Assembly (NCBI RefSeq): GCF_002846335.1
Contig: NZ_PJMQ01000001.1
Location: 4,464,001 to 4,528,000 of the forward strand
Length of the DNA: 64,000 nucleotides
Direction: 5' to 3'
Origin: Janthinobacterium sp. 61
GTDB taxonomy: Bacteria > Pseudomonadota > Gammaproteobacteria > Burkholderiales > Burkholderiaceae_D
This document shows positions 1 through 64,000 of this stretch, piece by piece. The position numbers and the translations under genes are program-made. The notes below the pieces were generated by a model that did not search any database, was not told where the DNA came from, and saw nothing but the letters and a program-made list of their open reading frames with translations. Every line of letters starts with the position of its first letter. Positions within the stretch are counted from its first letter, which is position 1.

Positions 1-980
1 ACATCAACAAGATGAAAACCGTGGCTATCGACCATTATTCGCTCGATTTGCCCACCGTCAAAGGCACGTTCGTCGCCCCGACCGTGCTGGAAATCAAGTC
101 GCTGGCGCAATTGACACAAGAAGTCTTCGGTCCCGTGCTGCACGTGATCCGCTACAAGCGCTCCGAATTGCCGCAACTGGTGCAATCGATCAACGACAGC
201 GGTTACGGTTTGACCCTGGGCATCCATACGCGCATCGATGAAACCATCGATTTCATCACCAAGCGCGCCCACGTGGGCAATATTTATGTGAACCGCAACA
301 TCGTCGGCGCCGTCGTCGGCGTGCAGCCGTTCGGCGGCGAAGGCAAATCGGGAACTGGTCCCAAGGCGGGCGGGCCCCTGTACCTGAAACGCCTGCAGCG
401 CAATGCGGCGCCCGGCACGCAGCACCAGCGTCAGGCGCCGCCAGCGCTCGACGCGCTGACCGTGTGGGCGAAGATGCATGGCCACGACAAGGTCGAGCAA
501 CTGGCGCAGGAATACGCGCGCACGACTTTGCTGGGTAGCACCACTGTCTTGCCAGGCCCGACCGGCGAGCGCAATACCCTGAGCTTTGCCGCACGCGGCA
601 CGATTTTGTGCGCGGCGGCCACTTCCGGCACCTTGATGAACCAGCTGGCAGCAGTCCTGGCCACCGGCAACCTGGCCCTGGTGCTGGCGCAAGCGCTGGA
701 TCTGATCCCGGGCGACTTGCCGGCAGCGCTGAAGGACCGCATCCAGGTCGTCAGCAGCCTGGATGCGGTCCAGCATGATTTCCAGATCGCCATGATCGAG
801 CCTGGCCTCGATGGCCAGCTCAAACCGCTGCTGGCGGCCCGGGAAGGGGCCCTGGTGAGCACTATCGCCACCACGCAGGAGGGTGTCATCCCCCTGTGGC
901 GCCTGGTCGCTGAGCGCGCGCTGTGCGTGAATACAACGGCAGCAGGCGGAAATGCAAGTTTAATGATGCTGAGTGTCTAA
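1..980 (+). CDS. putA: PutA, 3' end (proline dehydrogenase / P5C dehydrogenase), truncated by window edge
   Basis: Only the C-terminal ~325 residues are present; the frame is open to base 1, so the start lies outside the window. PutA oxidises proline to glutamate via P5C on one polypeptide. The first ~120 residues are the end of the aldehyde-dehydrogenase fold, seen in EVFGPVLHVIRY and in NRNIVGAVVGVQPFGGEGKS, the usual PutA P5CDH signature. It continues with GPKAGGPLYL. The remaining ~190 residues are the extra C-terminal domain of long PutA proteins, which caps the substrate tunnel. A strong hairpin terminator follows at 1096-1127. Whether the upstream part carries the ribbon-helix-helix repressor domain cannot be seen here. 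Confidence 0.93.
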   Translation, partial: INKMKTVAIDHYSLDLPTVKGTFVAPTVLEIKSLAQLTQEVFGPVLHVIRYKRSELPQLVQSINDSGYGLTLGIHTRIDETIDFITKRAHVGNIYVNRNIVGAVVGVQPFGGEGKSGTGPKAGGPLYLKRLQRNAAPGTQHQRQAPPALDALTVWAKMHGHDKVEQLAQEYARTTLLGSTTVLPGPTGERNTLSFAARGTILCAAATSGTLMNQLAAVLATGNLALVLAQALDLIPGDLPAALKDRIQVVSSLDAVQHDFQIAMIEPGLDGQLKPLLAAREGALVSTIATTQEGVIPLWRLVAERALCVNTTAAGGNASLMMLSV

Positions 981-985
981 AGGAT

Positions 986-1075
986 CCTGAGAAAAAGTCC
1001 ATGGCGTTGTTGCCTTGCCTGGCCGTACATTCGTACTGCCTGCGGCAATGCGCCTGGCCCTGAACATTTTTCAGG
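986..1075. repeat. Dispersed ~90-bp intergenic repeat, copy A
   Basis: The segment runs from CCTGAGAAAAAGTCCATGG to TGAACATTTTTCAGG and has imperfect inverted ends. Its reverse complement closely matches 63006-63095, sharing CAGTACGAATGTACGG, TTCAGGGC and CGCCATGGAC. It lies between the putA stop and the terminator and has no coding potential. It looks like a small palindromic intergenic element (REP- or MITE-like); the family is not known to me. Confidence 0.6.
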
Positions 1076-1095
1076 CTCCTTTGTTTTGAAATAAG

Positions 1096-1127
1096 AAGGG
1101 CAGAACCACTGGTTCTGCCCTTTTTTT
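1096..1127 (+). terminator. Rho-independent terminator after putA
   Basis: A 12-bp stem AAGGGCAGAACC / GGTTCTGCCCTT with an ACT loop is followed by seven T. It lies between convergent putA and mtnN. The T-run serves the plus strand, so it mainly ends putA. Confidence 0.9.
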
Positions 1128-1147
1128 ATGCACCGCCAGTTCAAGGA

Positions 1148-1924
1148 TCAAGCAGCCAGGCGCTGGCATAGCTGCTGAATCACCGTAAACGCGTACGGCG
1201 AGGCGACTGTCTGCACGAAACGCATGAAGTCGACGGCGGCCTCTTCGTTGGCGTTGTCGGAAATGGTGCGCATGACGGTAAATGGCACGCCCAGTTCAAA
1301 ACACACTTGCGCCACGGCGGCGCCTTCCATTTCGACGGCCAGCAAATCGGGAATATCCGCTTTCAGCTGGTTCATATGCGCGGCGCTGCTGATGAACTGG
1401 TCGCCGCTGGCGATCAGACCACGGTGGACTTGCGCATGCTGCAAGCCAAATTGCACGATATCGGACGCCTTCAGCACGCTGGAAACATCATCACGCAGGA
1501 AATCTTCCGCAGCAGCTGCCATTTGCGTGCTCAGTTCCAGGTCCGTGGCGAAGCGCTGCAGTCCCGTCAACGGCACTTCGAAGCGGGGGAACAAGGGACG
1601 AGCGTCCATATCGTGTTGCAACAATGCTTCGGCCACCACGATATCCCCGACTTTCACCTGTTTATCCCCGCTGCCGGCCACGCCAGTAAAGACGATGTGG
1701 GTAACTCCGTACTTTTCCACAAGGATGGAAGCTGTCATGGCAGCGGCAACCTTGCCCAGACGCGACAGGACGCACACAGCGTCGATATTCCACAGGGTCC
1801 CCAGGGTGTAGTCGCGCATACCGTGCGAACGCCTCTGGGGGCCTTGCATGGCTTCTACCAGCCCCTGCTGTTCTTCGTGCAAGGCACTGATGATGCCTAA
1901 ACGCATTTTTTTGTGTGAATTCAT
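1148..1924 (-). CDS. mtnN: 5'-methylthioadenosine/S-adenosylhomocysteine nucleosidase
   Basis: Cleaves MTA and SAH to adenine plus the thioribose or homocysteine product, feeding methionine salvage. The core starts RLGIISALHEE, matching the family start. Glu18 in this numbering matches the catalytic Glu near the N-terminus. VEMEGAAVAQV carries the ribose-binding Met/Glu pair, and RTISDNAN carries the catalytic Asp. FTGVAGSG is the purine-site loop. I chose ATG at 1924; an ATG at 1906 starts exactly at the family core, and a TTG at 1954 is also open. None has a good ribosome-binding site. MTA is also a by-product of spermidine synthesis, so the enzyme links to the polyamine genes at 28-33 kb. 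Confidence 0.88.
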   Translation of the reverse strand: MNSHKKMRLGIISALHEEQQGLVEAMQGPQRRSHGMRDYTLGTLWNIDAVCVLSRLGKVAAAMTASILVEKYGVTHIVFTGVAGSGDKQVKVGDIVVAEALLQHDMDARPLFPRFEVPLTGLQRFATDLELSTQMAAAAEDFLRDDVSSVLKASDIVQFGLQHAQVHRGLIASGDQFISSAAHMNQLKADIPDLLAVEMEGAAVAQVCFELGVPFTVMRTISDNANEEAAVDFMRFVQTVASPYAFTVIQQLCQRLAA

Positions 1925-2045
1925 GCTGTTTTTACAGGTTTTTTGGGATTGCAAGACGGTTTGTACGGTGGAAACAGCTATTTTGACGACTTTTCCACCG
2001 TTCGCGTTTGTCTCTGTGTTTTAAATAAAGATGTATACATAAAAA

Positions 2046-2240
2046 TAGTAGTGATAGTAAACGGCCATTTTTTTGTGGATAAGTCGGTATACCATCGAAA
2101 AATCATCGACTTAGCGTACAAAAAAGTAGGCGCACAAGCATTGTATCCAGCGAGGACTTGTTTGGGATAAAAATTGAGCTGTGGACAAAGATCGACTTTT
2201 CCCACATCTCATCCTGTGAATATGCAGACACTTATCCACA
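2046..2240 (+). repeat. Origin module 1 (DnaA-trios to closing DnaA box)
   Basis: Trio run TAGTAGTGATAGTAA, spacer ACGGCCATTTTTT, box TGTGGATAA, a middle block ending TTGTATCCAGCGAGGA, and a closing TTATCCACA. It is 195 bp from trio start to closing box and is preceded by an AT-rich stretch (AAATAAAGATGTATACATAA). Confidence 0.75.
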
Positions 2241-2510
2241 GTAGCAAGCAGAAATCACGGATTTTCTTGCTGTAGTGGCATGGTTAACGTGCTGCGCATG
2301 CATTGTTCTTGGTTTGCCAATCAAACTTGCGCAACCATGAATGTTGTTCTTTCGCGGATGCTGGCATCCAGGTGATTCCTGGCAGACGGTTTGGCAGTGG
2401 GTCTTGATGTCGCCGTTGGCTTTTTTTTTGTCGCTTCATGCATGCTTTTTTGGAAATATCTCCGGAGTTCCTCTTTTTTTATCGGTTTACAATAGATCTA
2501 TATATAAAAA

Positions 2511-2704
2511 TAGTAGTAATAGTAAACGCGGTTTTTTCTGTGCATAACTCGTTTTTTTTCAACAGGATCAACCGTTTACGCGCAAAATAAAGCGTGCATA
2601 ATCGCTGTATCACGCGAGGAGCAAAATTGTATAAAATGCGGGCCTGCGCATAACTTCGTGTTTATTCACAAGCCATCCTGTGGATATCAAGTGACTTATC
2701 CACA
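2511..2704 (+). repeat. Origin module 2
   Basis: Trio run TAGTAGTAATAGTAA, spacer ACGCGGTTTTTTC, and a box with one mismatch (TGTGCATAA). The middle block is CTGTATCACGCGAGGA and the closing box TTATCCACA. It is 194 bp long, starts 465 bp after module 1, and is the most degenerate at its first box. Confidence 0.72.
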
Positions 2705-2985
2705 ATCGTTGTAAATTTCCCCTTTTTCGACATCGAATCGCCTGCTGGCCCTGTGCCTGATCAGGTTTGTTGACGTTTGCATTTTGCACAACGGTTTGGC
2801 GGTGCTGTGTGCGTGATGCCGACCGTGCCGGTTTTCGTCGCTCAGTTGTTGGCTGGATTTTTTTTTTGACAGCATGAGCAGCTTGTCGGCTTTTTTTTGA
2901 CGAGAGGCTTGCCGATGTTGTTGACGGCGAACGGCAAGCAAAGTGCGCGTTGTCGGGTTTACCTTAATAAGTTCGTATACAAGAA

Positions 2986-3181
2986 TAGTAATAGTAGTTA
3001 ACGGTGACATCTTCTGTGGATAAGTCCTAATTTGTCCTTGTAAACAATCGCTTGGCGTACGGATAAGCGCTGAGTAAGCGTTGTATCTGCCTGGGATGGT
3101 TTCTGGACAAAAAAACGTCGCTGAAAAATTTTTTCGTTTACGCACATATCGTCCCTGTGGATATCCATACGGTTATCCACA
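2986..3181 (+). repeat. Origin module 3
   Basis: Trio run TAGTAATAGTAGTTA, a 14-bp spacer, a perfect TGTGGATAA, a middle block GTTGTATCTGCCTGGGA, and a closing TTATCCACA. It is 196 bp long and starts 475 bp after module 2. The inter-module spacers also share CGGTTTGGC(A/G)GTG followed by T-runs. Confidence 0.74.
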
Positions 3182-3380
3182 GCTTGCAGCCCCTGTTTTA
3201 CCCTGCTTTTTAGCGTGCCGCGACGCTTGCCACGATTAATGTCGCCCTGGTCCGGCACTGGTGGTAATCTCAATGTGGCTCAACAGCAATGCATGCGTGA
3301 AGAAAGACAGACTCTGGTAACGGGACGCGGTGGGGAGACACACCGCGCGACAGCTTGATGGCATACCGAAAGGAGCTTCA

Positions 3381-5006
3381 TTGGAATCAGCAGGCGAATA
3401 CGACTACATCATCGTGGGCGGCGGCACGGCAGGTTGCGTGCTGGCCAACCGGCTCACACGCGACAAGGATGCCAACGTTTTGCTCGTGGAAGCGGGCGGC
3501 AAGGACGATTACGTGTGGATCCACATCCCCGTCGGCTATCTGCATTGCATCGGCAATCCCCGCACGGACTGGCTGTATTCCACGCAGGCAGACGCGGGAT
3601 TGGGCGGGCGCAGCTTGATGTATCCGCGCGGCAAAGTGCTGGGAGGCAGTTCTTCCATCAACGGCATGATCTATATGCGGGGCCAGGCCGGCGATTACGA
3701 CCACTGGGCCGACCTGACGGACGATGTGTCCTGGCGCTGGGACAAAGTCTTGCCTTTATTTAAGCAAAGCGAGGATTACTACGGCGGCGCCTCGGAAAAC
3801 CATGGTGTTGGCGGGGAATGGCGCGTGGAAAAACAGCGGCTGTCCTGGGATATTTTGAATGCTTTCCGCGATGCGGCGCAGCAGGTCGGCATTCCGAAAA
3901 CCAGCGATTTCAATGGAGGCGACAATAGCGGCAGCGCGTATTTCGACGTCAATCAACGCCGCGGCATACGCTGGAATACCTCGAAAGCGTTTTTGAAACC
4001 GGCCGCGCGGCTTCCGAATCTGACCATCATGACGGGTTGCCACGTGGAACGTCTGCTGCTGGAAACGACGGAAACGGGACCGCGCTGCACGGGAATCGTG
4101 TTTACGGGCGGCGGTACACAGTGGCAGGCGACGGCCAAACGGGAAACCTTGCTGACGGCGGGGGCCATCGGTTCTCCCCAATTGCTGCAATTGTCCGGCA
4201 TCGGCCCGGCCGCCTTGCTGCAGCAGCATGGCATCGTTCCCGTGCTCGATGCCGCCGGCGTGGGCGGCAATTTGCAGGATCATTTGCAGCTGCGCATGGT
4301 CTTTAAAGTACAGGGCGTCAAGACCTTGAACGTGATGGCCAGCAATATCGTCGGCAAGATGCAGATAGGCTTGCAATACGCGCTGTTCCAGAGCGGGCCC
4401 ATGTCAATGGCGCCGTCGCAGCTGGGCGCGTTTGCCAAGTCCGACCCGCAGCAAGCCACGCCGAACCTGCAATACCATGTGCAACCGCTGTCGCTGGACA
4501 AATTCGGCGAGCCGCTGCACGCGTTTCCCGCATTTACGGCCAGCGTCTGCAACCTGCGCCCCACCTCGCGTGGCCACGTGCACATCGCGTCGGCCAACAG
4601 CTATGCGGCGCCTGACATCGTGCCCAATTACCTCAGTACGCAGCAGGACCGCGCCGTCGCAGCTGACGCCCTGCGCCTGACGCGGGCCATCGCCGCCGCG
4701 CCGGCCCTGAAAAAATTTGCGCCGCAGGAATACAAGCCTGGCGTGCAATTCCAGAGCGAGGAAGAACTGGCGCAGGCGGCCAGTCAGATTGGCACCACCA
4801 TTTTTCACCCCGTGGGTACCTGCCGCATGGGCCTGGCCAGCGACGCATCGAGCGTCGTCGACAGCCAGCTGCGCGTGCTCGGCGTGGCCGGCTTGCGCGT
4901 CGTCGATGCCTCCATCATGCCCTACATTACTTCTGGTAATACGAACTCGCCCACCGTGATGATCGCGGAAAAAGCGGCGCAAATGATACATGCGGCCTGG
5001 AAATGA
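3381..5006 (+). CDS. GMC-family flavin oxidoreductase (choline/alcohol dehydrogenase type)
   Basis: A 541-residue FAD enzyme of the glucose-methanol-choline family, which oxidises alcohols to aldehydes. The dinucleotide fold YDYIIVGGGTAGC is at the N-terminus. GGRSLMYPRGKVLGGSSSIN is the first GMC signature and GAIGSPQLLQLSGIGP the second. FHPVGTCRMG carries the catalytic His (residue 476), and SGNTNSPTVM the partner Asn and FAD contact. I chose the TTG at 3381 because AAAGGAG ends five bases before it and the protein then begins at the FAD fold; an upstream GTG at 3330 lacks such a site. The substrate is unknown. The next genes form an organic-acid/amino-acid-type transporter, so a role in alcohol or hydroxy-acid use is possible but unproven. 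Confidence 0.87.
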   Translation: MESAGEYDYIIVGGGTAGCVLANRLTRDKDANVLLVEAGGKDDYVWIHIPVGYLHCIGNPRTDWLYSTQADAGLGGRSLMYPRGKVLGGSSSINGMIYMRGQAGDYDHWADLTDDVSWRWDKVLPLFKQSEDYYGGASENHGVGGEWRVEKQRLSWDILNAFRDAAQQVGIPKTSDFNGGDNSGSAYFDVNQRRGIRWNTSKAFLKPAARLPNLTIMTGCHVERLLLETTETGPRCTGIVFTGGGTQWQATAKRETLLTAGAIGSPQLLQLSGIGPAALLQQHGIVPVLDAAGVGGNLQDHLQLRMVFKVQGVKTLNVMASNIVGKMQIGLQYALFQSGPMSMAPSQLGAFAKSDPQQATPNLQYHVQPLSLDKFGEPLHAFPAFTASVCNLRPTSRGHVHIASANSYAAPDIVPNYLSTQQDRAVAADALRLTRAIAAAPALKKFAPQEYKPGVQFQSEEELAQAASQIGTTIFHPVGTCRMGLASDASSVVDSQLRVLGVAGLRVVDASIMPYITSGNTNSPTVMIAEKAAQMIHAAWK

Positions 5007-5068
5007 CTGCGTCAAAGCCCAGGTTTGCGCCATTCTGGCTGGCGAAAAATCCCCGTAGTTATACTGTA

Positions 5069-5097
5069 TTGTGCGTTAAATTTAAGTTGTGTATTAT
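5069..5097 (+). promoter_or_regulatory. Predicted sigma-70 promoter of the liv-type operon
   Basis: TTGTGC (-35, 5069-5074) and TATTAT (-10, 5092-5097) are separated by 17 bp. Just downstream, GTAC-AAAAA-GTAC and AGTTGT...ACAACT form small inverted repeats before the AGGAGA ribosome site, a possible operator. Confidence 0.55.
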
Positions 5098-5139
5098 AAA
5101 AATGACTAAGTAGTACAAAAAGTACAACTAGGAGACACG

Positions 5140-5910
5140 ATGTCAAACGTAATCTTGGAAACAAGAAATTTGACCAAGGAATTCAAGGGTTTCACCGCAG
5201 TGAGCGAGGTGAACCTGCAGGTAGAGCGGGGCCATATCCACGCCTTGATCGGTCCTAACGGCGCCGGCAAGACCACGTGTTTCAACTTGCTCACCAAATT
5301 CCTGGTCCCCACTTCCGGGCAGATCCTGTTCAATGGAAAAGACATCACGGCCGCCAAACCGGCCCAGATCGCCCGCATGGGCGTGATCCGTTCCTTTCAG
5401 ATTTCCGCTGTCTTCCCGCATTTGTCCGTGCTGCAAAACGTGCGCATCGGCTTGCAGCGCCAATTGGGCACCTCCTTCCATTTCTGGCAAAGTGAGCGTT
5501 CCCTGAACCAGCTCAACGACCGCGCCATGGCCTTGCTGGCTGAAGTCGACCTGACGGAGTTTGCCGACACCATCACGGTCGACATGCCGTATGGACGCAA
5601 GCGGGCGCTGGAAATTGCCACCACTTTGGCGATGGAGCCGGAAATGATGCTGCTTGACGAGCCGACGCAGGGCATGGGCCACGAAGACGTGCACCGCGTG
5701 ACGGAACTGATCAAGAAGGTCTCGGCTGGCCGCACGATTTTGATGGTGGAACACAATATGAGCGTGGTCTCCGGCATCTGCGACAAGATTTCCGTCCTGC
5801 AGCGCGGCGCCATGCTGGCCGAAGGCAGTTACGCGGAAGTGTCGCGCAACCCGCAAGTGATGGAAGCGTACATGGGCACCACCCACGCCGAGCTGGAAGG
5901 GGCGCATTGA
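5140..5910 (+). CDS. livG: HAAT-family ABC transporter ATPase, LivG-like
   Basis: One of two ATPases of a branched-chain-amino-acid-type importer. Walker A is GPNGAGKTT (about residue 37) and Walker B is MMLLDEPTQGM. The H-loop is VEHNMSVV, followed by a LivG-type C-terminal tail. The signature loop is unusual: PYGRKRALEIA stands where most ABC ATPases have LSGGQ, a variant I believe occurs in some LivG relatives. The ATG follows AGGAGACACG. The stop overlaps the next start as TGATG, so translation is probably coupled. The substrate cannot be read from the sequence. Confidence 0.86.
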   Translation: MSNVILETRNLTKEFKGFTAVSEVNLQVERGHIHALIGPNGAGKTTCFNLLTKFLVPTSGQILFNGKDITAAKPAQIARMGVIRSFQISAVFPHLSVLQNVRIGLQRQLGTSFHFWQSERSLNQLNDRAMALLAEVDLTEFADTITVDMPYGRKRALEIATTLAMEPEMMLLDEPTQGMGHEDVHRVTELIKKVSAGRTILMVEHNMSVVSGICDKISVLQRGAMLAEGSYAEVSRNPQVMEAYMGTTHAELEGAH

Positions 5911-6638
5911 TGACGACACAAGTGAATGGCAGCGCACCCGCGCTGGAAATTGCACAACTGCACACCTGGTATGGCGAATCGCACATCTTGCATGACGTGA
6001 ATTTGAAAGTGGAGCAGGGCGAAGTGGTAACTTTGCTGGGCCGCAACGGCGCCGGACGCACGACCACCTTGCGCGCCATCATGGGCTTGACGGGGGCGCG
6101 CACGGGCTCCATCAAAGTCAACGGCGTCGAAGCGATAGGTTTGCCCACGCACAAAATCGCCCACCTGGGCATCGGGTATTGTCCCGAAGAGCGCGGCATT
6201 TTTTCATCGCTGTCGACGGAGGAAAACCTGATGCTGCCACCGACCCTGGCCAGTGGCGAGAAGGGCATGTCAGTGGAGGAAATCTATGCCATGTTCCCGA
6301 ATTTGCAGGAACGTCGCCATAGCCAGGGCACGCGATTGTCGGGCGGGGAACAGCAGATGCTGGCCGTGGCGCGCATCCTGCGCACGGGCGCGCGCCTGCT
6401 GCTGCTCGATGAAATTTCCGAAGGCCTGGCGCCCGTCATCGTGCAAGGTCTGGCGCGCATGATTACTACCCTGAAAGCAAAGGGTTACACCATCGTCATG
6501 GTGGAACAGAATTTCCGGTTTGCCGCACCGCTGGCAGACCGGTTTTATGTGATGGAGCACGGTCAGATCGTCGAGACTTTTGCTGCATCCGAACTGGAAG
6601 CCAAGATGCCGGTATTGACCGAGCTGCTTGGCGTGTAA
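5910..6638 (+). CDS. livF: HAAT-family ABC transporter ATPase, LivF-like, with Arg in Walker A
   Basis: The second ATPase of the importer. It has a normal signature loop (TRLSGGEQQMLAVAR), Walker B LLLLDEISEGLAP and H-loop VEQNF. The P-loop reads GRNGAGRTTT (codons GGA CGC ACG), so the usual Walker A lysine is arginine. The reading frame is intact and the rest of the protein is well conserved. This is either a tolerated subfamily variant or an ATPase with altered turnover. It starts at ATG 5910, overlapping the livG stop. Confidence 0.86.
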   Translation: MTTQVNGSAPALEIAQLHTWYGESHILHDVNLKVEQGEVVTLLGRNGAGRTTTLRAIMGLTGARTGSIKVNGVEAIGLPTHKIAHLGIGYCPEERGIFSSLSTEENLMLPPTLASGEKGMSVEEIYAMFPNLQERRHSQGTRLSGGEQQMLAVARILRTGARLLLLDEISEGLAPVIVQGLARMITTLKAKGYTIVMVEQNFRFAAPLADRFYVMEHGQIVETFAASELEAKMPVLTELLGV

Positions 6639-6708
6639 TGCCCATGTAGTTCCGTATCGTCGTCGAGCAATCGTTTAAATAGCAAACAATAATCCCAACG
6701 GAGACTCT

Positions 6709-7917
6709 ATGAAACGTAACGCTATCGCCATTGCCACCGCCACTCTTTGCGCACTGGGCTTTTCCGCTGCCGCGCACGCCCAGGTGTCGGGCGACACCAT
6801 CAAGATCGGTTTTATCTCCGACATGTCGGGCGTGTATTCCGACGTCGACGGCCTCGGTGGCGCGGAAGCCATCAAGATGGCGATCGCCGATGCCGGCGTG
6901 GTACTGGCCGGCAAGAAGGTGGAATTCATTTCCGCAGACCATCAAAACAAGGCCGACATCGCTGCCTCGAAGGCGCGTGAATGGTTCGACCAGCAAGGCG
7001 TCGACATGCTGATCGGCGGCACCAATTCCGGCGCCAGCCTGGCCATGGCCAAGGTGGCGGCGGAAAAGAAGAAAATTTTTATTGCCATCGGCGCCGGCTC
7101 CTCGCGCCTGACAAATGAAGAATGTACGCCTTACACCGTGCATTACGCCTACGACACTGTGGCGCTGGCGCGCGGTACGGGCGGCACCATCGTCAAGCAG
7201 GGCGGCAAGAGCTGGTATTTCATGACCGCCGACTACGCGTTTGGGCATTCGCTGGAAAAGGACACGGCCGAGGTCGTCAAGGCGGCTGGCGGCAAGGTGC
7301 TGGGCAGCGTCAAGCATCCGCTGGGCGCCTCGGATTTTTCTTCCTTCCTGCTGCAGGCGCAGGCAGCCAAGCCGCAAATCCTGGGCCTGGCCAATGCGGG
7401 CGGCGACGCCATCAACAGCATCAAAGCGGCCAACGAGTTCGGCCTGACGAAATCGATGAAGCTGGCCGGCTTGCTGATCTTCATCAACGACATCCATTCG
7501 CTGGGCTTGAACCTGACGCAAGGCATGTACCTGACCGACGGCTGGTACTGGGACTTGAATGCGGAAACGCGCGCCTGGTCGAAACGCTATTTCGCCAAGA
7601 TGAAGAAAGAGCCGTCGATGCTGCAGGCAGCCGACTATTCGGCCGCGGCGAACTACCTGAAAGCCGTCAAGGCGATCGGCACGGATGACACCGAGAAAGT
7701 CATGGCGTATCTGAAAAAGACCAAGATCAACGACATGTTTACCCAGAATGGCGAAGTGCGCCCTGATGGCCGCATGGTGCACGATATGTATTTGATGGAA
7801 GTGAAGAAGCCATCCGAGTCGAAATACCCATGGGATTACTACAAGGTGGTTGCCACCGTGCCCGGTACGCAAGCCTATGTGACCAAGGCTGAATCGAAGT
7901 GTTCGCTGTGGAAGTAA
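6709..7917 (+). CDS. Periplasmic substrate-binding protein of the HAAT transporter (LivK-like)
   Basis: A 402-residue type-I periplasmic binding protein. The signal peptide MKRNAIAIATATLCALGFSA ends at AHA-Q. The mature part begins DTIKIGFISDMSGVYSD, the standard ligand-cleft start of the family. SGASLAMAKVAAEKKKIFIA and AFGHSLEKDTAEVVKAAGG are typical later elements. The fold resembles binding proteins for amides, branched-chain amino acids, urea or aromatic acids, so substrate specificity is open. A good GGAGACT site precedes the ATG. A hairpin with a T-run sits between this gene and the permease. Confidence 0.88.
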   Translation: MKRNAIAIATATLCALGFSAAAHAQVSGDTIKIGFISDMSGVYSDVDGLGGAEAIKMAIADAGVVLAGKKVEFISADHQNKADIAASKAREWFDQQGVDMLIGGTNSGASLAMAKVAAEKKKIFIAIGAGSSRLTNEECTPYTVHYAYDTVALARGTGGTIVKQGGKSWYFMTADYAFGHSLEKDTAEVVKAAGGKVLGSVKHPLGASDFSSFLLQAQAAKPQILGLANAGGDAINSIKAANEFGLTKSMKLAGLLIFINDIHSLGLNLTQGMYLTDGWYWDLNAETRAWSKRYFAKMKKEPSMLQAADYSAAANYLKAVKAIGTDDTEKVMAYLKKTKINDMFTQNGEVRPDGRMVHDMYLMEVKKPSESKYPWDYYKVVATVPGTQAYVTKAESKCSLWK

Positions 7918-8046
7918 CGCTGTAGCCATACCTGCGGATCGCCCGCCGCTGCGCGGGCGCTCTGTCCTGCATGCTCTTCGCTAGCAGGGTTCGCCTTGCG
8001 CCGCCGCACCGGTCCGGTCTGCGGTGGCGTGTTTCCCTTGATACCA

Positions 8047-8070
8047 CACCGCTACCCGGCGGTGCTTTTT
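8047..8070 (+). terminator. Intra-operon hairpin with T-run (attenuator)
   Basis: CACCGC / GCGGTG stem with a 6-base loop, followed by CTTTTT, 13 bp before the permease ATG. It probably lowers permease expression relative to the binding protein. Confidence 0.5.
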
Positions 8071-8083
8071 ATACTGTGATGCC

Positions 8084-8968
8084 ATGGAAATTTTCGGCGT
8101 TCCATTACAAGCGATGATGAGCCAGCTGCTGCTGGGTCTCGTCAACGGCTCGTTCTATGCCATGTTGTCCCTCGGTCTGGCCGTCATCTTCGGCTTGCTC
8201 AATGTCATTAATTTCTCGCACGGCGCCATGTATATGATGGGCGCCTTCCTGGCCTGGATGGGCCTCAGCTATTTCGACATCAATTACTGGGCCATGCTGG
8301 TCATCGCCCCTATCCTCGTTGGCTTGGTCGGCATCCTGATCGAAAAGACCATGCTGCGCTGGTTGTATAAACTCGACCACCTGTATGGCTTGCTGTTGAC
8401 CTTCGGCATCACCCTGATCATGGAAGGCGTGTTCCGCTCCTTCTATGGCGTTTCGGGCCAGCCGTATGCCGTGCCGGAAGCGCTGGCCGGCGCGACGGAC
8501 CTGGGCTTCATGATTTTGCCGAACTACCGCGCCTGGGTGGTGATCGCCTCGCTCTCCGTGTGCCTCGCCACCTGGTTCGTCATCGAAAAAACCAAGCTGG
8601 GCGCCTATCTGCGGGCCGGCACGGAAAACCCGAAACTGGTGGAAGCGTTCGGCATCAACGTGCCGCTGATGGTGACGTTGACGTTTGGCTTCGGCGTGGC
8701 GCTGGCCGGTTTCGCCGGTGTGCTGGCCGCGCCCATCATTCAGGTTTCGCCGCTGATGGGCTCGAACCTGATCATCGTCGTGTTTGCCGTAGTGGTGATC
8801 GGCGGCATGGGTTCCATCATGGGCTCCATCTTGACGGGCTTGGGCCTGGGCGTGATCGAGGGCCTGACCCGCGTGTTCTACCCGGAAGGCTCGGCCACTG
8901 TGGTTTTCGTGGTGATGGTCATCGTGCTGCTGCTGCGTCCCGCCGGCCTGTTCGGCAAAGAAAAGTAA
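8084..8968 (+). CDS. livH: HAAT transporter permease 1, LivH-like
   Basis: A 294-residue inner-membrane permease with about eight hydrophobic helices. It carries LivH landmarks: GLVNGSFYAMLSLGLAVIFG, NVINFSHGAMYMMGA, and the coupling region TKLGAYLRAGTENPKLVEAFGI, where the ATPases dock. It ends RPAGLFGKEK. It forms a heterodimer with the LivM-like protein encoded 31 bp downstream. Confidence 0.88.
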   Translation: MEIFGVPLQAMMSQLLLGLVNGSFYAMLSLGLAVIFGLLNVINFSHGAMYMMGAFLAWMGLSYFDINYWAMLVIAPILVGLVGILIEKTMLRWLYKLDHLYGLLLTFGITLIMEGVFRSFYGVSGQPYAVPEALAGATDLGFMILPNYRAWVVIASLSVCLATWFVIEKTKLGAYLRAGTENPKLVEAFGINVPLMVTLTFGFGVALAGFAGVLAAPIIQVSPLMGSNLIIVVFAVVVIGGMGSIMGSILTGLGLGVIEGLTRVFYPEGSATVVFVVMVIVLLLRPAGLFGKEK

Positions 8969-8999
8969 TCCTCATCAGTCATGTATTGGAGCTACCACG

Positions 9000-9980
9000 A
9001 TGAATAAGAATGTAGGCTACGCCATTGCCTTGTTGCTGGCGTTGGCGGCCCCGTTTTACGGCTATCCCGTCTTCCTGATGAAGTTGCTGTGCTTTGCCCT
9101 GTTTGCCTGTGCCTTTAACTTGCTGATCGGCTACACGGGCTTGCTGTCGTTTGGCCATGCGGCCTTCTTTGGTGGCGCCGGCTATGTCACCGGCTACGCG
9201 CTGCGCACCTGGGGCTGGCCGACGGAATTGGGTCTGCTGGCCGGCGTCGCCACGGGTGCCCTGCTGGGCCTGGTGATCGGCGGCCTGGCGATCCGCCGCC
9301 AAGGTATTTACTTTACGATGATTACCCTGGCACTGGCGCAGATGGTGTACTTCCTTGCCTTGCGTCTGCCGTTCACGGGCGGCGAGGATGGCTTGCAGGG
9401 TGTTCCACGTGGAACCTTGCTGGGCATGATAGACCTGGGCAATGACACGGTGCTGTACTACGTGGTGCTGGCCATCTTCATCGCTGGCTTCGCCCTGATC
9501 GTGCGCACCATCCACTCGCCGTTCGGCCAAGTGCTCAAGGCCATCAAGGAAAACGAACCGCGCGCCATCTCGCTGGGCTACGACGTCAACAAGTACAAGC
9601 TGATGGCCATCGTGCTGTCCGCTTCGCTGGCCGCCCTGGCCGGCGCCACCAAGACCCTGGTGTTGGGCTTTGAAACCTTGACCGATGTGTACTGGGGCAT
9701 GTCTGGCCTGGTCGTGTTGATGACACTGGTGGGCGGCATGGGCACGATGGCGGGCCCCATCCTCGGCGCCGTGCTGATCATCGCCCTGGAAAACAAGCTG
9801 GGCGATGTCGGTACCTATCTGGCCACGCACACGGGCATCGAATGGTTCGGCACCCTGGGCGAATCGGTGGGCATGGTCACTGGCGTGATTTTCGTCATCT
9901 GCGTGCTGCTGTTCCGGCGCGGCATCGTCGGCGAAGCCATCGCGCGCTTCGGCGGCAGGGCCGCCAAGGCCGCTGTCTGA
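9000..9980 (+). CDS. livM: HAAT transporter permease 2, LivM-like
   Basis: A 326-residue partner permease. LLIGYTGLLSFGHAAFFGGA is the LivM N-terminal signature, and SPFGQVLKAIKENEPRAISL is the ATPase-coupling loop. LVVLMTLVGGMGTMAGPILG follows. The DNA for residues ~134-140 also contains a perfect-looking parS (9401-9416), so this coding stretch carries a second function. A terminator follows the stop. Confidence 0.88.
   Translation: MNKNVGYAIALLLALAAPFYGYPVFLMKLLCFALFACAFNLLIGYTGLLSFGHAAFFGGAGYVTGYALRTWGWPTELGLLAGVATGALLGLVIGGLAIRRQGIYFTMITLALAQMVYFLALRLPFTGGEDGLQGVPRGTLLGMIDLGNDTVLYYVVLAIFIAGFALIVRTIHSPFGQVLKAIKENEPRAISLGYDVNKYKLMAIVLSASLAALAGATKTLVLGFETLTDVYWGMSGLVVLMTLVGGMGTMAGPILGAVLIIALENKLGDVGTYLATHTGIEWFGTLGESVGMVTGVIFVICVLLFRRGIVGEAIARFGGRAAKAAV
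9401..9416. promoter_or_regulatory. parS: parS site 1 (inside livM)
   Basis: TGTTCCACGTGGAACC matches the bacterial parS consensus TGTTTCACGTGAAACA, with a symmetric TTCCACGTGGAA core. It lies in coding sequence 7.8 kb before parA. Confidence 0.82.
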
Positions 9981-9990
9981 TTTTCAAGCA

Positions 9991-10017
9991 ACGCCGGACG
10001 GATAGTCCGGCGTTTTT
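9991..10017 (+). terminator. Terminator after livM
   Basis: A 9-bp stem ACGCCGGAC / GTCCGGCGT with loop GGATA, then TTTTT. Confidence 0.88.
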
Positions 10018-10056
10018 CATTGTGCGTCCACTGTTACCTCAACGGAGAGAACCACC

Positions 10057-12117
10057 ATGCAAATGACGATCACGCGCACGGGGAGCGGCCTGTGTACCCT
10101 GCTGGCGTTGGCAGCCTGCGGCAGCAACCATGCACCGGAAGAACTGAATCAGATACCCGGTTATCTGGGCACGATCGCGCGCGCCGACTACGACGGCAAG
10201 ACCAATGATTTACTCACGGCCGGCCTGGGCAAGACGGGGCTGGCGGGCGTCGCGCCCGCGTATGCGAATGCGGAGCAGCCGACGCCGGCAGAACTGCGCC
10301 GCAATGCAATCTACGCCAATTACCGTGCCGTGCTCGACATTGCCGCCAACAGCGGCTATGGCACCCTGTACGGACCGAACGTCGATGCGTCGTGGAACGT
10401 GGGCACGGGCGAGGGCCTGGTAGCTGGCAGTGAATACATCGCCTATGCGGATGACGGCACGGGCAAGAAGAATGTCACCTTGATGGTGCAGGTGCCGGCC
10501 AGCTTCGATCCTGAGCATGCCTGCATCGTCACGGGCACGTCGAGTGGCTCGCGCGGCATCTACGGCGCCATCGGCAGCTCGGGCGAATGGGGCCTGAAGA
10601 AGGGCTGCGCCGTGGCATATGCGGACAAGGGTTCCGGCACAGGGCTGTATGTGTTTGAAGACGACAGCGTCAATCTCCAGAACGGCGTACGCGCGGGCAG
10701 GGTGGCTGCCGGCAAGAGTGCGCTCTTTGTGCCCGACTTGAACGACGCGGACCGGCTGGCCTGGGCCGCCGCTTATCCGAACCGTATCGCCTTCAAGCAT
10801 GCGCACTCGCAGCAGAACCCGGAGAAGGATTGGGGCAAGGTAACCTTGCAGGCGGTCGAGATGGCGTATTACGTCTTGAACGAGCGCTATGGCGTGCTGG
10901 CCCGCGACGGCAGTTCGCGCGTCGTGCGGCTGACGCCGAAGAACACCATCACGATCGCGTCGAGCATTTCCAACGGTGCCGGCTCGGCCTTGCTGGCGGC
11001 GGAGCAGGATAGCAAGGGCTTGATCAGTGGCGTGGCCGCCAGCGAGCCGCAGGTCCAGCCTGCGGCATCGAGTGCCTACAGCGTGCGGCAAGGCGGGGTG
11101 CAGCTGGCCAATCCGGGCCGCGCGCTATACGACTACGCCACCTATGCGGCGCTGTACCAGCCGTGCATCGCTTCCGTGGCCGGCAATGCGGGACGCTGCA
11201 CGGCGCTGGTCGCCAAGGGCTTATTGAATGGCGCCGACCTGGCGGCGCAGCAGGCGGATGCGAAGCAGCGCTTGCGCGCGTATGGCTGGTTGCTTGACTC
11301 CGATCCGCTGCAAGCCGCGCACGCGGGCACGAATATCCTGGTGGCCGTCACGTATGCCTATGCCTATGGGAAATTTTCCGTGACGGACAAGGTGTGCGGT
11401 TTCACGTTTGCGCAGACGGATGGCAGCGGCAATCCGGTCGCTTTCACTTCGGCGCAAAAGGCGGCCAGCTTTGCGGCGCAAAACGGCATCCTTGGCAGTG
11501 TCGTGTACGAGAACAGCGTGGGCGGCGCCAAGGGCTACACGGCCGGCGTGTCACCCTCGACCGGTCTGGCGGACCAGTCGCTCGATGGCTTCCTGTGTCT
11601 GCGCAGCCTGGCGACGGGCAAGGATGCCATCAGCGGCGCCAACTTGCAGGGCGCCCTGGACGGGCAGAGCGTGCGCGTGCGGGCGGGCATGGCCGAGGTA
11701 GCGGCCAGCGGAAAACTGCAAGCCAAACCGGCCATCATCGTGCAGGGACGCAGCGATACTCTGATTCCCGTCAATCATGCCTCGCGCGCTTACCTGGGAT
11801 TGAACGCTGCGGTGGAAGGGACGAATAGCAAACTGCGCTATATCGAGGTGACCAACGCCAACCACTTCGATTCCTTCAGCAGCGCCTTGCCGACCCTGAT
11901 CGTGCCCTTGCATGTGTACCTGAACCGGGCACTCGACGCAATGTATGTGCATTTGTCTGCCAAGCAAGCCTTGCCGCCCTCGCAGGTGGTGCACACAGTG
12001 ACGCGTACCGATGCGTCGACCTTGATCACGAATGTCAACGTGCCGGCGATAGCGGCAACGCCTGCGGCTGGCAATGCGATCAGCGTGACGGGCACGGTAG
12101 TGGATGTGCCCAACTAG
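10057..12117 (+). CDS. D-3-hydroxybutyrate oligomer hydrolase, lipoprotein signal
   Basis: A 686-residue protein of the 3HB-oligomer hydrolase family, which hydrolyses soluble hydroxybutyrate oligomers released from polyhydroxybutyrate. The N-terminus has a lipobox-like LLALAACGS, suggesting a lipid-anchored or exported protein. The nucleophile motif is GTSSG (Ser162), followed by SRGIYGAIG. IIVQGRSDTLIPVNHASR holds the Asp region and TNANHFDSF the catalytic His region. A GGAGAGAACCACC site precedes the ATG. It sits alone between two terminators. The polymer-degrading partner may be the depolymerase at 56.4-57.5 kb. Confidence 0.86.
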   Translation: MQMTITRTGSGLCTLLALAACGSNHAPEELNQIPGYLGTIARADYDGKTNDLLTAGLGKTGLAGVAPAYANAEQPTPAELRRNAIYANYRAVLDIAANSGYGTLYGPNVDASWNVGTGEGLVAGSEYIAYADDGTGKKNVTLMVQVPASFDPEHACIVTGTSSGSRGIYGAIGSSGEWGLKKGCAVAYADKGSGTGLYVFEDDSVNLQNGVRAGRVAAGKSALFVPDLNDADRLAWAAAYPNRIAFKHAHSQQNPEKDWGKVTLQAVEMAYYVLNERYGVLARDGSSRVVRLTPKNTITIASSISNGAGSALLAAEQDSKGLISGVAASEPQVQPAASSAYSVRQGGVQLANPGRALYDYATYAALYQPCIASVAGNAGRCTALVAKGLLNGADLAAQQADAKQRLRAYGWLLDSDPLQAAHAGTNILVAVTYAYAYGKFSVTDKVCGFTFAQTDGSGNPVAFTSAQKAASFAAQNGILGSVVYENSVGGAKGYTAGVSPSTGLADQSLDGFLCLRSLATGKDAISGANLQGALDGQSVRVRAGMAEVAASGKLQAKPAIIVQGRSDTLIPVNHASRAYLGLNAAVEGTNSKLRYIEVTNANHFDSFSSALPTLIVPLHVYLNRALDAMYVHLSAKQALPPSQVVHTVTRTDASTLITNVNVPAIAATPAAGNAISVTGTVVDVPN

Positions 12118-12140
12118 CGTCAGTTTGCATATCGCCCGAG

Positions 12141-12168
12141 AGCCACGTCGAGTACGTGGCTTTTTTTT
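12141..12168 (+). terminator. Terminator after the 3HB-oligomer hydrolase
   Basis: AGCCACGT / ACGTGGCT stem with a 5-base loop, followed by eight T. Confidence 0.9.
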
Positions 12169-12174
12169 GAGCGC

Positions 12175-13332
12175 TTACAGCGCGGCCGCATAGATGGCGC
12201 GGGCATCAAGACGCGTGACGGGCCGAGGATTGTTGCCTATCAAGCGCGTCTGTAGCATGGCCTCGTCGGCCAGGCGATCCAGGTCGCTGGCCGCGATGCC
12301 CACCTCGCGCAGGGTGCGCGCGATCCCTGTCGCCAGGGCGATGTCATGCATGGCGTCGATCAGGGCCACGGCGCGCGCTTCCTCGCTGCCCGTGATGCCG
12401 GGTTGCACGACGGCCGCCAGTTGCGCATACAGGGGCGCCGCGTGGGACAGATTGAAGCGCAGCACGTGTGGCAACACCAGCGCATTCGACAGGCCATGTG
12501 GCACGTGGAACATGCCGCCAATGGGATAAGCGAGCGCGTGCACGGCCGCCACGGGGGCATTGGCAAACGCCTGGCCGGCCAGCATGGCGCCGAGCAACAT
12601 GGCCTCGCGCGCCGGCAAGTTGCTGCCATCGCGGCAGGCCGTGAGCAGATTGCCGGACAGCAGTGACAGCGCCTGCATGGCCAGCATATCGGACAATGGA
12701 TTTTTCAGCAGGCGGCTGGTGTACGCTTCGATGGCGTGCACCATGGCATCGATGCCGGTGGCGGCTGTCACTGCGGGTGGCAAGCCCAGGGTCAGGCTGG
12801 CGTCGAGGATGGCCAGGTCTGCATACAGTTGCGGCGCGACCACGCCCATCTTGCTGGTGGCCCCCGTGGTGACGATGGCGATCTGCGTCACTTCCGAGCC
12901 TGTGCCGGCCGTGGTCGGCAATTGCACCAGGGGCAGGCGCTGGCCGTTGACATTGCCGATGCCATACAGTTGCGCCAGATCCTGGTGGCCGGGAGCCAGT
13001 ACAGCCACCAGTTTGGCCACATCCAGCGAGCTGCCGCCACCGAGACCGATAATCAGTTCCACGTGAAACATCCGGGCCTGGGCGACGCCGGCCAGCACGA
13101 TCGCTTCGGGCGGATCGGCTTGCACCTCGGAAAAGACACGCACGTCGATACCCGCCGTTCGCAAGCTATGCAGCGGAGCATCGGCGAGTCCCGTGCGCAG
13201 AAAACCTGCATCGGTGACGAGCAGGGCACGGCGCACTGTGGGGAATTGATGGGCAATATGGGCGCCCAGTTGGGCGGCGGCGCCCGCTTCAATGATCAGA
13301 TGCGGCACGGTGCGGAACTGGAAGGCGGGCAT
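12175..13332 (-). CDS. Iron-containing alcohol dehydrogenase
   Basis: A 385-residue group-III (Fe-type) alcohol dehydrogenase. The NAD(P) site is GLGGGSSLDVAKLVA, preceded by VTDAGFLRTGL. PTTAGTGSEVTQIAIV is the first family signature. Metal ligands lie in TGIDAMVHAIEAYTS, AAVHALAYPIGGMFHVPHG and the following histidines. I chose ATG 13332 with CAGGAGT upstream; a start at 13350 adds six residues without a site. The substrate is unknown; butanol, lactaldehyde or hydroxybutyrate-type alcohols are all possible. A parS (13055-13070) lies inside the gene. Confidence 0.86.
   Translation of the reverse strand: MPAFQFRTVPHLIIEAGAAAQLGAHIAHQFPTVRRALLVTDAGFLRTGLADAPLHSLRTAGIDVRVFSEVQADPPEAIVLAGVAQARMFHVELIIGLGGGSSLDVAKLVAVLAPGHQDLAQLYGIGNVNGQRLPLVQLPTTAGTGSEVTQIAIVTTGATSKMGVVAPQLYADLAILDASLTLGLPPAVTAATGIDAMVHAIEAYTSRLLKNPLSDMLAMQALSLLSGNLLTACRDGSNLPAREAMLLGAMLAGQAFANAPVAAVHALAYPIGGMFHVPHGLSNALVLPHVLRFNLSHAAPLYAQLAAVVQPGITGSEEARAVALIDAMHDIALATGIARTLREVGIAASDLDRLADEAMLQTRLIGNNPRPVTRLDARAIYAAAL
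13055..13070. promoter_or_regulatory. parS: parS site 2 (inside the Fe-alcohol dehydrogenase gene)
   Basis: AGTTCCACGTGAAACA matches the parS consensus with two substitutions. Confidence 0.8.
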
Positions 13333-13390
13333 GCAGACTCCTGACAACAAGGACAGAAGCCAAGCTTACTCCGCTTTTCCGCCCTGCGCA

Positions 13391-13406
13391 TGTTTCACGT
13401 GGAACC
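13391..13406. promoter_or_regulatory. parS: parS site 3 (intergenic)
   Basis: TGTTTCACGTGGAACC lies between the alcohol dehydrogenase start and the nuoA stop. It has two differences from the consensus. Confidence 0.82.
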
Positions 13407-13418
13407 AGACGCCGCGGG

Positions 13419-13778
13419 CTATTCCCATTCCAGCGCGCCGCGTTTCCATTCATACGCCAGGCCGATGGCCAGTACGCTCAAAAAACCCATGACAGCCCAG
13501 AAGCCGGGCAAGCCGAGTTCGTTCACGTTGGCCGCCCACGGCATCAGGAAGATCACCTCGATATCGAACAGGATGAAGAGGATGGCGACCAGGTAGAAGC
13601 GGATGTCGAACTTCATGCGCGCATCGCCGAACGCTTCGAAGCCGCATTCGTACGGCGACAGCTTGTGCGGATCGGGCTTGTGCGGACCCAGCACGCGTCC
13701 CAGCAGCATGGGCACGATGCCGACCAGGATGCCTATCAGAATGAACAGGAGGACGGGAAAATAGTTTTCGAGGAGCAT
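13419..13778 (-). CDS. nuoA: NADH-quinone oxidoreductase subunit A, outside a nuo operon
   Basis: A 119-residue membrane protein of respiratory complex I, which helps form the quinone and proton channel region. It has three predicted helices. [20 protein letters not shown] is the hallmark loop with the conserved Cys near the quinone site. [15 protein letters not shown] is the second helix and [11 protein letters not shown] the typical end. GAGAGGAAC precedes the ATG. Normally nuoA heads a 14-gene operon. Here it stands alone, 11 bp after sugE on the same strand and so probably in one transcript with it. Either a second nuoA copy exists elsewhere or this is a specialised paralogue. Confidence 0.88.
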
Positions 13779-13789
13779 GGGGGTTCCTC

Positions 13790-14110
13790 TCAGTGGCTGG
13801 AAGACAGCTTCATCAGCACGATGCCGCACACGATGAGGACGGCGGCGCACACGCGCATGGTGCTGATTTGCTCGCCCAGAAACACGATACCGACGATGAA
13901 GGCGCCGACGGCGCCGATGCCGGTCCAGATGGTGTAAGCCGTGCCCAAGGGGAGGGTGCGCATTGCAATCGACAGCAAGCCGAAGCTGGCGATCATCATG
14001 ACCACGGTAATCACGGAGGGAGTCAGTTTGGTGAAACTCTCGGAGAGTTTCATCGAGTATGCCCACACAACTTCAAGCATGCCGGCAATGAGTAAAAGTA
14101 TCCAGGCCAT
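13790..14110 (-). CDS. sugE: Small multidrug resistance family guanidinium exporter (Gdx/SugE)
   Basis: A 106-residue, four-helix SMR protein. [20 protein letters not shown] carries the essential membrane Glu. [16 protein letters not shown] is the SugE/Gdx-type motif, and GIVLMKLSS ends the protein. SugE/Gdx members export guanidinium as antiparallel dimers. That assignment is supported independently by a guanidine-II riboswitch directly upstream. AAGGAG precedes the ATG, and nuoA follows after 11 bp. Confidence 0.93.
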
Positions 14111-14127
14111 GGCGGCTCCTTATACAG

Positions 14128-14175
14128 AGCGGGCCGTCCCGGTGTGTGCCCATGATGGGGGAGGCCGTCCTCCTG
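14128..14175 (-). promoter_or_regulatory. Guanidine-II riboswitch (mini-ykkC) of sugE-nuoA
   Basis: On the minus strand there are two hairpins. The first is GGAGG-ACGG-CCTCC (14160-14173) and the second CGGG-ACGG-CCCG (14130-14141). Each has the ACGR tetraloop that defines this class. The second ends 8 nt before the AAGGAG ribosome site (14116-14121). Guanidine binding stabilises the loop-loop contact and is known to turn on downstream translation in this class. Confidence 0.88.
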
Positions 14176-14278
14176 GATGATCGTCACTATGGCCACTGGC
14201 GTGACTACGGTTGCGGACGATGCGGCAATTGTAGCAAACATTGCAGGACACTGCAGCCCCATCCTGGAGCTTGTTGAG

Positions 14279-14294
14279 TGTTCCACGTGAAACA
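14279..14294. promoter_or_regulatory. parS: parS site 4 (upstream of mnmG)
   Basis: TGTTCCACGTGAAACA differs from the consensus at a single base. It lies in the intergenic region between sugE and mnmG, 2.9 kb from parA. Confidence 0.88.
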
Positions 14295-14352
14295 GAAATC
14301 GCCGTTTACTCGCCCGTGCTGAGTAAAAATTAAGCAAAAATTGGCCCGACGA

Positions 14353-14381
14353 AGGTTGCGCTAGCAAAAAGACTCTATAAT
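14353..14381 (+). promoter_or_regulatory. Predicted mnmG promoter
   Basis: A perfect TATAAT at 14376-14381. The -35 is weak: AGGTTG at 14353 with 17-bp spacing, or TTGCGC at 14356 with a short 14-bp spacer. Confidence 0.5.
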
Positions 14382-14427
14382 CGGAGCTCTCTTCCCGCAT
14401 TTTTACTTGCACTGTTACCTATTTATC

Positions 14428-16365
14428 ATGTTATTTCCTACAGAATTCGACGTCATCGTTGTCGGTGGTGGTCACGCCGGTACCGAGGCGGCCCTCGCTT
14501 CCGCCCGCATGGGGCAGAAGACGCTATTGCTCACGCATAATATTGAGACATTGGGCCAGATGTCGTGCAATCCCTCCATCGGTGGCATCGGCAAGGGCCA
14601 CCTGGTCAAGGAGGTCGATGCCATGGGCGGCGCGATGGCGATTGCCACCGACGAATCCGGCATCCAGTTCCGCATCCTGAACTCGTCGAAAGGCCCTGCA
14701 GTACGCGCCACGCGCGCTCAGGCTGATCGGCTTCTTTACAAAGCCGCCATCCGCACGCGCCTGGAAAATCAGCCTAATTTATGGCTGTTCCAGCAAGCCG
14801 TCGATGATTTGATCGTCGAAGGCGACCGGGTCGTCGGCGCCGTGACGCAGATCGGCTTGAAGTTTCTGGCCCGCGCCGTGGTGCTCACGGCCGGTACCTT
14901 CCTCGATGGCAAGATCCACGTGGGCTTGAATAACTACTCGGCCGGCCGCGCCGGCGACCCGCCTGCCATTTCGCTTTCGGCTCGGTTAAAAGAGCTGAAA
15001 CTGCCGCAGGGTCGTTTGAAAACGGGCACGCCGCCGCGTATCGATGGCCGCACAATCGACTTTTCCGTCATGCAGGAACAGCCGGGCGACCTCGATCCCG
15101 TACCCGTCTTTTCCGTCATGGGCAACACGGCCATGCACCCGCGCCAGGTGCCGTGCTGGGTCACGCATACGAATAGCCAGACGCACGACATCATCCGTGC
15201 CGGCCTGGACCGCAGCCCCATGTACACGGGCGTCATCGAGGGCGTGGGTCCCCGGTATTGCCCTTCCATCGAAGACAAGATCCACCGTTTCTCGGGCAAG
15301 GAATCGCACCAGATCTTCCTCGAGCCGGAAGGTTTGACGACGCATGAGTTCTATCCGAATGGCATCTCCACGAGCCTGCCGTTCGACGTACAGATCGCCC
15401 TGGTGCAATCGATGAAGGGCATGGAAAACGCCCACATCCTGCGTCCCGGCTATGCCATCGAATACGATTACTTCGACCCGCGCGGCTTGAAGGCCTCGCT
15501 GGAAACGAAGGCCGTGGCTGGCCTGTTCTTTGCCGGCCAGATCAACGGCACCACCGGCTACGAAGAAGCGGCCGCGCAAGGCATGCTGGCGGGCCTGAAT
15601 GCGGCCTTGCTGACGCAGGACAAGGAAGCCTGGGTACCGGGCCGCTCCGAGGCGTATCTGGGCGTGCTGGTCGACGATCTGATCACCCAGGGCGTGCAGG
15701 AACCGTACCGCATGTTCACCAGCCGCGCGGAGTACCGCCTGAGCCTGCGCGAAGACAATGCCGACATGCGCCTGACGGAAATCGGCCGTACTCTGGGCTG
15801 CGTGGGCGACGCCCAATGGCAAGCCTTCGAAACGAAGCGCGAAGCGGTGGCGCTGGAACTGCAGCGCCTGCGTTCCACCTGGGTCAATCCGCGCATCCTG
15901 GCGGCCGCCGAATCGGAACGTATCGTCGGCCAGGCCATCGAGCGCGAATACTCGCTGGCGGACCTGCTGTGCCGCCCGAACGTGGCCTACGATACCCTGA
16001 TGAGCATGACGGGCATGGAAGGTCAGGCCCTGGCCGGCCCCGGCGTGGAAGACCCCGCCGTGCGCGAACAGGTGGAAATCCAGCTCAAATACGCGGGCTA
16101 CATCGAGCGCCAGAGCAAGGAAATCGAGCGACACGAACACTATGAAAACCTGGCCCTGCCGGCCGGTTTCAACTACCTCGATATCGGCGCGCTGTCGGTC
16201 GAAGTGCGGCAAAAACTCGACAAGCAGCGCCCTGAAACCCTGGGCCAGGCATCGCGTATTTCCGGCGTGACGCCGGCGGCGATTTCGCTGCTGCTGGTGC
16301 ATTTGAAAAAGCGCGGCTTCGGTGCCGCGCAGACCACCACTTTAAAGGATGAGGTTGTTGAATGA
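14428..16365 (+). CDS. mnmG: tRNA uridine 5-carboxymethylaminomethyl modification enzyme MnmG
   Basis: A 645-residue FAD enzyme that, with MnmE, modifies the wobble uridine of several tRNAs. [20 protein letters not shown] is the FAD fold. [20 protein letters not shown] is the MnmG signature with its catalytic Cys, and [20 protein letters not shown] the second flavin region. The helical C-terminal domain ends near [15 protein letters not shown] 14428 gives the family's usual start; a TTG at 14407 is also open. Its stop overlaps the rsmG start (ATGA). The mnmG-rsmG-parA-parB order is common near origins. Confidence 0.95.
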
Positions 16366-17006
16366 AGCAGTTTGACCGGGCCGCACTGGCCCCCATTTTG
16401 AATGAAGGCATCGCCGCGCTGGAGCTGGACCTGAGCGCGGATCAGACGGAAAAACTGCTCGATTACCTGGCCTTGCTGGCCAAATGGAATAGCGTGTACA
16501 ACCTGACGTCGGTGCGCGATCCGCTGCAGATGCTGACCTTGCACGTACTCGATTCGCTGGCGGCCGTGCCGGCGTTCGCTCATGCAAAAAATGTACTCGA
16601 CGTAGGCGCCGGCGGCGGCTTGCCGGGCATGGTACTGGCCATCGCGCGGCCCGATATCCAAGTGTCGATGATCGACACCGTGCATAAAAAGACGGCATTT
16701 TTGACGCAGGTGAAGGCCGAACTGGGCTTGAGCAACGTCACCGTGTACACGAAGCGTGTGGAGCAGCTGGAAGTGCAGCAGAAATTCGACGTGATTACCT
16801 CGCGCGCCTTTGCTGACCTGTCCGACTTCGTCAACTGGTCGAACCATGTGCTGGCCGAGGGCGGGCAATTCATCGCCTTGAAAGGGGTGGCACCGCCAGA
16901 CGAGCGCGAGCGACTGCCGGCAGACTGGCAAGTGACACAATTGCGGCCTATCCAGGTGCCAGGGCTAAATGCAGAGCGTCATCTGGTCTTTATAGCAAGA
17001 ATTTAA
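16362..17006 (+). CDS. rsmG: 16S rRNA (guanine-N7)-methyltransferase RsmG
   Basis: A 214-residue SAM-dependent enzyme methylating G527 of 16S r[22 protein letters not shown] is the SAM-binding motif, and [14 protein letters not shown] plus the TLHVLDSLA stretch are family markers. [10 protein letters not shown] and GGQFIALKG follow. Its ATG overlaps the mnmG stop by four bases, so the two are translationally coupled. Confidence 0.94.
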
Positions 17007-17025
17007 AGGCCGCTGAATTAAATGG

Positions 17026-17115
17026 TATAAATCATATAAACAGTTTATACGGTATAAATAATATAAACCATATAAACGATTTATATCGTATAAATGAAAT
17101 AAATAGTATAAATCG
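17026..17115. repeat. Ten tandem 9-bp TATAAA-type units upstream of parA
   Basis: The 90 bp divide exactly into ten 9-mers: TATAAATCA, TATAAACAG, TTTATACGG, TATAAATAA, TATAAACCA, TATAAACGA, TTTATATCG, TATAAATGA, AATAAATAG, TATAAATCG. Units 3 and 7 are inverted (TTTATA). The array lies 20 bp after rsmG and 59 bp before the parA ATG. It likely contains the parAB promoter or operator, or a flexible AT-rich element. Confidence 0.8.
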
Positions 17116-17174
17116 TTTCGGCGGGATGCCGGGGCGCACGATGAAGTTTGCATCTCTTTACAACTAGAAGATAC

Positions 17175-17945
17175 ATGGCCAAAATTTTTTGTGTAGCAAA
17201 TCAAAAGGGTGGTGTTGGTAAAACCACAACAAGCGTCAACCTCTCCGCCGGTCTGGCCAAGTTGAACCAGCGCGTGCTGCTGGTCGACCTCGACCCGCAG
17301 GGCAATGCGACCATGGGCGCCGGCATCAACAAGGCCGGCTTGAAGGCGTCCACCTATGAAGTCATGTTGGGCGAGTCCGATGTCAAGACGGCACGCCAGC
17401 GTTCGGAAGCGGGGCGCTTCGATGTCTTGCCGTCGAACCGCGAACTGGCAGGTGCCGAAGTCGAGATGGTCGAACTGGACAACCGCGAACGCCGCCTGAA
17501 GGATGCGCTGGCCGAAGTCGACAGCGAATACGACTTCATCCTCGTTGATTGCCCGCCGGCATTATCAATGCTGACCCTGAACGGCCTGTGCGCCGCACAT
17601 GGCGTGATCATCCCGATGCAGTGCGAGTACTACGCGCTGGAAGGCTTGTCCGACCTGGTCAACACCATCAAGAAGGTGCATGCCAACCTGAACCCGGATC
17701 TGAAGATCATCGGTCTCTTGCGCGTGATGTTCGATCCACGCATGACATTATCGCAACAAGTGTCGGCCCAGCTGGAACAGCACTTTGGCGACAAGGTCTT
17801 CAATACCATCATCCCGCGCAATGTCCGCCTGGCCGAAGCGCCATCGTACGGCCTGCCCGGAGTGACCTTCGACCCGAGCTCGAAAGGTGCCCAGGCGTAT
17901 ATCGCCTTCGGCGCCGAGATGGTCGAACGTATCAAACATATGTAA
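17175..17945 (+). CDS. parA: Chromosome partitioning ATPase ParA
   Basis: A 256-residue ParA/Soj-type Walker ATPase that moves ParB-parS complexes during chromosome segregation. The protein opens AKIFCVANQKGGVGKTTT, the deviant Walker A with its signature lysine. FILVDCPPALSMLTLNGL is Walker B, and EYYALEGLSDLVNTIKKV follows. ATG 17175 follows AGAAG and places the start directly at the fold; the TTG at 17148 is less likely. It forms an operon with parB. Confidence 0.95.
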   Translation: MAKIFCVANQKGGVGKTTTSVNLSAGLAKLNQRVLLVDLDPQGNATMGAGINKAGLKASTYEVMLGESDVKTARQRSEAGRFDVLPSNRELAGAEVEMVELDNRERRLKDALAEVDSEYDFILVDCPPALSMLTLNGLCAAHGVIIPMQCEYYALEGLSDLVNTIKKVHANLNPDLKIIGLLRVMFDPRMTLSQQVSAQLEQHFGDKVFNTIIPRNVRLAEAPSYGLPGVTFDPSSKGAQAYIAFGAEMVERIKHM

Positions 17946-18009
17946 ACAAAGGGCGAGCGACTCCCATGAATAATGTGAGCGCTTACTCCGAAAACACGAT
18001 TAGGACAGC

Positions 18010-18894
18010 ATGGCTACGAAAAAATTAAAAGGACTGGGTCGCGGACTCGACGCCCTCCTGGGTGGCGGCGGCGACTTCGCCAGTCCGGACACGCATCAAC
18101 CCTCCAGCTTGCCCGTATCACAAATGCAAGCTGGCAAGTACCAGCCGCGCACGCGCATGGACGAGGGGGCCCTGAACGAACTGGCCGCCTCGATCAAGGC
18201 GCAAGGACTGATGCAGCCCATCCTGGTGCGTCCGATCGGGCAAGACACCCTGAGCGGACTTGTTAAATATGAAATAATTGCCGGTGAGCGCCGTTTCCGC
18301 GCCTCGCAGCTGGCCGGCCTGACGGAAGTACCGGTGCTGGTGCGCGATGTGGACGACCTGGCCGCCGCCGCGATGGCGCTGATCGAGAACATCCAGCGCG
18401 AAGACCTGAACCCGCTGGAAGAAGCGCAGGGCATCCACCGCCTGATCGCCGACTTCAATTTTACGCATGAGCAAGCGGCCACTGCGCTGGGACGCTCGCG
18501 CAGCGCGGTGTCGAACCTGTTGCGCCTGATGAACCTGGCAAGTCCCGTGCAGACCATGCTGATGGCTGGCGATATCGACATGGGCCATGCGCGTGCCTTG
18601 CTGGCGGTCGATGCGGCCAGCCAGATCAACCTGGCCAACCAGGTCGTGGCCAAGCGCCTGTCGGTACGCGAAACGGAAAAGCTGGTGACGCGCACGGCCG
18701 AAGAAGCGGCCAACCCCGTCGAACCGCGGCAAAAGGAAAAGTCCGGCGACATCGCGCGCCTGGAAGAAGAGTTGTCCGATGCGCTGGCCACGCCCGTGGT
18801 GTTCAAGATGGGCAACAAAGGCCGTGGCCAATTAGTGATCGATTTTGCCGATCTTGACGTGCTCGATGGTTTGTTGACCCGCTTGCGTGGTTAA
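18010..18894 (+). CDS. parB: Chromosome partitioning protein ParB
   Basis: A 294-residue CTPase/clamp protein that binds parS. The N-terminal peptide KKLKGLGRGLDALLGG is the ParA-contact region. YEIIAGERRFRASQLAGL is the CTP-binding box, and FTHEQAATALGRSRSAVSNL the parS-reading helix-turn-helix. The C-terminal dimer domain ends LDVLDGLLTRLRG. Four matching parS sites lie 3.7-8.6 kb upstream. The ATG has TAGGA before it. Confidence 0.95.
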   Translation: MATKKLKGLGRGLDALLGGGGDFASPDTHQPSSLPVSQMQAGKYQPRTRMDEGALNELAASIKAQGLMQPILVRPIGQDTLSGLVKYEIIAGERRFRASQLAGLTEVPVLVRDVDDLAAAAMALIENIQREDLNPLEEAQGIHRLIADFNFTHEQAATALGRSRSAVSNLLRLMNLASPVQTMLMAGDIDMGHARALLAVDAASQINLANQVVAKRLSVRETEKLVTRTAEEAANPVEPRQKEKSGDIARLEEELSDALATPVVFKMGNKGRGQLVIDFADLDVLDGLLTRLRG

Positions 18895-19092
18895 ATAGCA
18901 AGCTGCAAAGACATGGGAAGTGTGGGTGTGGACAATCCGGCCATGCTTTCCAGATGCACCACGTGATTCCTTGATAACACGGCTGGAAGCGGCCAGACAA
19001 GCGACTTTGCCATATAGTGGTGCAAATGGCGGCGAATAGTCGGTAAAGCGTCAGTTTCACGCAGCAATCGCCCTGCTGCGGTGCAGCAACGT

Positions 19093-19122
19093 TTGACTCT
19101 ATAGAACAAAGCCAACTATAAT
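19093..19122 (+). promoter_or_regulatory. Predicted promoter of the ATP synthase operon
   Basis: TTGACT (19093-19098) and a perfect TATAAT (19117-19122) with 18-bp spacing, 43 bp before the atpI start. I see nothing else identifiable in the 270-bp parB-atpI gap. Confidence 0.75.
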
Positions 19123-19164
19123 CCCGTGTCTTTGCGTGTGTAGATTTTTCTGGGAACTTGGCAA

Positions 19165-19533
19165 TTGAGTGATTCACAACAAAGTATTGCCAAGCCAGTC
19201 TACAAAGTAGTTGCCTTGCAGCTAGCAATCGTAATCAGTTTTGCCACGCTCACCTTGTTTTTCGGTGGCAGTGTCAGAGGCTGGTCAGCCGCATGCGGCG
19301 GTGCGATCGCCGTTGCCGGCAGTCTAGCGTATGCCTTGCTGGTGGTTCGCGGTAGTAGCGACGCCAAAAAGGCTTTTCGCGCGCACTTGCGTGCGGAAAT
19401 GGTGAAAATATTTATTACAGCGGTGCTGTTTATATTGGCACTGGTGTTGTTTCAGTCGGCCGCCTGGTTATGGCTGATCTTGGGTTTCGCGGTGGCAACC
19501 TTAGCATACTGGTTTTCATTGCTCGCTGTTTAA
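19165..19533 (+). CDS. atpI: ATP synthase subunit I
   Basis: A 122-residue membrane protein with four hydrophobic helices, first gene of the operon. AtpI proteins help assemble the c-ring. VYKVVALQLAIVISFATL and FRAHLRAEMVKIFITAVLF fit the family. It starts with TTG at 19165 (peptide MSDSQQS). Its identity rests mainly on size, topology and position before atpB. Confidence 0.82.
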   Translation: MSDSQQSIAKPVYKVVALQLAIVISFATLTLFFGGSVRGWSAACGGAIAVAGSLAYALLVVRGSSDAKKAFRAHLRAEMVKIFITAVLFILALVLFQSAAWLWLILGFAVATLAYWFSLLAV

Positions 19534-19563
19534 TCATTGGTTTTGGGGCCTGTTGTGCTCTGA

Positions 19564-20394
<831 letters not shown>

Positions 20395-20444
20395 TCATTA
20401 ACTTTATATTTTGTTTTTTTAGTATCTTTCGTTTTTAAATTTAG

Positions 20445-20732
<288 letters not shown>

Positions 20733-20775
20733 TTCGCTCCAACCCTAGGAGAAACTTTTAGTTAGGAGCAAAGGT

Positions 20776-21246
20776 ATGGACATCAATATGTCGCTCATCG
20801 GCCAGATGATCACCTTCGCGGTGTTGGTCTGGTTCTCGATGAAGTTCGTATTTCCAGCGCTGAACACAGCGCTGGATGAGCGTGCCAAACGAATCGCGGA
20901 TGGATTGGCTGCGGCCGATCAAGGTCAAGCTTCGATGGCTGTCGCTGAAAAGCGTGCGCAAGAGGCATTGAACAGTGCACGTGAAGAAGCGTCGCAACGC
21001 GTTGCGGACGCTGAAAAGCGCGCGCAGCTGGTTGCTGAAGAGATCAAGCAAAATGCACAAGCTGAAGCTGCGCGTATCATTGCGCAAGCCCAGTCGGACG
21101 CCGAACAGCAACTGTCGAAAGCACGCGAACAATTGCGCGCTCAGGTGGCTGACCTGGCTGTCAAGGGTGCCGAGCAGATCTTGAAGCGTGAAGTCAACGC
21201 TACGGCTCACGCCGAAATGTTGCAGCGTCTTGCTGTCGAGCTGTAA
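20776..21246 (+). CDS. atpF: F0F1 ATP synthase subunit b
   Basis: A 156-residue peripheral-stalk subunit. One N-terminal membrane helix ([20 protein letters not shown]) is followed by a long charged coiled coil ([19 protein letters not shown] onward) that reaches F1. Confidence 0.94.
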
Positions 21247-21248
21247 TC

Positions 21249-21794
21249 ATGGCAGAACTCGCAACCGTCGCCCGTCCCTACGCGGAAGCTTTGTTCCGCG
21301 TAGCCCAAGCTGGTAAGGAGTCAAGCAACCTCGCGGCGTGGTCCGAACTGGTGTCCGAACTGGCACAGATCGGTAGCCACCCCGAGGTACAGGCGTACGC
21401 GCGCAATCCGAAAGTTTCGGAAAGCGACGTTGCCGCCACCATCCTGTCGTTGTTGAAATCGCCGCTCAATGAGGAAGTGAAAAACTTCGTCACGTTGTTG
21501 ATCGAAAATGGCCGCATCAGCCTGCTGCCGGAAATCGGCGCGCAATTCCATACCTTGAAAAATGGTCTGGAAGGTGCGGCTGACGCCGAGATCACGAGCG
21601 CTTTCGATCTGAGCGAAGGCCAAACGGCCGAGCTGGTCGCAACGCTGGAAAAGAAATTCAGTCGTAAGCTCAACCCTGCCGTCACAGTGGATCCATCGCT
21701 GCTCGGCGGCGTGCGCGTGGTTGTTGGCGACCAAGTGCTCGATACCTCGGTGCGCGCCAAGCTGCAGCAACTGCACGCTGCATTGGTGTCGTAA
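21249..21794 (+). CDS. atpH: F0F1 ATP synthase subunit delta
   Basis: A 181-residue subunit linking stalk b to the top of F1. [16 protein letters not shown] is the family N-terminus, and [19 protein letters not shown] the C-terminal signature. The start lies 2 bp after the atpF stop. Confidence 0.94.
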
Positions 21795-21872
21795 GACACG
21801 CGCTTCGGCAGGCCAGCTAAGACAGACCCTTACCCCTCGCGCAAGCTGAGAGAAACACTTTTAGGAGTTAGT

Positions 21873-23414
21873 ATGCAACTCAACCCATCTGAAATCAGCG
21901 AGTTGATCAAGAGCCGGATCCAAGGTCTTGACGGCGGCGCTGAAGTGCGTAATCAAGGCACGGTTATTTCCGTCGCCGACGGTATCTGCCGCATCCACGG
22001 TTTGTCGGACGTGATGCAAGGCGAGATGCTGGAATTCCCAGGCAACACGTTTGGCCTGGCAATGAATCTGGAACGCGACTCCGTCGGTTCCGTGATTCTG
22101 GGTGCCTACGAGCACATCTCCGAAGGCGACACGGTGAAATGCACCGGCCGCATTCTGGAAGTGCCAATTGGTCCTGAGCTGCTCGGCCGCGTTGTCAACG
22201 CGCTGGGTCAGCCAATCGACGGCAAAGGCGCCATCGACACGAAACTGACGGCCGCGATTGAAAAAATCGCTCCGGGCGTTATCGCCCGTGAGTCCGTTTC
22301 GCAACCAATGCAAACCGGCCTGAAGTCGATCGATGCGATGGTTCCAGTTGGCCGCGGCCAGCGCGAACTGATCATCGGCGACCGTCAAACCGGCAAGTCG
22401 GCTGTGGCGATTGATGCGATCATCAATCAAAAAGGCCAGGGCATGAAATGTATCTACGTCGCGATTGGCCAAAAAGCCTCGTCGATCAAGAACATCGTGC
22501 GCTCGCTGGAACAGCACGGCGCGATGGAATACACCATCGTTGTCGCCGCTTCCGCTTCGGAATCGGCCGCCATGCAATACATCTCCCCGTACTCCGGTTG
22601 CGCCATGGGCGAATACTTCCGTGACCGCGGTGAAGATGCACTGATCGTCTACGATGATCTGTCCAAACAAGCTGTTGCATACCGTCAAATCTCGCTGCTG
22701 CTGCGCCGTCCACCAGGTCGTGAAGCGTACCCAGGCGACGTGTTCTACCTGCACAGCCGCCTGCTGGAACGCGCAGCACGCGTGAACGCCGACTACGTCG
22801 AGAAGTTCACCGACGGCGCCGTCAAAGGCAAGACCGGTTCCCTGACGGCACTGCCGATCATTGAAACGCAAGCTGGCGACGTGTCCGCATTCGTTCCAAC
22901 CAACGTGATTTCGATTACCGACGGTCAGATCTTCCTGGAAACCTCGCTGTTCAACGCCGGTATCCGTCCTGCAATTAACGCCGGTATTTCCGTATCGCGC
23001 GTCGGTGGCGCTGCCCAGACCAAGGTAATCAAAAACCTGTCCGGCGGTATCCGTACCGACTTGGCGCAGTACCGTGAACTGGCCGCGTTTGCGCAGTTCG
23101 CTTCGGACCTGGATGAATCGACCCGCAAGCAGCTGGACCGTGGTGCCCGCGTAACGGAATTGCTCAAGCAAGCCCAGTACTCGCCACTGTCGATCTCGCT
23201 GATGGCCGTATCGCTGTTCTCGGTGAACAAAGGCTTCATGGACGACGTGCCAGTCAAGCAAGTGCTGTCGTTCGAAGCTGGTGTCCACGCTTACATGAAG
23301 ACCAAGCAAGCTGCTCTGCTGGCCAAGATCGAAGAAACCAAGCAACTCGACAAAGACAGCGAAGCAACTCTGTCGGCGGCCATTGCTGATTTCAAGAAAT
23401 CCGGCGCATATTAA
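21873..23414 (+). CDS. atpA: F0F1 ATP synthase subunit alpha
   Basis: A 513-residue regulatory nucleotide-binding subunit of the F1 hexamer. [15 protein letters not shown] is its P-loop, and [13 protein letters not shown] precedes it. [20 protein letters not shown] carries Walker B and the following helix. The Arg finger region lies near [13 protein letters not shown]. The start follows TAGGAGTTAGT. Confidence 0.96.
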
Positions 23415-23421
23415 GCGGCCA

Positions 23422-23451
23422 GGCGGCGCCCACCTCGAGTGAGGCGCCGCC
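23422..23451 (+). other. Intercistronic hairpin between atpA and atpG
   Basis: A perfect 9-bp stem GGCGGCGCC / GGCGCCGCC with a 12-base loop and no T-run. It probably serves mRNA stability or processing rather than termination. Confidence 0.6.
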
Positions 23452-23476
23452 CTACGCGCAGAAGGAGTAAGGACTC

Positions 23477-25782
<2,306 letters not shown>

Positions 25783-25797
25783 GTTAAGTCTGGGCCT

Positions 25798-25823
25798 AAC
25801 CCCGCCCCTTACCAGGCGGGGTT
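25798..25823 (+). other. Intercistronic hairpin between atpD and atpC
   Basis: A perfect 9-bp stem AACCCCGCC / GGCGGGGTT with an 8-base loop, followed by CTTC rather than a T-run. It may adjust epsilon output or protect the upstream message. Confidence 0.6.
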
Positions 25824-25844
25824 CTTCAACCCGATAGGACACAC

Positions 25845-26264
25845 ATGGCACACACAATTCACGTTGACGTGGTTTCCGCTGAAGAACTGATTTTTTCAGG
25901 CGAAGCAGAATTCGTCGCGTTGCCGGGTGAACAGGGCGAGCTGGGTATCTACCCACGCCACACGCCTTTGATTACCCGCATCCGTCCGGGCGCGGTCCGC
26001 ATCAAGGTAGTCGGCCAGGCTGAAGAAGAATTCGTCTTCGTTGCTGGCGGTCTGCTGGAAGTGCAACCGGACACCGTGACCGTCCTGGCCGATACCGCGA
26101 TCCGCGGTCACGACCTGGATGAAGCGAAAGCGCTGGAAGCGAAGAAGTTGGCGGAAGAAAATATCCACAACAAGGATTCGGGCATCGACTACGCGCAAGC
26201 GCAAGCCGAGCTGGCCAGCGCGATTGCGCAGCTGGCAGCGATCCAGAAGCTGCGCAAGCATTAA
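25845..26264 (+). CDS. atpC: F0F1 ATP synthase subunit epsilon
   Basis: A 139-residue rotor subunit and natural inhibitor. The N-terminal beta sandwich contains [20 protein letters not shown], and the C-terminal helical hairpin starts near [14 protein letters not shown]. It is the last gene of the operon, with a strong terminator 22 bp after the stop. Confidence 0.95.
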
Positions 26265-26286
26265 TTCGTTTGCAAGCAGCAGCAAG

Positions 26287-26316
26287 AAAGGCAGCCTCCG
26301 GGCTGCCTTTTTTTTT
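26287..26316 (+). terminator. Terminator of the ATP synthase operon
   Basis: A 10-bp stem AAAGGCAGCC / GGCTGCCTTT with loop TCCG, followed by a run of T. Confidence 0.93.
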
Positions 26317-26353
26317 GCAAAACTCATTTCAGTAAAGCTGATTTCAGTACAAG

Positions 26354-27418
26354 TTAACGGCGCTTGTCCTTTCCCCGTTCCAGTCCCGCCTTCAATATTG
26401 TCTTCCACTTGGCGCGGGCGGCAATGCGTTCGAGTGGCGTCTCGTCAATACGGCGCGCGTCGCGTAGGAGCTTGTGATAATTGCGCAAGCGGTCCCCATC
26501 GACGGCGCCGCGCACGGCGCAGCCGGGTTCGCTGGCATGCTGGCAATCGCGGAACTGGCAAGTGGATGCCAGTTCCGCGATGTCATCAAACGTGGCGGCC
26601 AGGGTGTCCGCATCGGCATCGGCCTGCCAGCTGCGCAAGCCCGGCGTGTCGATGATGCAGGCGCCGCCCGCGCACAGATGCAGCGAGCGCGCCGTCGTCG
26701 TATGGCGGCCACGCCCATCGCCATGGCGCACGCCGTTGGTCGCTTGATTCGCCGCGCACAGCGTATTGGTCAGGCTGGACTTGCCGGCGCCCGATGACCC
26801 GAGCAGCACTAGGGTCTGGCCGGCAGCCAGCCAGGGTTCCAGGATGGCCACGTCATACGCATGGCGCGTATCGACGGCAAACAGGGGCACGTGCTGCGGC
26901 AGACGGTGTTTCAGCTGCGCCAGCTTGCCGCCCACGTCGTCGGCCGCGTCAGCCTTGCTCAGCACCACCACGGGGCTGACTTGGGCCGCCAGCACGATGG
27001 CAAGGTAGCGTTCCAGGCGGCGCGGGTTGAAGTCCTCGTCCAGCCCCATCACCAGCAAGGCCGTGTCGACATTGCTGGCAAGTACCTGGCGCCGGCCGTC
27101 ATTGCCGCGCCGGGCGATTTGCGTGACGGGGGATAAGTGCGCCCTTATCCACAAGGTGCCGTGAAGGTCGTGTTCAACGGCGATCCAGTCGCCGACCGTG
27201 AGCAAGGTGTTCTGCGTCAGCAGCTCGTGCAGCAGGCACGGCAGGAGCTGCGCCGGGTGTTCCAGGATGCCGTCGTGCACGAGGATGCTGTCGCGGTGCA
27301 CAGCGCTCACGCGCATCAGCTGCGCGGCGGGAGAGGATACGTCGAGTTGGGTGGCTGCGCCGGCGATGGCCTGCTGCAGCCCGATAAGGCGTAGTTGCGC
27401 AAAATCGAATGCGATCAT
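26354..27418 (-). CDS. rsgA: Ribosome small subunit-dependent GTPase RsgA
   Basis: A 354-residue circularly permuted GTPase that checks late 30S maturation. After an OB-fold comes SKADAADD (the permuted G4 motif) and then LLGSSGAGKSSLTNTL (G1). IIDTPGLRSW is G3. The C-terminal zinc knuckle is seen in CQFRDCQHASEPGC. The ATG at 27418 is at the usual family start. The upstream 265 bp hold a cluster of hairpins (27443-27566). Confidence 0.9.
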   Translation of the reverse strand: MIAFDFAQLRLIGLQQAIAGAATQLDVSSPAAQLMRVSAVHRDSILVHDGILEHPAQLLPCLLHELLTQNTLLTVGDWIAVEHDLHGTLWIRAHLSPVTQIARRGNDGRRQVLASNVDTALLVMGLDEDFNPRRLERYLAIVLAAQVSPVVVLSKADAADDVGGKLAQLKHRLPQHVPLFAVDTRHAYDVAILEPWLAAGQTLVLLGSSGAGKSSLTNTLCAANQATNGVRHGDGRGRHTTTARSLHLCAGGACIIDTPGLRSWQADADADTLAATFDDIAELASTCQFRDCQHASEPGCAVRGAVDGDRLRNYHKLLRDARRIDETPLERIAARAKWKTILKAGLERGKDKRR

Positions 27419-27442
27419 GGTAGCGTGATTCCAGATTCTGTC

Positions 27443-27566
27443 GTCCGCGTGCGGACATGTAGCCTGCGCGTGCAGGCACCGCCAGTCGCCATGACTGGCA
27501 CGAAAGAAAGGGGAGGTCGGCTACGCGATCACGCGTATGAAGAAGAGCGGGCTAAGGGTCTTAGCC
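27443..27566. ncRNA. Candidate structured RNA: five tandem perfect hairpins
   Basis: Within 124 bp there are five consecutive perfect inverted repeats: GTCCGC-gt-GCGGAC (27443), GCCTGC-gcgt-GCAGGC (27462), GCCAGTC-gccat-GACTGGC (27481), TACGCG-atca-CGCGTA (27522) and GGCTAAG-ggt-CTTAGCC (27550). A longer-range pair GTAGCC (27459) / GGCTAC (27519) could close a multibranch fold. On the plus strand the linkers are purine-rich (GAAAGAAAGGGGAGG, ATGAAGAAGAG), which hints at plus-strand transcription, divergent from rsgA. It could instead be the rsgA leader on the minus strand. I do not recognise the family. Confidence 0.4.
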
Positions 27567-27580
27567 GGGAAAGACCGTGA

Positions 27581-27619
27581 TCAGGCAGCCGACAGCACGG
27601 CAGTATCCGAATGGCGCAT
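27581..27619 (-). CDS. Possible 12-residue leader peptide
   Basis: ATG at 27619 with AGGAG eight bases upstream encodes MRHSDTAVLSAA and a TGA stop, 14 bp before the GGCTAAG hairpin. The strong ribosome site is the only support. It lies between the lipoprotein gene and rsgA and could be a leader peptide if the hairpins are read on the minus strand. Confidence 0.25.
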   Translation of the reverse strand: MRHSDTAVLSAA

Positions 27620-27683
27620 GTTGTCTACTCCTGTTGTGCGATGGAAAACGCCAGTGTGCCAGCGGCGTGCGCCGGCGTCAACC

Positions 27684-28238
27684 TCAGCTGCACATGCCGT
27701 AAGCCTGGCGCTCGGGGAAATAGCGGTACGTAAACGTGCGCACCGGATAGCGCTTGCCGGCGACGAGCATGTCGGGCATCGACAGATCAAAGCGCTGCGG
27801 CAGCTGGCGCGGCAGTTGCAGGCGCAAGCGCCACTGGGTTTCGGCGCTCGAACCCACGGCCGAAAACATGATGGGCAGTGTTTCGATGACGTCGACCATC
27901 TCCGCCTTGCGGCTCACGCCGCGCTGGTAAATGGTGAGTATCTTGGCTTCGGCGAACGGTGCTTGTTTCGGTTCTTCCAGCAGGAAGGACAGGCGCGTAA
28001 AACTGGCTTGGGTACCGACGGGCAAGGTAAAAATCAGCGCCAGCTCCGTGCCCCCTTCCTTCAAGGTGACGGGGGGCGTGGCATACACGCTGATACCGCG
28101 CGGCAGCTCGAAACGCGAGCCCTCCGTCCAGGTCTTGCACTCGGGCGTGGTAGCCTGGTACAGGCTGGGCGCCGTGTAGTCGTCGCAGGCGGAAACCAGC
28201 AGTAGCAGGGGCAGGGCGAGGAGGGCGGAACGGCGCAT
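27684..28238 (-). CDS. Putative lipoprotein of unknown function
   Basis: A 184-residue protein with signal MRRSALLALPLLLLVSAC, whose Cys18 is a good lipobox cysteine. The mature part is a predicted beta-rich globular domain with no motif I recognise. I chose ATG 28238 because the Arg-rich n-region then directly precedes the hydrophobic core; a GTG at 28247 is also open. It lies 63 bp after speD on the same strand, so it may be the last gene of the polyamine/membrane operon. Confidence 0.7.
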   Translation of the reverse strand: MRRSALLALPLLLLVSACDDYTAPSLYQATTPECKTWTEGSRFELPRGISVYATPPVTLKEGGTELALIFTLPVGTQASFTRLSFLLEEPKQAPFAEAKILTIYQRGVSRKAEMVDVIETLPIMFSAVGSSAETQWRLRLQLPRQLPQRFDLSMPDMLVAGKRYPVRTFTYRYFPERQAYGMCS

Positions 28239-28301
28239 GGGAGTCACGGTTGGAGGATCAGCCGACAGTGTAAGCGATCGCCACGCGATCCACCAGCGAC
28301 G

Positions 28302-28673
28302 CTAGGAGTGCTCCGGCGGGGCGCGCCTCACGGATTGCGGCTGGCAGTGCGCCGCCTGCAGCGCATCCTTGATGACGTCCAGCGCCAGCTGCGGCCGGGC
28401 CGCGCCGCACATGAAGATGTCGACGGCGGCAAAGCTGCATTCCGGCCAGGTGTGGATGGAAATGTGCGATTCGGCCAGCAGCAGCACGCCCGTGACGCCC
28501 TGGCCCGGGCCAAAGCTGTGGAAATGGCCGTGCAGCACTTGCGCGCCGGCCGCGATGGCCGCTGCGCGCAGCAGGCGTTCGAGCGCGGCGCAGTCGCGCA
28601 GGCGTTCCGGCGCGATGCCGGACAAGTCGGCCAGCAGATGGATGCCCAGGGGCAGATGCGGTGTGGCGGTCAT
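28302..28673 (-). CDS. speD: S-adenosylmethionine decarboxylase proenzyme (prokaryotic class)
   Basis: A 123-residue pyruvoyl enzyme making decarboxylated SAM, the aminopropyl donor for spermidine. LAESHISIHTWPE contains the self-cleavage site: Ser69 becomes the pyruvoyl group, and His74 and Cys89 match the catalytic His and Cys of the family. The start at 28673 aligns with homologues. It lies 3 bp from the stop of the small Ser/Gly-rich gene and is clearly co-transcribed. The matching aminopropyltransferase is in the divergent operon at 31841. Confidence 0.92.
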   Translation of the reverse strand: MTATPHLPLGIHLLADLSGIAPERLRDCAALERLLRAAAIAAGAQVLHGHFHSFGPGQGVTGVLLLAESHISIHTWPECSFAAVDIFMCGAARPQLALDVIKDALQAAHCQPQSVRRAPPEHS

Positions 28674-28675
28674 GC

Positions 28676-28846
28676 TTATTTGTGGCTGCCGCCACTGGAG
28701 CCGCCACCATAGCTGCCGCCGCCGCTGCCCGTGCGCGAACTCCAGCTGCTGCCGCTGCTGCTGCCGGCTACCTTGAACATGCGCACCCAATTGGCGGCCG
28801 TGACACTGAAGGTCACCATCAGGGCATAGATCACATATTTACTCAT
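28676..28846 (-). CDS. Small membrane protein with Ser/Gly-rich tail
   Basis: A 56-residue protein. One hydrophobic segment (YVIYALMVTFSVTAANWV) is followed by a low-complexity tail of Ser and Gly ending GGSSGGSHK. Its ATG overlaps the stop of the DUF4178 gene (ATGA), so translation is coupled although no ribosome site is seen. The function is unknown; tight packing between the DUF4178 and speD genes suggests it belongs to the same membrane complex. Confidence 0.7.
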   Translation of the reverse strand: MSKYVIYALMVTFSVTAANWVRMFKVAGSSSGSSWSSRTGSGGGSYGGGSSGGSHK

Positions 28847-30306
28847 GGAGGATTCTTTGCATTCTTGTCGAGGAAAACGGCGGGCAGGAACAGCGCCAGG
28901 CAGCCCAGCAAACTCCACATCAAGGTGCTGGAGAACGAGACAAACATGGGAATCGCATTCAAGACCAGCACGATGACGATGAAGACCTTGGCGATGCCGC
29001 GGTGGCTCAGCTGGATATTCTGCACCTTGGCGCCGCCATGGAAGGCGGCGCCGAACCAGGCTGCCATCTGGTCATAGGCAACGGGTACGGAGCGCGACCA
29101 GGTCATTTCCTCGCTGGTGAGCTCCGCCGCCAGCTTGGTCTGTCCCTGCTCGAATTCATAGACGCGCGTGCTGTCGCCGACGGCCACCTTCCAGTTGAAG
29201 GCGCCTGCCGCGTACACGACCTGCGAGCCGTAGTCATACAGTTTGCGGTAGCTTGCGCCATCGAGCTTGCAGGTATCGGCGTCCAATGACGCCCAGTTGG
29301 GCCAGTTCGGCAGCACGTTCGAGCGCGACCAGCCATCGTCCGTTTCCACCAGCCAGAAGAAGCCGGCCCGCGCGTTGTACAGCAGGTACTCGTTCCACTC
29401 GCTGCCTTCATCGTCGGCGCGGCGCATCATGCCGATGACCGTGAAATCGACATTGCTGATCTTCGCGCTGGCGCCCAGCTCCAGCGTGATGTCAGCGTTG
29501 TCGTGCACCTGCTTGCCGATGGCCAGCACCTGCGCCTCCGGACCGCTGGCGTCGAGCTGCGCGTGGCAGGCAGGACACACCAGCTGCGCCGCCGCGCCAG
29601 GCACATATTGGATGCCGCTGCCGCAGGACGGGCAGTCGAGCGCGTCGAGCTTGCCGCGGTACTTGCCGGCGCTTTTGGCGATGGCGTCGTCGTCGCGCAG
29701 GAGCTGGCACTGCAAGCCGTCCAAGGTGACGGCGACGCCCTGGTAGACGACGGGTTGCGGGCCATCCGTGTAGTCAAGCGTGACAAAGCTGGCGTAGTTG
29801 CGGAAGTCCGCCACCTGGATGCGCCAGCCGGCGCCCACCTTGAACGGCAATTCACCCTGGCCGGCGATGCATTCGGCATTGCGGATCTCGGCCGCCGTAT
29901 AAGGCTCGCCGCAGATCGTGTAGCGCTTGCCCGGCGCCAGTTCGCCAAAGACGGGCAGGGCGTCTTGCGTGCTGCGCTCGCGCGTCAGGGTGTACAGGCC
30001 GGACGAGTCGCCCAGCCAGGCCGTGCTGGCGTCGTCGAACAGCAGATACCACTCGTTCCACGTGCCGGCGCTGTAGCGCTGCTGGATGCGGCCGACGACG
30101 GTAAAGTGCAAGCCATCGTGCACGCCGGCCGTGCCGATCTGGATCGGTGAATAGTCTTCCAGGACGGCCGACATCTTGCCCACGTCCCTGACGGAATCGG
30201 CGTCTTTGAGGATGGTGCTGTGGCAGTACTCGCACACGGCGAGCACGGAAGCGTGCGAGCGGAAGTGAACTTCCGCGCCGCAGCTGGGACAGGAAACAGT
30301 TTGCAT
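28843..30306 (-). CDS. Double DUF4178 protein with two zinc ribbons and C-terminal membrane hairpin
   Basis: A 487-residue protein built as a tandem duplication. CPSCG...CEYC (residues 6-29) and CPSCG...CPAC (about 225-248) are zinc-ribbon pairs. Each is followed by a DUF4178-type beta domain containing (T/S)xWNEYLLxx-like strands: GTWNEWYLLFDD and SEWNEYLLYNAR. Two hydrophobic helices near the C-terminus (VFIVIVLVLNAIPMF and LMWSLLGCLALFLPAVF) anchor it. DUF4178 genes are often found with DUF350, SPFH and polyamine genes, exactly as here. The molecular activity is not established. Confidence 0.83.
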   Translation of the reverse strand: MQTVSCPSCGAEVHFRSHASVLAVCEYCHSTILKDADSVRDVGKMSAVLEDYSPIQIGTAGVHDGLHFTVVGRIQQRYSAGTWNEWYLLFDDASTAWLGDSSGLYTLTRERSTQDALPVFGELAPGKRYTICGEPYTAAEIRNAECIAGQGELPFKVGAGWRIQVADFRNYASFVTLDYTDGPQPVVYQGVAVTLDGLQCQLLRDDDAIAKSAGKYRGKLDALDCPSCGSGIQYVPGAAAQLVCPACHAQLDASGPEAQVLAIGKQVHDNADITLELGASAKISNVDFTVIGMMRRADDEGSEWNEYLLYNARAGFFWLVETDDGWSRSNVLPNWPNWASLDADTCKLDGASYRKLYDYGSQVVYAAGAFNWKVAVGDSTRVYEFEQGQTKLAAELTSEEMTWSRSVPVAYDQMAAWFGAAFHGGAKVQNIQLSHRGIAKVFIVIVLVLNAIPMFVSFSSTLMWSLLGCLALFLPAVFLDKNAKNPP

Positions 30307-30316
30307 GCAGTCGCGC

Positions 30317-31363
30317 TTAGCCGATCAGTTTTTTCAGCAGTTCAGCCTTGGCGCCGTCGTAGTCGGCTGGCGAAATGAGGCCCTTGTCGAGCAAGCCTTT
30401 GAGTTTTTCCAGGCGCGCCTCGATCGGTTCTTCCGCGGGGGCCGGTGGCGCCGCAGGCGGTGCGGCCGGGGCAGGTGCCGGCTGCTGTAGCGCTCCGCCC
30501 ATGCTTTGCGCCATCACCTGGCCGATCGACAGCCCTGCACCGAGACCGGCGCCGATGCCGGCCATGCCGCCCTCGTTTTGCGCCGCCAGCGGGATCGCGT
30601 TGGCCACCTGGAATTTGGTAAAGCCACTCATCTTGTCGGCGCCCAGGCCGCCCTTCATGCCGGCCGAGATGCGCTCGTCGAGCGCCGCCTGCAATTCCTC
30701 GGGCAGGCTGATGCTGGCCACGTTGAATTCATCGAGGCCCACGCCATAGCGGGAAAACGCCTGCGCCAGGCCATCCTTGACTTCCTGCGCCATCAGCGCC
30801 TGGTTGGCCGCCATGTCGAGGAAGGGCACGTTGGCGCCGCCCAGCGAGCTGGCCATGCTGGACATCAAGATACCGCGCAACTGGTCTTCCACCTCGTCGC
30901 GCGTATAGACCTCGCGCGTGCCGCTGATCTCGGTGAAGAAGGTGCGGGCGTCGGCGATGCGGTACGAGTACATGCCGAAGGCGCGCACGCGGATCATGTC
31001 GAAATCCTTGTCGCGGATGGTGATCGGCTGCGGCGTGCCCCATTTGCGGCCTGTCTGCACGCGGGTGCTGAAGTAATACACATCCGATTTGAAGGGCGAG
31101 TCGAACAGCTTGTCCCAGTTTTTCAGGTTGGTAAGCAAGGGTAATGTTTGCGTCGTCAGCTTGTGCGTGCCGGGACCGAAGACGTCGGCGATCTTGCCTT
31201 CGTTGACGAAGACGGCGACCTGCGATTCGCGCACATTCAGGATGGCGCCATTCTGGATTTCGAAATCCTGCATGGGAAAACGCCAGGCCAGTACGCCTTC
31301 CGTCTCTTCGTTCCACTGCAGTACGTCGATAAACTGCTTCTTGATAAAGCTGCCGAGGCTCAT
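30317..31363 (-). CDS. SPFH/band-7 family protein with C-terminal SHOCT domain
   Basis: A 348-residue protein. The N-terminal SPFH domain (about residues 20-250, including VFGPGTHKLTTQTLPLL and VREVYTRDEVEDQLRG-like helices) is of the bacterial type once annotated as virion core protein. A Gly/Ala/Pro-rich linker follows. The last ~36 residues (LEKLKGLLDKGLISPADYD) are a SHOCT oligomerisation motif. ATG 31363 with AAGGATATCC upstream is chosen over longer readings. SPFH proteins form membrane microdomain scaffolds, so this is a likely platform for the island. Confidence 0.86.
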   Translation of the reverse strand: MSLGSFIKKQFIDVLQWNEETEGVLAWRFPMQDFEIQNGAILNVRESQVAVFVNEGKIADVFGPGTHKLTTQTLPLLTNLKNWDKLFDSPFKSDVYYFSTRVQTGRKWGTPQPITIRDKDFDMIRVRAFGMYSYRIADARTFFTEISGTREVYTRDEVEDQLRGILMSSMASSLGGANVPFLDMAANQALMAQEVKDGLAQAFSRYGVGLDEFNVASISLPEELQAALDERISAGMKGGLGADKMSGFTKFQVANAIPLAAQNEGGMAGIGAGLGAGLSIGQVMAQSMGGALQQPAPAPAAPPAAPPAPAEEPIEARLEKLKGLLDKGLISPADYDGAKAELLKKLIG

Positions 31364-31394
31364 GATGGATATCCTTGAATAAGATAAAGCGGTG

Positions 31395-31781
31395 TCAGGA
31401 AATGCAGGCGGCGTTGATGGCGCCGATCGACAGGGAAACGGCGCCCAGCAGGCCGCCGAAGGCGCTGTTGTTCGATTCGATCTGGTCCTTCGACATGCGC
31501 AGCAAGCGCGTGGTGACCACATAGGCGAGCAATTGCACCACCATGGCACCGAAGGCCCAGGCGAAGAATTGCTGGTAATCGGCCGTGTGCATCAGGGACG
31601 AGGCGATGGTGGCGGAAAAGCCCAGCAGGGCGCCGCCCAGCGACAGGGCCGCCGCGTGGTTGCCCTGGCGGATCAGCAGCACCTCGTTATACGGCGTGAC
31701 GCGCGTGTAGATGATAAAAAATACAATCAGCAGCCCGGCGGCCAGTAAAAGATGGATCAGATAGTTTAGGATGGCGGGCAC
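31395..31781 (-). CDS. DUF350 (YjfL-like) membrane protein
   Basis: A 128-residue protein of four hydrophobic helices. The sequence includes GNHAAALSLGGALLGFSATI and ends GAVSLSIGAINAACIS, typical of DUF350 proteins such as E. coli YjfL. It starts with GTG at 31781 after GAGGAA. It is the first gene of the leftward operon and lies only 59 bp from the divergent spermidine synthase start. Confidence 0.85.
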   Translation of the reverse strand: MPAILNYLIHLLLAAGLLIVFFIIYTRVTPYNEVLLIRQGNHAAALSLGGALLGFSATIASSLMHTADYQQFFAWAFGAMVVQLLAYVVTTRLLRMSKDQIESNNSAFGGLLGAVSLSIGAINAACIS

Positions 31782-31840
31782 GGCATTCCTCGCAATGAGT
31801 ATTTGATAACGTCAACGCATATTAGAACAAAAAAAGTCCA

Positions 31841-33352
31841 ATGAACAAAAAGATTCTGATTTTGTCCGTCTTCGTGGTCGCCTCCTGCGGCCTCGCGTAT
31901 GAGCTGATCGCCGGCGCCATGTCCAGCTACCTGCTTGGAGACTCCATCCTGCAGTTTTCCACCATCATTGGCTGTTACTTGTTTGCCATGGGTGTGGGTG
32001 CTCACTTTTCAAAGTATGTGCGGGACGATGACGTGCTCTCTCGCTTCGTCGACATCGAACTGGCCGTGGGCCTGATCGGTGGCCTGTCGGCCGCCATCCT
32101 GTTCATGACGTTTTCGTGGATGGCCGCGCCATTTCGCACCTTATTGTATGTGATGGTGTTCCTGATCGGCGCACTGGTCGGTATGGAAGTGCCACTGGTG
32201 ATGCGCGCCTTGAATTCGCGCCAGACGGAATTTTCTGAACTGGTCAGCCGCGTGCTCACCTTCGATTACCTGGGCGCGTTGGCCGTCTCGCTGCTGTTCC
32301 CGCTGGTGCTGTCACCGTACCTGGGACTGGTACGCACGGGCTTTTTGTTCGGCATGCTTAATGTTGGCGTGGGCCTGTGGACAATCTATGTGTTTCGCGC
32401 GGAGCTGAAGAACCTCACGGGGCGCTTCCTGCGCGCCTGCGCCGTGATGCTGGTACTGATCGCCGGCTTTGCCATGTCGGACCGCATGGTGGCCTGGGGC
32501 GAACACGGCCTGTTCGGCGACCAGATCGTGTATTCCACCACCACGCCCTACCAGCGTCTGGTGATCACGCGCTGGAAGGACGATACGCGTTTATACATCA
32601 ATGGCAACCTGCAGTTTTCCTCGCGCGACGAGTACCGCTACCACGAGGCGCTGGTGCATCCCGTGCTGGAAGCCTTGCCGTGGGCACGCCGCGTGCTGGT
32701 GCTGGGCGGCGGCGATGGCCTGGCGCTGCGCGAGATCCTGCGCTATCCGAATATCGAACACGTCACCGTGGTCGACCTCGACCCCGCCATGACGGGCGCG
32801 TTTACTACGCGCCCGGAACTGGCCAAGTTGAATAACAGCTCGTTCTCGGACAAGCGTGTCACCGTCGTCAATGCCGATGCCGCCGTCTGGCTGCGTAACA
32901 ACGCCGACATGTTCGATGCGGCCATCGTCGATTTCCCCGATCCGTCCAGCTTCGCGCTCGGTAAACTGTACTCTGTTCCCTTCTATGATCTGGTGAAAAA
33001 GCACTTGGCGGCCAAAGGCCTGATGGTGGTGCAATCGACGTCGCCCTTCTTTGCTCCGCATGCCTACTGGACCATCAATTCGACCTTGCGCGAAGTGGGC
33101 ATGCGCACCTGGCCCTACCACGCCTACGTGCCCTCGTTCGGCGAATGGGGGTTTATCCTGGCTTCACCCCAGCTCGACTACACACCGCCGACGAAGTACC
33201 GCCTGCCGATGCGCTACCTGAATGCGGACACCACGCGCGAAATGTTCATCTTCCCCCCTGACATGCAGCCGCTGCCGATGGCGCCGAATCGCTTGAATAC
33301 CCAGTCGCTCGTGCATGAATTCGAGCAGGACTGGAACCGGGTGATCCGCTGA
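31841..33352 (+). CDS. speE: Membrane-embedded polyamine aminopropyltransferase (spermidine synthase)
   Basis: A 503-residue fusion-type protein. About seven N-terminal helices (residues 1-215) precede a cytosolic aminopropyltransferase domain. VLVLGGGDGLALREIL is the decarboxylated-SAM site, and IVDFPDPSSFALGKLYS carries the acidic catalytic loop. It transfers aminopropyl from decarboxylated SAM to putrescine. Membrane anchoring distinguishes it from housekeeping SpeE and fits delivery of spermidine to or near the envelope. Its stop overlaps the next start (TGATG). Confidence 0.9.
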   Translation: MNKKILILSVFVVASCGLAYELIAGAMSSYLLGDSILQFSTIIGCYLFAMGVGAHFSKYVRDDDVLSRFVDIELAVGLIGGLSAAILFMTFSWMAAPFRTLLYVMVFLIGALVGMEVPLVMRALNSRQTEFSELVSRVLTFDYLGALAVSLLFPLVLSPYLGLVRTGFLFGMLNVGVGLWTIYVFRAELKNLTGRFLRACAVMLVLIAGFAMSDRMVAWGEHGLFGDQIVYSTTTPYQRLVITRWKDDTRLYINGNLQFSSRDEYRYHEALVHPVLEALPWARRVLVLGGGDGLALREILRYPNIEHVTVVDLDPAMTGAFTTRPELAKLNNSSFSDKRVTVVNADAAVWLRNNADMFDAAIVDFPDPSSFALGKLYSVPFYDLVKKHLAAKGLMVVQSTSPFFAPHAYWTINSTLREVGMRTWPYHAYVPSFGEWGFILASPQLDYTPPTKYRLPMRYLNADTTREMFIFPPDMQPLPMAPNRLNTQSLVHEFEQDWNRVIR

Positions 33353-34971
33353 TGCAGCGCCGTTCCTTCATGCTGTGGGCCGCCGGCGGCACGGCGGCAG
33401 CCGCAGCTGGCATCGGCAGCATCACCGCGTATCTGCGCTGGCAGGAAATCACGCCGACAGTGCTGTATCCGGGCCGCAGCGAAGGACACTATCTTCGCGA
33501 TCGCAAGGCATTGCCAGCGCCTACCCGAACGCTGACGACCGATGTCGCCATCCTTGGTTCCGGCATCGCCGGCCTGACGGCTGCCTGGCGCCTGAACAAG
33601 CTTGGGCACCGGGATTTCCTGATGATCGACGGCCCCCAGCCCTACGGCAACGCGGCCGGAGGCCATTTCGGCGACCTGGCCTATCCGACCGGTGGCCATT
33701 ATTTGCCGTTGCCCTCGCCCGAATCGATCCATGTGCGTGAGATCCTGTTCGACCTGGGGATCATTCAACGCGACCCGATGGCGGAAAAGCCGACCTACGA
33801 CGAGCGCTATATTCTGCACGCGCCCGAGGAACGATTGCTGTTCAATGGCCAGTGGCAGGATGGCTTCATTCCCACCGAAGGCGTGCCGCCGGCGGAACTG
33901 GCGCAGCACCAGCGCTTCTTTGCGCAGGTGGCGCAGCTGCGCCAGGCGCGCGGCAACGATGGCAAGCGCGTGTTTGTCTTTCCCACCGTGGAATCGTCGC
34001 AAGACCCAGCCTGGCAGGCGCTCGACAACATCAGCTTGAAGACCTGGATGGAGCAGCACGGCTATACCTCGCCCACCTTGCACTGGTATTTGAATTACTG
34101 CTGCCGCGACGACTACGGCACGCGCTACGACCAGGTCTCGGCCTGGGCCGGCCTGCATTACTACTGCAGCCGCTGGGGGCAGGCGGCCAATGCCGGTAAC
34201 GGCGCCTGGCTGACCTGGCCCGGTGGCATGCAACCCGTGGCCACGGCCATGGAAAAGACCTCCGGCGTCGAACGCCATGCGGGTACGGTGATCTCCGTCA
34301 CCACCACGACTGATGGTGTGGAAGCGCTGTGTTTTGAACTGGTCGACGGCCAGCCGCGCACTTACCTGGTCAAGGCACGCAAGGCCATCTGTGCCATGCC
34401 ACTGTATGTGGCGGCGCGCGTGGTGAACAACATCGCCGACTACGGCTTCGACGCGAAACGCCATACGCCCGCCTATGCGCCATGGATGGTGGCCAACTTC
34501 CTGCTCAAGCGCTTTCCCGACGAACTGCCGCATGCGCCGCTCTGCTGGGACAACGTGGTGTACCAGGAGCCTGGCCTCGGCTATGTCGTCTCCACGCACC
34601 AGGATATCCGCGTGCGCCCGCCCGAGAAAACTGTCTTCAGCGCCTACGTGGCCCTGTCCGACCGCACGCCGCAGGAAGCGCGCAAGTGGCTCGACACGGC
34701 CAGTTCCGAGGAATTGCTGGCGCTGGCCAGCGTCGACCTGAAAACGGCGTATGGGCGCGATTTTGCCAGCTGCGTCGAACGCGTCGACATTACCGTGCGC
34801 GGCCATGCGATGGCCGCGCCGTTGCCGGGATTTCGCAGCAATGCGGGGCTGAAGGCGCTGCGTGAACACGACGGCGCGATCCTGTTCGCGCATGCCGATT
34901 TGTCCGGCTTTTCCGTGTTCGAGGAGGCGGCGTGGTGGGGTGACAGGGCGGCGCGGCTGGCGGTGAAATGA
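33352..34971 (+). CDS. FAD-dependent amine-oxidase-like protein with Tat-type leader
   Basis: A 539-residue flavoprotein. The N-terminus MQRRSFMLWAAGGTAAAAAG has an RR motif and hydrophobic core, consistent with twin-arginine export or a membrane anchor. DVAILGSGIAGLTAAWRLNK is the FAD fold of the flavin amine oxidase superfamily, and a conserved C-terminal FAD contact lies near GAILFAHADLSGFSVFEEA. It is coupled to the spermidine synthase gene, so a polyamine or polyamine adduct is a reasonable but unproven substrate. Confidence 0.78.
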   Translation: MQRRSFMLWAAGGTAAAAAGIGSITAYLRWQEITPTVLYPGRSEGHYLRDRKALPAPTRTLTTDVAILGSGIAGLTAAWRLNKLGHRDFLMIDGPQPYGNAAGGHFGDLAYPTGGHYLPLPSPESIHVREILFDLGIIQRDPMAEKPTYDERYILHAPEERLLFNGQWQDGFIPTEGVPPAELAQHQRFFAQVAQLRQARGNDGKRVFVFPTVESSQDPAWQALDNISLKTWMEQHGYTSPTLHWYLNYCCRDDYGTRYDQVSAWAGLHYYCSRWGQAANAGNGAWLTWPGGMQPVATAMEKTSGVERHAGTVISVTTTTDGVEALCFELVDGQPRTYLVKARKAICAMPLYVAARVVNNIADYGFDAKRHTPAYAPWMVANFLLKRFPDELPHAPLCWDNVVYQEPGLGYVVSTHQDIRVRPPEKTVFSAYVALSDRTPQEARKWLDTASSEELLALASVDLKTAYGRDFASCVERVDITVRGHAMAAPLPGFRSNAGLKALREHDGAILFAHADLSGFSVFEEAAWWGDRAARLAVK

Positions 34972-34996
34972 AAAAAGGCCGGCGCAAGCGCCGGCC
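34971..34996 (-). terminator. Terminator of the chvE-gguAB operon
   Basis: On the minus strand GGCCGGCGC-tt-GCGCCGGCC is followed by six T. It lies 26 bp beyond the gguB stop and abuts the end of the convergent flavoprotein gene. Confidence 0.85.
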
Positions 34997-35021
34997 AGAG
35001 CCCCCTAAGGCTCGAACCGGT

Positions 35022-36233
35022 CTACTTGTTCTTGTTGATCACGTCGATAAAGACGGCGGCCAGCAGCACCAGCCCCTTGATCACCTGCTGGTAGTCGATG
35101 CCGATGCCCATGATGGACATACCGTTGTTCATCACGCCCATGATGAAGGCGCCGATGACGGCCCCCATCACCTTGCCCACGCCACCCGAGGCCGAGGCGC
35201 CGCCGATGAAGCAGGCGGCGATCACGTCCAGCTCGAAACCCGTGCCTGCCTTCGGTGTGGCCGTGTTCAGGCGCGCTGCGAAGATCAGGCCCGCCAGCGC
35301 GGCCAGCATGCCCATGTTGACGAAAGTGTAGAAGCTGACCCGTTCCGTCTTGATGCCGGACAGGCGCGCCGCCTTTTCGTTGCCGCCCACGGCATATACG
35401 CGGCGGCCCAGCACGGTGCGGTTGGTAATGAAGGTGTAGGCGACGATGAGCAGGGACATCACGGCCAGCACGTTGGGGAAGCCGCGGTACGAAGCCAGAA
35501 GGTAGCTGAAATACACCATCACGGCGGCGAAGATGCCGTTTTTCAGCAGGAAGAAGGCGCGCGGCTCGTTCTCCATGCCGTGCCTGAGTTGCTTGGCGCG
35601 GCTGCGCAGCGAGGTGATGATCAGCGCCGCGGCGGCGATCACGCCCAGCAGCAGCGATAGGCCGCGCAGATTCTCTCCGCCGAACGGGTCGGGCAGGAAG
35701 CCCGAGCTGAGCATCTGGAAGCCTTCCGGGAAGGGACCGACCGACTGGCCAGCCAGCAGCGCCAGGGTCAGGCCCTTGAATACCAGCATGCCGGCCAGGG
35801 TGACGATGAAGGACGGGATTTTAAAGAAGGCGACAAAATATCCTTGCGCGCCGCCGATCACGGCGCCAGCCAGCAGACAGAGTATGCTGGCGGCGACAAA
35901 ATTCATGTGGTAGTTGACGATCAGGACGGCCGCCAGCGCGCCGACGAAGCCGACCACCGAGCCAACGGACAAATCGATATGGCCGGCCACGATAACCATC
36001 AGCATGCCCAGCGCCATGATGACGATGTAGCTGTTTTGCAGCACCAGGTTGGTGAGATTGAGCGGCTGCATCAGGGTGCCGTCGGTCATGTACTGGAAAA
36101 AGCCCATGATGACGATCAGGGAGAGCAGCATGCCGTAGTCGCGCATATTGTTCTTCAAAAAACCAGCATAGCTCTTGCCGGCCGGCGCGGTGGTGGTGCC
36201 TGCCGCTGCCCCCGCTGTCAGTTTATTGTCCAT
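35022..36233 (-). CDS. gguB: Multiple-sugar ABC transporter permease (GguB/MmsB)
   Basis: A 403-residue inner-membrane permease of the CUT2 (ribose/xylose) class with about ten helices. [20 protein letters not shown] is the hallmark helix. [20 protein letters not shown] is the ATPase-coupling loop, and [20 protein letters not shown] follows. ATG 36233 with CGGAGAAAA fits better than an upstream alternative. It overlaps the gguA stop by about 11 bp. With GguA and ChvE it forms a monosaccharide importer. Confidence 0.9.
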
Positions 36234-37764
36234 TGTTTTCTCCGTGTGTAACGATTGCGCGCATGATTCGCTCCTGCGATGCTTCTGCTGCGCTGAGTTC
36301 TGCCGCAAAGCGGCCTTCGTTCATGACATAGATCCGGTCGCACATGCCCAGCAATTCCGGCATTTCCGAGGAAATCATGATGATGCATTTGCCTTCGGCA
36401 GCCAGCTCGCTGATGATGCTGTAGATCTCGTATTTGGCGCCCACGTCGATGCCGCGGCTCGGTTCATCGAGGATGAGGATGTCGGGACGCGAGAACAGCC
36501 ACTTCGCCAGCACCACTTTCTGCTGGTTGCCGCCGGACAGGTTGACCACCTTTTGCAGGATGCTCGAGCAGCGGATTTTGAGCTTGCGGCGGAACTCGTC
36601 GGCCACGCCAAACTCGCGCGCCTCGTCGATGACCGTGCGCGTCGACACCGCGTCCAGGTTGGCCAGGCTGGTGTTTTTCTTGATGTCTTCCTCGAGGATC
36701 AGGCCCAGGCCCTTGCGGTCTTCCGTGACATACGCGAGGCCGTGGGCGATGGCCTTGCCGATGGTGCTGACGTCGATTTCCTGGCCATTCTTGAGCACCG
36801 TGCCGCTGATGCGCTGGCCGTAGGCGCGCCCGAAAATGCTCATCGCCAGTTCCGTGCGCCCGGATCCCATCAAGCCGGCGATGCCGATGATTTCCCCCTT
36901 TTTGGCATGCATGCTGATGCCCTTGATGACGGGGCGGTCGGCATGCTCGGGATGGAAGACGCGCCAGTCGCGCACTTCGAAAATGGTCTCGCCGATGGTG
37001 GGCGTGCGCGGGGGATAGCGGTCGGCCATCTCGCGCCCGACCATTTTTTCGATGATGCGGTCTTCGCTGACCGGTTCGACTCGGCAGTCGAAACTGTCGA
37101 CCGTGTTCCCGTCGCGCAGCACCGTGATGGCATCGGCGACCCGTGAAATTTCATTGAGCTTGTGCGAAATCAGGATCGATGCGATGCCCTGGCGTTTCAG
37201 CTCCAGCAGCAAATCGAGCAGGGCCGCGCTGTCGCTTTCATTCAGGCTGGCAGTCGGTTCGTCGAGGATCAGGAGCTTGACGTCCTTGCACAGCGCCTTG
37301 GCGATTTCAATCAACTGCTGCTTGCCCACGCCCAGATTGGTGATCAGGGTGTCGGGCGACTCCTTCAGTCCGACCTTGCGCAACAGTTCGCGCGTCTTCG
37401 TTTGCGCGTATTCCCAGTCGATAACGCCCATGCGGGCCGGCTCGTTGCCGAGAAAGATATTCTCGGCAATCGATAGCAGGGGCACTAGCGCCAGTTCCTG
37501 GTGGATGATGATGATGCCGATTTCTTCGCTGTCCTTGATGCCGCGGAAGTGCCGCGTCTGGCCCAGGTAATCGATGTCGCCCGTATAGCTGCCATGGCCG
37601 TAGACGCCGCTCAGCACTTTCATCAGGGTCGATTTGCCGGCGCCGTTTTCGCCGACGATGGCGTGGATCTCGCCGCTGCGTACCCGCAGGTTGACATTGT
37701 CGAGCGCAACGACGCCCGGGAATGTTTTGCGTATCCCGCGCATTTCCAGGATAGTGTTCGTCAT
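36223..37764 (-). CDS. gguA: Multiple-sugar ABC transporter ATPase (GguA/MmsA)
   Basis: A 513-residue protein with two fused ABC domains. The first has Walker [17 protein letters not shown] and Walker [14 protein letters not shown]. The second has the degenerate [11 protein letters not shown] typical of CUT2 ATPases but an intact signature [17 protein letters not shown] and [14 protein letters not shown]. It starts at ATG 37764 after GAGAGG. Confidence 0.92.
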
Positions 37765-37844
37765 ATAACCTCTCTGGCACGGCCGCACGTTTTCGGCATC
37801 GGTCGTGCGGCAGTCTTGTTCTGGATATTGCATGAAGCGAAAGA

Positions 37845-37859
37845 CCCGGCAGCGCCGGG
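37845..37859 (-). other. Intercistronic hairpin between chvE and gguA
   Basis: A CCCGGC-agc-GCCGGG stem directly after chvE on the minus strand with a short CTTTC tail. It likely lets the binding protein be made in excess over the ATPase. Confidence 0.45.
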
Positions 37860-37878
37860 CCTTCAGTACCGTCGATGC

Positions 37879-38955
37879 TTATTTCACTTGCGCTTCCGTG
37901 TAGTAGCCGCTGCCGGTGACGAGCACCTGCTTCCAGTTCGCCTTGTCGACGGTGACGGGTTTGAGCAGGTACGATGGAACCACCTTGACGCCGTTGTTAT
38001 AGGTCTTGGTATCGTTGACGGTCGGCGTCTTGCCGCCCATCATCGCGTCGACCATATTCGCCGTCACCTTGGCCAGTTCGCGCGTGTCCTTGAACACGGT
38101 CGACGCCTGTTCGCCCCGGATAATCGATTTTACCGACGGGATTTCCGCATCCTGGCCCGTCACGACGGGGAAGGGCTGTTTCGGCGTGCCGTAGCCGACC
38201 CCCTTGAGCGAGGACAGGATGCCGATGCTCAAGCCGTCATACGGCGACAGCACAGCATCGACACGCGCATTGCCATAGTAGGCGCTGAGCAGGTTATCCA
38301 TGCGGGCCTGCGCCACGGCGCCATCCCAGCGCAGGGTGGCGACCTTTTCCATGCCCATCTGCTTCGAGCGCACCACCAGCTTGCCGCTGTCGATGTAGGG
38401 TTTCAGGACCGACAGCGCGCCGTTGTAGAAGAAGTGCGCATTGTTGTCGTCAGCCGAACCGCCGAACAGTTCGATATTGAACGGACCCTTGCCTTCCTTG
38501 AGTTTCAGCGCCGATTCGATATAGCCCGCTTGCAGCACGCCGACCTGGAAGTTGTCGAAGGTGGCGTAGTAATCGATGTTTTTCGTGCCGCGGATCAGAC
38601 GGTCATATGAGATGACCTTGATGCCCTTGTCGGCCGCCTTTTGCAGCACGTTCGACAAGGTGGTACCGTCGATGGCGGCGATCACCAGCACCTTGGCGCC
38701 CTTGGTGATCATGTTTTCCACTTGCGCCAGCTGGTTCGGGATATCGTCGTCGGCAAACTGCAAGTCTGTCTTGTAGCCGCGCTCCTTGAATACCTTGACC
38801 ATGTTGTCGCCGTCGGCGATCCAGCGCATGGACGACTTGGTCGGCATCGAGATGCCGATCGCGCCCTTGTCGGCGGCGCTTGCCACAGGCATTACTGCCA
38901 TGCCGGAGATGGCCAGCGCCAGGCTCGCGGTCAGCATTTTCATTGTTGTTTTCAT
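37879..38955 (-). CDS. chvE: ChvE-type periplasmic monosaccharide-binding protein
   Basis: A 358-residue protein whose signal ends at ASA-A ([21 protein letters not shown]). [20 protein letters not shown] is the family start. [19 protein letters not shown] and SPYDGLSIG are cleft motifs shared with ChvE/GbpA, which bind glucose, galactose, arabinose and xylose. GGAG lies seven bases before ATG 38955. It is the first gene of the operon, divergent from xylX. Confidence 0.9.
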
Positions 38956-39072
38956 TTCAGGTCTCCACCGTCTTCGATAGTTGAATGTGCCAGGGCCGTC
39001 GTCCAGTGGGGCGGGCTCTGTGCGAATGGCCGATTGCAGGCCACGGCTGATACTAGTTTGTCCATCCATCCC

Positions 39073-39100
39073 TCACCAATCACTTTTTTCGCATTGGTGA
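39073..39100. promoter_or_regulatory. Inverted repeat in chvE-xylX divergent region, site 1
   Basis: TCACCAAT-N12-ATTGGTGA, a perfect 8-bp arm palindrome with a 20-bp centre-to-centre repeat. It is placed as an operator candidate for chvE. Confidence 0.5.
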
Positions 39101-39213
39101 TATCCAAAACGATATCGATGAGCCAATTGATGCAATGCGCCATCAGCCCCTTCCCACCTGCTGACAGGGCGGAAACGGAGGCCGGCCGGCGGCTTTTTTT
39201 GGTGCGCCGCAAT

Positions 39214-39238
39214 ACCAATAATCATCATTCAATTTGGT
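39214..39238. promoter_or_regulatory. Inverted repeat in chvE-xylX divergent region, site 2
   Basis: ACCAAT-N13-TTTGGT shares its arms with site 1 and lies 93 bp before the xylX start. The pair suggests one regulator controls both directions. No other feature is evident in the 375-bp gap. Confidence 0.45.
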
Positions 39239-39330
39239 GATTTTCGTAATTGCGGCGACACAGGGCGGCGCGCAGAATCGGTCCGAACTTGAAGAGCAGC
39301 CATCCCGTCATGAACTTTTGAAAGCTTGCC

Positions 39331-40491
39331 ATGCAGCCGATTTCCCCCGCCTCCCTGTTGCCCGCCGACCTGGCGCAGGCCCTCCTCATCGGCCGCATCT
39401 GGCGTGACGGCCCTTGCATCGTCGCCGTGCGCGCCGGCGAAGTGGTCGATATCACGCGGACGGTGGCGACGGTGGCCGAGCTGTTCGAGCGCGGCGATGC
39501 GCTCGATATCGCCCGCCATGCGCCCGGTATTGCGCTCGGCCCAGTGCAGGCGCTGATGGCGCAGGCGCTGGCCGCGCCTGCCGGCGAGCCGCTGTTGCTG
39601 GCGCCGTGCGACCTGCAGGCCGTCAAGGCCTGCGGCGTGACCTTCGCCGTCAGCCTGCTGGAACGGGTGATCGAGGAACAGGCGGGGGGCGACGCGGCGC
39701 GCGCGGCGAGCCTGCGCGCCGCGCTGCAAACGACATTGGGCAGTGACTTGTCTGCATTAAAACCCGGCTCGGATGCGGCCCAGCGCCTGAAACAGCAGCT
39801 GCAGCAGCGCGGCGCCTGGTCGCAATACATGGAAGTGGGTATCGGCCCCGATGCGGAAGTGTTCACCAAGGCGCAGCCGATGTCGTCGGTGGGCTGCGGC
39901 GCGCAAGTGGGCTTGCTGCCATCGTCCGCCTGGAACAACCCCGAGCCGGAGATCGTCCTGGCCGTCAACAGCCGCGGCGAGGTGCTGGGGGCGAGCTTGG
40001 GCAACGACGTCAACCTGCGCGACATCGAAGGGCGCAGCGCCCTGTTGCTGGGCAAGGCCAAGGATAACAACGGCTCCTGCGCCATCGGCCCCTTCATCCG
40101 CCTGTTTGACGAGGGCTTTACGCTCGATACCGTGCGCCAGGCGGAAGTGTCGCTGCTGATCGAGGGCGCGGACGACGGCTTTGTGCTCGAAGGCGCCAGT
40201 TTCATGCGCGAGATCAGCCGCGACCCGCTCGACCTGGTACGCCAGACAGCAGGCCAGTACCACCAGTATCCGGACGGTTTCATGCTGTTCCTGGGGACCA
40301 TGTTCTCGCCCGTGAAAGACCGCGGTGCGCGGGGCGGCGGCTTTACGCATCACCTGGGCGACCGCGTCACCATCGCCAGCGCCGCGCTGGGCGCGCTGGT
40401 CAACGAAGTGCAGCGCTGCGATGCGATCCTTCCCTGGACGTTTGGCGTGCGCGCGCTGTACCAGAACCTGGCCCAACGCGGCTTGCTTTGA
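39331..40491 (+). CDS. xylX: 2-keto-3-deoxy-xylonate dehydratase, FAH family (XylX-like)
   Basis: A 386-residue protein of the fumarylacetoacetate-hydrolase superfamily. Motifs include YMEVGIGPDAEVFTKAQPMS, PEPEIVLAVNSRGEVLGASL with acidic metal ligands, and NDVNLRDIEGRSALLLGKAK. In the Weimberg pathway XylX converts 2-keto-3-deoxy-xylonate to alpha-ketoglutarate semialdehyde. Co-location with a XylB-type dehydrogenase and a xylonate dehydratase strongly supports that role over a generic FAH hydrolase. Confidence 0.86.
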   Translation: MQPISPASLLPADLAQALLIGRIWRDGPCIVAVRAGEVVDITRTVATVAELFERGDALDIARHAPGIALGPVQALMAQALAAPAGEPLLLAPCDLQAVKACGVTFAVSLLERVIEEQAGGDAARAASLRAALQTTLGSDLSALKPGSDAAQRLKQQLQQRGAWSQYMEVGIGPDAEVFTKAQPMSSVGCGAQVGLLPSSAWNNPEPEIVLAVNSRGEVLGASLGNDVNLRDIEGRSALLLGKAKDNNGSCAIGPFIRLFDEGFTLDTVRQAEVSLLIEGADDGFVLEGASFMREISRDPLDLVRQTAGQYHQYPDGFMLFLGTMFSPVKDRGARGGGFTHHLGDRVTIASAALGALVNEVQRCDAILPWTFGVRALYQNLAQRGLL

Positions 40492-40517
40492 TCCGTTTTT
40501 TTTAAGAGAGAGACACC

Positions 40518-41285
40518 ATGCAGCACGCAATCTATCCCAGCCTGGCCGGCAAGCACGTCGTCATCACGGGCGGCGGCACCGGTATCGGCGTGGCCATCGT
40601 CGAAGCGTTCGCGCGCCAGGGCGCCCACGTCACCTTTCTCGACATCGCCCGTGCAGCGTCGCTGGCGCTGCAAGAGAAGCTCGCCCACTTGCCGCAGCCG
40701 CCCGTTTTCCGCTATTGCGACCTGACCGACCTGGGTGCCCTGGCCGCCACTTTCGCCGAGATCGAACACAGCGCGGGCGCCACGGATATCCTCATCAACA
40801 ACGCAGCCAATGACGACCGCCACCAGCTGCAGGATGTCACGCCCGCCTACTGGGACGAGCGCATCGCTGTCAACCTGCGCCACCAGTATTTCTGCGCCCA
40901 GGCAGTGGCGCCGGCCATGCGCGCCAAGGGCAGTGGTGTAATCCTCAACCTGGGCTCGATTTCCTGGCACCTGGCGCAAGCGAACCTGTCAATCTACATG
41001 ACGGCGAAAGCCGGGATCGAGGGCCTGACGCGCGGCCTGGCGCGCGACCTGGGCGTGCATGGCATCCGCGTCAACTGCATCATTCCCGGCGCCGTGCGTA
41101 CGCCGCGCCAGGAAAAACTGTGGCATACGCCGGAAGCGGAAGCCGTGATCCTGCAGGGACAATGCCTGCAGTTGCGCGTGGAGCCGGAGGACGTGGCGGC
41201 GCTGGCATTGTTTCTGGCGTCGGACAACGCGGCCAAGTGCGCCGGACGCGAATACTATGTCGACGCTGGCTGGTACGGCGCATGA
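40518..41285 (+). CDS. xylB: D-xylose 1-dehydrogenase, SDR family (XylB-like)
   Basis: A 255-residue short-chain dehydrogenase oxidising D-xylose to xylonolactone. TGGGTGIG is the NAD(P) motif, with catalytic Ser147, Tyr160 and Lys164 (YMTAK). GSISWHLAQANLSIYMTAKA and IIPGAVRTPRQEKLWHTPE closely resemble Caulobacter XylB as I recall it. GAGAGA lies upstream. The stop overlaps the xylD start (ATGA). Here xylB means the dehydrogenase, not xylulokinase. Confidence 0.88.
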   Translation: MQHAIYPSLAGKHVVITGGGTGIGVAIVEAFARQGAHVTFLDIARAASLALQEKLAHLPQPPVFRYCDLTDLGALAATFAEIEHSAGATDILINNAANDDRHQLQDVTPAYWDERIAVNLRHQYFCAQAVAPAMRAKGSGVILNLGSISWHLAQANLSIYMTAKAGIEGLTRGLARDLGVHGIRVNCIIPGAVRTPRQEKLWHTPEAEAVILQGQCLQLRVEPEDVAALALFLASDNAAKCAGREYYVDAGWYGA

Positions 41286-43069
41286 ACATTCCAGCCCAAC
41301 GCCAGGCGCGGCGCTTCCGCTCGCAGGACTGGTTCGACAATCCCGACCACATCGACATGACGGCGCTGTACCTGGAGCGCTTCATGAACTACGGGATCAC
41401 GGCCGAGGAGCTGCGTTCGGGCCGGCCCATCATCGGCATTGCGCAAAGCGGCAGCGACATCAGTCCCTGCAACCGCATCCACCTGGAACTGGCGCAGCGC
41501 GTGCGCGACGGCATCCGCGACGCCGGCGGCATCCCGATGGAATTTCCGCTGCACCCGATCTTCGAGAACTGCCGCCGTCCTACGGCCGCGCTGGACCGCA
41601 ACCTGGCGTATCTGGGCCTGGTGGAAATCCTGCATGGCTACCCGATCGACGCCGTGGTGCTGACCACCGGCTGCGACAAGACCACGCCGGCCCAGCTGAT
41701 GGCTGCCGCCACGGTCGATATTCCCGCCATCGTGCTGTCGGGCGGTCCCATGCTCGATGGCTGGATGGACGGTGAACTGGTGGGTTCCGGAGCCGCCATC
41801 TGGAAGGGCCGCCGCCAGCTGTCTGCCGGCTTGATCGACAACGACAAATTCCTGCAAATCGCCGCTGCCTCGGCGCCGTCGGCCGGCCACTGCAACACCA
41901 TGGGCACGGCATCGACCATGAATGCGCTGGCCGAGGCGCTGGGCATGTCGCTGACTGGCTGCTCGGCCATTCCCGCGCCGTACCGCGAACGGGGCCAGAT
42001 CGCCTACGAAACGGGGCGGCGCATCGTCGACCTGGCGTTCGAGGACGTGCGTCCGTCGAGCATCCTCACACGCGAAGCGTTCCTGGACGCCATCATCGTC
42101 AACGCGGCCATCGGCGGCTCCACCAATGCCCAGCCGCATCTGATGGCCATGGCCCGCCATGCGGGCGTGGAACTGCACTCGAGCGACTGGATGGAGCACG
42201 GCTACGACGTGCCCCTGCTCCTCAACATGCAGCCGGCCGGAAAATACCTGGGCGAGCGCTTCCACCGCGCCGGCGGCGTGCCTGCCGTGATGTGGGAGTT
42301 GCAGCAGGCGGGCTTGCTGCACACGCAGCGGCCCACCGTCACGGGCCAGAGCATGGCGGTGAACCTGGCCGGGCGCGAGAGCGCGGACCGCGAGATGATT
42401 CGTCCGTTTGCCGCGCCATTGAAGGAAAAGGCCGGTTTCATGGCCTTGCAGGGCAATCTGTTCGACTTCGCCATCATGAAGACCAGCGTGATTTCGCCCG
42501 CTTTCCGCGAGCGATACCTGTCGCGTTCCGGCAGCGAAGGTGTGTTCGAGGCGCGCGCCATCGTCTTTGACGGTTCAAACGACTACCACGCGCGCATCAA
42601 CGACCCGGCATTGGCCATCGACGACAGCTGCATGCTGGTCATGCGCGGCGCCGGCCCCGTGGGCTGGCCCGGTTCGGCCGAAGTGGTCAACATGCAGCCG
42701 CCCGATGCCTTGCTCAAGGCGGGCATCCTGAACTTGCCAACCCTGGGCGACGGGCGCCAGTCGGGCACGTCGGACAGCCCTTCGATCCTGAACGCGTCGC
42801 CGGAAAGCGCGGTCGGTGGCGGCCTGGCGCTGCTGCGCACGGGCGACATCATCCGCGTGGACCTGAACGCGGGCCGCTGCGACATGCTGGTCGATGCCTT
42901 AGAGCTGGCGCGCCGCGCACAGGAACTGCCGCCGCCCGTCAACGACAGCGCCACGCCGTGGCAGGAGATCTACCGCGCCAGCGTGGGCCAGCTGGAAACG
43001 GGCGCCTGCATGGAGCTGGCGCTGAAATACCGTGCCGTGGGCCAGACCCTGCCGCGCCACAACCATTAG
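41282..43069 (+). CDS. xylD: D-xylonate dehydratase, IlvD/EDD family
   Basis: A 595-residue iron-sulfur dehydratase turning xylonate into 2-keto-3-deoxy-xylonate. Cluster-ligand cysteines are Cys63 (SPCNR), Cys131 (TGCDKTTPA) and Cys204 (AGHCNTMGTAST). AAIGGSTNAQPHLMA and the C-terminal DGRQSGTSDSPSILN are family signatures. The TSDSPS reading where ILVD has SGT-type residues is typical of sugar-acid members. It starts at ATG 41282, overlapping xylB. Confidence 0.9.
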   Translation: MNIPAQRQARRFRSQDWFDNPDHIDMTALYLERFMNYGITAEELRSGRPIIGIAQSGSDISPCNRIHLELAQRVRDGIRDAGGIPMEFPLHPIFENCRRPTAALDRNLAYLGLVEILHGYPIDAVVLTTGCDKTTPAQLMAAATVDIPAIVLSGGPMLDGWMDGELVGSGAAIWKGRRQLSAGLIDNDKFLQIAAASAPSAGHCNTMGTASTMNALAEALGMSLTGCSAIPAPYRERGQIAYETGRRIVDLAFEDVRPSSILTREAFLDAIIVNAAIGGSTNAQPHLMAMARHAGVELHSSDWMEHGYDVPLLLNMQPAGKYLGERFHRAGGVPAVMWELQQAGLLHTQRPTVTGQSMAVNLAGRESADREMIRPFAAPLKEKAGFMALQGNLFDFAIMKTSVISPAFRERYLSRSGSEGVFEARAIVFDGSNDYHARINDPALAIDDSCMLVMRGAGPVGWPGSAEVVNMQPPDALLKAGILNLPTLGDGRQSGTSDSPSILNASPESAVGGGLALLRTGDIIRVDLNAGRCDMLVDALELARRAQELPPPVNDSATPWQEIYRASVGQLETGACMELALKYRAVGQTLPRHNH

Positions 43070-43075
43070 TAGCAC

Positions 43076-43110
43076 GTAGGTCGGGTTAGCCGTTACGGCG
43101 CAACCCGACG
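43076..43110 (+). repeat. REP-like palindromic repeat, copy 1
   Basis: GTAGGTCGGGTTAGC followed by a loop and GCAACCCGACG. It lies between xylD and xylF. It shares the GTAGGTCGG head with two further copies at 44.2-44.3 kb. Confidence 0.65.
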
Positions 43111-43172
43111 TGATTGTAGAAGTACCCCGCAGTGAAAAAACGTTGTTAATAAAATCCACAAGGAGACACACA

Positions 43173-44174
43173 ATGAACAAGATCATCAGTGCAGCCATCA
43201 TGACCGCCATGCTGGCATTGACCAGCAGCGCCGCCCTGGCCGATGCGAAAAACCCGAAGATCGGTTTTTCCATCGACGATTTGCGCGTGGAACGCTGGAC
43301 GCGCGACCGCGATTTCTTCATCGCCGCCGCCGAAAAGCAGGGCGCCAAGGTCTTCGTGCAATCGGCCGACGCCAGCGAGCAGCGCCAGATTTCGCAGATC
43401 GAGAACCTGATCTCGCGCGGCGTGGACGTGCTGGTGATCGTGCCGTTCAACGCCACAGTCCTCAACAACACCGTCAAGGAGGCGAAAAAGGCCGGCATCA
43501 AGGTGCTGTCGTATGACCGCCTGATCCTGAACGCCGATATCGATGCGTATATCTCGTTCGACAACGAGAAAGTGGGCGAAATGCAGGCCGAAGGCGTGAC
43601 CAAGCTGCAGCCGAAGGGCAATTACTACCTGCTGGGCGGCTCGCCGACCGACAACAACGCCAAGATGCTGCGCGAAGGCCAGATGAAGGTACTGAAACCG
43701 TTCATCGACAAGGGTGACATCAAGATCGTTGGCCAGCAGTGGGTGAAGGACTGGAGCGCCACCGAAGCGCTGTCCATCGTGGAAAACGCGCTGACGGCCA
43801 ACGGCAACAAGATCGACGCCATCGTCGCCTCGAACGACGGCACGGCCGGCGGCGCCATCCAGGCGCTGGCCGCGCAAAAGCTGGCCGGCAAGGTGCCGGT
43901 CTCGGGCCAGGACGCCGATCTGGCGGCGGTGAAACGCGTGATCGCCGGCACGCAATCGATGACCGTCTACAAACCGTTGAAAACGATCGCTTCGGAAGCG
44001 GCCAAGCTGGCCATCCAGCTGGCGCGCAATGAAAAGCCGGCCTACAACTCCAGCTATGACAACGGTTTGAAAAAGGTCAGCACCGTGCTGCTCAAACCGA
44101 CGCCCTTGACCAAGGCGAATGTGAACATTCTCGTCGATGACGGCTTCTATACCAAGGCGCAGCTGGGTAATTGA
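43173..44174 (+). CDS. xylF: Xylose ABC transporter substrate-binding protein
   Basis: A 333-residue periplasmic protein with a signal ending near ALA-D. KIGFSIDDLRVERWTRDRDF is the XylF start, with the paired Arg/Trp sugar contacts. VLSYDRLILNADIDAYISFD and AIVASNDGTAGGAIQALAA follow. AAGGAGACACAC precedes the ATG at 43173. It is the first gene of the rightward operon that continues at least to dgoA-type genes. Confidence 0.92.
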   Translation: MNKIISAAIMTAMLALTSSAALADAKNPKIGFSIDDLRVERWTRDRDFFIAAAEKQGAKVFVQSADASEQRQISQIENLISRGVDVLVIVPFNATVLNNTVKEAKKAGIKVLSYDRLILNADIDAYISFDNEKVGEMQAEGVTKLQPKGNYYLLGGSPTDNNAKMLREGQMKVLKPFIDKGDIKIVGQQWVKDWSATEALSIVENALTANGNKIDAIVASNDGTAGGAIQALAAQKLAGKVPVSGQDADLAAVKRVIAGTQSMTVYKPLKTIASEAAKLAIQLARNEKPAYNSSYDNGLKKVSTVLLKPTPLTKANVNILVDDGFYTKAQLGN

Positions 44175-44187
44175 TCACCCGCTTGAT

Positions 44188-44222
44188 GTCGGCTTACGCG
44201 CTGCGCGCTAAGCCGACCTACG
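44188..44222 (-). repeat. REP-like palindromic repeat, copy 2
   Basis: Read on the minus strand: GTAGGTCGGCTTAGC, then GCAGCG, then a tail ending TAAGCCGACA. It is opposite in orientation to copy 3, 78 bp away. The pair forms a BIME-like unit filling the xylF-xylG gap. Confidence 0.72.
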
Positions 44223-44299
44223 ATTGCCCGCATCGGCCGTTATCCGACAATCGCCGGCTCCGGAAACGCCGGTTGTGGTGTCGGCCGTCCGCATCGATC

Positions 44300-44341
44300 G
44301 TAGGTCGGATTAGCGACGCCTTGGCGTCGCGTAATCCGACA
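44300..44341 (+). repeat. REP-like palindromic repeat, copy 3
   Basis: GTAGGTCGGATTAGCGACGC, loop, then a mirrored tail ending GTAATCCGACA. It probably acts as an mRNA stabilising structure between the binding protein and the ATPase. Confidence 0.72.
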
Positions 44342-44372
44342 TTTCCCCCCCGTATCCGCAACGAGAGTGAGC

Positions 44373-45944
44373 ATGTCCGACTATCTGCTTAAAATGAAAG
44401 GCATCGTCAAACAGTTTGGCGGTGTCCGCGCGCTTGACGGCATCGACCTGCAGGTGCGGGCCGGCGAGTGCATCGGCTTGTGCGGCGAGAATGGCGCAGG
44501 CAAGTCAACCCTGATGAAGGTGCTGTCCGGCGTCTACCCGCACGGCACCTGGGATGGTGACATCCTGTGGGATGGCCAGCCTTTGCGCGCGCAATCGATC
44601 CGCGACACGGAAGACGCGGGCATCATCATCATCCACCAGGAACTGATGCTGGTGCCGCAGCTGTCCGTGGCCGAGAATATCTTCATGGGCCGCGAGCTCA
44701 CCCTGCCGGGCGGGCGCATGCATTATGCGGCCATGTACAAGCGCGCCGACGAGCTGCTGCGCGAACTGAAAATTCCCGAACTGAACGTGGCGCAGCCCGT
44801 GATGAACTACGGCGGTGGCCACCAGCAACTGGTGGAAATCGCCAAGGCGCTGAACAAGAATGCGCGCTTGCTGATTCTCGACGAGCCGTCGTCGTCGCTG
44901 ACGGCGTCGGAAATCGCCGTGCTGCTCGATATCCTGCGTGCTCTGAAAGCCAAGGGCGTCACCTGCATCTACATTTCGCACAAGCTCGATGAAGTGGCGG
45001 CCATCTGCGACACCATCGTCGTCATCCGCGACGGCAAGCATATCGCCACCACGCCGATGGCGCAGATGAATGTGGAACGCATCATCGCGCAGATGGTGGG
45101 CCGCGAAATGAACCAGCTGTATCCGCAGCGCACAAAAAAAGATGCGATCGGCGAGGTGCTGTTCGAGGCACGCCACGTGAGCTGCATCGACGCCGACAAT
45201 CCGCAGCGCAAGCGCGTCGACGACGTCTCGTTCACCCTGCGCAAAGGCGAGATCCTCGGCATCGCCGGTCTCGTCGGGGCGGGGCGCACGGAGCTGGTCT
45301 CGGCCCTGTTCGGCGCCTATCAGGGGCCGTGCCAGGCCGAAGTCTGGCTCGATGGCCGCAAGATCGATACCCGCTCGCCGCAAAAGGCGATTGCCATGGG
45401 CCTGGCCATGGTGCCGGAAGACCGCAAGCATCACGGCATCGTGCCCGATCTCGACGTGGGGCAGAACATCACCCTGGCCGTGCTGGAGCAATTCGCGCGC
45501 GCCACGCGCATCGATGGAGAGGCTGAATTGAAGGCCGTGCGCGGCGAGATCGCCCAGCTCGAACTGAAGGCGGCCAGCCCGTCGCTGCCCATTACGAGCT
45601 TGTCGGGCGGCAACCAGCAAAAAGCCGTGCTGGCGAAGATGCTGCTGACGCGCCCGCGCGTGCTGATCCTCGACGAGCCCACGCGCGGCGTCGATGTGGG
45701 CGCCAAATATGAAATCTACAAATTGATGCTGGCGCTGGCCGACCAGGGCGTGGCCATCATCATGGTCTCGTCGGAACTGGCAGAAGTGCTGGGCGTGTCC
45801 GACCGCGTGCTGGTGATGGGCGAGGGCCGCCTGCGCGGCGACTTTATCAACGATGGCCTGAGCCAGGAAACCGTGCTGGCGGCGGCGCTGGACCAGCGCC
45901 CGGTGCCAGCCGCCCATACCGACAACAAGGAACCCGCAGCATGA
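44373..45944 (+). CDS. xylG: Xylose ABC transporter ATPase
   Basis: A 523-residue double ABC protein. The first domain has [20 protein letters not shown] and [15 protein letters not shown]. The second has the degenerate [11 protein letters not shown], the signature [17 protein letters not shown] and [30 protein letters not shown] is the usual N-terminus. ATG 44373 is preferred; a GTG six bases earlier is in frame. Confidence 0.93.
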
Positions 45945-47083
45945 AACCGCACAGTATCAAACAGCTGTTCACCCAATACAAGATGCTGGCCCTGCTGATC
46001 GCGGTCGCCTTGATCTGGGCCTTCTTTTCGTGGAAGACGCAGGGCAGTTTCCTCACACCGCGCAACCTGTCGAACCTGCTGCGCCAGATGTCCGTCACCG
46101 GCATCCTCGCCTGCGGCATGGTGCTGGTGATTATCGCCGGCGAGATAGACCTGTCGATCGGCTCCCTGCTGGGCCTATTAGGCGGTATCGCCGCCGTGCT
46201 GGATGTGACGCAGCACTGGCCGCTGGCGCTGAACCTGGCGGCAGTACTCGGCTGCGGCCTGGTGATAGGTTTGCTCAATGGCTACCTGACGGCGTACCGG
46301 GGCATCCCCTCCTTTATTGTCGGACTGGGCGGCATGCTGGCGTATCGCGGCATCCTGTTGGGCATCACGGGCGGTATCACGATCGCGCCCGTCTCCGAGC
46401 CTATGGTCTACCTGGGGCAAGGCTACCTGCCCGCGATGCCCGGCATTGCGCTGGGCATCGGCCTGTTCCTGCTGGCCGCCTTCCTGACGTGGCGCGCGCG
46501 CGCCAGCCGCGCGCAGCATGGCTTGCCACAGACGGCGCCCTGGGCCGATGGCTTGCGCCTGGCCGTCATCGGCGCCGTGCTGTATGCCTTCGTGCAAACC
46601 CTGAACGGTTATGAAGGCATCCCGCTGCCCGTGCTGTTGCTGCTGGCCTTGCTGGGACTGTTCAGCTACATCACCAGCCAGACCGTGTTTGGCCGCCGCA
46701 TCTACGCCGTGGGCAGCAATATGGAGGCGACGCGTTTGTCCGGCATCAACGTGAAAGCCGTCAAGCTGTGGATCTTCGGCATCATGGGCCTGATGTGCGC
46801 GCTGGCTGGCCTGATCAACACGGGCCGGCTGGCGGCCGGGTCGCCGTCAGCCGGCACCTTCAGCGAACTCGATGCCATCGCCGCCTGCTTCATCGGCGGC
46901 ACTTCGATGCGCGGCGGCTCGGGCACGGTGTATGGCGCCTTGATCGGCGCGCTGGTGATGGCCAGCCTGGATAACGGCATGTCCATGCTGGACGTCGACA
47001 CTTACTGGCAGATGATCGTGAAAGGCAGTATCCTCACCCTCGCCGTGTGGGTCGATGTCAGCACGCGGGCAGGGCGCAGATAG
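45941..47083 (+). CDS. xylH: Xylose ABC transporter permease
   Basis: A 380-residue CUT2 permease with about ten helices. [20 protein letters not shown] is the family motif. [20 protein letters not shown] is the coupling loop, and [20 protein letters not shown] ends the core. The ATG overlaps the xylG stop. Confidence 0.93.
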
Positions 47084-47115
47084 CCGTGAAAAAATCTGGC
47101 ACGGGAGGAGACACC

Positions 47116-48315
47116 ATGAAGATGCCGACCGCGCACCGGATCGCGCTGCTGTTTAACGGGAATAAGATCTACGACCGCGACATCATCGCGGGCATCGCCG
47201 CCTACCTGAATACCACGCGCGTGTCGTGGGACCTGTTCCTGGAAGAGGATTTTCGCTGCCGCCTGCCCGGCATCGAACGCTGGCAAGGCGACGGCATCAT
47301 CGCCGATTTCGATGATCCCGCCGTCTGCGCTGCGCTGGCCCACAGCCGTCTGCCCGTGGTGGCCGTTGGCGGCTCGTATGCGCGCACGGACGATTACCCG
47401 GCCGGCATTCCGTATGTGGCAACCGATAATTTCAAGATCGTCAAGCTGGCCTATGAGCACCTGGTGGAAGCGGGCCTGACGCGCTTTGCCTGTTTCAGCC
47501 TGCCCGAGGCGGACGTCAACCGCTGGGCGCAGGAGCGCGAAACGGCTTTTTGCGCATTGATGGAGCGCGACCACATGCGCGCCGACGTGTACCGGGGCGT
47601 CGCCACCAGCGCGCCCGCGTGGGATGAAGCGGTGGAGCAGCAGATCGCCTGGCTCAACAGCCTGGAAAAACCCGTCGGCATCATCGCCGTCAGCGACGCG
47701 CGCGCGCGCCAGCTGCTGCAAGCCTGCATGCATGCGGGCATCGCCGTGCCGGAGCAAGTGGCCCTGATCGGCATCGACAACGATCCGCTGGCGCGCATGC
47801 TCACGCGCATTCCGCTCAGTTCCGTGATCCAGGGAACGGAGGAAATGGGCCGCACGGCGGCGCATTTGCTGCACCAGATGCTGAATGGCGCGCGCCTGTC
47901 CGGCACGCGCATCCTGGTACCGCCGGCCGGCCTGAACGTGCTTGCCTCCACCCGCCACCAGCCCTTCCAGCATCCGCAGGTGATGCAGGCGCGCCACTTC
48001 ATCCGCCAGTATGCGTGCCAGGGCATCAAGACGGAGCAGGTGGCCGATTACGTGGGGGTGTCGAGGTCTTCGCTCGAATCGCACTTTCGCCATGAGCTGG
48101 GGCGCAGCGTGCACGACGAGATCCTGCATTTCAAGCTCGATGCGGCCAAGACCCTGCTGGCGCGCGGGCCGGGGCAGGTGGCCGAGGTGGCTGTGCGTTG
48201 CGGCTTTACCACGGTGCAGTACATGCATGCCGTCTTCAAGCGCGAACTCGGTTGCACGCCGCGCGAATTCCAGCAACGCAGCCGGCCACCTCCAGCCCCC
48301 GGACAGGCGCCATGA
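47116..48315 (+). CDS. xylR: XylR-type transcriptional regulator (LacI-like sensor plus AraC HTH)
   Basis: A 399-residue regulator. Residues ~10-275 form a periplasmic-binding-protein fold that would sense xylose (IALLFNGNKIYDRDIIAGIA, VALIGIDNDPLARMLT). The C-terminal ~100 residues are an AraC-type double helix-turn-helix (QVADYVGVSRSSLESHFRHE and VAVRCGFTTVQYMHAVFKRE). GGGAGGAG precedes ATG 47116. It is the obvious candidate activator of xylX-xylB-xylD and xylFGH. Confidence 0.9.
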   Translation: MKMPTAHRIALLFNGNKIYDRDIIAGIAAYLNTTRVSWDLFLEEDFRCRLPGIERWQGDGIIADFDDPAVCAALAHSRLPVVAVGGSYARTDDYPAGIPYVATDNFKIVKLAYEHLVEAGLTRFACFSLPEADVNRWAQERETAFCALMERDHMRADVYRGVATSAPAWDEAVEQQIAWLNSLEKPVGIIAVSDARARQLLQACMHAGIAVPEQVALIGIDNDPLARMLTRIPLSSVIQGTEEMGRTAAHLLHQMLNGARLSGTRILVPPAGLNVLASTRHQPFQHPQVMQARHFIRQYACQGIKTEQVADYVGVSRSSLESHFRHELGRSVHDEILHFKLDAAKTLLARGPGQVAEVAVRCGFTTVQYMHAVFKRELGCTPREFQQRSRPPPAPGQAP

Positions 48316-49079
48316 TGCATCTGCTGCGCAATGCGCGCGGCATGCGCGTGGCCATCGACGCGCACGATGCCAGTGTGCGGGCCTGGTGGGCGCCCGACCG
48401 CTATGGCCGCCTGGCCGATGTGCTTGGAGCGGTGCCCCCTGCGGGGCGTGCTTCCACGGGCTGGCAGTGTGCATCGCCGGACGACGGCCACTTGCTGTTG
48501 CGCCTGGCACAAGACGGCCTGTCGGTGCACCTGGCTTACCGGCTCGACGACGATGGCAGCCTGCACCTCGATTGCACTGCCACGGCCGATACTGTTTCCC
48601 GTTTTGCGCTTGCTGCGCCCCTGTTCAATCTGCAGGGCCGCCGTGCCAGCGTGGGCGACCATGTGCTGCGCCTGGCCGCCGATCGCTACTGGCCCGGCGG
48701 CGGCGCGGGCGGCGCTCCTCTCGATGTGGCCGGCAGCGCGTTTGACTTCCGCCAGCCGGCGCCGCTCGCTTCGCGCCTGGCCTGGCCCGCGCTGGTGCAC
48801 TTGCCGGGATTCCGGCATGACTTTTACTGGACGGGCTGCGGCCAGCTGCGCGAAGCGGCGCGGGTTGCCGACCCCGCTTCCGGCCGGGTCTTGCGTTTTT
48901 CCAGTACCCAGGAGAGCTGCCGTCTGTACTCCGATGCGCGCTGTTTTTCCCTGCTGGCGCAGGGCGTGCAATTGCAGCCGGGACAGGTGAAGCAGTTCAA
49001 GCTCGCCTACCGATTGGGCGTGCAGGATATCGACGCGTTTGACATATCAGAACCGGTATCAATGATGTCAAATAAGTGA
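48312..49079 (+). CDS. Aldose 1-epimerase-like protein, probably catalytically altered
   Basis: A 255-residue galactose-mutarotase-fold protein. Alignment by eye is good in the middle: PLFNLQGRRASVGDHVLRL, then AADRYWP and AGSAFDFRQPAPLASRL match the family ADRYxP and GTPFDFR segments. Where active enzymes have the NHxYxNL histidine, this one reads NLQGRRAS. The C-terminal Glu position appears to be Gln (GVQLQPGQ). It may be a sugar-binding relative or a diverged epimerase. Its ATG overlaps the xylR stop. Confidence 0.68.
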   Translation: MMHLLRNARGMRVAIDAHDASVRAWWAPDRYGRLADVLGAVPPAGRASTGWQCASPDDGHLLLRLAQDGLSVHLAYRLDDDGSLHLDCTATADTVSRFALAAPLFNLQGRRASVGDHVLRLAADRYWPGGGAGGAPLDVAGSAFDFRQPAPLASRLAWPALVHLPGFRHDFYWTGCGQLREAARVADPASGRVLRFSSTQESCRLYSDARCFSLLAQGVQLQPGQVKQFKLAYRLGVQDIDAFDISEPVSMMSNK

Positions 49080-49163
49080 TTGGTCAGATATGCGTGGCAG
49101 TTCTACCATGGGGTGGTTTTTCCCTCATTTATTTTTGCCCTTACCAACGCTGCGAACCTGCCC

Positions 49164-50177
49164 ATGAACATACTCACCATCGATGCCGGCACCACCAATA
49201 CGCGTACCTTGCTGTGGCGCGCGGGCGCCGTCGTCGCCCAGGCGCAGCTGGAAACGGGCGTGCGCAATACCGCCATCGACGGCCATAACGGCGCGCTGAA
49301 ACAGGCGCTGCGCGACACCATCGCCAGCGTGCTGGCCAGCGCGGGCATTGCGCCGTCCGAGGTTGACCTGGCGCTGGCCTCGGGCATGATCACCTCACCC
49401 ATGGGGGTGAAGGAAGTGCCGCATTTGCCGGCGCCCGCCGGCCTGGCCCAGCTGGCGCAAGGCATGCTGGCGGTGGACTTGCCCGACGTGCTGGCGCAGC
49501 CCCTGTGGCTGATCCCCGGCGTGCGCAACCAGCATGGCGCCGTCGGCCTGCATAACGTCGAAGCGATGGACATGATGCGCGGCGAAGAGACGGAAGTTAT
49601 CGCGCTGCTCGAGCGCCTGCAACTGCGGGGCGCGGCGACCCTGATCATGCCCGGTTCGCATACCAAATTGATCAGCGTGGACGAGCAGCGCCGCATCCTC
49701 GGCTGCAGCACCACCATCGCTGGCGAGCTGCTGCAGGCAATCACGCAGCACACGCTGATCAAGCAATCGGTCGATGGCGGTTTTGCCCAGACCCTGGTGC
49801 CGAAAATGCTGCTGGCCGGCGCGGCTGCGGCGCAAAAAACAGGGCTGGCGCGCGCCTGCTTCAGCGTGCGCACCCTGGGCCAGTTCAGCGCCGTCGAATG
49901 CAATGAGCGGGCCAATTTTTTGATGGGCGCCGTCCTCAGCGGCGACTTGCTGGCACTGCGCAACAGTACCGCCATCCAGATGCGGCCCGATACACCGCTC
50001 GTCATTACCGGCAAGCCCATGTTGCGCCAGGCGCTCGGGCTGCTGATCGAAGAACACGGATTTTTTTATGGCAAGCGCATCATCGTCGACGACCAGCAGC
50101 AGGATTATCTGGCCGGTCACGGTGCGCTGCTGATCGCCGCCGCGCGCGGCTTGATTTCCCCGCAGGAGACAGTATGA
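49164..50177 (+). CDS. dgoK: 2-dehydro-3-deoxygalactonokinase
   Basis: A 337-residue sugar-acid kinase phosphorylating 2-keto-3-deoxy-galactonate. NILTIDAGTTNTRTLLW is the N-terminal phosphate loop. LIPGVRNQHGAVGLHNVEAM and IMPGSHTKLISVDEQ are DgoK landmarks, and RGEETEVIALL follows. I chose ATG 49164, where the ATPase fold begins; in-frame upstream codons give an unlikely extension. The 84-bp gap before it contains TTGACA (49039-49044) inside the end of the previous gene, a possible extra promoter. Confidence 0.86.
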   Translation: MNILTIDAGTTNTRTLLWRAGAVVAQAQLETGVRNTAIDGHNGALKQALRDTIASVLASAGIAPSEVDLALASGMITSPMGVKEVPHLPAPAGLAQLAQGMLAVDLPDVLAQPLWLIPGVRNQHGAVGLHNVEAMDMMRGEETEVIALLERLQLRGAATLIMPGSHTKLISVDEQRRILGCSTTIAGELLQAITQHTLIKQSVDGGFAQTLVPKMLLAGAAAAQKTGLARACFSVRTLGQFSAVECNERANFLMGAVLSGDLLALRNSTAIQMRPDTPLVITGKPMLRQALGLLIEEHGFFYGKRIIVDDQQQDYLAGHGALLIAAARGLISPQETV

Positions 50178-51904
50178 GTGACAACAAGAACAAGCGTCCC
50201 TTGCGTTCGCAAGCGTGGTTTGGCGGCGACGACAAGGACAGTTTTATTCACCGCAGCTGGATGAAGAACCAGGGCTATCCCAGTGACGCTTTCGATGGCC
50301 GTCCCGTCATCGGCATTTGCAATACCTGGTCCGAGCTGACACCTTGCAATGGCCATTTCCGCGACCTGGCCGAGATGGTCAAGCGCGGCGTGCTCGAAGC
50401 GGGCGGCTTTCCCGTCGAATTCCCCGTGATGTCGCTGGGCGAGACGAATCTGCGCCCGACGGCCATGCTGTTTCGTAACCTGGCCAGCATGGATGTCGAG
50501 GAATCGATACGCGCCAACCCGATCGACGGCGTGGTGCTGCTGACGGGCTGCGACAAGACCACCCCGGCCTTGCTGATGGGCGCGGCCAGCGTGGACTTGC
50601 CCACCATCGTGCTGTCGGGCGGCCCCATGTTGAACGGCAATTACCGCGGAAAACCGATCGGCTCGGGCACGGATGTGTGGAAGTTTTCCGAAGACGTGCG
50701 CGCCGGGCGCATGACATCAAACGAATTCAAGCAGGCCGAATCGTGCATGTCGCGCTCCGCCGGCCACTGCATGACCATGGGCACGGCGTCCACCATGGCC
50801 AGCATGGTCGAGGCGCTGGGCGTGACCTTGCCCGGCAACGCCGCCATCCCCGCCGTCGATGCGCGCCGCAAGCTGCAGGCGCAGCTGACGGGGCGGCGCA
50901 TCGTCGACATGGTGCATGAAGACCTGAAACTGTCGCAGATCCTCACGCGCGACGCGTTTGAAAACGCCATCATGGTCAACGGCGCCATCGGCGGCTCTAC
51001 CAATGCCGTGATCCACCTGCTGGCCATTGCCGGGCGCATCGGCGTGGACATGCGCCTTGGCGACTGGGACCGCCTGGGCCGCGACATTCCTTGTTTGCTG
51101 AACCTGATGCCGTCGGGCCAGTACCTGATGGAAGATTTTTACTATGCGGGCGGCCTGCCGGTGATCATCCGCGACCTGCTGGGCAAATTGCATGGCGAGG
51201 CGCTTACCGTCACGGGCGCCAGCATGGCCGTCAACGTGGCCGAAGCGGAAAATTTCAATCCCGAAGTGATCACACCGCTGGCGCAGCCTTTCAAGGACGA
51301 GGGCGGCATCGCCGTCCTGCATGGCAACCTGGCCCCGCGCGGCGCCGTCATCAAGCCGTCCGCCGCCTCGCCGGAACTGATGCAGCACCGTGGCCGCGCC
51401 GTCGTCTTCAACAGCATCGAGCATTACAAAAAGCGCGTCGACGATCCTGCGCTCGATATCGATGCCAGCTGCGTGATGGTGCTGCAGAATTGCGGCCCGC
51501 AGGGCTATCCGGGCATGGCTGAAGTGGGCAATATGGGACTGCCGAAAAAACTGCTGGAGCAGGGTGTCCGCGACATGGTGCGCATTTCGGACGCGCGCAT
51601 GAGCGGTACTGCCTACGGTACGGTGGTACTGCACGTGGCGCCGGAAGCGGCCGTGGGCGGCCCGCTGGCACTGGTGCGCGATGGCGACATGATTGAACTG
51701 GACGTGGCGGGACGGCGTTTGCACCTGGACGTCGACGAGGCCGAGCTGGCGCGCCGGCGTGCAGAATGGAGCGCACCTCAGCCGGCCATGAAGGGCGGCT
51801 ACCAGGCTATGTACATCAAGCACGTGACGCAGGCCGACGAAGGCGCGGACCTCGACTTCCTCGTTGGTTGCCGCGGTTCTGCCGTGCCGCGTGAGTCACA
51901 TTGA
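50174..51904 (+). CDS. Sugar-acid dehydratase, IlvD/EDD family (L-arabinonate or D-galactonate type)
   Basis: A 576-residue iron-sulfur dehydratase with cluster cysteines Cys58 (TPCNG), Cys126 (TGCDKTTPA) and Cys199 (AGHCMTMGTAST). AIGGSTNAVIHLLAIAGRIG and ISDARMSGTAYGTVVLHVAP are canonical. It is distinct from XylD encoded 7 kb upstream. Next to dgoK and a KDPGal-type aldolase, galactonate or fuconate is a plausible substrate. Sequence features also resemble characterised L-arabinonate dehydratases. It overlaps the dgoK stop (ATGA). Confidence 0.85.
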   Translation: MSDNKNKRPLRSQAWFGGDDKDSFIHRSWMKNQGYPSDAFDGRPVIGICNTWSELTPCNGHFRDLAEMVKRGVLEAGGFPVEFPVMSLGETNLRPTAMLFRNLASMDVEESIRANPIDGVVLLTGCDKTTPALLMGAASVDLPTIVLSGGPMLNGNYRGKPIGSGTDVWKFSEDVRAGRMTSNEFKQAESCMSRSAGHCMTMGTASTMASMVEALGVTLPGNAAIPAVDARRKLQAQLTGRRIVDMVHEDLKLSQILTRDAFENAIMVNGAIGGSTNAVIHLLAIAGRIGVDMRLGDWDRLGRDIPCLLNLMPSGQYLMEDFYYAGGLPVIIRDLLGKLHGEALTVTGASMAVNVAEAENFNPEVITPLAQPFKDEGGIAVLHGNLAPRGAVIKPSAASPELMQHRGRAVVFNSIEHYKKRVDDPALDIDASCVMVLQNCGPQGYPGMAEVGNMGLPKKLLEQGVRDMVRISDARMSGTAYGTVVLHVAPEAAVGGPLALVRDGDMIELDVAGRRLHLDVDEAELARRRAEWSAPQPAMKGGYQAMYIKHVTQADEGADLDFLVGCRGSAVPRESH

Positions 51905-51918
51905 AAGAAGGAGCAGAT

Positions 51919-52812
51919 ATGGGGACACGGGCCCAATTACTGGTCGATGCGCAGAACTTCCTGGGCGAGGGCGTGCGCTGGTGCGAACGCAGCGGTCGCG
52001 TTTTCTGGACGAATATCGAAGGCTGCCAGCTGCATGCGCTGGTGCTGGCCACGGGGGAGCGCCGGAGCTGGGCCATGCCCGAGCGCCTGGCGTGCTTTGC
52101 GCTGACGGCCAGCGACGACGTGCTGCTGCTGGGACTTGCCACCGGATTGGCCTGGTTTGACGCGCGCAGCGGCGCCGTCACGCTCCTGCACACGGTGGAG
52201 GCGGACTTGCCCATGACGCGCCTGAACGATGGCCGCTGCGACCGCCAGGGACGCTTTGTCTTTGGCACGCTCGATGAGCGCCCGTGCCGCGATGCCATCG
52301 CCAGCTTCTACCGCCTCAACCTGGACCTGAGCCTGGAATGCTTGCCGCTGCCGCAGATCGCCATCTCGAACAGCATCTGCTTCAGCGTCGATGGCACGGC
52401 CATGTACTTTTGCGACTCGATGAAGAAGGCGATCTACCGCTGGGATGATTACCTTGGGGGCGATGCCAGCCGGGTGCGCGTGTTTGCCGTGCTCGAGCCG
52501 GGGCCCGGCGCCGCCGACGGCGCCACCATCGATGCGGATGACCACCTGTGGAGCGCGCAGTGGGGCGCCGGTACGGTCTTGCGCTTCGCGCCGGACGGCA
52601 GCGTCGAGCGCGCGATCACCTTGCCCGTGTCGCAGCCCAGCTGCGTGAGCCTGGGTGGGCCCCACTACGACGAATTGTTCGTCACCACCGCTCAGGAGAG
52701 TTTGACGCCGGCGCAGCTGGCGAGCGAACCGCTGGCCGGTGGATTGTTTCATGCGCGCCAGGTGGATGTGCGCGGTTTGCCGGAAGTGCGCTTTGGCGCC
52801 CTGCCGGCCTGA
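51919..52812 (+). CDS. SMP-30/gluconolactonase family sugar lactonase
   Basis: A 297-residue six-bladed beta-propeller hydrolase opening sugar 1,4-lactones. NFLGEGVRWCERSGRVFW has the metal-binding Glu. TRLNDGRCDRQGRFVFGT and ISNSICFSVDGTAMYFCDS carry the Asn ligands and catalytic Asp region. AGAAGGAGC precedes the ATG at 51919; a TTG at 51901 is also open. It could hydrolyse xylonolactone, arabinonolactone or galactonolactone, serving either oxidative branch. Confidence 0.86.
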   Translation: MGTRAQLLVDAQNFLGEGVRWCERSGRVFWTNIEGCQLHALVLATGERRSWAMPERLACFALTASDDVLLLGLATGLAWFDARSGAVTLLHTVEADLPMTRLNDGRCDRQGRFVFGTLDERPCRDAIASFYRLNLDLSLECLPLPQIAISNSICFSVDGTAMYFCDSMKKAIYRWDDYLGGDASRVRVFAVLEPGPGAADGATIDADDHLWSAQWGAGTVLRFAPDGSVERAITLPVSQPSCVSLGGPHYDELFVTTAQESLTPAQLASEPLAGGLFHARQVDVRGLPEVRFGALPA

Positions 52813-52825
52813 CAGGAGATAGCAT

Positions 52826-53479
52826 ATGCAAAAGCACACGGTTTTTGAGGGCATTATTGAACGGGGCATGGTGGGCATCGTACGCGCACCTTCGGCGCAG
52901 GCGGCCGTGCAGATCGCCGAGGCATGCATCGCCGGCGGTATCACGGCGCTGGAAGTGGCCTTCACGACGCCAGATACCCTGGGCGTGTTGCGCACCCTGC
53001 GGGAACGCCATGGTCATGACGTGCTGCTGGGTGCGGGCACGGTGCTTGATACCGAGACGGCGCGCGCCGCCATCCTGGCCGGCGCCCAGTTCATCATTTC
53101 GCCCGGCGTGAACGTGGAAACCATCGCGCTGTGCCAGCGCTACCAGGTGCTGGCCATGCCGGGGGCGATGACGCCGACGGAAATCGTCACGGCCCTGCAG
53201 GCGGGCGCCGATATCGTCAAGGTTTTCCCCGCCGAGATGTTCGGCCCCGCCTACATCAAGGCCCTGCGCGCCCCCTTGCCGCAAGCGCCATTGATGCCGA
53301 CCGGCGGCGTGACGGTGGAGAACCTGCAGGAATGGTTTGCCAGCGGTGCCGTGGCCGTGGGTATCGGCAGCAGCCTGAGTGGACCGGGCGCCACGGGAGA
53401 CTATGCGGCAGTGACGGCGCGCGCACAGGCCTTCGTGGCAAAGATGGCGTTGGTGCGCACGGCTAGATCTTCTGGCTAG
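52826..53479 (+). CDS. dgoA: 2-dehydro-3-deoxy-6-phosphogalactonate aldolase
   Basis: A 217-residue class-I KHG/KDPG-family aldolase splitting a 6-phosphorylated keto-deoxy sugar acid to pyruvate and glyceraldehyde 3-phosphate. The Schiff-base Lys132 lies in ADIVKVFPAEMFGP. Glu43 in ITALEVAFTTP is the proton shuttle, and GTVLDTETARAAILAGAQFI is typical. Pairing with dgoK points to the KDPGal isozyme. CAGGAGATAGC lies before the ATG. Confidence 0.86.
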   Translation: MQKHTVFEGIIERGMVGIVRAPSAQAAVQIAEACIAGGITALEVAFTTPDTLGVLRTLRERHGHDVLLGAGTVLDTETARAAILAGAQFIISPGVNVETIALCQRYQVLAMPGAMTPTEIVTALQAGADIVKVFPAEMFGPAYIKALRAPLPQAPLMPTGGVTVENLQEWFASGAVAVGIGSSLSGPGATGDYAAVTARAQAFVAKMALVRTARSSG

Positions 53480-53545
53480 CTCCCGCAGCGGGATAATTCT
53501 GCTACGCTAGGCGGGCAATGTCGCACGCCTAACCATGACCAGAAT

Positions 53546-53968
53546 ATGCCCAACATCGCCCGCATCCTGCAAGAGAGCCGCATCATCGCCATCGTCGGCA
53601 TGTCCGACAAGCCCGAACGCGCCAGCCATGAAGTGGCAGATTACCTGTTGCAGCATGGCTACCGCGTGTTGCCCGTCAATCCGGCAATCGCAGGGCACGA
53701 CGTGCTGGGGCAGCGCGCTTACGCCACCCTGACGGAGGCTGCGGCGGCTGTTGCGCCGGCGCGCATCGACATCGTCGACTGCTTCCGCAAGTCGGCAGAT
53801 ATTCTGCCCATCGCCGTGGAAGCCGTTGCCGTCAAGGCCGGCTGCCTGTGGCTGCAGCTCGACGTCGTCAATGAAGAGGCGGCGCAGCTGGCGCGGGCGG
53901 CGGGCCTGGACGTGGTGATGGACCATTGCACAAAAATCGAGCACCGCAAGCTGGCGGTGGCGGCATGA
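53546..53968 (+). CDS. CoA-binding Rossmann protein (YccU-like)
   Basis: A 140-residue protein of the CoA_binding_2 family. IIAIVGMSDKPERASHEVAD is the dinucleotide-like CoA site. GYRVLPVNPAIAGHDVLGQR and DIVDCFRKSADILPIA follow, then LWLQLDVVNEEA. The function of the family is not firmly known. Its stop overlaps the ppk2 start. Confidence 0.85.
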   Translation: MPNIARILQESRIIAIVGMSDKPERASHEVADYLLQHGYRVLPVNPAIAGHDVLGQRAYATLTEAAAAVAPARIDIVDCFRKSADILPIAVEAVAVKAGCLWLQLDVVNEEAAQLARAAGLDVVMDHCTKIEHRKLAVAA

Positions 53969-54807
53969 AGGCGCGCACGCAATTTCGTGCCGGGCAGGGC
54001 TTTGAGCTGAACGAGGAATTCGCCGGCAAGCGCCTGCTGGGCGCCGCCACCAAGGCGGCGAACAAGAAGCTGACGCCAGCCCAGTGCAAGGCCCTGGACC
54101 GCGAGGAAACCGTGGCGCTGACGGCGCAGATCGCCGAGTGCCAGAGCATGCTGTATGCGCAGCACAAGAAAAAGGTGCTGCTGGTCCTGCAGGGCATGGA
54201 CACGTCGGGCAAGGATGGTACCGTCAAGGCCATCTTCAGCAATATCAACCCGATGGGCATTCGCGCCGTGGCGTTCAAGGGCCCCACCGATATCGAACTG
54301 GCGCACGATTACCTGTGGCGCGTGCACCAGCAGGTGCCCGTCAAGGGCGAGATCGCCATCTTCAATCGCAGCCATTATGAAGATGTACTGATCACGCGCG
54401 TGCAGGACATGATAGACAAGGCCGAATGCCAGCGCCGCTACGCGCAGATCCGCGATTTCGAGCGCATGCTGAGCGAAACGGGCACCGTCATCCTGAAAGT
54501 CTTCCTGCATATCTCCAAGGACGAGCAACGCGGACGGCTGCAGGAGCGGCTCGACGATCCAGACCGCCAGTGGAAGTTCGATCCCAACGATATCGCCCAG
54601 CGCAAGAAGTGGGATGGCTACCAGCGCGCCTATGAAACGGCGATCCGCGAGACGGATGCCGATCACGCGCCGTGGTACGTGGTGCCGTCCAATTCCAAGA
54701 CCCAGCGCAACCTGGTGGTCGCCTCCCTGCTGCTGGAAACCCTGCAGGGCATGAAGCTGGAATACCCGGCGCCGGACCCGAAACTGTCGTCTTTCAAGGT
54801 CGAGTAG
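53965..54807 (+). CDS. ppk2: Polyphosphate kinase 2
   Basis: A 280-residue PPK2 protein transferring phosphate between polyphosphate and nucleotides. Walker A is GMDTSGKDG (residues 77-85), Walker B lies in IAIFNRSHYEDVL, and a lid follows near QRRYAQIRDFERML. RQWKFDPNDIAQRKKWDGYQ is the conserved C-terminal region. One domain only, so class I or III. It is translationally coupled to the CoA-binding gene. Confidence 0.9.
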   Translation: MKARTQFRAGQGFELNEEFAGKRLLGAATKAANKKLTPAQCKALDREETVALTAQIAECQSMLYAQHKKKVLLVLQGMDTSGKDGTVKAIFSNINPMGIRAVAFKGPTDIELAHDYLWRVHQQVPVKGEIAIFNRSHYEDVLITRVQDMIDKAECQRRYAQIRDFERMLSETGTVILKVFLHISKDEQRGRLQERLDDPDRQWKFDPNDIAQRKKWDGYQRAYETAIRETDADHAPWYVVPSNSKTQRNLVVASLLLETLQGMKLEYPAPDPKLSSFKVE

Positions 54808-54899
54808 AGCTGAGGGCAGTTCAGCGCTGCGCCTGCGGAATCGGCCGCGCTGTGGCATAGTATCCCTCGTCGATAATTCAAACCAGACCGGAGATCCAT

Positions 54900-56354
54900 A
54901 TGCTGCAGTTGAAAGATCCTACCTTGTTGCGTCACCAGGCTTACGTGAATGGAGCCTGGGCAGATGCCGATGGTGGCCAGACGATTAATGTGAGCAATCC
55001 CGCCACCAGCGAGCATATCGGCACGGTGCCCCTGATGGGCGCAGCCGAGACGCGCCGCGCCATCGAGGCGGCCAATGCCGCCTGGCCTGCCTGGCGCAAG
55101 AAGACGGCCAAGGAGCGCGCGGCCGTGCTGCGCCGCTGGCATGACCTGATCCTGGAAAACGCCGACGACCTCGCGCTGATCATGACCACCGAGCAGGGTA
55201 AGCCGTTGCCGGAAGCGAAGGGCGAAGTGCAGTTCGGCGCCTCGTTCATCGAGTGGTTTGCCGAAGAAGGCAAGCGCGTCGCGGGCGATACCCTGCAATC
55301 GCCATGGCCTGACCGCCGCCTGGTCATCACCAAGGAGCCGATCGGCGTGTGCGCCGCCATCACGCCATGGAATTTCCCCGCCGCCATGATCACCCGCAAA
55401 GTCGGTCCGGCCCTGGCCGCCGGCTGCCCGATGGTCTTGAAACCGGCTGAAGCAACGCCGTTTTCGGCGCTGGCGCTGGCCGTGCTGGCCGAGCGCGCGG
55501 GCGTGCCTGCAGGCGTGTTCAGCATCGTCACGGGTGCGCCGAAAGACATCGGCGGCGAAATGACGTCGAACCCTATCGTGCGCAAGCTGACGTTTACGGG
55601 CTCGACTCAGGTGGGCCGCTTGCTGGCAGAGCAATGCGCGCCGACGATCAAGAAGCTGTCGCTGGAACTGGGCGGCAATGCGCCGTTCATCGTCTTTGAC
55701 GACGCCGACCTGGACGCGGCCGTGGAAGGCGCCATCGCCTCGAAATACCGCAACGCGGGCCAGACTTGCGTCTGCGCCAATCGCCTGTACGTGCAGGACA
55801 GCGTGTATGACGCGTTTGCCGAAAAGCTGGTGGCCGCCGTGGCCAAGCTGAAGGTCGGCAATGGCATCGAGGCGGGCGTGACGCAAGGCCCGCTGATCGA
55901 TGGCAAGGCCGTCGCCAAGGTGGAAGAGCACGTGGCCGATGCATTGGCCAAGGGCGGCCGCCTGCTGGCTGGCGGCAAGCGTCATGCGCTGGGCAACGGC
56001 TTTTTCGAGCCGACCATCATCGCCGATGTGACGAACGACATGCGCGTGGCGACGGAAGAAACCTTCGGCCCGCTGGCGCCCCTGTTCCGTTTCAAGACGG
56101 ACGATGAAGTCATCGCCCTGGCCAACAACACGGAATTCGGCCTGGCCGCCTACTTTTATTCTCGCGACATCGGCCGCATCTGGCGCGTGGCAGAAGGCCT
56201 GGAAACGGGTATGGTTGGCGTCAACACGGGCCTGATCTCGAACGAGATCGCGCCCTTCGGCGGCGTCAAGCAATCGGGCCTGGGCCGTGAAGGGTCGACC
56301 TACGGTATCGAGGATTATCTCGTTATCAAGTACATCTGCATGGGCGGCATCTAA
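54900..56354 (+). CDS. gabD: NADP-dependent succinate-semialdehyde dehydrogenase (GabD type)
   Basis: A 484-residue aldehyde dehydrogenase very like E. coli GabD in every block I can compare. ITPWNFPAAMITRKVGPALA, the catalytic Glu in SLELGGNAPFIVFDDADL, the catalytic Cys in YRNAGQTCVCANRLYVQD and the C-terminal GREGSTYGIEDYLVIKY are all present. GGAGATCCAT lies before the ATG. The class also includes alpha-ketoglutarate-semialdehyde dehydrogenases, and this is the only enzyme in the window able to finish the xylX product. SSA is the safer call. Confidence 0.9.
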   Translation: MLQLKDPTLLRHQAYVNGAWADADGGQTINVSNPATSEHIGTVPLMGAAETRRAIEAANAAWPAWRKKTAKERAAVLRRWHDLILENADDLALIMTTEQGKPLPEAKGEVQFGASFIEWFAEEGKRVAGDTLQSPWPDRRLVITKEPIGVCAAITPWNFPAAMITRKVGPALAAGCPMVLKPAEATPFSALALAVLAERAGVPAGVFSIVTGAPKDIGGEMTSNPIVRKLTFTGSTQVGRLLAEQCAPTIKKLSLELGGNAPFIVFDDADLDAAVEGAIASKYRNAGQTCVCANRLYVQDSVYDAFAEKLVAAVAKLKVGNGIEAGVTQGPLIDGKAVAKVEEHVADALAKGGRLLAGGKRHALGNGFFEPTIIADVTNDMRVATEETFGPLAPLFRFKTDDEVIALANNTEFGLAAYFYSRDIGRIWRVAEGLETGMVGVNTGLISNEIAPFGGVKQSGLGREGSTYGIEDYLVIKYICMGGI

Positions 56355-56360
56355 GGCATC

Positions 56361-57488
56361 CTAGCGTGAGCCGCGGCGCGCGGCGAGGCGGTCCAGCATG
56401 CCCTTGACCGCCTCCATCTGCGTGCCGCTCTTGCGGTAAAAATCCGGGTCGATCGGATTGATGCTGGTGTAGCCCCAGAAATCCCAGCAGCCTTTCGGGT
56501 TGTACGGGTAGACGGGGCTCGGTTCGGCTTGCGGATACAGCACGATGATCTTGTTGGCATCCGCCACCTGGTTGTAGCCGGTGCTGGTATAGAAACGGTC
56601 GCCGATCGCTTGCGTCGTTTGCAGGCAGCCGTGGAAGACCACATGCACGCGGCAGCTCTCGCTGTCGCAGGCTTTCGGGATGTAGGCGTAGCCTGTATTG
56701 TTCATGCTGGAGTACGCGTTCTGGATGAAGCTGCGCTGATTGAAGGCGATCAGCTTGCCCCTCAGGGTGCTCGACGAGGGCTGCAGGTCCGGGTACAGGT
56801 GCTGCAGGATGTCGCGCGCCTGCACGTAGTCGCAGTCGTTGATGAAGGGCGACTCCGTCACGGCGCAGGGCTTGTCCTGCTGGCTGTCGGTCAAGATGGC
56901 GTGGCCTGCGACTAGCGTGTCGACGAAGCGGATCTGCGCCGCCGGCGTGCCCGCCAATGCATAGAATTTTCCCACCTGCTCCACTACCGGCCGCGTCACG
57001 GTCTGGTCTTTCGTTCCGCTGAAAAGATAGATGCGCTGGCGTTTCAGGTTGGCCGTGTCGTCGATGAGACGGGCGCGCGCGAAGTCGTTGGCCGCGCGCA
57101 GCAATTCGCTGGCGACAGGCGGCGCCACCTGCGCGCTGCCGGGATTCATGCAGGTGCTCAGGGCATTCGTCAGATAGGGAATGTAGGGGAAGCGGCCCGG
57201 CTGGCCCGAACAGAAATACGGGCCGCCCGCGATGATGCCGGCACCGGCGACGGTGGCCGAGTAGGCGACGGCAAATTGCGCCGCCATGAAGCCGCCCGAG
57301 GACAGGCCCGATACGGTGGTCTGGCTCAGGTCAGCCTGGTAGGCGGGCAGGGCGGGGGCGTCTTTGCTCGCGGTGCCCGTCTTGACTGTCTTGACGGCCG
57401 TGGCGGCGGATGCGCCGTCTGGCGCCAGGATGAGCAGGCTGGCGGCCAGCAGGGTGGTGGGTAATGCGGTCAGTTGCGGGAAGGGCAT
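56361..57488 (-). CDS. Poly(3-hydroxybutyrate) depolymerase, exported
   Basis: A 375-residue alpha/beta hydrolase with a signal peptide ending near GASA-A. The lipase box is GLSSG (Ser63) in TTVSGLSSGGFMAAQFAVAY. GSGTKDQTV-like FSGTKDQTVTRPVVEQVGKF follows. CRVHVVFHGCLQTTQAIGDR is a typical depolymerase block near the catalytic His. GCWDFWGYT is near the end. No separate polymer-binding domain is seen, so it is a short form. ATG 57488 has GGAG upstream. Confidence 0.83.
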   Translation of the reverse strand: MPFPQLTALPTTLLAASLLILAPDGASAATAVKTVKTGTASKDAPALPAYQADLSQTTVSGLSSGGFMAAQFAVAYSATVAGAGIIAGGPYFCSGQPGRFPYIPYLTNALSTCMNPGSAQVAPPVASELLRAANDFARARLIDDTANLKRQRIYLFSGTKDQTVTRPVVEQVGKFYALAGTPAAQIRFVDTLVAGHAILTDSQQDKPCAVTESPFINDCDYVQARDILQHLYPDLQPSSSTLRGKLIAFNQRSFIQNAYSSMNNTGYAYIPKACDSESCRVHVVFHGCLQTTQAIGDRFYTSTGYNQVADANKIIVLYPQAEPSPVYPYNPKGCWDFWGYTSINPIDPDFYRKSGTQMEAVKGMLDRLAARRGSR

Positions 57489-57664
57489 GGCTACTCCACA
57501 GGGCAAGGGCAGGAAGGCCGAGCATAGGTAAAAAAACTGTGTGTTGGGCAAGTACTGCACCGTTCTTGATGCCGGTCAAGCAATTGCAGTGGTTGTGGCC
57601 ATCATACGCGTGCGCGGCGTTTGACATAGAATGGTTTTTTTCCTTTTCGACCATGGTGCCCTTC

Positions 57665-58261
57665 ATGTCCAAGACCCTTGCCCAGCTCTTCGCGCTGACC
57701 ACCCTTGCCGCCAGTTCCGCCCTGGCCGTGCCAGCCCATGCTGCTGAAGCCGCTGCTGCCACGAGTGCTTCAGCGGCCGCTTGTCCTGCCATCCTCAAGC
57801 AGACATTCAAGCGCTTGCAGGATGAAGTACCGCAAAATCTGTGCCAGTACGCGGGCAAGGTCGTGCTGGTCGTGAATACGGCCAGTTATTGTGGTTTTAC
57901 CAATCAATACGAAGGGCTCGAAGCGCTGTACGCGAAGTACGGCAGCAAGGGCCTGGTGGTGCTGGGTTTCCCGTCGAACGATTTTGGCAAGCAGGAACCC
58001 GGCAATAGCAAGGAAATCGCCGATTTCTGCTACAACACCTACGGCGTGAAGTTCCCCATGTTCGCCAAATCGGTGGTCTCCGGCCCCACGCCGAATCCGC
58101 TATACGTGGATCTGATCAAGCAAACGGGCAAGACGCCGGCCTGGAATTTCCATAAATACCTGATCGACCGCCATGGCAAGGTCGTCGACAGCTTCCCCAG
58201 CAAGGTGACGCCGGACGACAAGAAGCTGGTTGGCGCGGTGGAAAAAGCGCTGGCGATGTAA
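57665..58261 (+). CDS. Exported glutathione peroxidase-family protein
   Basis: A 198-residue thiol peroxidase with an N-terminal signal ending near AHA-A. VNTASYCGFTNQYEGLEAL carries the peroxidatic Cys76 (a Cys, not selenocysteine). GFPSNDFGKQEPG carries the Gln, and PAWNFHKYLID the Trp/Asn of the catalytic tetrad. An extra Cys-containing N-terminal stretch precedes the domain. ATG 57665 is preferred, with another ATG 12 bases upstream. A terminator follows. Confidence 0.87.
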   Translation: MSKTLAQLFALTTLAASSALAVPAHAAEAAAATSASAAACPAILKQTFKRLQDEVPQNLCQYAGKVVLVVNTASYCGFTNQYEGLEALYAKYGSKGLVVLGFPSNDFGKQEPGNSKEIADFCYNTYGVKFPMFAKSVVSGPTPNPLYVDLIKQTGKTPAWNFHKYLIDRHGKVVDSFPSKVTPDDKKLVGAVEKALAM

Positions 58262-58274
58262 GTTGCCGATACAC

Positions 58275-58302
58275 AAGCAGGCTTGAATGCCTGCTTTTTT
58301 TT
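58275..58302 (+). terminator. Terminator after the glutathione peroxidase gene
   Basis: AAGCAGGC / GCCTGCTT stem with a 6-base loop, then a T-run of eight. Confidence 0.9.
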
Positions 58303-58382
58303 AATGCCGTGCTTGTCGCCTTCCCATCATTGTCCTAAGCTGGTTGTTCGTGTTTGTCAAAACAACCATCAAGGAGAACATC

Positions 58383-58742
58383 ATGGCGTATGTCGATGGA
58401 TTTGTGGTGCCCGTACCGAAAGCCAAGCTCGATGCTTACCTGGCCATGTCGCGCGCCTGCGGCGCCGTCTGGCGCGAATATGGCGCGCTTGAATTTCGCG
58501 AATGCGTGGGCGACGACGTCAAACCCGGAAAGCTGACCTCGTTCCCGCAGGCGGTGGACTTGCAGGATGGCGAAGTGGTGGTGTTTTCATGGATCGTGTA
58601 TGAGTCGCGCGCGAAGCGCGATGAAATCAACGACAAGGTCATGAAAGACCCCCGCCTGGCCGAGATGATGGATCCGGCCAAGCTGCCGTTCGATGGCAAG
58701 CGGATGATCTATGGTGGTTATGAAATGCGTGTGGATCTTTAA
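58383..58742 (+). CDS. DUF1428 (YbaA-like) protein
   Basis: A 119-residue ferredoxin-like-fold protein. AYVDGFVVPVPKAKLDAYL is the family start, GALEFRECVGDD follows, and DGKRMIYGGYEMRVDL ends it. AAGGAGAACATC precedes the ATG. The function of DUF1428 is unknown. Its stop codon overlaps that of the convergent pabBC gene. Confidence 0.85.
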   Translation: MAYVDGFVVPVPKAKLDAYLAMSRACGAVWREYGALEFRECVGDDVKPGKLTSFPQAVDLQDGEVVVFSWIVYESRAKRDEINDKVMKDPRLAEMMDPAKLPFDGKRMIYGGYEMRVDL

Positions 58743-60574
58743 ATAATTTCTGCCGGCAACGCCCCGCGCAGCGCATTGCACACGACAATCGCCTCTGCCT
58801 GCGCCAGCATGGCGCGCGTAATGATGGTTTCCTGCGCATCCCAGGCGGGATCGGCCAGCATGGCCGCGCGTTGCACGCCAGGCAGCAGGCCGCAGGACAG
58901 GGGCGGCGTATGCCAGCGGCCATCGAGCCGGATGAAGACATTGCTGCGTCCGCCCTCGGTCAGCTCACCCCGCTCGTTAAAGAACAGCATGTCGAAGCCG
59001 CCTTGCGCCTCGGCCGCGCGCCAGGCTGCATCGTAGTGCGCGCGCACGCTGCTCTTGTGGCGCAGGAACAGGTCGTTTGCCATCGTGGGGTCAGGCGCCA
59101 GCATGACATTGACCGTGGCTGGCAAGGGGGCCAGCGTGCCGCTTTGCACCGTAAACTGGCCATCCTGGCGCAGCGCCAGGCGCAGGCGGAAAGGGGCATC
59201 GTCGGGGCGTGCCGCGCAGGCCGCCTGCAGTGCGATGCGTGCAGCGTTGTCATCCCAGGCGAAATCGAAGTAGGCGCTGGAGGCGGCCAGGCGTGCCAGA
59301 TGGCGCTCCTGCTGGCGGCAGCCACCGGCACGGCTGGCATGCAGGGTCTCGAACAGTTCGAAGTCGTTGCTCAGCCCCGTCAGGAAGCGGGCCTTGAGCT
59401 GACACTCCGCAAATTCCTCCTGCGGGTCGCTGTCGAGCACGATGCCGGCGCCCACGCCCATCTCGCCGCGCCGGATGCCGTTCGTCCCGGGTGCCTGCAG
59501 CGCCAGCGTGCGGATCGGTACGGACATGCAGAAGTCACCCACCGCGTGGGCAGCGCCGGCGGCGGGCGGATCGAACCAGCCGATGGCGCCCGTATAGATG
59601 CCGCGTGGCGCCCCCTCCAATTCGGCGATGATTTCCATGGTTCGCCGTTTTGGCGCGCCCGTGATTGAGCCGCATGGATACAAGGCCTGGAAAATATCGG
59701 CTAGGCTGGCATCTACGCGCAAGCGCGCCTGCACGGTGGAGGTCATTTGCAGCACGCTGCTGTAGCGCGTGACCTCGAACAGGGCCGGTACCTTGACGGA
59801 CCCCGTGACGGCGATGCGGCCGATGTCGTTGCGCAGCAGGTCAACGATCATCAGGTTTTCCGCGCGATTCTTTGGATCATTGGCCAGGGCGCTGGCGCGG
59901 CGCGCGTTCTCTGCCACTTGATCCGCAGGGGCGGCCGGCGCCGTGCCTTTCATGGGACGCGCCGTCAGCTCGCCTTGCGCATGGCGCACGAACAGCTCCG
60001 GCGACAGTGACAGCAGTGCGCCGCCATCGGGCAGCATCACCAGCGCGCCGTAGGGTACGGGCTGGCGCGCACGCAGCCGCGCATACAGTGCCAGGGGCGA
60101 GCCGAAGGCGTCGAAGCGCAAACGATACGTATAGTTGACCTGGTAGGTGTCGCCTGCCACGATGTAGTCGTGGATGCGGTGCAGCGCGCGGGTGAATTCG
60201 GCTTGATCCACATTCGCGTGTATATCGGCCACGCCGGCCGGCGCGGCGTCCGCGCGGACGCGTTCGTCCAGCCACCGTGCCACCTCGTCCTGCGACAGCT
60301 GCGTGCATTGGTCAAAGACGAGTACTTGCGCCAGTGGCGGCGCGCCGGAGATGGCCGCGCGTGGCGGCATGGCCAGCAAATGCGCACCCAGCTCGTAGCT
60401 GCACACGCTGACGGCGTATTGGCCGCGTTCTAACGCCCCTTGCAGCCCCTGGAGCAGGGCCGGCCACTGTTCCCCCTCGGTACACCGCAAGACCGCCGCC
60501 AGGCCCGTGTACAGGCGCGAACCGGCGCCCGGGGTGCTGGCGTCGTCGAGCAGGGCGAAACAGTCGGTATGCAT
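58739..60574 (-). CDS. pabBC: Aminodeoxychorismate synthase component I fused to aminodeoxychorismate lyase (PabB-PabC)
   Basis: A 611-residue fusion for p-aminobenzoate, a folate precursor. Residues ~1-400 are chorismate-binding: GDTYQVNYTYRLRF, RNDIGRIAVTGSVKVP, CGSITGAPKRRTMEII and GAGIVLDSDPQEEFAECQLK. Residues ~400-611 are a PLP lyase: FLRHKSSVRAHYDAAW carries the lysine, and NERGELTEGGRSNVF and PGVQRAAML follow. A glutamine amidotransferase (PabA) is not in the window. The GTG/ATG choice is simple: ATG 60574 with no strong ribosome site. Confidence 0.9.
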   Translation of the reverse strand: MHTDCFALLDDASTPGAGSRLYTGLAAVLRCTEGEQWPALLQGLQGALERGQYAVSVCSYELGAHLLAMPPRAAISGAPPLAQVLVFDQCTQLSQDEVARWLDERVRADAAPAGVADIHANVDQAEFTRALHRIHDYIVAGDTYQVNYTYRLRFDAFGSPLALYARLRARQPVPYGALVMLPDGGALLSLSPELFVRHAQGELTARPMKGTAPAAPADQVAENARRASALANDPKNRAENLMIVDLLRNDIGRIAVTGSVKVPALFEVTRYSSVLQMTSTVQARLRVDASLADIFQALYPCGSITGAPKRRTMEIIAELEGAPRGIYTGAIGWFDPPAAGAAHAVGDFCMSVPIRTLALQAPGTNGIRRGEMGVGAGIVLDSDPQEEFAECQLKARFLTGLSNDFELFETLHASRAGGCRQQERHLARLAASSAYFDFAWDDNAARIALQAACAARPDDAPFRLRLALRQDGQFTVQSGTLAPLPATVNVMLAPDPTMANDLFLRHKSSVRAHYDAAWRAAEAQGGFDMLFFNERGELTEGGRSNVFIRLDGRWHTPPLSCGLLPGVQRAAMLADPAWDAQETIITRAMLAQAEAIVVCNALRGALPAEII

Positions 60575-60595
60575 GGTGACAGCCGCGGCGGTGAC

Positions 60596-61171
60596 TTACC
60601 CCAGCAGCATGGCGATTTGCAGCGCCGCTTCCTGGGATGGATTGATCTTGAAGCCGCTCTTGGCGTAGCGGTGCCAGCGTCCGATGACGAAGCTGACGAT
60701 CAGGGTGGCGCGCGCCGCCACTTCGCTTTCCTTGCCATGGCCTTCGGCGGCGGCCACGCGCAAGGCCTGCTTGAGCGCCAGTTCCACGCGGTCGTAGAAC
60801 TGGTTCATGCGTACTTGCAGGCGCTCGTCCTCATTGACCAGCGCATCGCCGATTAGCACGCGCGTCATGCCCGGATTGCTGATGGCAAAATTGAGCAGCA
60901 TGCCGATGATGTCGCGCGTCTGCGTCATGCCGTCGCTGTGCTTGTCCGCGATCTGGTTGATTAGCCCGAAGACGCTCGACTCGATGAATTCGATCAGCCC
61001 TTCGAACATTTGCGCCTTGCTGGCGAAATGTCGGTACAGGGCCGCTTCCGACACGGCCAGTCTGGCCGCCAGTGCGGCAGTAGTGATCTTTTCGCCTTTC
61101 GGCTGCTCCAGCATTGCGGCGAGGGCCTGAAGAATTTGTAGCCTGCGTTGGCCCGGCGGTGTGCTTGCCAT
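60596..61171 (-). CDS. slmA: Nucleoid occlusion factor SlmA (TetR family)
   Basis: A 191-residue TetR-fold DNA-binding protein that blocks FtsZ assembly over the nucleoid. RRLQILQALAAMLEQPKGE and the HTH TTAALAARLAVSEAALYRHF match SlmA closely, with FASKAQMFEGLIEFIESSVF after it. ATG 61171 gives the family length; longer readings lack support. slmA-HAD-argB proximity is common in betaproteobacteria, here interrupted by a TraB-like gene and a tRNA. Confidence 0.9.
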   Translation of the reverse strand: MASTPPGQRRLQILQALAAMLEQPKGEKITTAALAARLAVSEAALYRHFASKAQMFEGLIEFIESSVFGLINQIADKHSDGMTQTRDIIGMLLNFAISNPGMTRVLIGDALVNEDERLQVRMNQFYDRVELALKQALRVAAAEGHGKESEVAARATLIVSFVIGRWHRYAKSGFKINPSQEAALQIAMLLG

Positions 61172-61273
61172 ATTTTCTCTTGTCGTTAAAAAAAATGCTG
61201 CCTTGATGGGGAGGTCCGTCACCGCCGCTAGCGGTGTGGCTTCCGGCGTCAACCGGAAGCGCAGGAGTCCCCT

Positions 61274-62008
61274 TCAACGCAGACGGTGAAGGCGGCGTGC
61301 CAAATGCCGGACAGATTTTACTTTGACATCGACGTAAGCGGGGCGATTTAACGCCTTGGGCAACTTCGCCACGCCGATCGGATCGGCCATTTTCAGGTAT
61401 TGCGTTACCCAGGCCGTACGCAGGCCCAGTCTTTTTGCGCCCTTCAGGTTGGCCAGGGTGTCTTCCACCAGGATGCAGCGGCCAGGGCGGATCTGGTGCT
61501 TGCGCATCAGTTTGCGCAGCATCAGGGTCGATGGCTTGGGCCGCAGCTGGCGGTGCACATGCATCGCCTCGATGGCGATATGCTGCGCAAAGTGCTGGCG
61601 CAGGCCCAGGTGGCGCATCACGTCGCTCGAATAGCGCAGCGGCGCGTTGGTGAGTAAAATTTTACGGCCTGGCAGGCGTCTGAGTAAAGCCCCCAACCCC
61701 CGCTCTGCGCGTATCATGGCGCGCAAATCGTCGAAGGTATGCGTCTCGTGGAGGAAGTGCGCGGCCTGCACCTGATGGTGCTTGACCATGCCCAGCAAGG
61801 TGGCGCCATAGCGGCGCCAGTAGGCCGCGCGCGCCGCATTGACGATGGCGTCGTCGGCTGGCGTCACGCCGTCGCCCAGTACGCGGGCAATATACGTGTT
61901 CATATTGGCCGTGATGGTGGGGAAAATGGCATGCGAGGCATTGTGCAGCGTGTTGTCGAGGTCAAACAGCCACACCGGCGACGAGCGGTTAAGATGGGAC
62001 ACAGGCAC
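61274..62008 (-). CDS. HAD-family pyrimidine 5'-nucleotidase
   Basis: A 244-residue haloacid dehalogenase phosphatase. WLFDLDNTLHNASHAIFP is motif I with both Asp residues, ILLTNAPLRYS motif II, and RPGRCILVEDTLANLKGAKR motifs III/IV. The helical cap resembles SDT1-like nucleotidases. It starts with GTG at 62008; a second GTG two codons later is possible. It lies next to slmA and near argB, a frequent neighbour set. Confidence 0.85.
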   Translation of the reverse strand: MPVSHLNRSSPVWLFDLDNTLHNASHAIFPTITANMNTYIARVLGDGVTPADDAIVNAARAAYWRRYGATLLGMVKHHQVQAAHFLHETHTFDDLRAMIRAERGLGALLRRLPGRKILLTNAPLRYSSDVMRHLGLRQHFAQHIAIEAMHVHRQLRPKPSTLMLRKLMRKHQIRPGRCILVEDTLANLKGAKRLGLRTAWVTQYLKMADPIGVAKLPKALNRPAYVDVKVKSVRHLARRLHRLR

Positions 62009-62032
62009 AAGAGTCTTTGCTAGCGAGAGAAG

Positions 62033-62968
62033 ATGAAAAATTCAACAATCAGGAAAACCATGCGACGCCAGATTATAGTGATGTTTTGCGGATTATTCTT
62101 GCTGCCGTTGCAGGCTGCCTTGGCGGAAGCGCCGCCCGTGGCGCAAAACCGGGGCGCCCTGTTCAAGGTGCAGGATGCCAGCCACACCTTGTATTTGTTC
62201 GGTACCATCCATGTGGGCGCGCCCGATTTTTATCCGCTGGAGCCGACCGTAACGCAGGCATTGGAAGGCGCCGGGGCGCTGGCGCTGGAGATCGATCCCG
62301 GCGCCGATCCGCGCGCCGCACTGGGCGCCGTGCTGAAATACGGCATGGAGGCACCGGGTAGCAAAGTACCGATTGACTGCCGCCAGACCCTGGCGCCGCG
62401 CTTGGCGCCGCTGTTGCAAAAATACGGCATTGCAGCCGAATCGGTGGCGCCGATGAAGCCGTGGATGCTGGCCAGCATGCTGGCCATCGGCGAATTTTCC
62501 ACCCTCGGCTACCGCTCCGACCTGGCGGTGGACAATTATCTGTCGCAGCAGGCCAAGGCGCGCAAGATCCCCGTGGTGGAACTCGAATCGATGGAAGGCC
62601 AGATGGCGCTGTTTGGCGCCATGTCGCCGGTCGACCAGTGCCGCTTCCTGGAAGACGGCGTGGCGTCGATCGAAGATCAGGAACAAAGCCAGGAAGCGCG
62701 CGAGATCGCCAACGCCTGGCGCACGGCCGACGCGGCCGCCTTTGACAAGCTGGCTGCGAAAGCGGCAACAGACCCTTCGTTCGCCGCGCAATTCGTGCAA
62801 AAAGTGCTGCTCGATGGCCGCAACCCGGCCCTGGCCGACGGCATCGCCAAGCTGCTGGCGCGCGAAAAGCACAGCCTGGCCGCCATCGGCGTGCTGCATC
62901 TGGTCGGAACGAAAAGCGTGCCGGATTTGTTGCGTCAGAAGGGTTTGAAGGTCGAGCGGGTGTATTGA
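62033..62968 (+). CDS. TraB/GumN family protein, exported
   Basis: A 311-residue protein with an N-terminal signal (QIIVMFCGLFLLPLQAALA). LYLFGTIHVG (GTIH at residues 57-60) and the late AAIGVLHLVGTKSVPDLL carry the two GxxH-type motifs of the TraB/GumN superfamily, which is thought to have protease-like activity. SMEGQMALFGAMSP is also typical. CGAGAGAAG precedes the ATG. The substrate is unknown. Confidence 0.85.
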   Translation: MKNSTIRKTMRRQIIVMFCGLFLLPLQAALAEAPPVAQNRGALFKVQDASHTLYLFGTIHVGAPDFYPLEPTVTQALEGAGALALEIDPGADPRAALGAVLKYGMEAPGSKVPIDCRQTLAPRLAPLLQKYGIAAESVAPMKPWMLASMLAIGEFSTLGYRSDLAVDNYLSQQAKARKIPVVELESMEGQMALFGAMSPVDQCRFLEDGVASIEDQEQSQEAREIANAWRTADAAAFDKLAAKAATDPSFAAQFVQKVLLDGRNPALADGIAKLLAREKHSLAAIGVLHLVGTKSVPDLLRQKGLKVERVY

Positions 62969-63005
62969 AACGCGCAGTAGATGCGGGCTACAGATAGCAG
63001 AGCAG

Positions 63006-63095
63006 ATGGAAAAGTGTTCAGGGCAAGGCGTCCTGACGAAGACAGTACGAATGTACGGCGAGGAAGGACAACGCCGCCATGGACAGTTTTTCAGC
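63006..63095. repeat. Dispersed ~90-bp intergenic repeat, copy B
   Basis: It matches the reverse complement of 986-1075 over nearly its full length, including AAAAGTGTTCAGGGC and GCCATGGACAGTTTTTCAG. It lies between the TraB-like gene and the tRNA, with no coding potential. Confidence 0.6.
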
Positions 63096-63111
63096 TGCGG
63101 GGAAAGGATAC

Positions 63112-63186
<75 letters not shown>

Positions 63187-63251
63187 AAATTAAAAGCGGC
63201 GCCAGGTGATCTGCGCCGCCAAACTACTCGCTGTGATGCATTGCGATTTTT

Positions 63252-64000
63252 TTAGTGCGAACGGATCATAGTACCAAAAGCCTGTTCGGTCAACACTTCC
63301 AGCAATAATGAGTGTTCGATGCGGCCATCGATGATGTGCACCGTGTTCACGCCGGACTTGGCGGCGTCGAGCGCGGACGAGATCTTTGGCAGCATGCCGC
63401 CCGAGATCGTGCCATCGGCGAACATCTCGTCGATTTCACGCGCCGACAGATCGGTCACTAGGTTGCCCTGCTTGTCCTGGACGCCGGCGATGTTGGTCAT
63501 CATGATCAGCTTTTCCGCTTTCAGGATTTCCGCGATTTTTCCCGCCACGACGTCGGCGTTGATGTTGTAGGCCTGGCCGTCCTGGCCGAAACCGATCGGC
63601 GAGATGATGGGGATGAAGGCGTCGTCCTGCAGCGCCTTGACGACCGCCGGGTTGATCGCGTCGATCTCGCCCACAAAGCCGATGTCGAGGAATTCGCCCG
63701 GATGTTCGCGGTCCGGCATCTGCATCTTGCGCGCGCGGATCAAGCCGCCATCCTTGCCCGTCAGGCCGACCGCCTGGCCACCGTAATGGTTGATCAGCAT
63801 GACGATATCCTGCTGTACTTCGCCGCCCAGCACCCACTCCACCACTTCCATGGTTTCTTCATCGGTGATGCGCATGCCTTGCACGAAGGTGCCCTGCTTG
63901 CCGATCTTTTTCAGCGCGTTGTCGATCTGCGGTCCGCCGCCGTGTACCACGACCGGGTTCATGCCGACGAGCTTGAGCAGAATGACGTCGCGCGCGAAGC
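63252..64000 (-). CDS. argB: Acetylglutamate kinase, 5' end beyond window
   Basis: The C-terminal ~249 residues of the second arginine-biosynthesis enzyme, which phosphorylates N-acetylglutamate. [20 protein letters not shown] is the glycine-rich nucleotide/substrate loop, and [14 protein letters not shown] follows. [20 protein letters not shown] and [20 protein letters not shown] are family signatures. The frame continues past 64000, so the start is not visible. Confidence 0.93.

What the first reader, a model, noticed from the sequence alone, without database searches (positions are those of the whole stretch)
1955..3330. Three tandem origin-unwinding modules: candidate oriC away from dnaA
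Each ~195-bp module has a TAG/TAA triplet run, a 13-14 bp spacer starting ACG, a TGTGGATAA-type box and a closing TTATCCACA, repeated at 465 and 475 bp. The trio orientation relative to the box matches the DnaA-trio/DnaA-box basal unwinding layout known from Bacillus and proposed as widely conserved. A single unwinding module is the norm. Three near-equal copies raise the question of whether all fire, whether two are decoys or DnaA titration sites, or whether each opens in sequence. parS sites, parAB and mnmG nearby support an origin-proximal location.
Basis: partly seen in the sequence, partly recalled or inferred. Interest (0 to 1): 0.88.

Follow-up and report, generated by a model that had tools for sequence, protein, structure and literature searches.

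The report
Three full replication origins in tandem
In Janthinobacterium bacteria the chromosome appears to start copying at three complete, separately conserved origin units set side by side, far from the initiator gene dnaA, so one can now ask how a cell with several tandem start sites still starts once per cycle.

Summary
Window 2029-3184 holds three co-oriented ~213-bp units, each with a TAG/TAA run, a DnaA box (A), an IHF-like site and a closing TTATCCACA (box C). The chromosome is a single 6.00-Mb contig of Janthinobacterium type. dnaA lies ~335 kb away, but the GC-skew minimum falls beside the modules (window 1876), the maximum at a dif-like site almost opposite. So this is very probably oriC. 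Each module resembles a compact E. coli oriC: the IHF-like site starts 27 bp from box A, as in E. coli, and box C lies 156-158 bp from box A (at most 1 mismatch in 122 of 126 modules). All 33 genus genomes of one census have three modules; 242 of 294 family genomes have two or more. The three are old positional orthologues, each conserved above the spacers (0.90-0.94 against 0.77-0.79). In 14 of 20 hand-picked genomes of other Burkholderiales families the weaker match lies just downstream of dnaA. Likeliest mechanism: redundant complete origin units; which fire is untested. The listed rows of nine literature searches show no description. New variant of a known kind.

The parts
2029..2243 (+). 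Module 1: complete origin-like unit
   Evidence: profile R1 match 2032-2243, 116.2 bits; 0.924 mean column identity in 21 genomes of the genus
2494..2707 (+). Module 2
   Evidence: R1 match 2497-2707, 121.0 bits; 0.935
2966..3184 (+). Module 3
   Evidence: R1 match 2972-3184, 131.7 bits; 0.903
2046..2063 (+). Triplet run (DnaA-trio-like) with its ACG, module 1
2511..2528 (+). Triplet run with its ACG, module 2
2986..3003 (+). Triplet run with its ACG, module 3 (TAG TAA TAG TAG TTA ACG)
2074..2082 (-). Box A (R1-like) module 1, TTATCCACA on the - strand
2539..2547 (-). Box A module 2, TTATGCACA on the - strand
3015..3023 (-). Box A module 3, TTATCCACA on the - strand
2101..2113 (+). IHF-like site module 1 (AATCATCGACTTA, 1 mismatch to the recalled consensus WATCAANNNNTTR)
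   Evidence: offset 27 in 51 of 59 modules
2566..2578 (+). IHF-like site module 2 (GATCAACCGTTTA, 1 mismatch)
3042..3054 (+). IHF-like site module 3 (AAACAATCGCTTG, 1 mismatch)
2215..2223 (-). Weaker box ATATTCACA next to box C, module 1
2679..2687 (-). Weaker box ATATCCACA, module 2
3156..3164 (-). Weaker box ATATCCACA, module 3
2232..2240 (+). Box C (R4-like) module 1, 158 bp from box A
2696..2704 (+). Box C module 2, 157 bp from box A
3173..3181 (+). Box C module 3, 158 bp from box A
1876..1876 (.). Minimum of cumulative GC skew in 124 kb of contiguous sequence
13055..14294 (.). Three parS-like sites (13055, 13391, 14279)
14407..18894 (+). mnmG, rsmG, parA-like, parB-like genes (origin-proximal markers)

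Best explanation
This intergenic region is the chromosome's oriC, a composite of three complete and largely redundant origin units. In each unit DnaA would nucleate on box A (R1-like) and box C (R4-like); IHF would bend the DNA at the site 27 bp from box A; a DnaA filament would run leftward onto the triplet strand and open the AT-rich element, where DnaB is loaded. Whichever unit completes its complex first starts a round; the forks then pass through and reset the others, so three units normally give one initiation. Having several units raises and buffers the chance of starting at a given DnaA level. Shown here: sequence, layout, conservation, position at the skew minimum opposite the dif-like site, copy number in relatives. 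Inferred: DnaA and IHF binding, strand opening, redundancy and single firing per round.
For: Location: best fit of skew changes 4.46 and 1.42 Mb; right arm positive in 30 of 32 stretches, left arm negative in 29 of 32; KOPS-like motif 94:17 and 18:72; minimum at window 1876; dif-like site at 1,417,830, arms of 2.96 and 3.05 Mb from the modules but 3.29 and 2.71 Mb from dnaA; parS-like sites, parAB and mnmG within 16 kb. Completeness of each unit: a TTATCCACA-type box 156-158 bp from box A, exact in 116 and with at most 1 mismatch in 122 of 126 modules; an IHF-like site at offset 27 in 51 of 59 modules, while no other offset from 10 to 149 has it in 8 or more; same offset in E. coli; the profile hits E. 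coli oriC from R1 onward, 20.4 bits, E 3e-5; IHF-alpha gene over its cut-off. Individual maintenance: modules 0.90-0.94 against spacers 0.77-0.79 identical in 21 genomes; modules of one genome 61-65% alike on average but the same position 79-84% alike between genomes, and a tree groups them by position; box A perfect in 61 of 63 and box C in 61 of 63. Copy number: 3 in 33 of 33 genomes of the genus, 2 or more in 242 of 294 family genomes. Redundancy: two strains of 21 carry a changed box A in one module, and one lineage lacks module 1.
Against: No binding, opening or marker-frequency data; single firing is assumed. A strict BUS rule (triplet NAN, spacer at most 16 bp) fails for module 3, where TTA is not NAN and the spacer becomes 17 bp. 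Conservation of all three could also mean that all are needed together. Between dnaA and the modules the skew is negative in 6 of 7 stretches, but the KOPS-like motif is balanced there (9:8), and a dip almost as deep as the minimum lies near 4,442 kb. Skew checks in other genera were noisy: 5 genomes with 4 stretches each gave no clear pattern, and one genome with 24 stretches fitted a change at 4.72 Mb, 0.33 Mb from its modules and 1.1 Mb from its dnaA.
Confidence: 0.62

Rival explanations
1. Only one module is the working origin; the other two are DnaA reservoirs or regulators beside it (titration, timing).
For: DnaA boxes accumulate near oriC in E. coli (PMC12371093, section 6). The skew minimum lies left of module 1. 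Each module carries several boxes.
Against: A reservoir needs boxes only, yet all three keep the triplet run, an IHF-like site and the 156-158 bp geometry. A box-only array already exists 14 kb away. One lineage lacks module 1.
Confidence: 0.2
2. The modules work as one cooperative machine: all must assemble, or different modules open for the two forks.
For: All three are present in 33 of 33 genomes of the genus. Some genera have an oppositely oriented pair instead.
Against: Spacing between co-oriented modules varies from 272 to 3571 bp and shows no helical phase (resultant 0.05-0.12), unlike the fixed spacing inside modules. Copy number varies from 1 to 3 in the family, and one lineage of this genus has two.
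Confidence: 0.13
3. Neutral relics: a tandem duplication with one functional copy and two decaying ones.
For: The copies of one genome are only 61-65% alike on average.
Against: All three are about equally conserved, above the spacers, and keep positional orthology across the genus.
Confidence: 0.02
4. The true origin is at dnaA and this cluster is something else (regulatory or titration region).
For: [quoted passage not shown] Two exact TTATNCACA boxes lie about 0.5 kb before the DnaA domain here. The KOPS-like motif is balanced between dnaA and the modules (9:8).
Against: Skew is negative in 6 of 7 stretches between dnaA and the modules, and the skew fit and the dif-like site point to the modules. 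No profile hit in the two dnaA stretches (L001, L020); the genome-wide search gave 3 matches, the three modules of the window.
Confidence: 0.03

Closest known systems
Escherichia coli oriC (DUE, R1, IBS1, ... R4)
   Same: R1-like box and R4-like closing box in the same orientations, and an ATCAA-type IHF site starting 27 bp from R1 (E. coli copy has 2 mismatches to the consensus I used); profile match 20.4 bits.
   Different: R1 to R4 is 180 bp in E. coli against 156-158; the unwinding element is a triplet run; three copies rather than one. mnmG adjoins oriC in E. coli and lies 11 kb away here.
Basal unwinding system (BUS: DnaA boxes plus DnaA-trios), Bacillus subtilis and others
   Same: Triplet run with 3'-GAT-5' steps next to a DnaA box, 13-bp spacer in modules 1 and 2 (reported peak 10-13; PMC8287927, section 14 part 1).
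Bipartite and putative double origins (B. subtilis, H. pylori, Ralstonia pickettii and others; PMC4403523, first of two parts)
   Same: More than one cluster of DnaA boxes belongs to the origin or is predicted as an origin.
   Different: Those are sub-regions split by dnaA or predicted origins far apart; here three complete units lie within 1.2 kb.
oriC beside dnaA in other Burkholderiales families
   Same: The same profile matches there.
   Different: Weaker matches, just downstream of dnaA in 14 of 20 picked genomes; 9 of these 14 have one match, 5 have two.

Membership tests
Chromosomal oriC | At the GC-skew minimum, opposite dif and the skew maximum | tested here: met
Chromosomal oriC | Cluster of DnaA boxes with an AT-rich unwinding element | tested here: met
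   15 boxes with at most 1 mismatch in 1955-3330; 67-75% A+T in the 60 bp left of box A
Chromosomal oriC | Next to dnaA (frequent, not obligatory) | tested here: not met
   about 335 kb away
Chromosomal oriC | Initiation of replication in vivo | not testable with these tools
   needs marker-frequency data
Basal unwinding system (BUS) | At least three NAN triplets within 16 bp of a DnaA box | tested here: inconclusive
   met by modules 1 and 2 (13 bp); module 3 has 17 bp if TTA is not counted; rule from PMC8287927, sequence
Basal unwinding system (BUS) | DnaA-dependent strand separation that needs box and triplets | not testable with these tools
   needs purified DnaA
E. coli-type IHF-assisted oriC | IHF site just inside R1 | tested here: met
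   offset 27 in 51 of 59 modules with at most 1 mismatch; same offset read from the E. coli sequence; sequence match only, binding not shown
E. coli-type IHF-assisted oriC | IHF encoded in the genome | tested here: met
   TIGR00987 match 156.5 bits, cut-off 120.25; IHF-beta not searched
E. coli-type IHF-assisted oriC | Single unit per chromosome | tested here: not met
   three units
DnaA titration array (datA-like) | Boxes without an unwinding element | tested here: not met
   all three modules keep the triplet run

The most novel reading that the evidence does not exclude
In Oxalobacteraceae the chromosome origin has become a multi-unit device: two or three autonomously competent oriC units in tandem (or as an inverted pair), moved away from dnaA, with the number of units kept for long times as a selected trait that sets how readily a round of replication starts.
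Probability: 0.45. Interest if true: 0.88.

Novelty: new variant of a known kind. Interest (0 to 1): 0.77.

Why it matters
One replication origin per bacterial chromosome is close to a textbook rule, and control models assume one start site per chromosome. Here most of a bacterial family seems to keep two or three complete units close together (242 of 294 genomes), with natural variants in copy number and orientation. That gives a direct test of whether initiation control counts origins or DnaA, and of what each part of oriC does, without building artificial duplications. It also means that genome records that start at dnaA can begin hundreds of kilobases from the real origin (for example G004, G030, G036, G327 and G340, where dnaA lies within the first 2 kb and the modules at 287-363 kb), which could mislead growth-rate estimates from coverage slopes.

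Tried and rejected
A fourth module or a trace at dnaA: no R1 match in the dnaA stretches given (L001, L020) and three matches in the whole genome; only weak partial hits (9.7-12.1 bits) in the box array 14 kb to the left. An RNA explanation: Rfam at gathering thresholds finds one tRNA in the window. Module-to-module helical phasing: none. Skew tests in five other genera with four 20-kb stretches each were too noisy to decide; a fuller test of one genome, 24 stretches, was only roughly consistent. The same test in G347 and one in another genome of the genus (G004) were not obtained. Literature: the rows listed by nine searches (most listings capped at 10-25 of more papers) show nothing on an origin of Janthinobacterium or Oxalobacteraceae or on natural tandem oriC units of this kind; subscription papers are mostly not held, and the DoriC entries themselves could not be read.

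Full report
What is there. Between the gene for 5'-methylthioadenosine/S-adenosylhomocysteine nucleosidase (ORF 1148-1954, minus strand) and a choline-dehydrogenase-like GMC oxidoreductase (ORF 3330-5006, plus strand) lie about 1.4 kb of AT-richer DNA (44% G+C, against about 59% in the adjoining 2-kb bins). It holds three co-oriented units. Each begins with a TATA-rich stretch and a TAG/TAA run (2046, 2511, 2986), then a 13-14 bp spacer starting ACG, box A (2074, 2539, 3015), an IHF-like site 27 bp from the start of box A, weaker boxes, and box C, TTATCCACA (2232, 2696, 3173). Box A of module 2 is TGTGCATAA. A 215-position profile built from 59 modules of the family, these three among them, matches each of the three over its whole length (116-132 bits).

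More than chance. The window has 8 exact TTATNCACA against 0.70 expected in shuffles, and 7 of 8 lie here. The triplet pattern with at most one mismatch is found 3 times in the 6.0-Mb genome, all here. With up to two mismatches this genome still has 3, but so has the reversed control pattern, and with up to three it has 12 against 39, so the triplet run alone is weak evidence; together with box A it gave no control hit in 294 family genomes.

It is the chromosome origin, as far as sequence can tell. The window is 4,464,001-4,528,000 of a single-contig genome of 6,003,843 bases; dnaA is at 4,130,389, about 335 kb to the left. I sampled 64 stretches (1.264 Mb). With the modules and the dif-like site as borders, 30 of 32 stretches of the right arm have positive GC skew and 29 of 32 of the left arm negative; a KOPS-like octamer runs 94:17 and 18:72. 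With dnaA as border the figures are 31 positive of 39 and 23 negative of 25. The unconstrained two-change fit gives 4.46 and 1.42 Mb. Between dnaA and the modules skew is negative in 6 of 7 stretches, while the KOPS-like motif is balanced (9:8). Over 124 kb of contiguous sequence the minimum is at window 1876, beside module 1, although a dip almost as deep lies near 4,442 kb. One dif-like sequence (2 mismatches to the 21-base pattern used) lies at 1,417,830: arms 2.96 and 3.05 Mb from the modules, 3.29 and 2.71 Mb from dnaA. parS-like sites, mnmG, rsmG, parA and parB lie 10-16 kb to the right.

Anatomy of a unit. Of 126 modules found by pattern in the fetched loci, 116 have an exact TTATCCACA 156-158 bp from box A and 122 one with at most one mismatch; the other four (L071, L072, L073, L087) have 2-3 mismatches there. 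In the 59 aligned modules an IHF-like site with at most one mismatch begins 27 bp from box A in 51, exact in 12; no other offset from 10 to 149 has one in eight or more. In E. coli K-12 oriC, fetched as a yardstick, R1 and R4 are 180 bp apart and a GATCAACAACCTG (2 mismatches to the same consensus) starts 27 bp from R1. That this is the main IHF site IBS1 is recalled; PMC10380432 (passages) places IBS1 in the left half with R1. The profile finds E. coli oriC from R1 onward (20.4 bits, E 3e-5). The genome encodes IHF-alpha. So each module looks like a whole compact E. coli-type origin core with a triplet-type unwinding element.

History. That the genus is Janthinobacterium is inferred: the modules of this genome group with those of named Janthinobacterium. 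In 21 genomes of the genus mean column identity is 0.924, 0.935 and 0.903 for modules 1-3 and 0.786 and 0.774 for the spacers between them. In 28 loci with three modules (84 modules, 72 different; some loci are probably one genome seen in two collections), modules of one locus are 61-65% alike on average and the same position in different loci 79-84%; the tree groups them by position with 3 label changes (least possible 2; shuffled mean 40.2). The exceptions are L157 (Massilia psychrophila) and L043, identical to each other, where modules 2 and 3 are sisters. Thus the triplication is older than the genus and the copies have not been homogenised. In 21 loci box A is perfect in 61 of 63 modules and box C in 61 of 63; the two changed box A copies are module 2 of this genome and module 1 of L055. 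L066 and the Janthinobacterium MAG L114, probably the same draft genome, have modules 2 and 3 only, with no trace of module 1.

Distribution. In the 119 stretches 25 hold three full modules, 77 two and 17 one; neighbouring modules point the same way in 121 pairs and opposite ways in 6. Stretches are at most 8 kb, some cut modules off, and some share a contig. The profile census of 294 family genomes at least 90% complete gave 3 matches in 80, 2 in 162, 1 in 44 and 0 in 8; all 33 of this genus have 3; 22 of 40 genera have a median of 2 or more. Some counts of 3 outside this genus include a partial antisense match inside a module (G173, G347 and G324).

Position relative to dnaA. I compared 40 of the 44 single-contig genomes of that census other than G000 (G318, G338, G356 and G362 were left out). 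The distance is about 343-363 kb in seven of eight genomes of this genus and about 567 kb in the eighth (G016); in other genera it ranges from about 6 kb (G294) to about 0.79 Mb (G313). In 299 genomes of the order 178 had a match, mostly weak outside the family; outside the family 119 of 167 matched genomes have one match and 48 more than one, by my count of the rows. I checked dnaA in 20 single-contig genomes of other families with a match, picked after I had seen most of their match places, so the rate is not unbiased: 14 have a match just downstream of dnaA (9 of them with one match in all, 5 with two); G527, G538, G502, G415 and G381 have theirs elsewhere, and the place for G061 was not listed. 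The likely ancestral state is one unit beside dnaA, which this family moved and multiplied. That is inference.

How it most likely works. DnaA on boxes A and C, with an IHF bend between, would drive a DnaA filament onto the triplet strand and open the duplex for DnaB, in each unit independently. The fixed geometry inside units and the free spacing between co-oriented units (272-3571 bp, no helical phase) argue for self-contained units. In B. subtilis a distal box acts at several distances with helical phasing and the proximal boxes depend on orientation (PMC6669920, passages), which fits a fixed A-C distance here. Loss of module 1 in one lineage and changed boxes in single strains fit redundancy. 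None of this shows which unit fires.

Against this reading. Module 3 does not strictly meet the BUS spacer rule. Skew in other genera was not decisive: five genomes with four stretches each showed no clear pattern, and G313, with 24 stretches, fitted a change at 4.72 Mb, nearer to its modules (4.39 Mb) than to its dnaA (3.60 Mb) but not at them. The origin claim therefore rests on this genome plus conservation.

Literature. PMC8287927 (passages and section 14 part 1 of 2), PMC6669920 (passages), PMC12371093 (abstract and section 6), PMC10225481 (passages), PMC10380432 (passages) and PMC4403523 (part 1 of 2) were read in part; other papers were seen in search listings only. None of what I saw describes tandem complete origin units in this family (searches).

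Noticed in passing
L019:7385-8505 (genome 4,451,385-4,452,505, about 14 kb left of module 1): Head-to-tail array of DnaA-box-like sites, nearly all on one strand, often 11-12 or about 23 bp apart, without a triplet run. A dense cluster (7-12 boxes with at most 1 mismatch per 600 bp) was found in the matching stretch of 4 of 4 other genomes of the genus and, at 7, in L340 (another genus), but only 2-3 in four stretches of other genera. Candidate DnaA titration array.
   Followed up: partly
L066 and L114:6193-7147: A Janthinobacterium lineage (two records, probably one draft genome) with two modules only and no trace of module 1. A natural test case.
   Followed up: partly
L137, L158, L202, L211, L214, L216; G193, G223, G233, G243: In some genera the two modules face opposite ways instead of being in tandem, roughly 0.2-2.8 kb apart.
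   Followed up: partly
G340 and G327 (PF00308 hits): Several near-identical partial DnaA-domain hits in frames of about 265-275 aa spread over these genomes; possibly IstB-type transposon ATPases (recalled, not tested).
   Followed up: no
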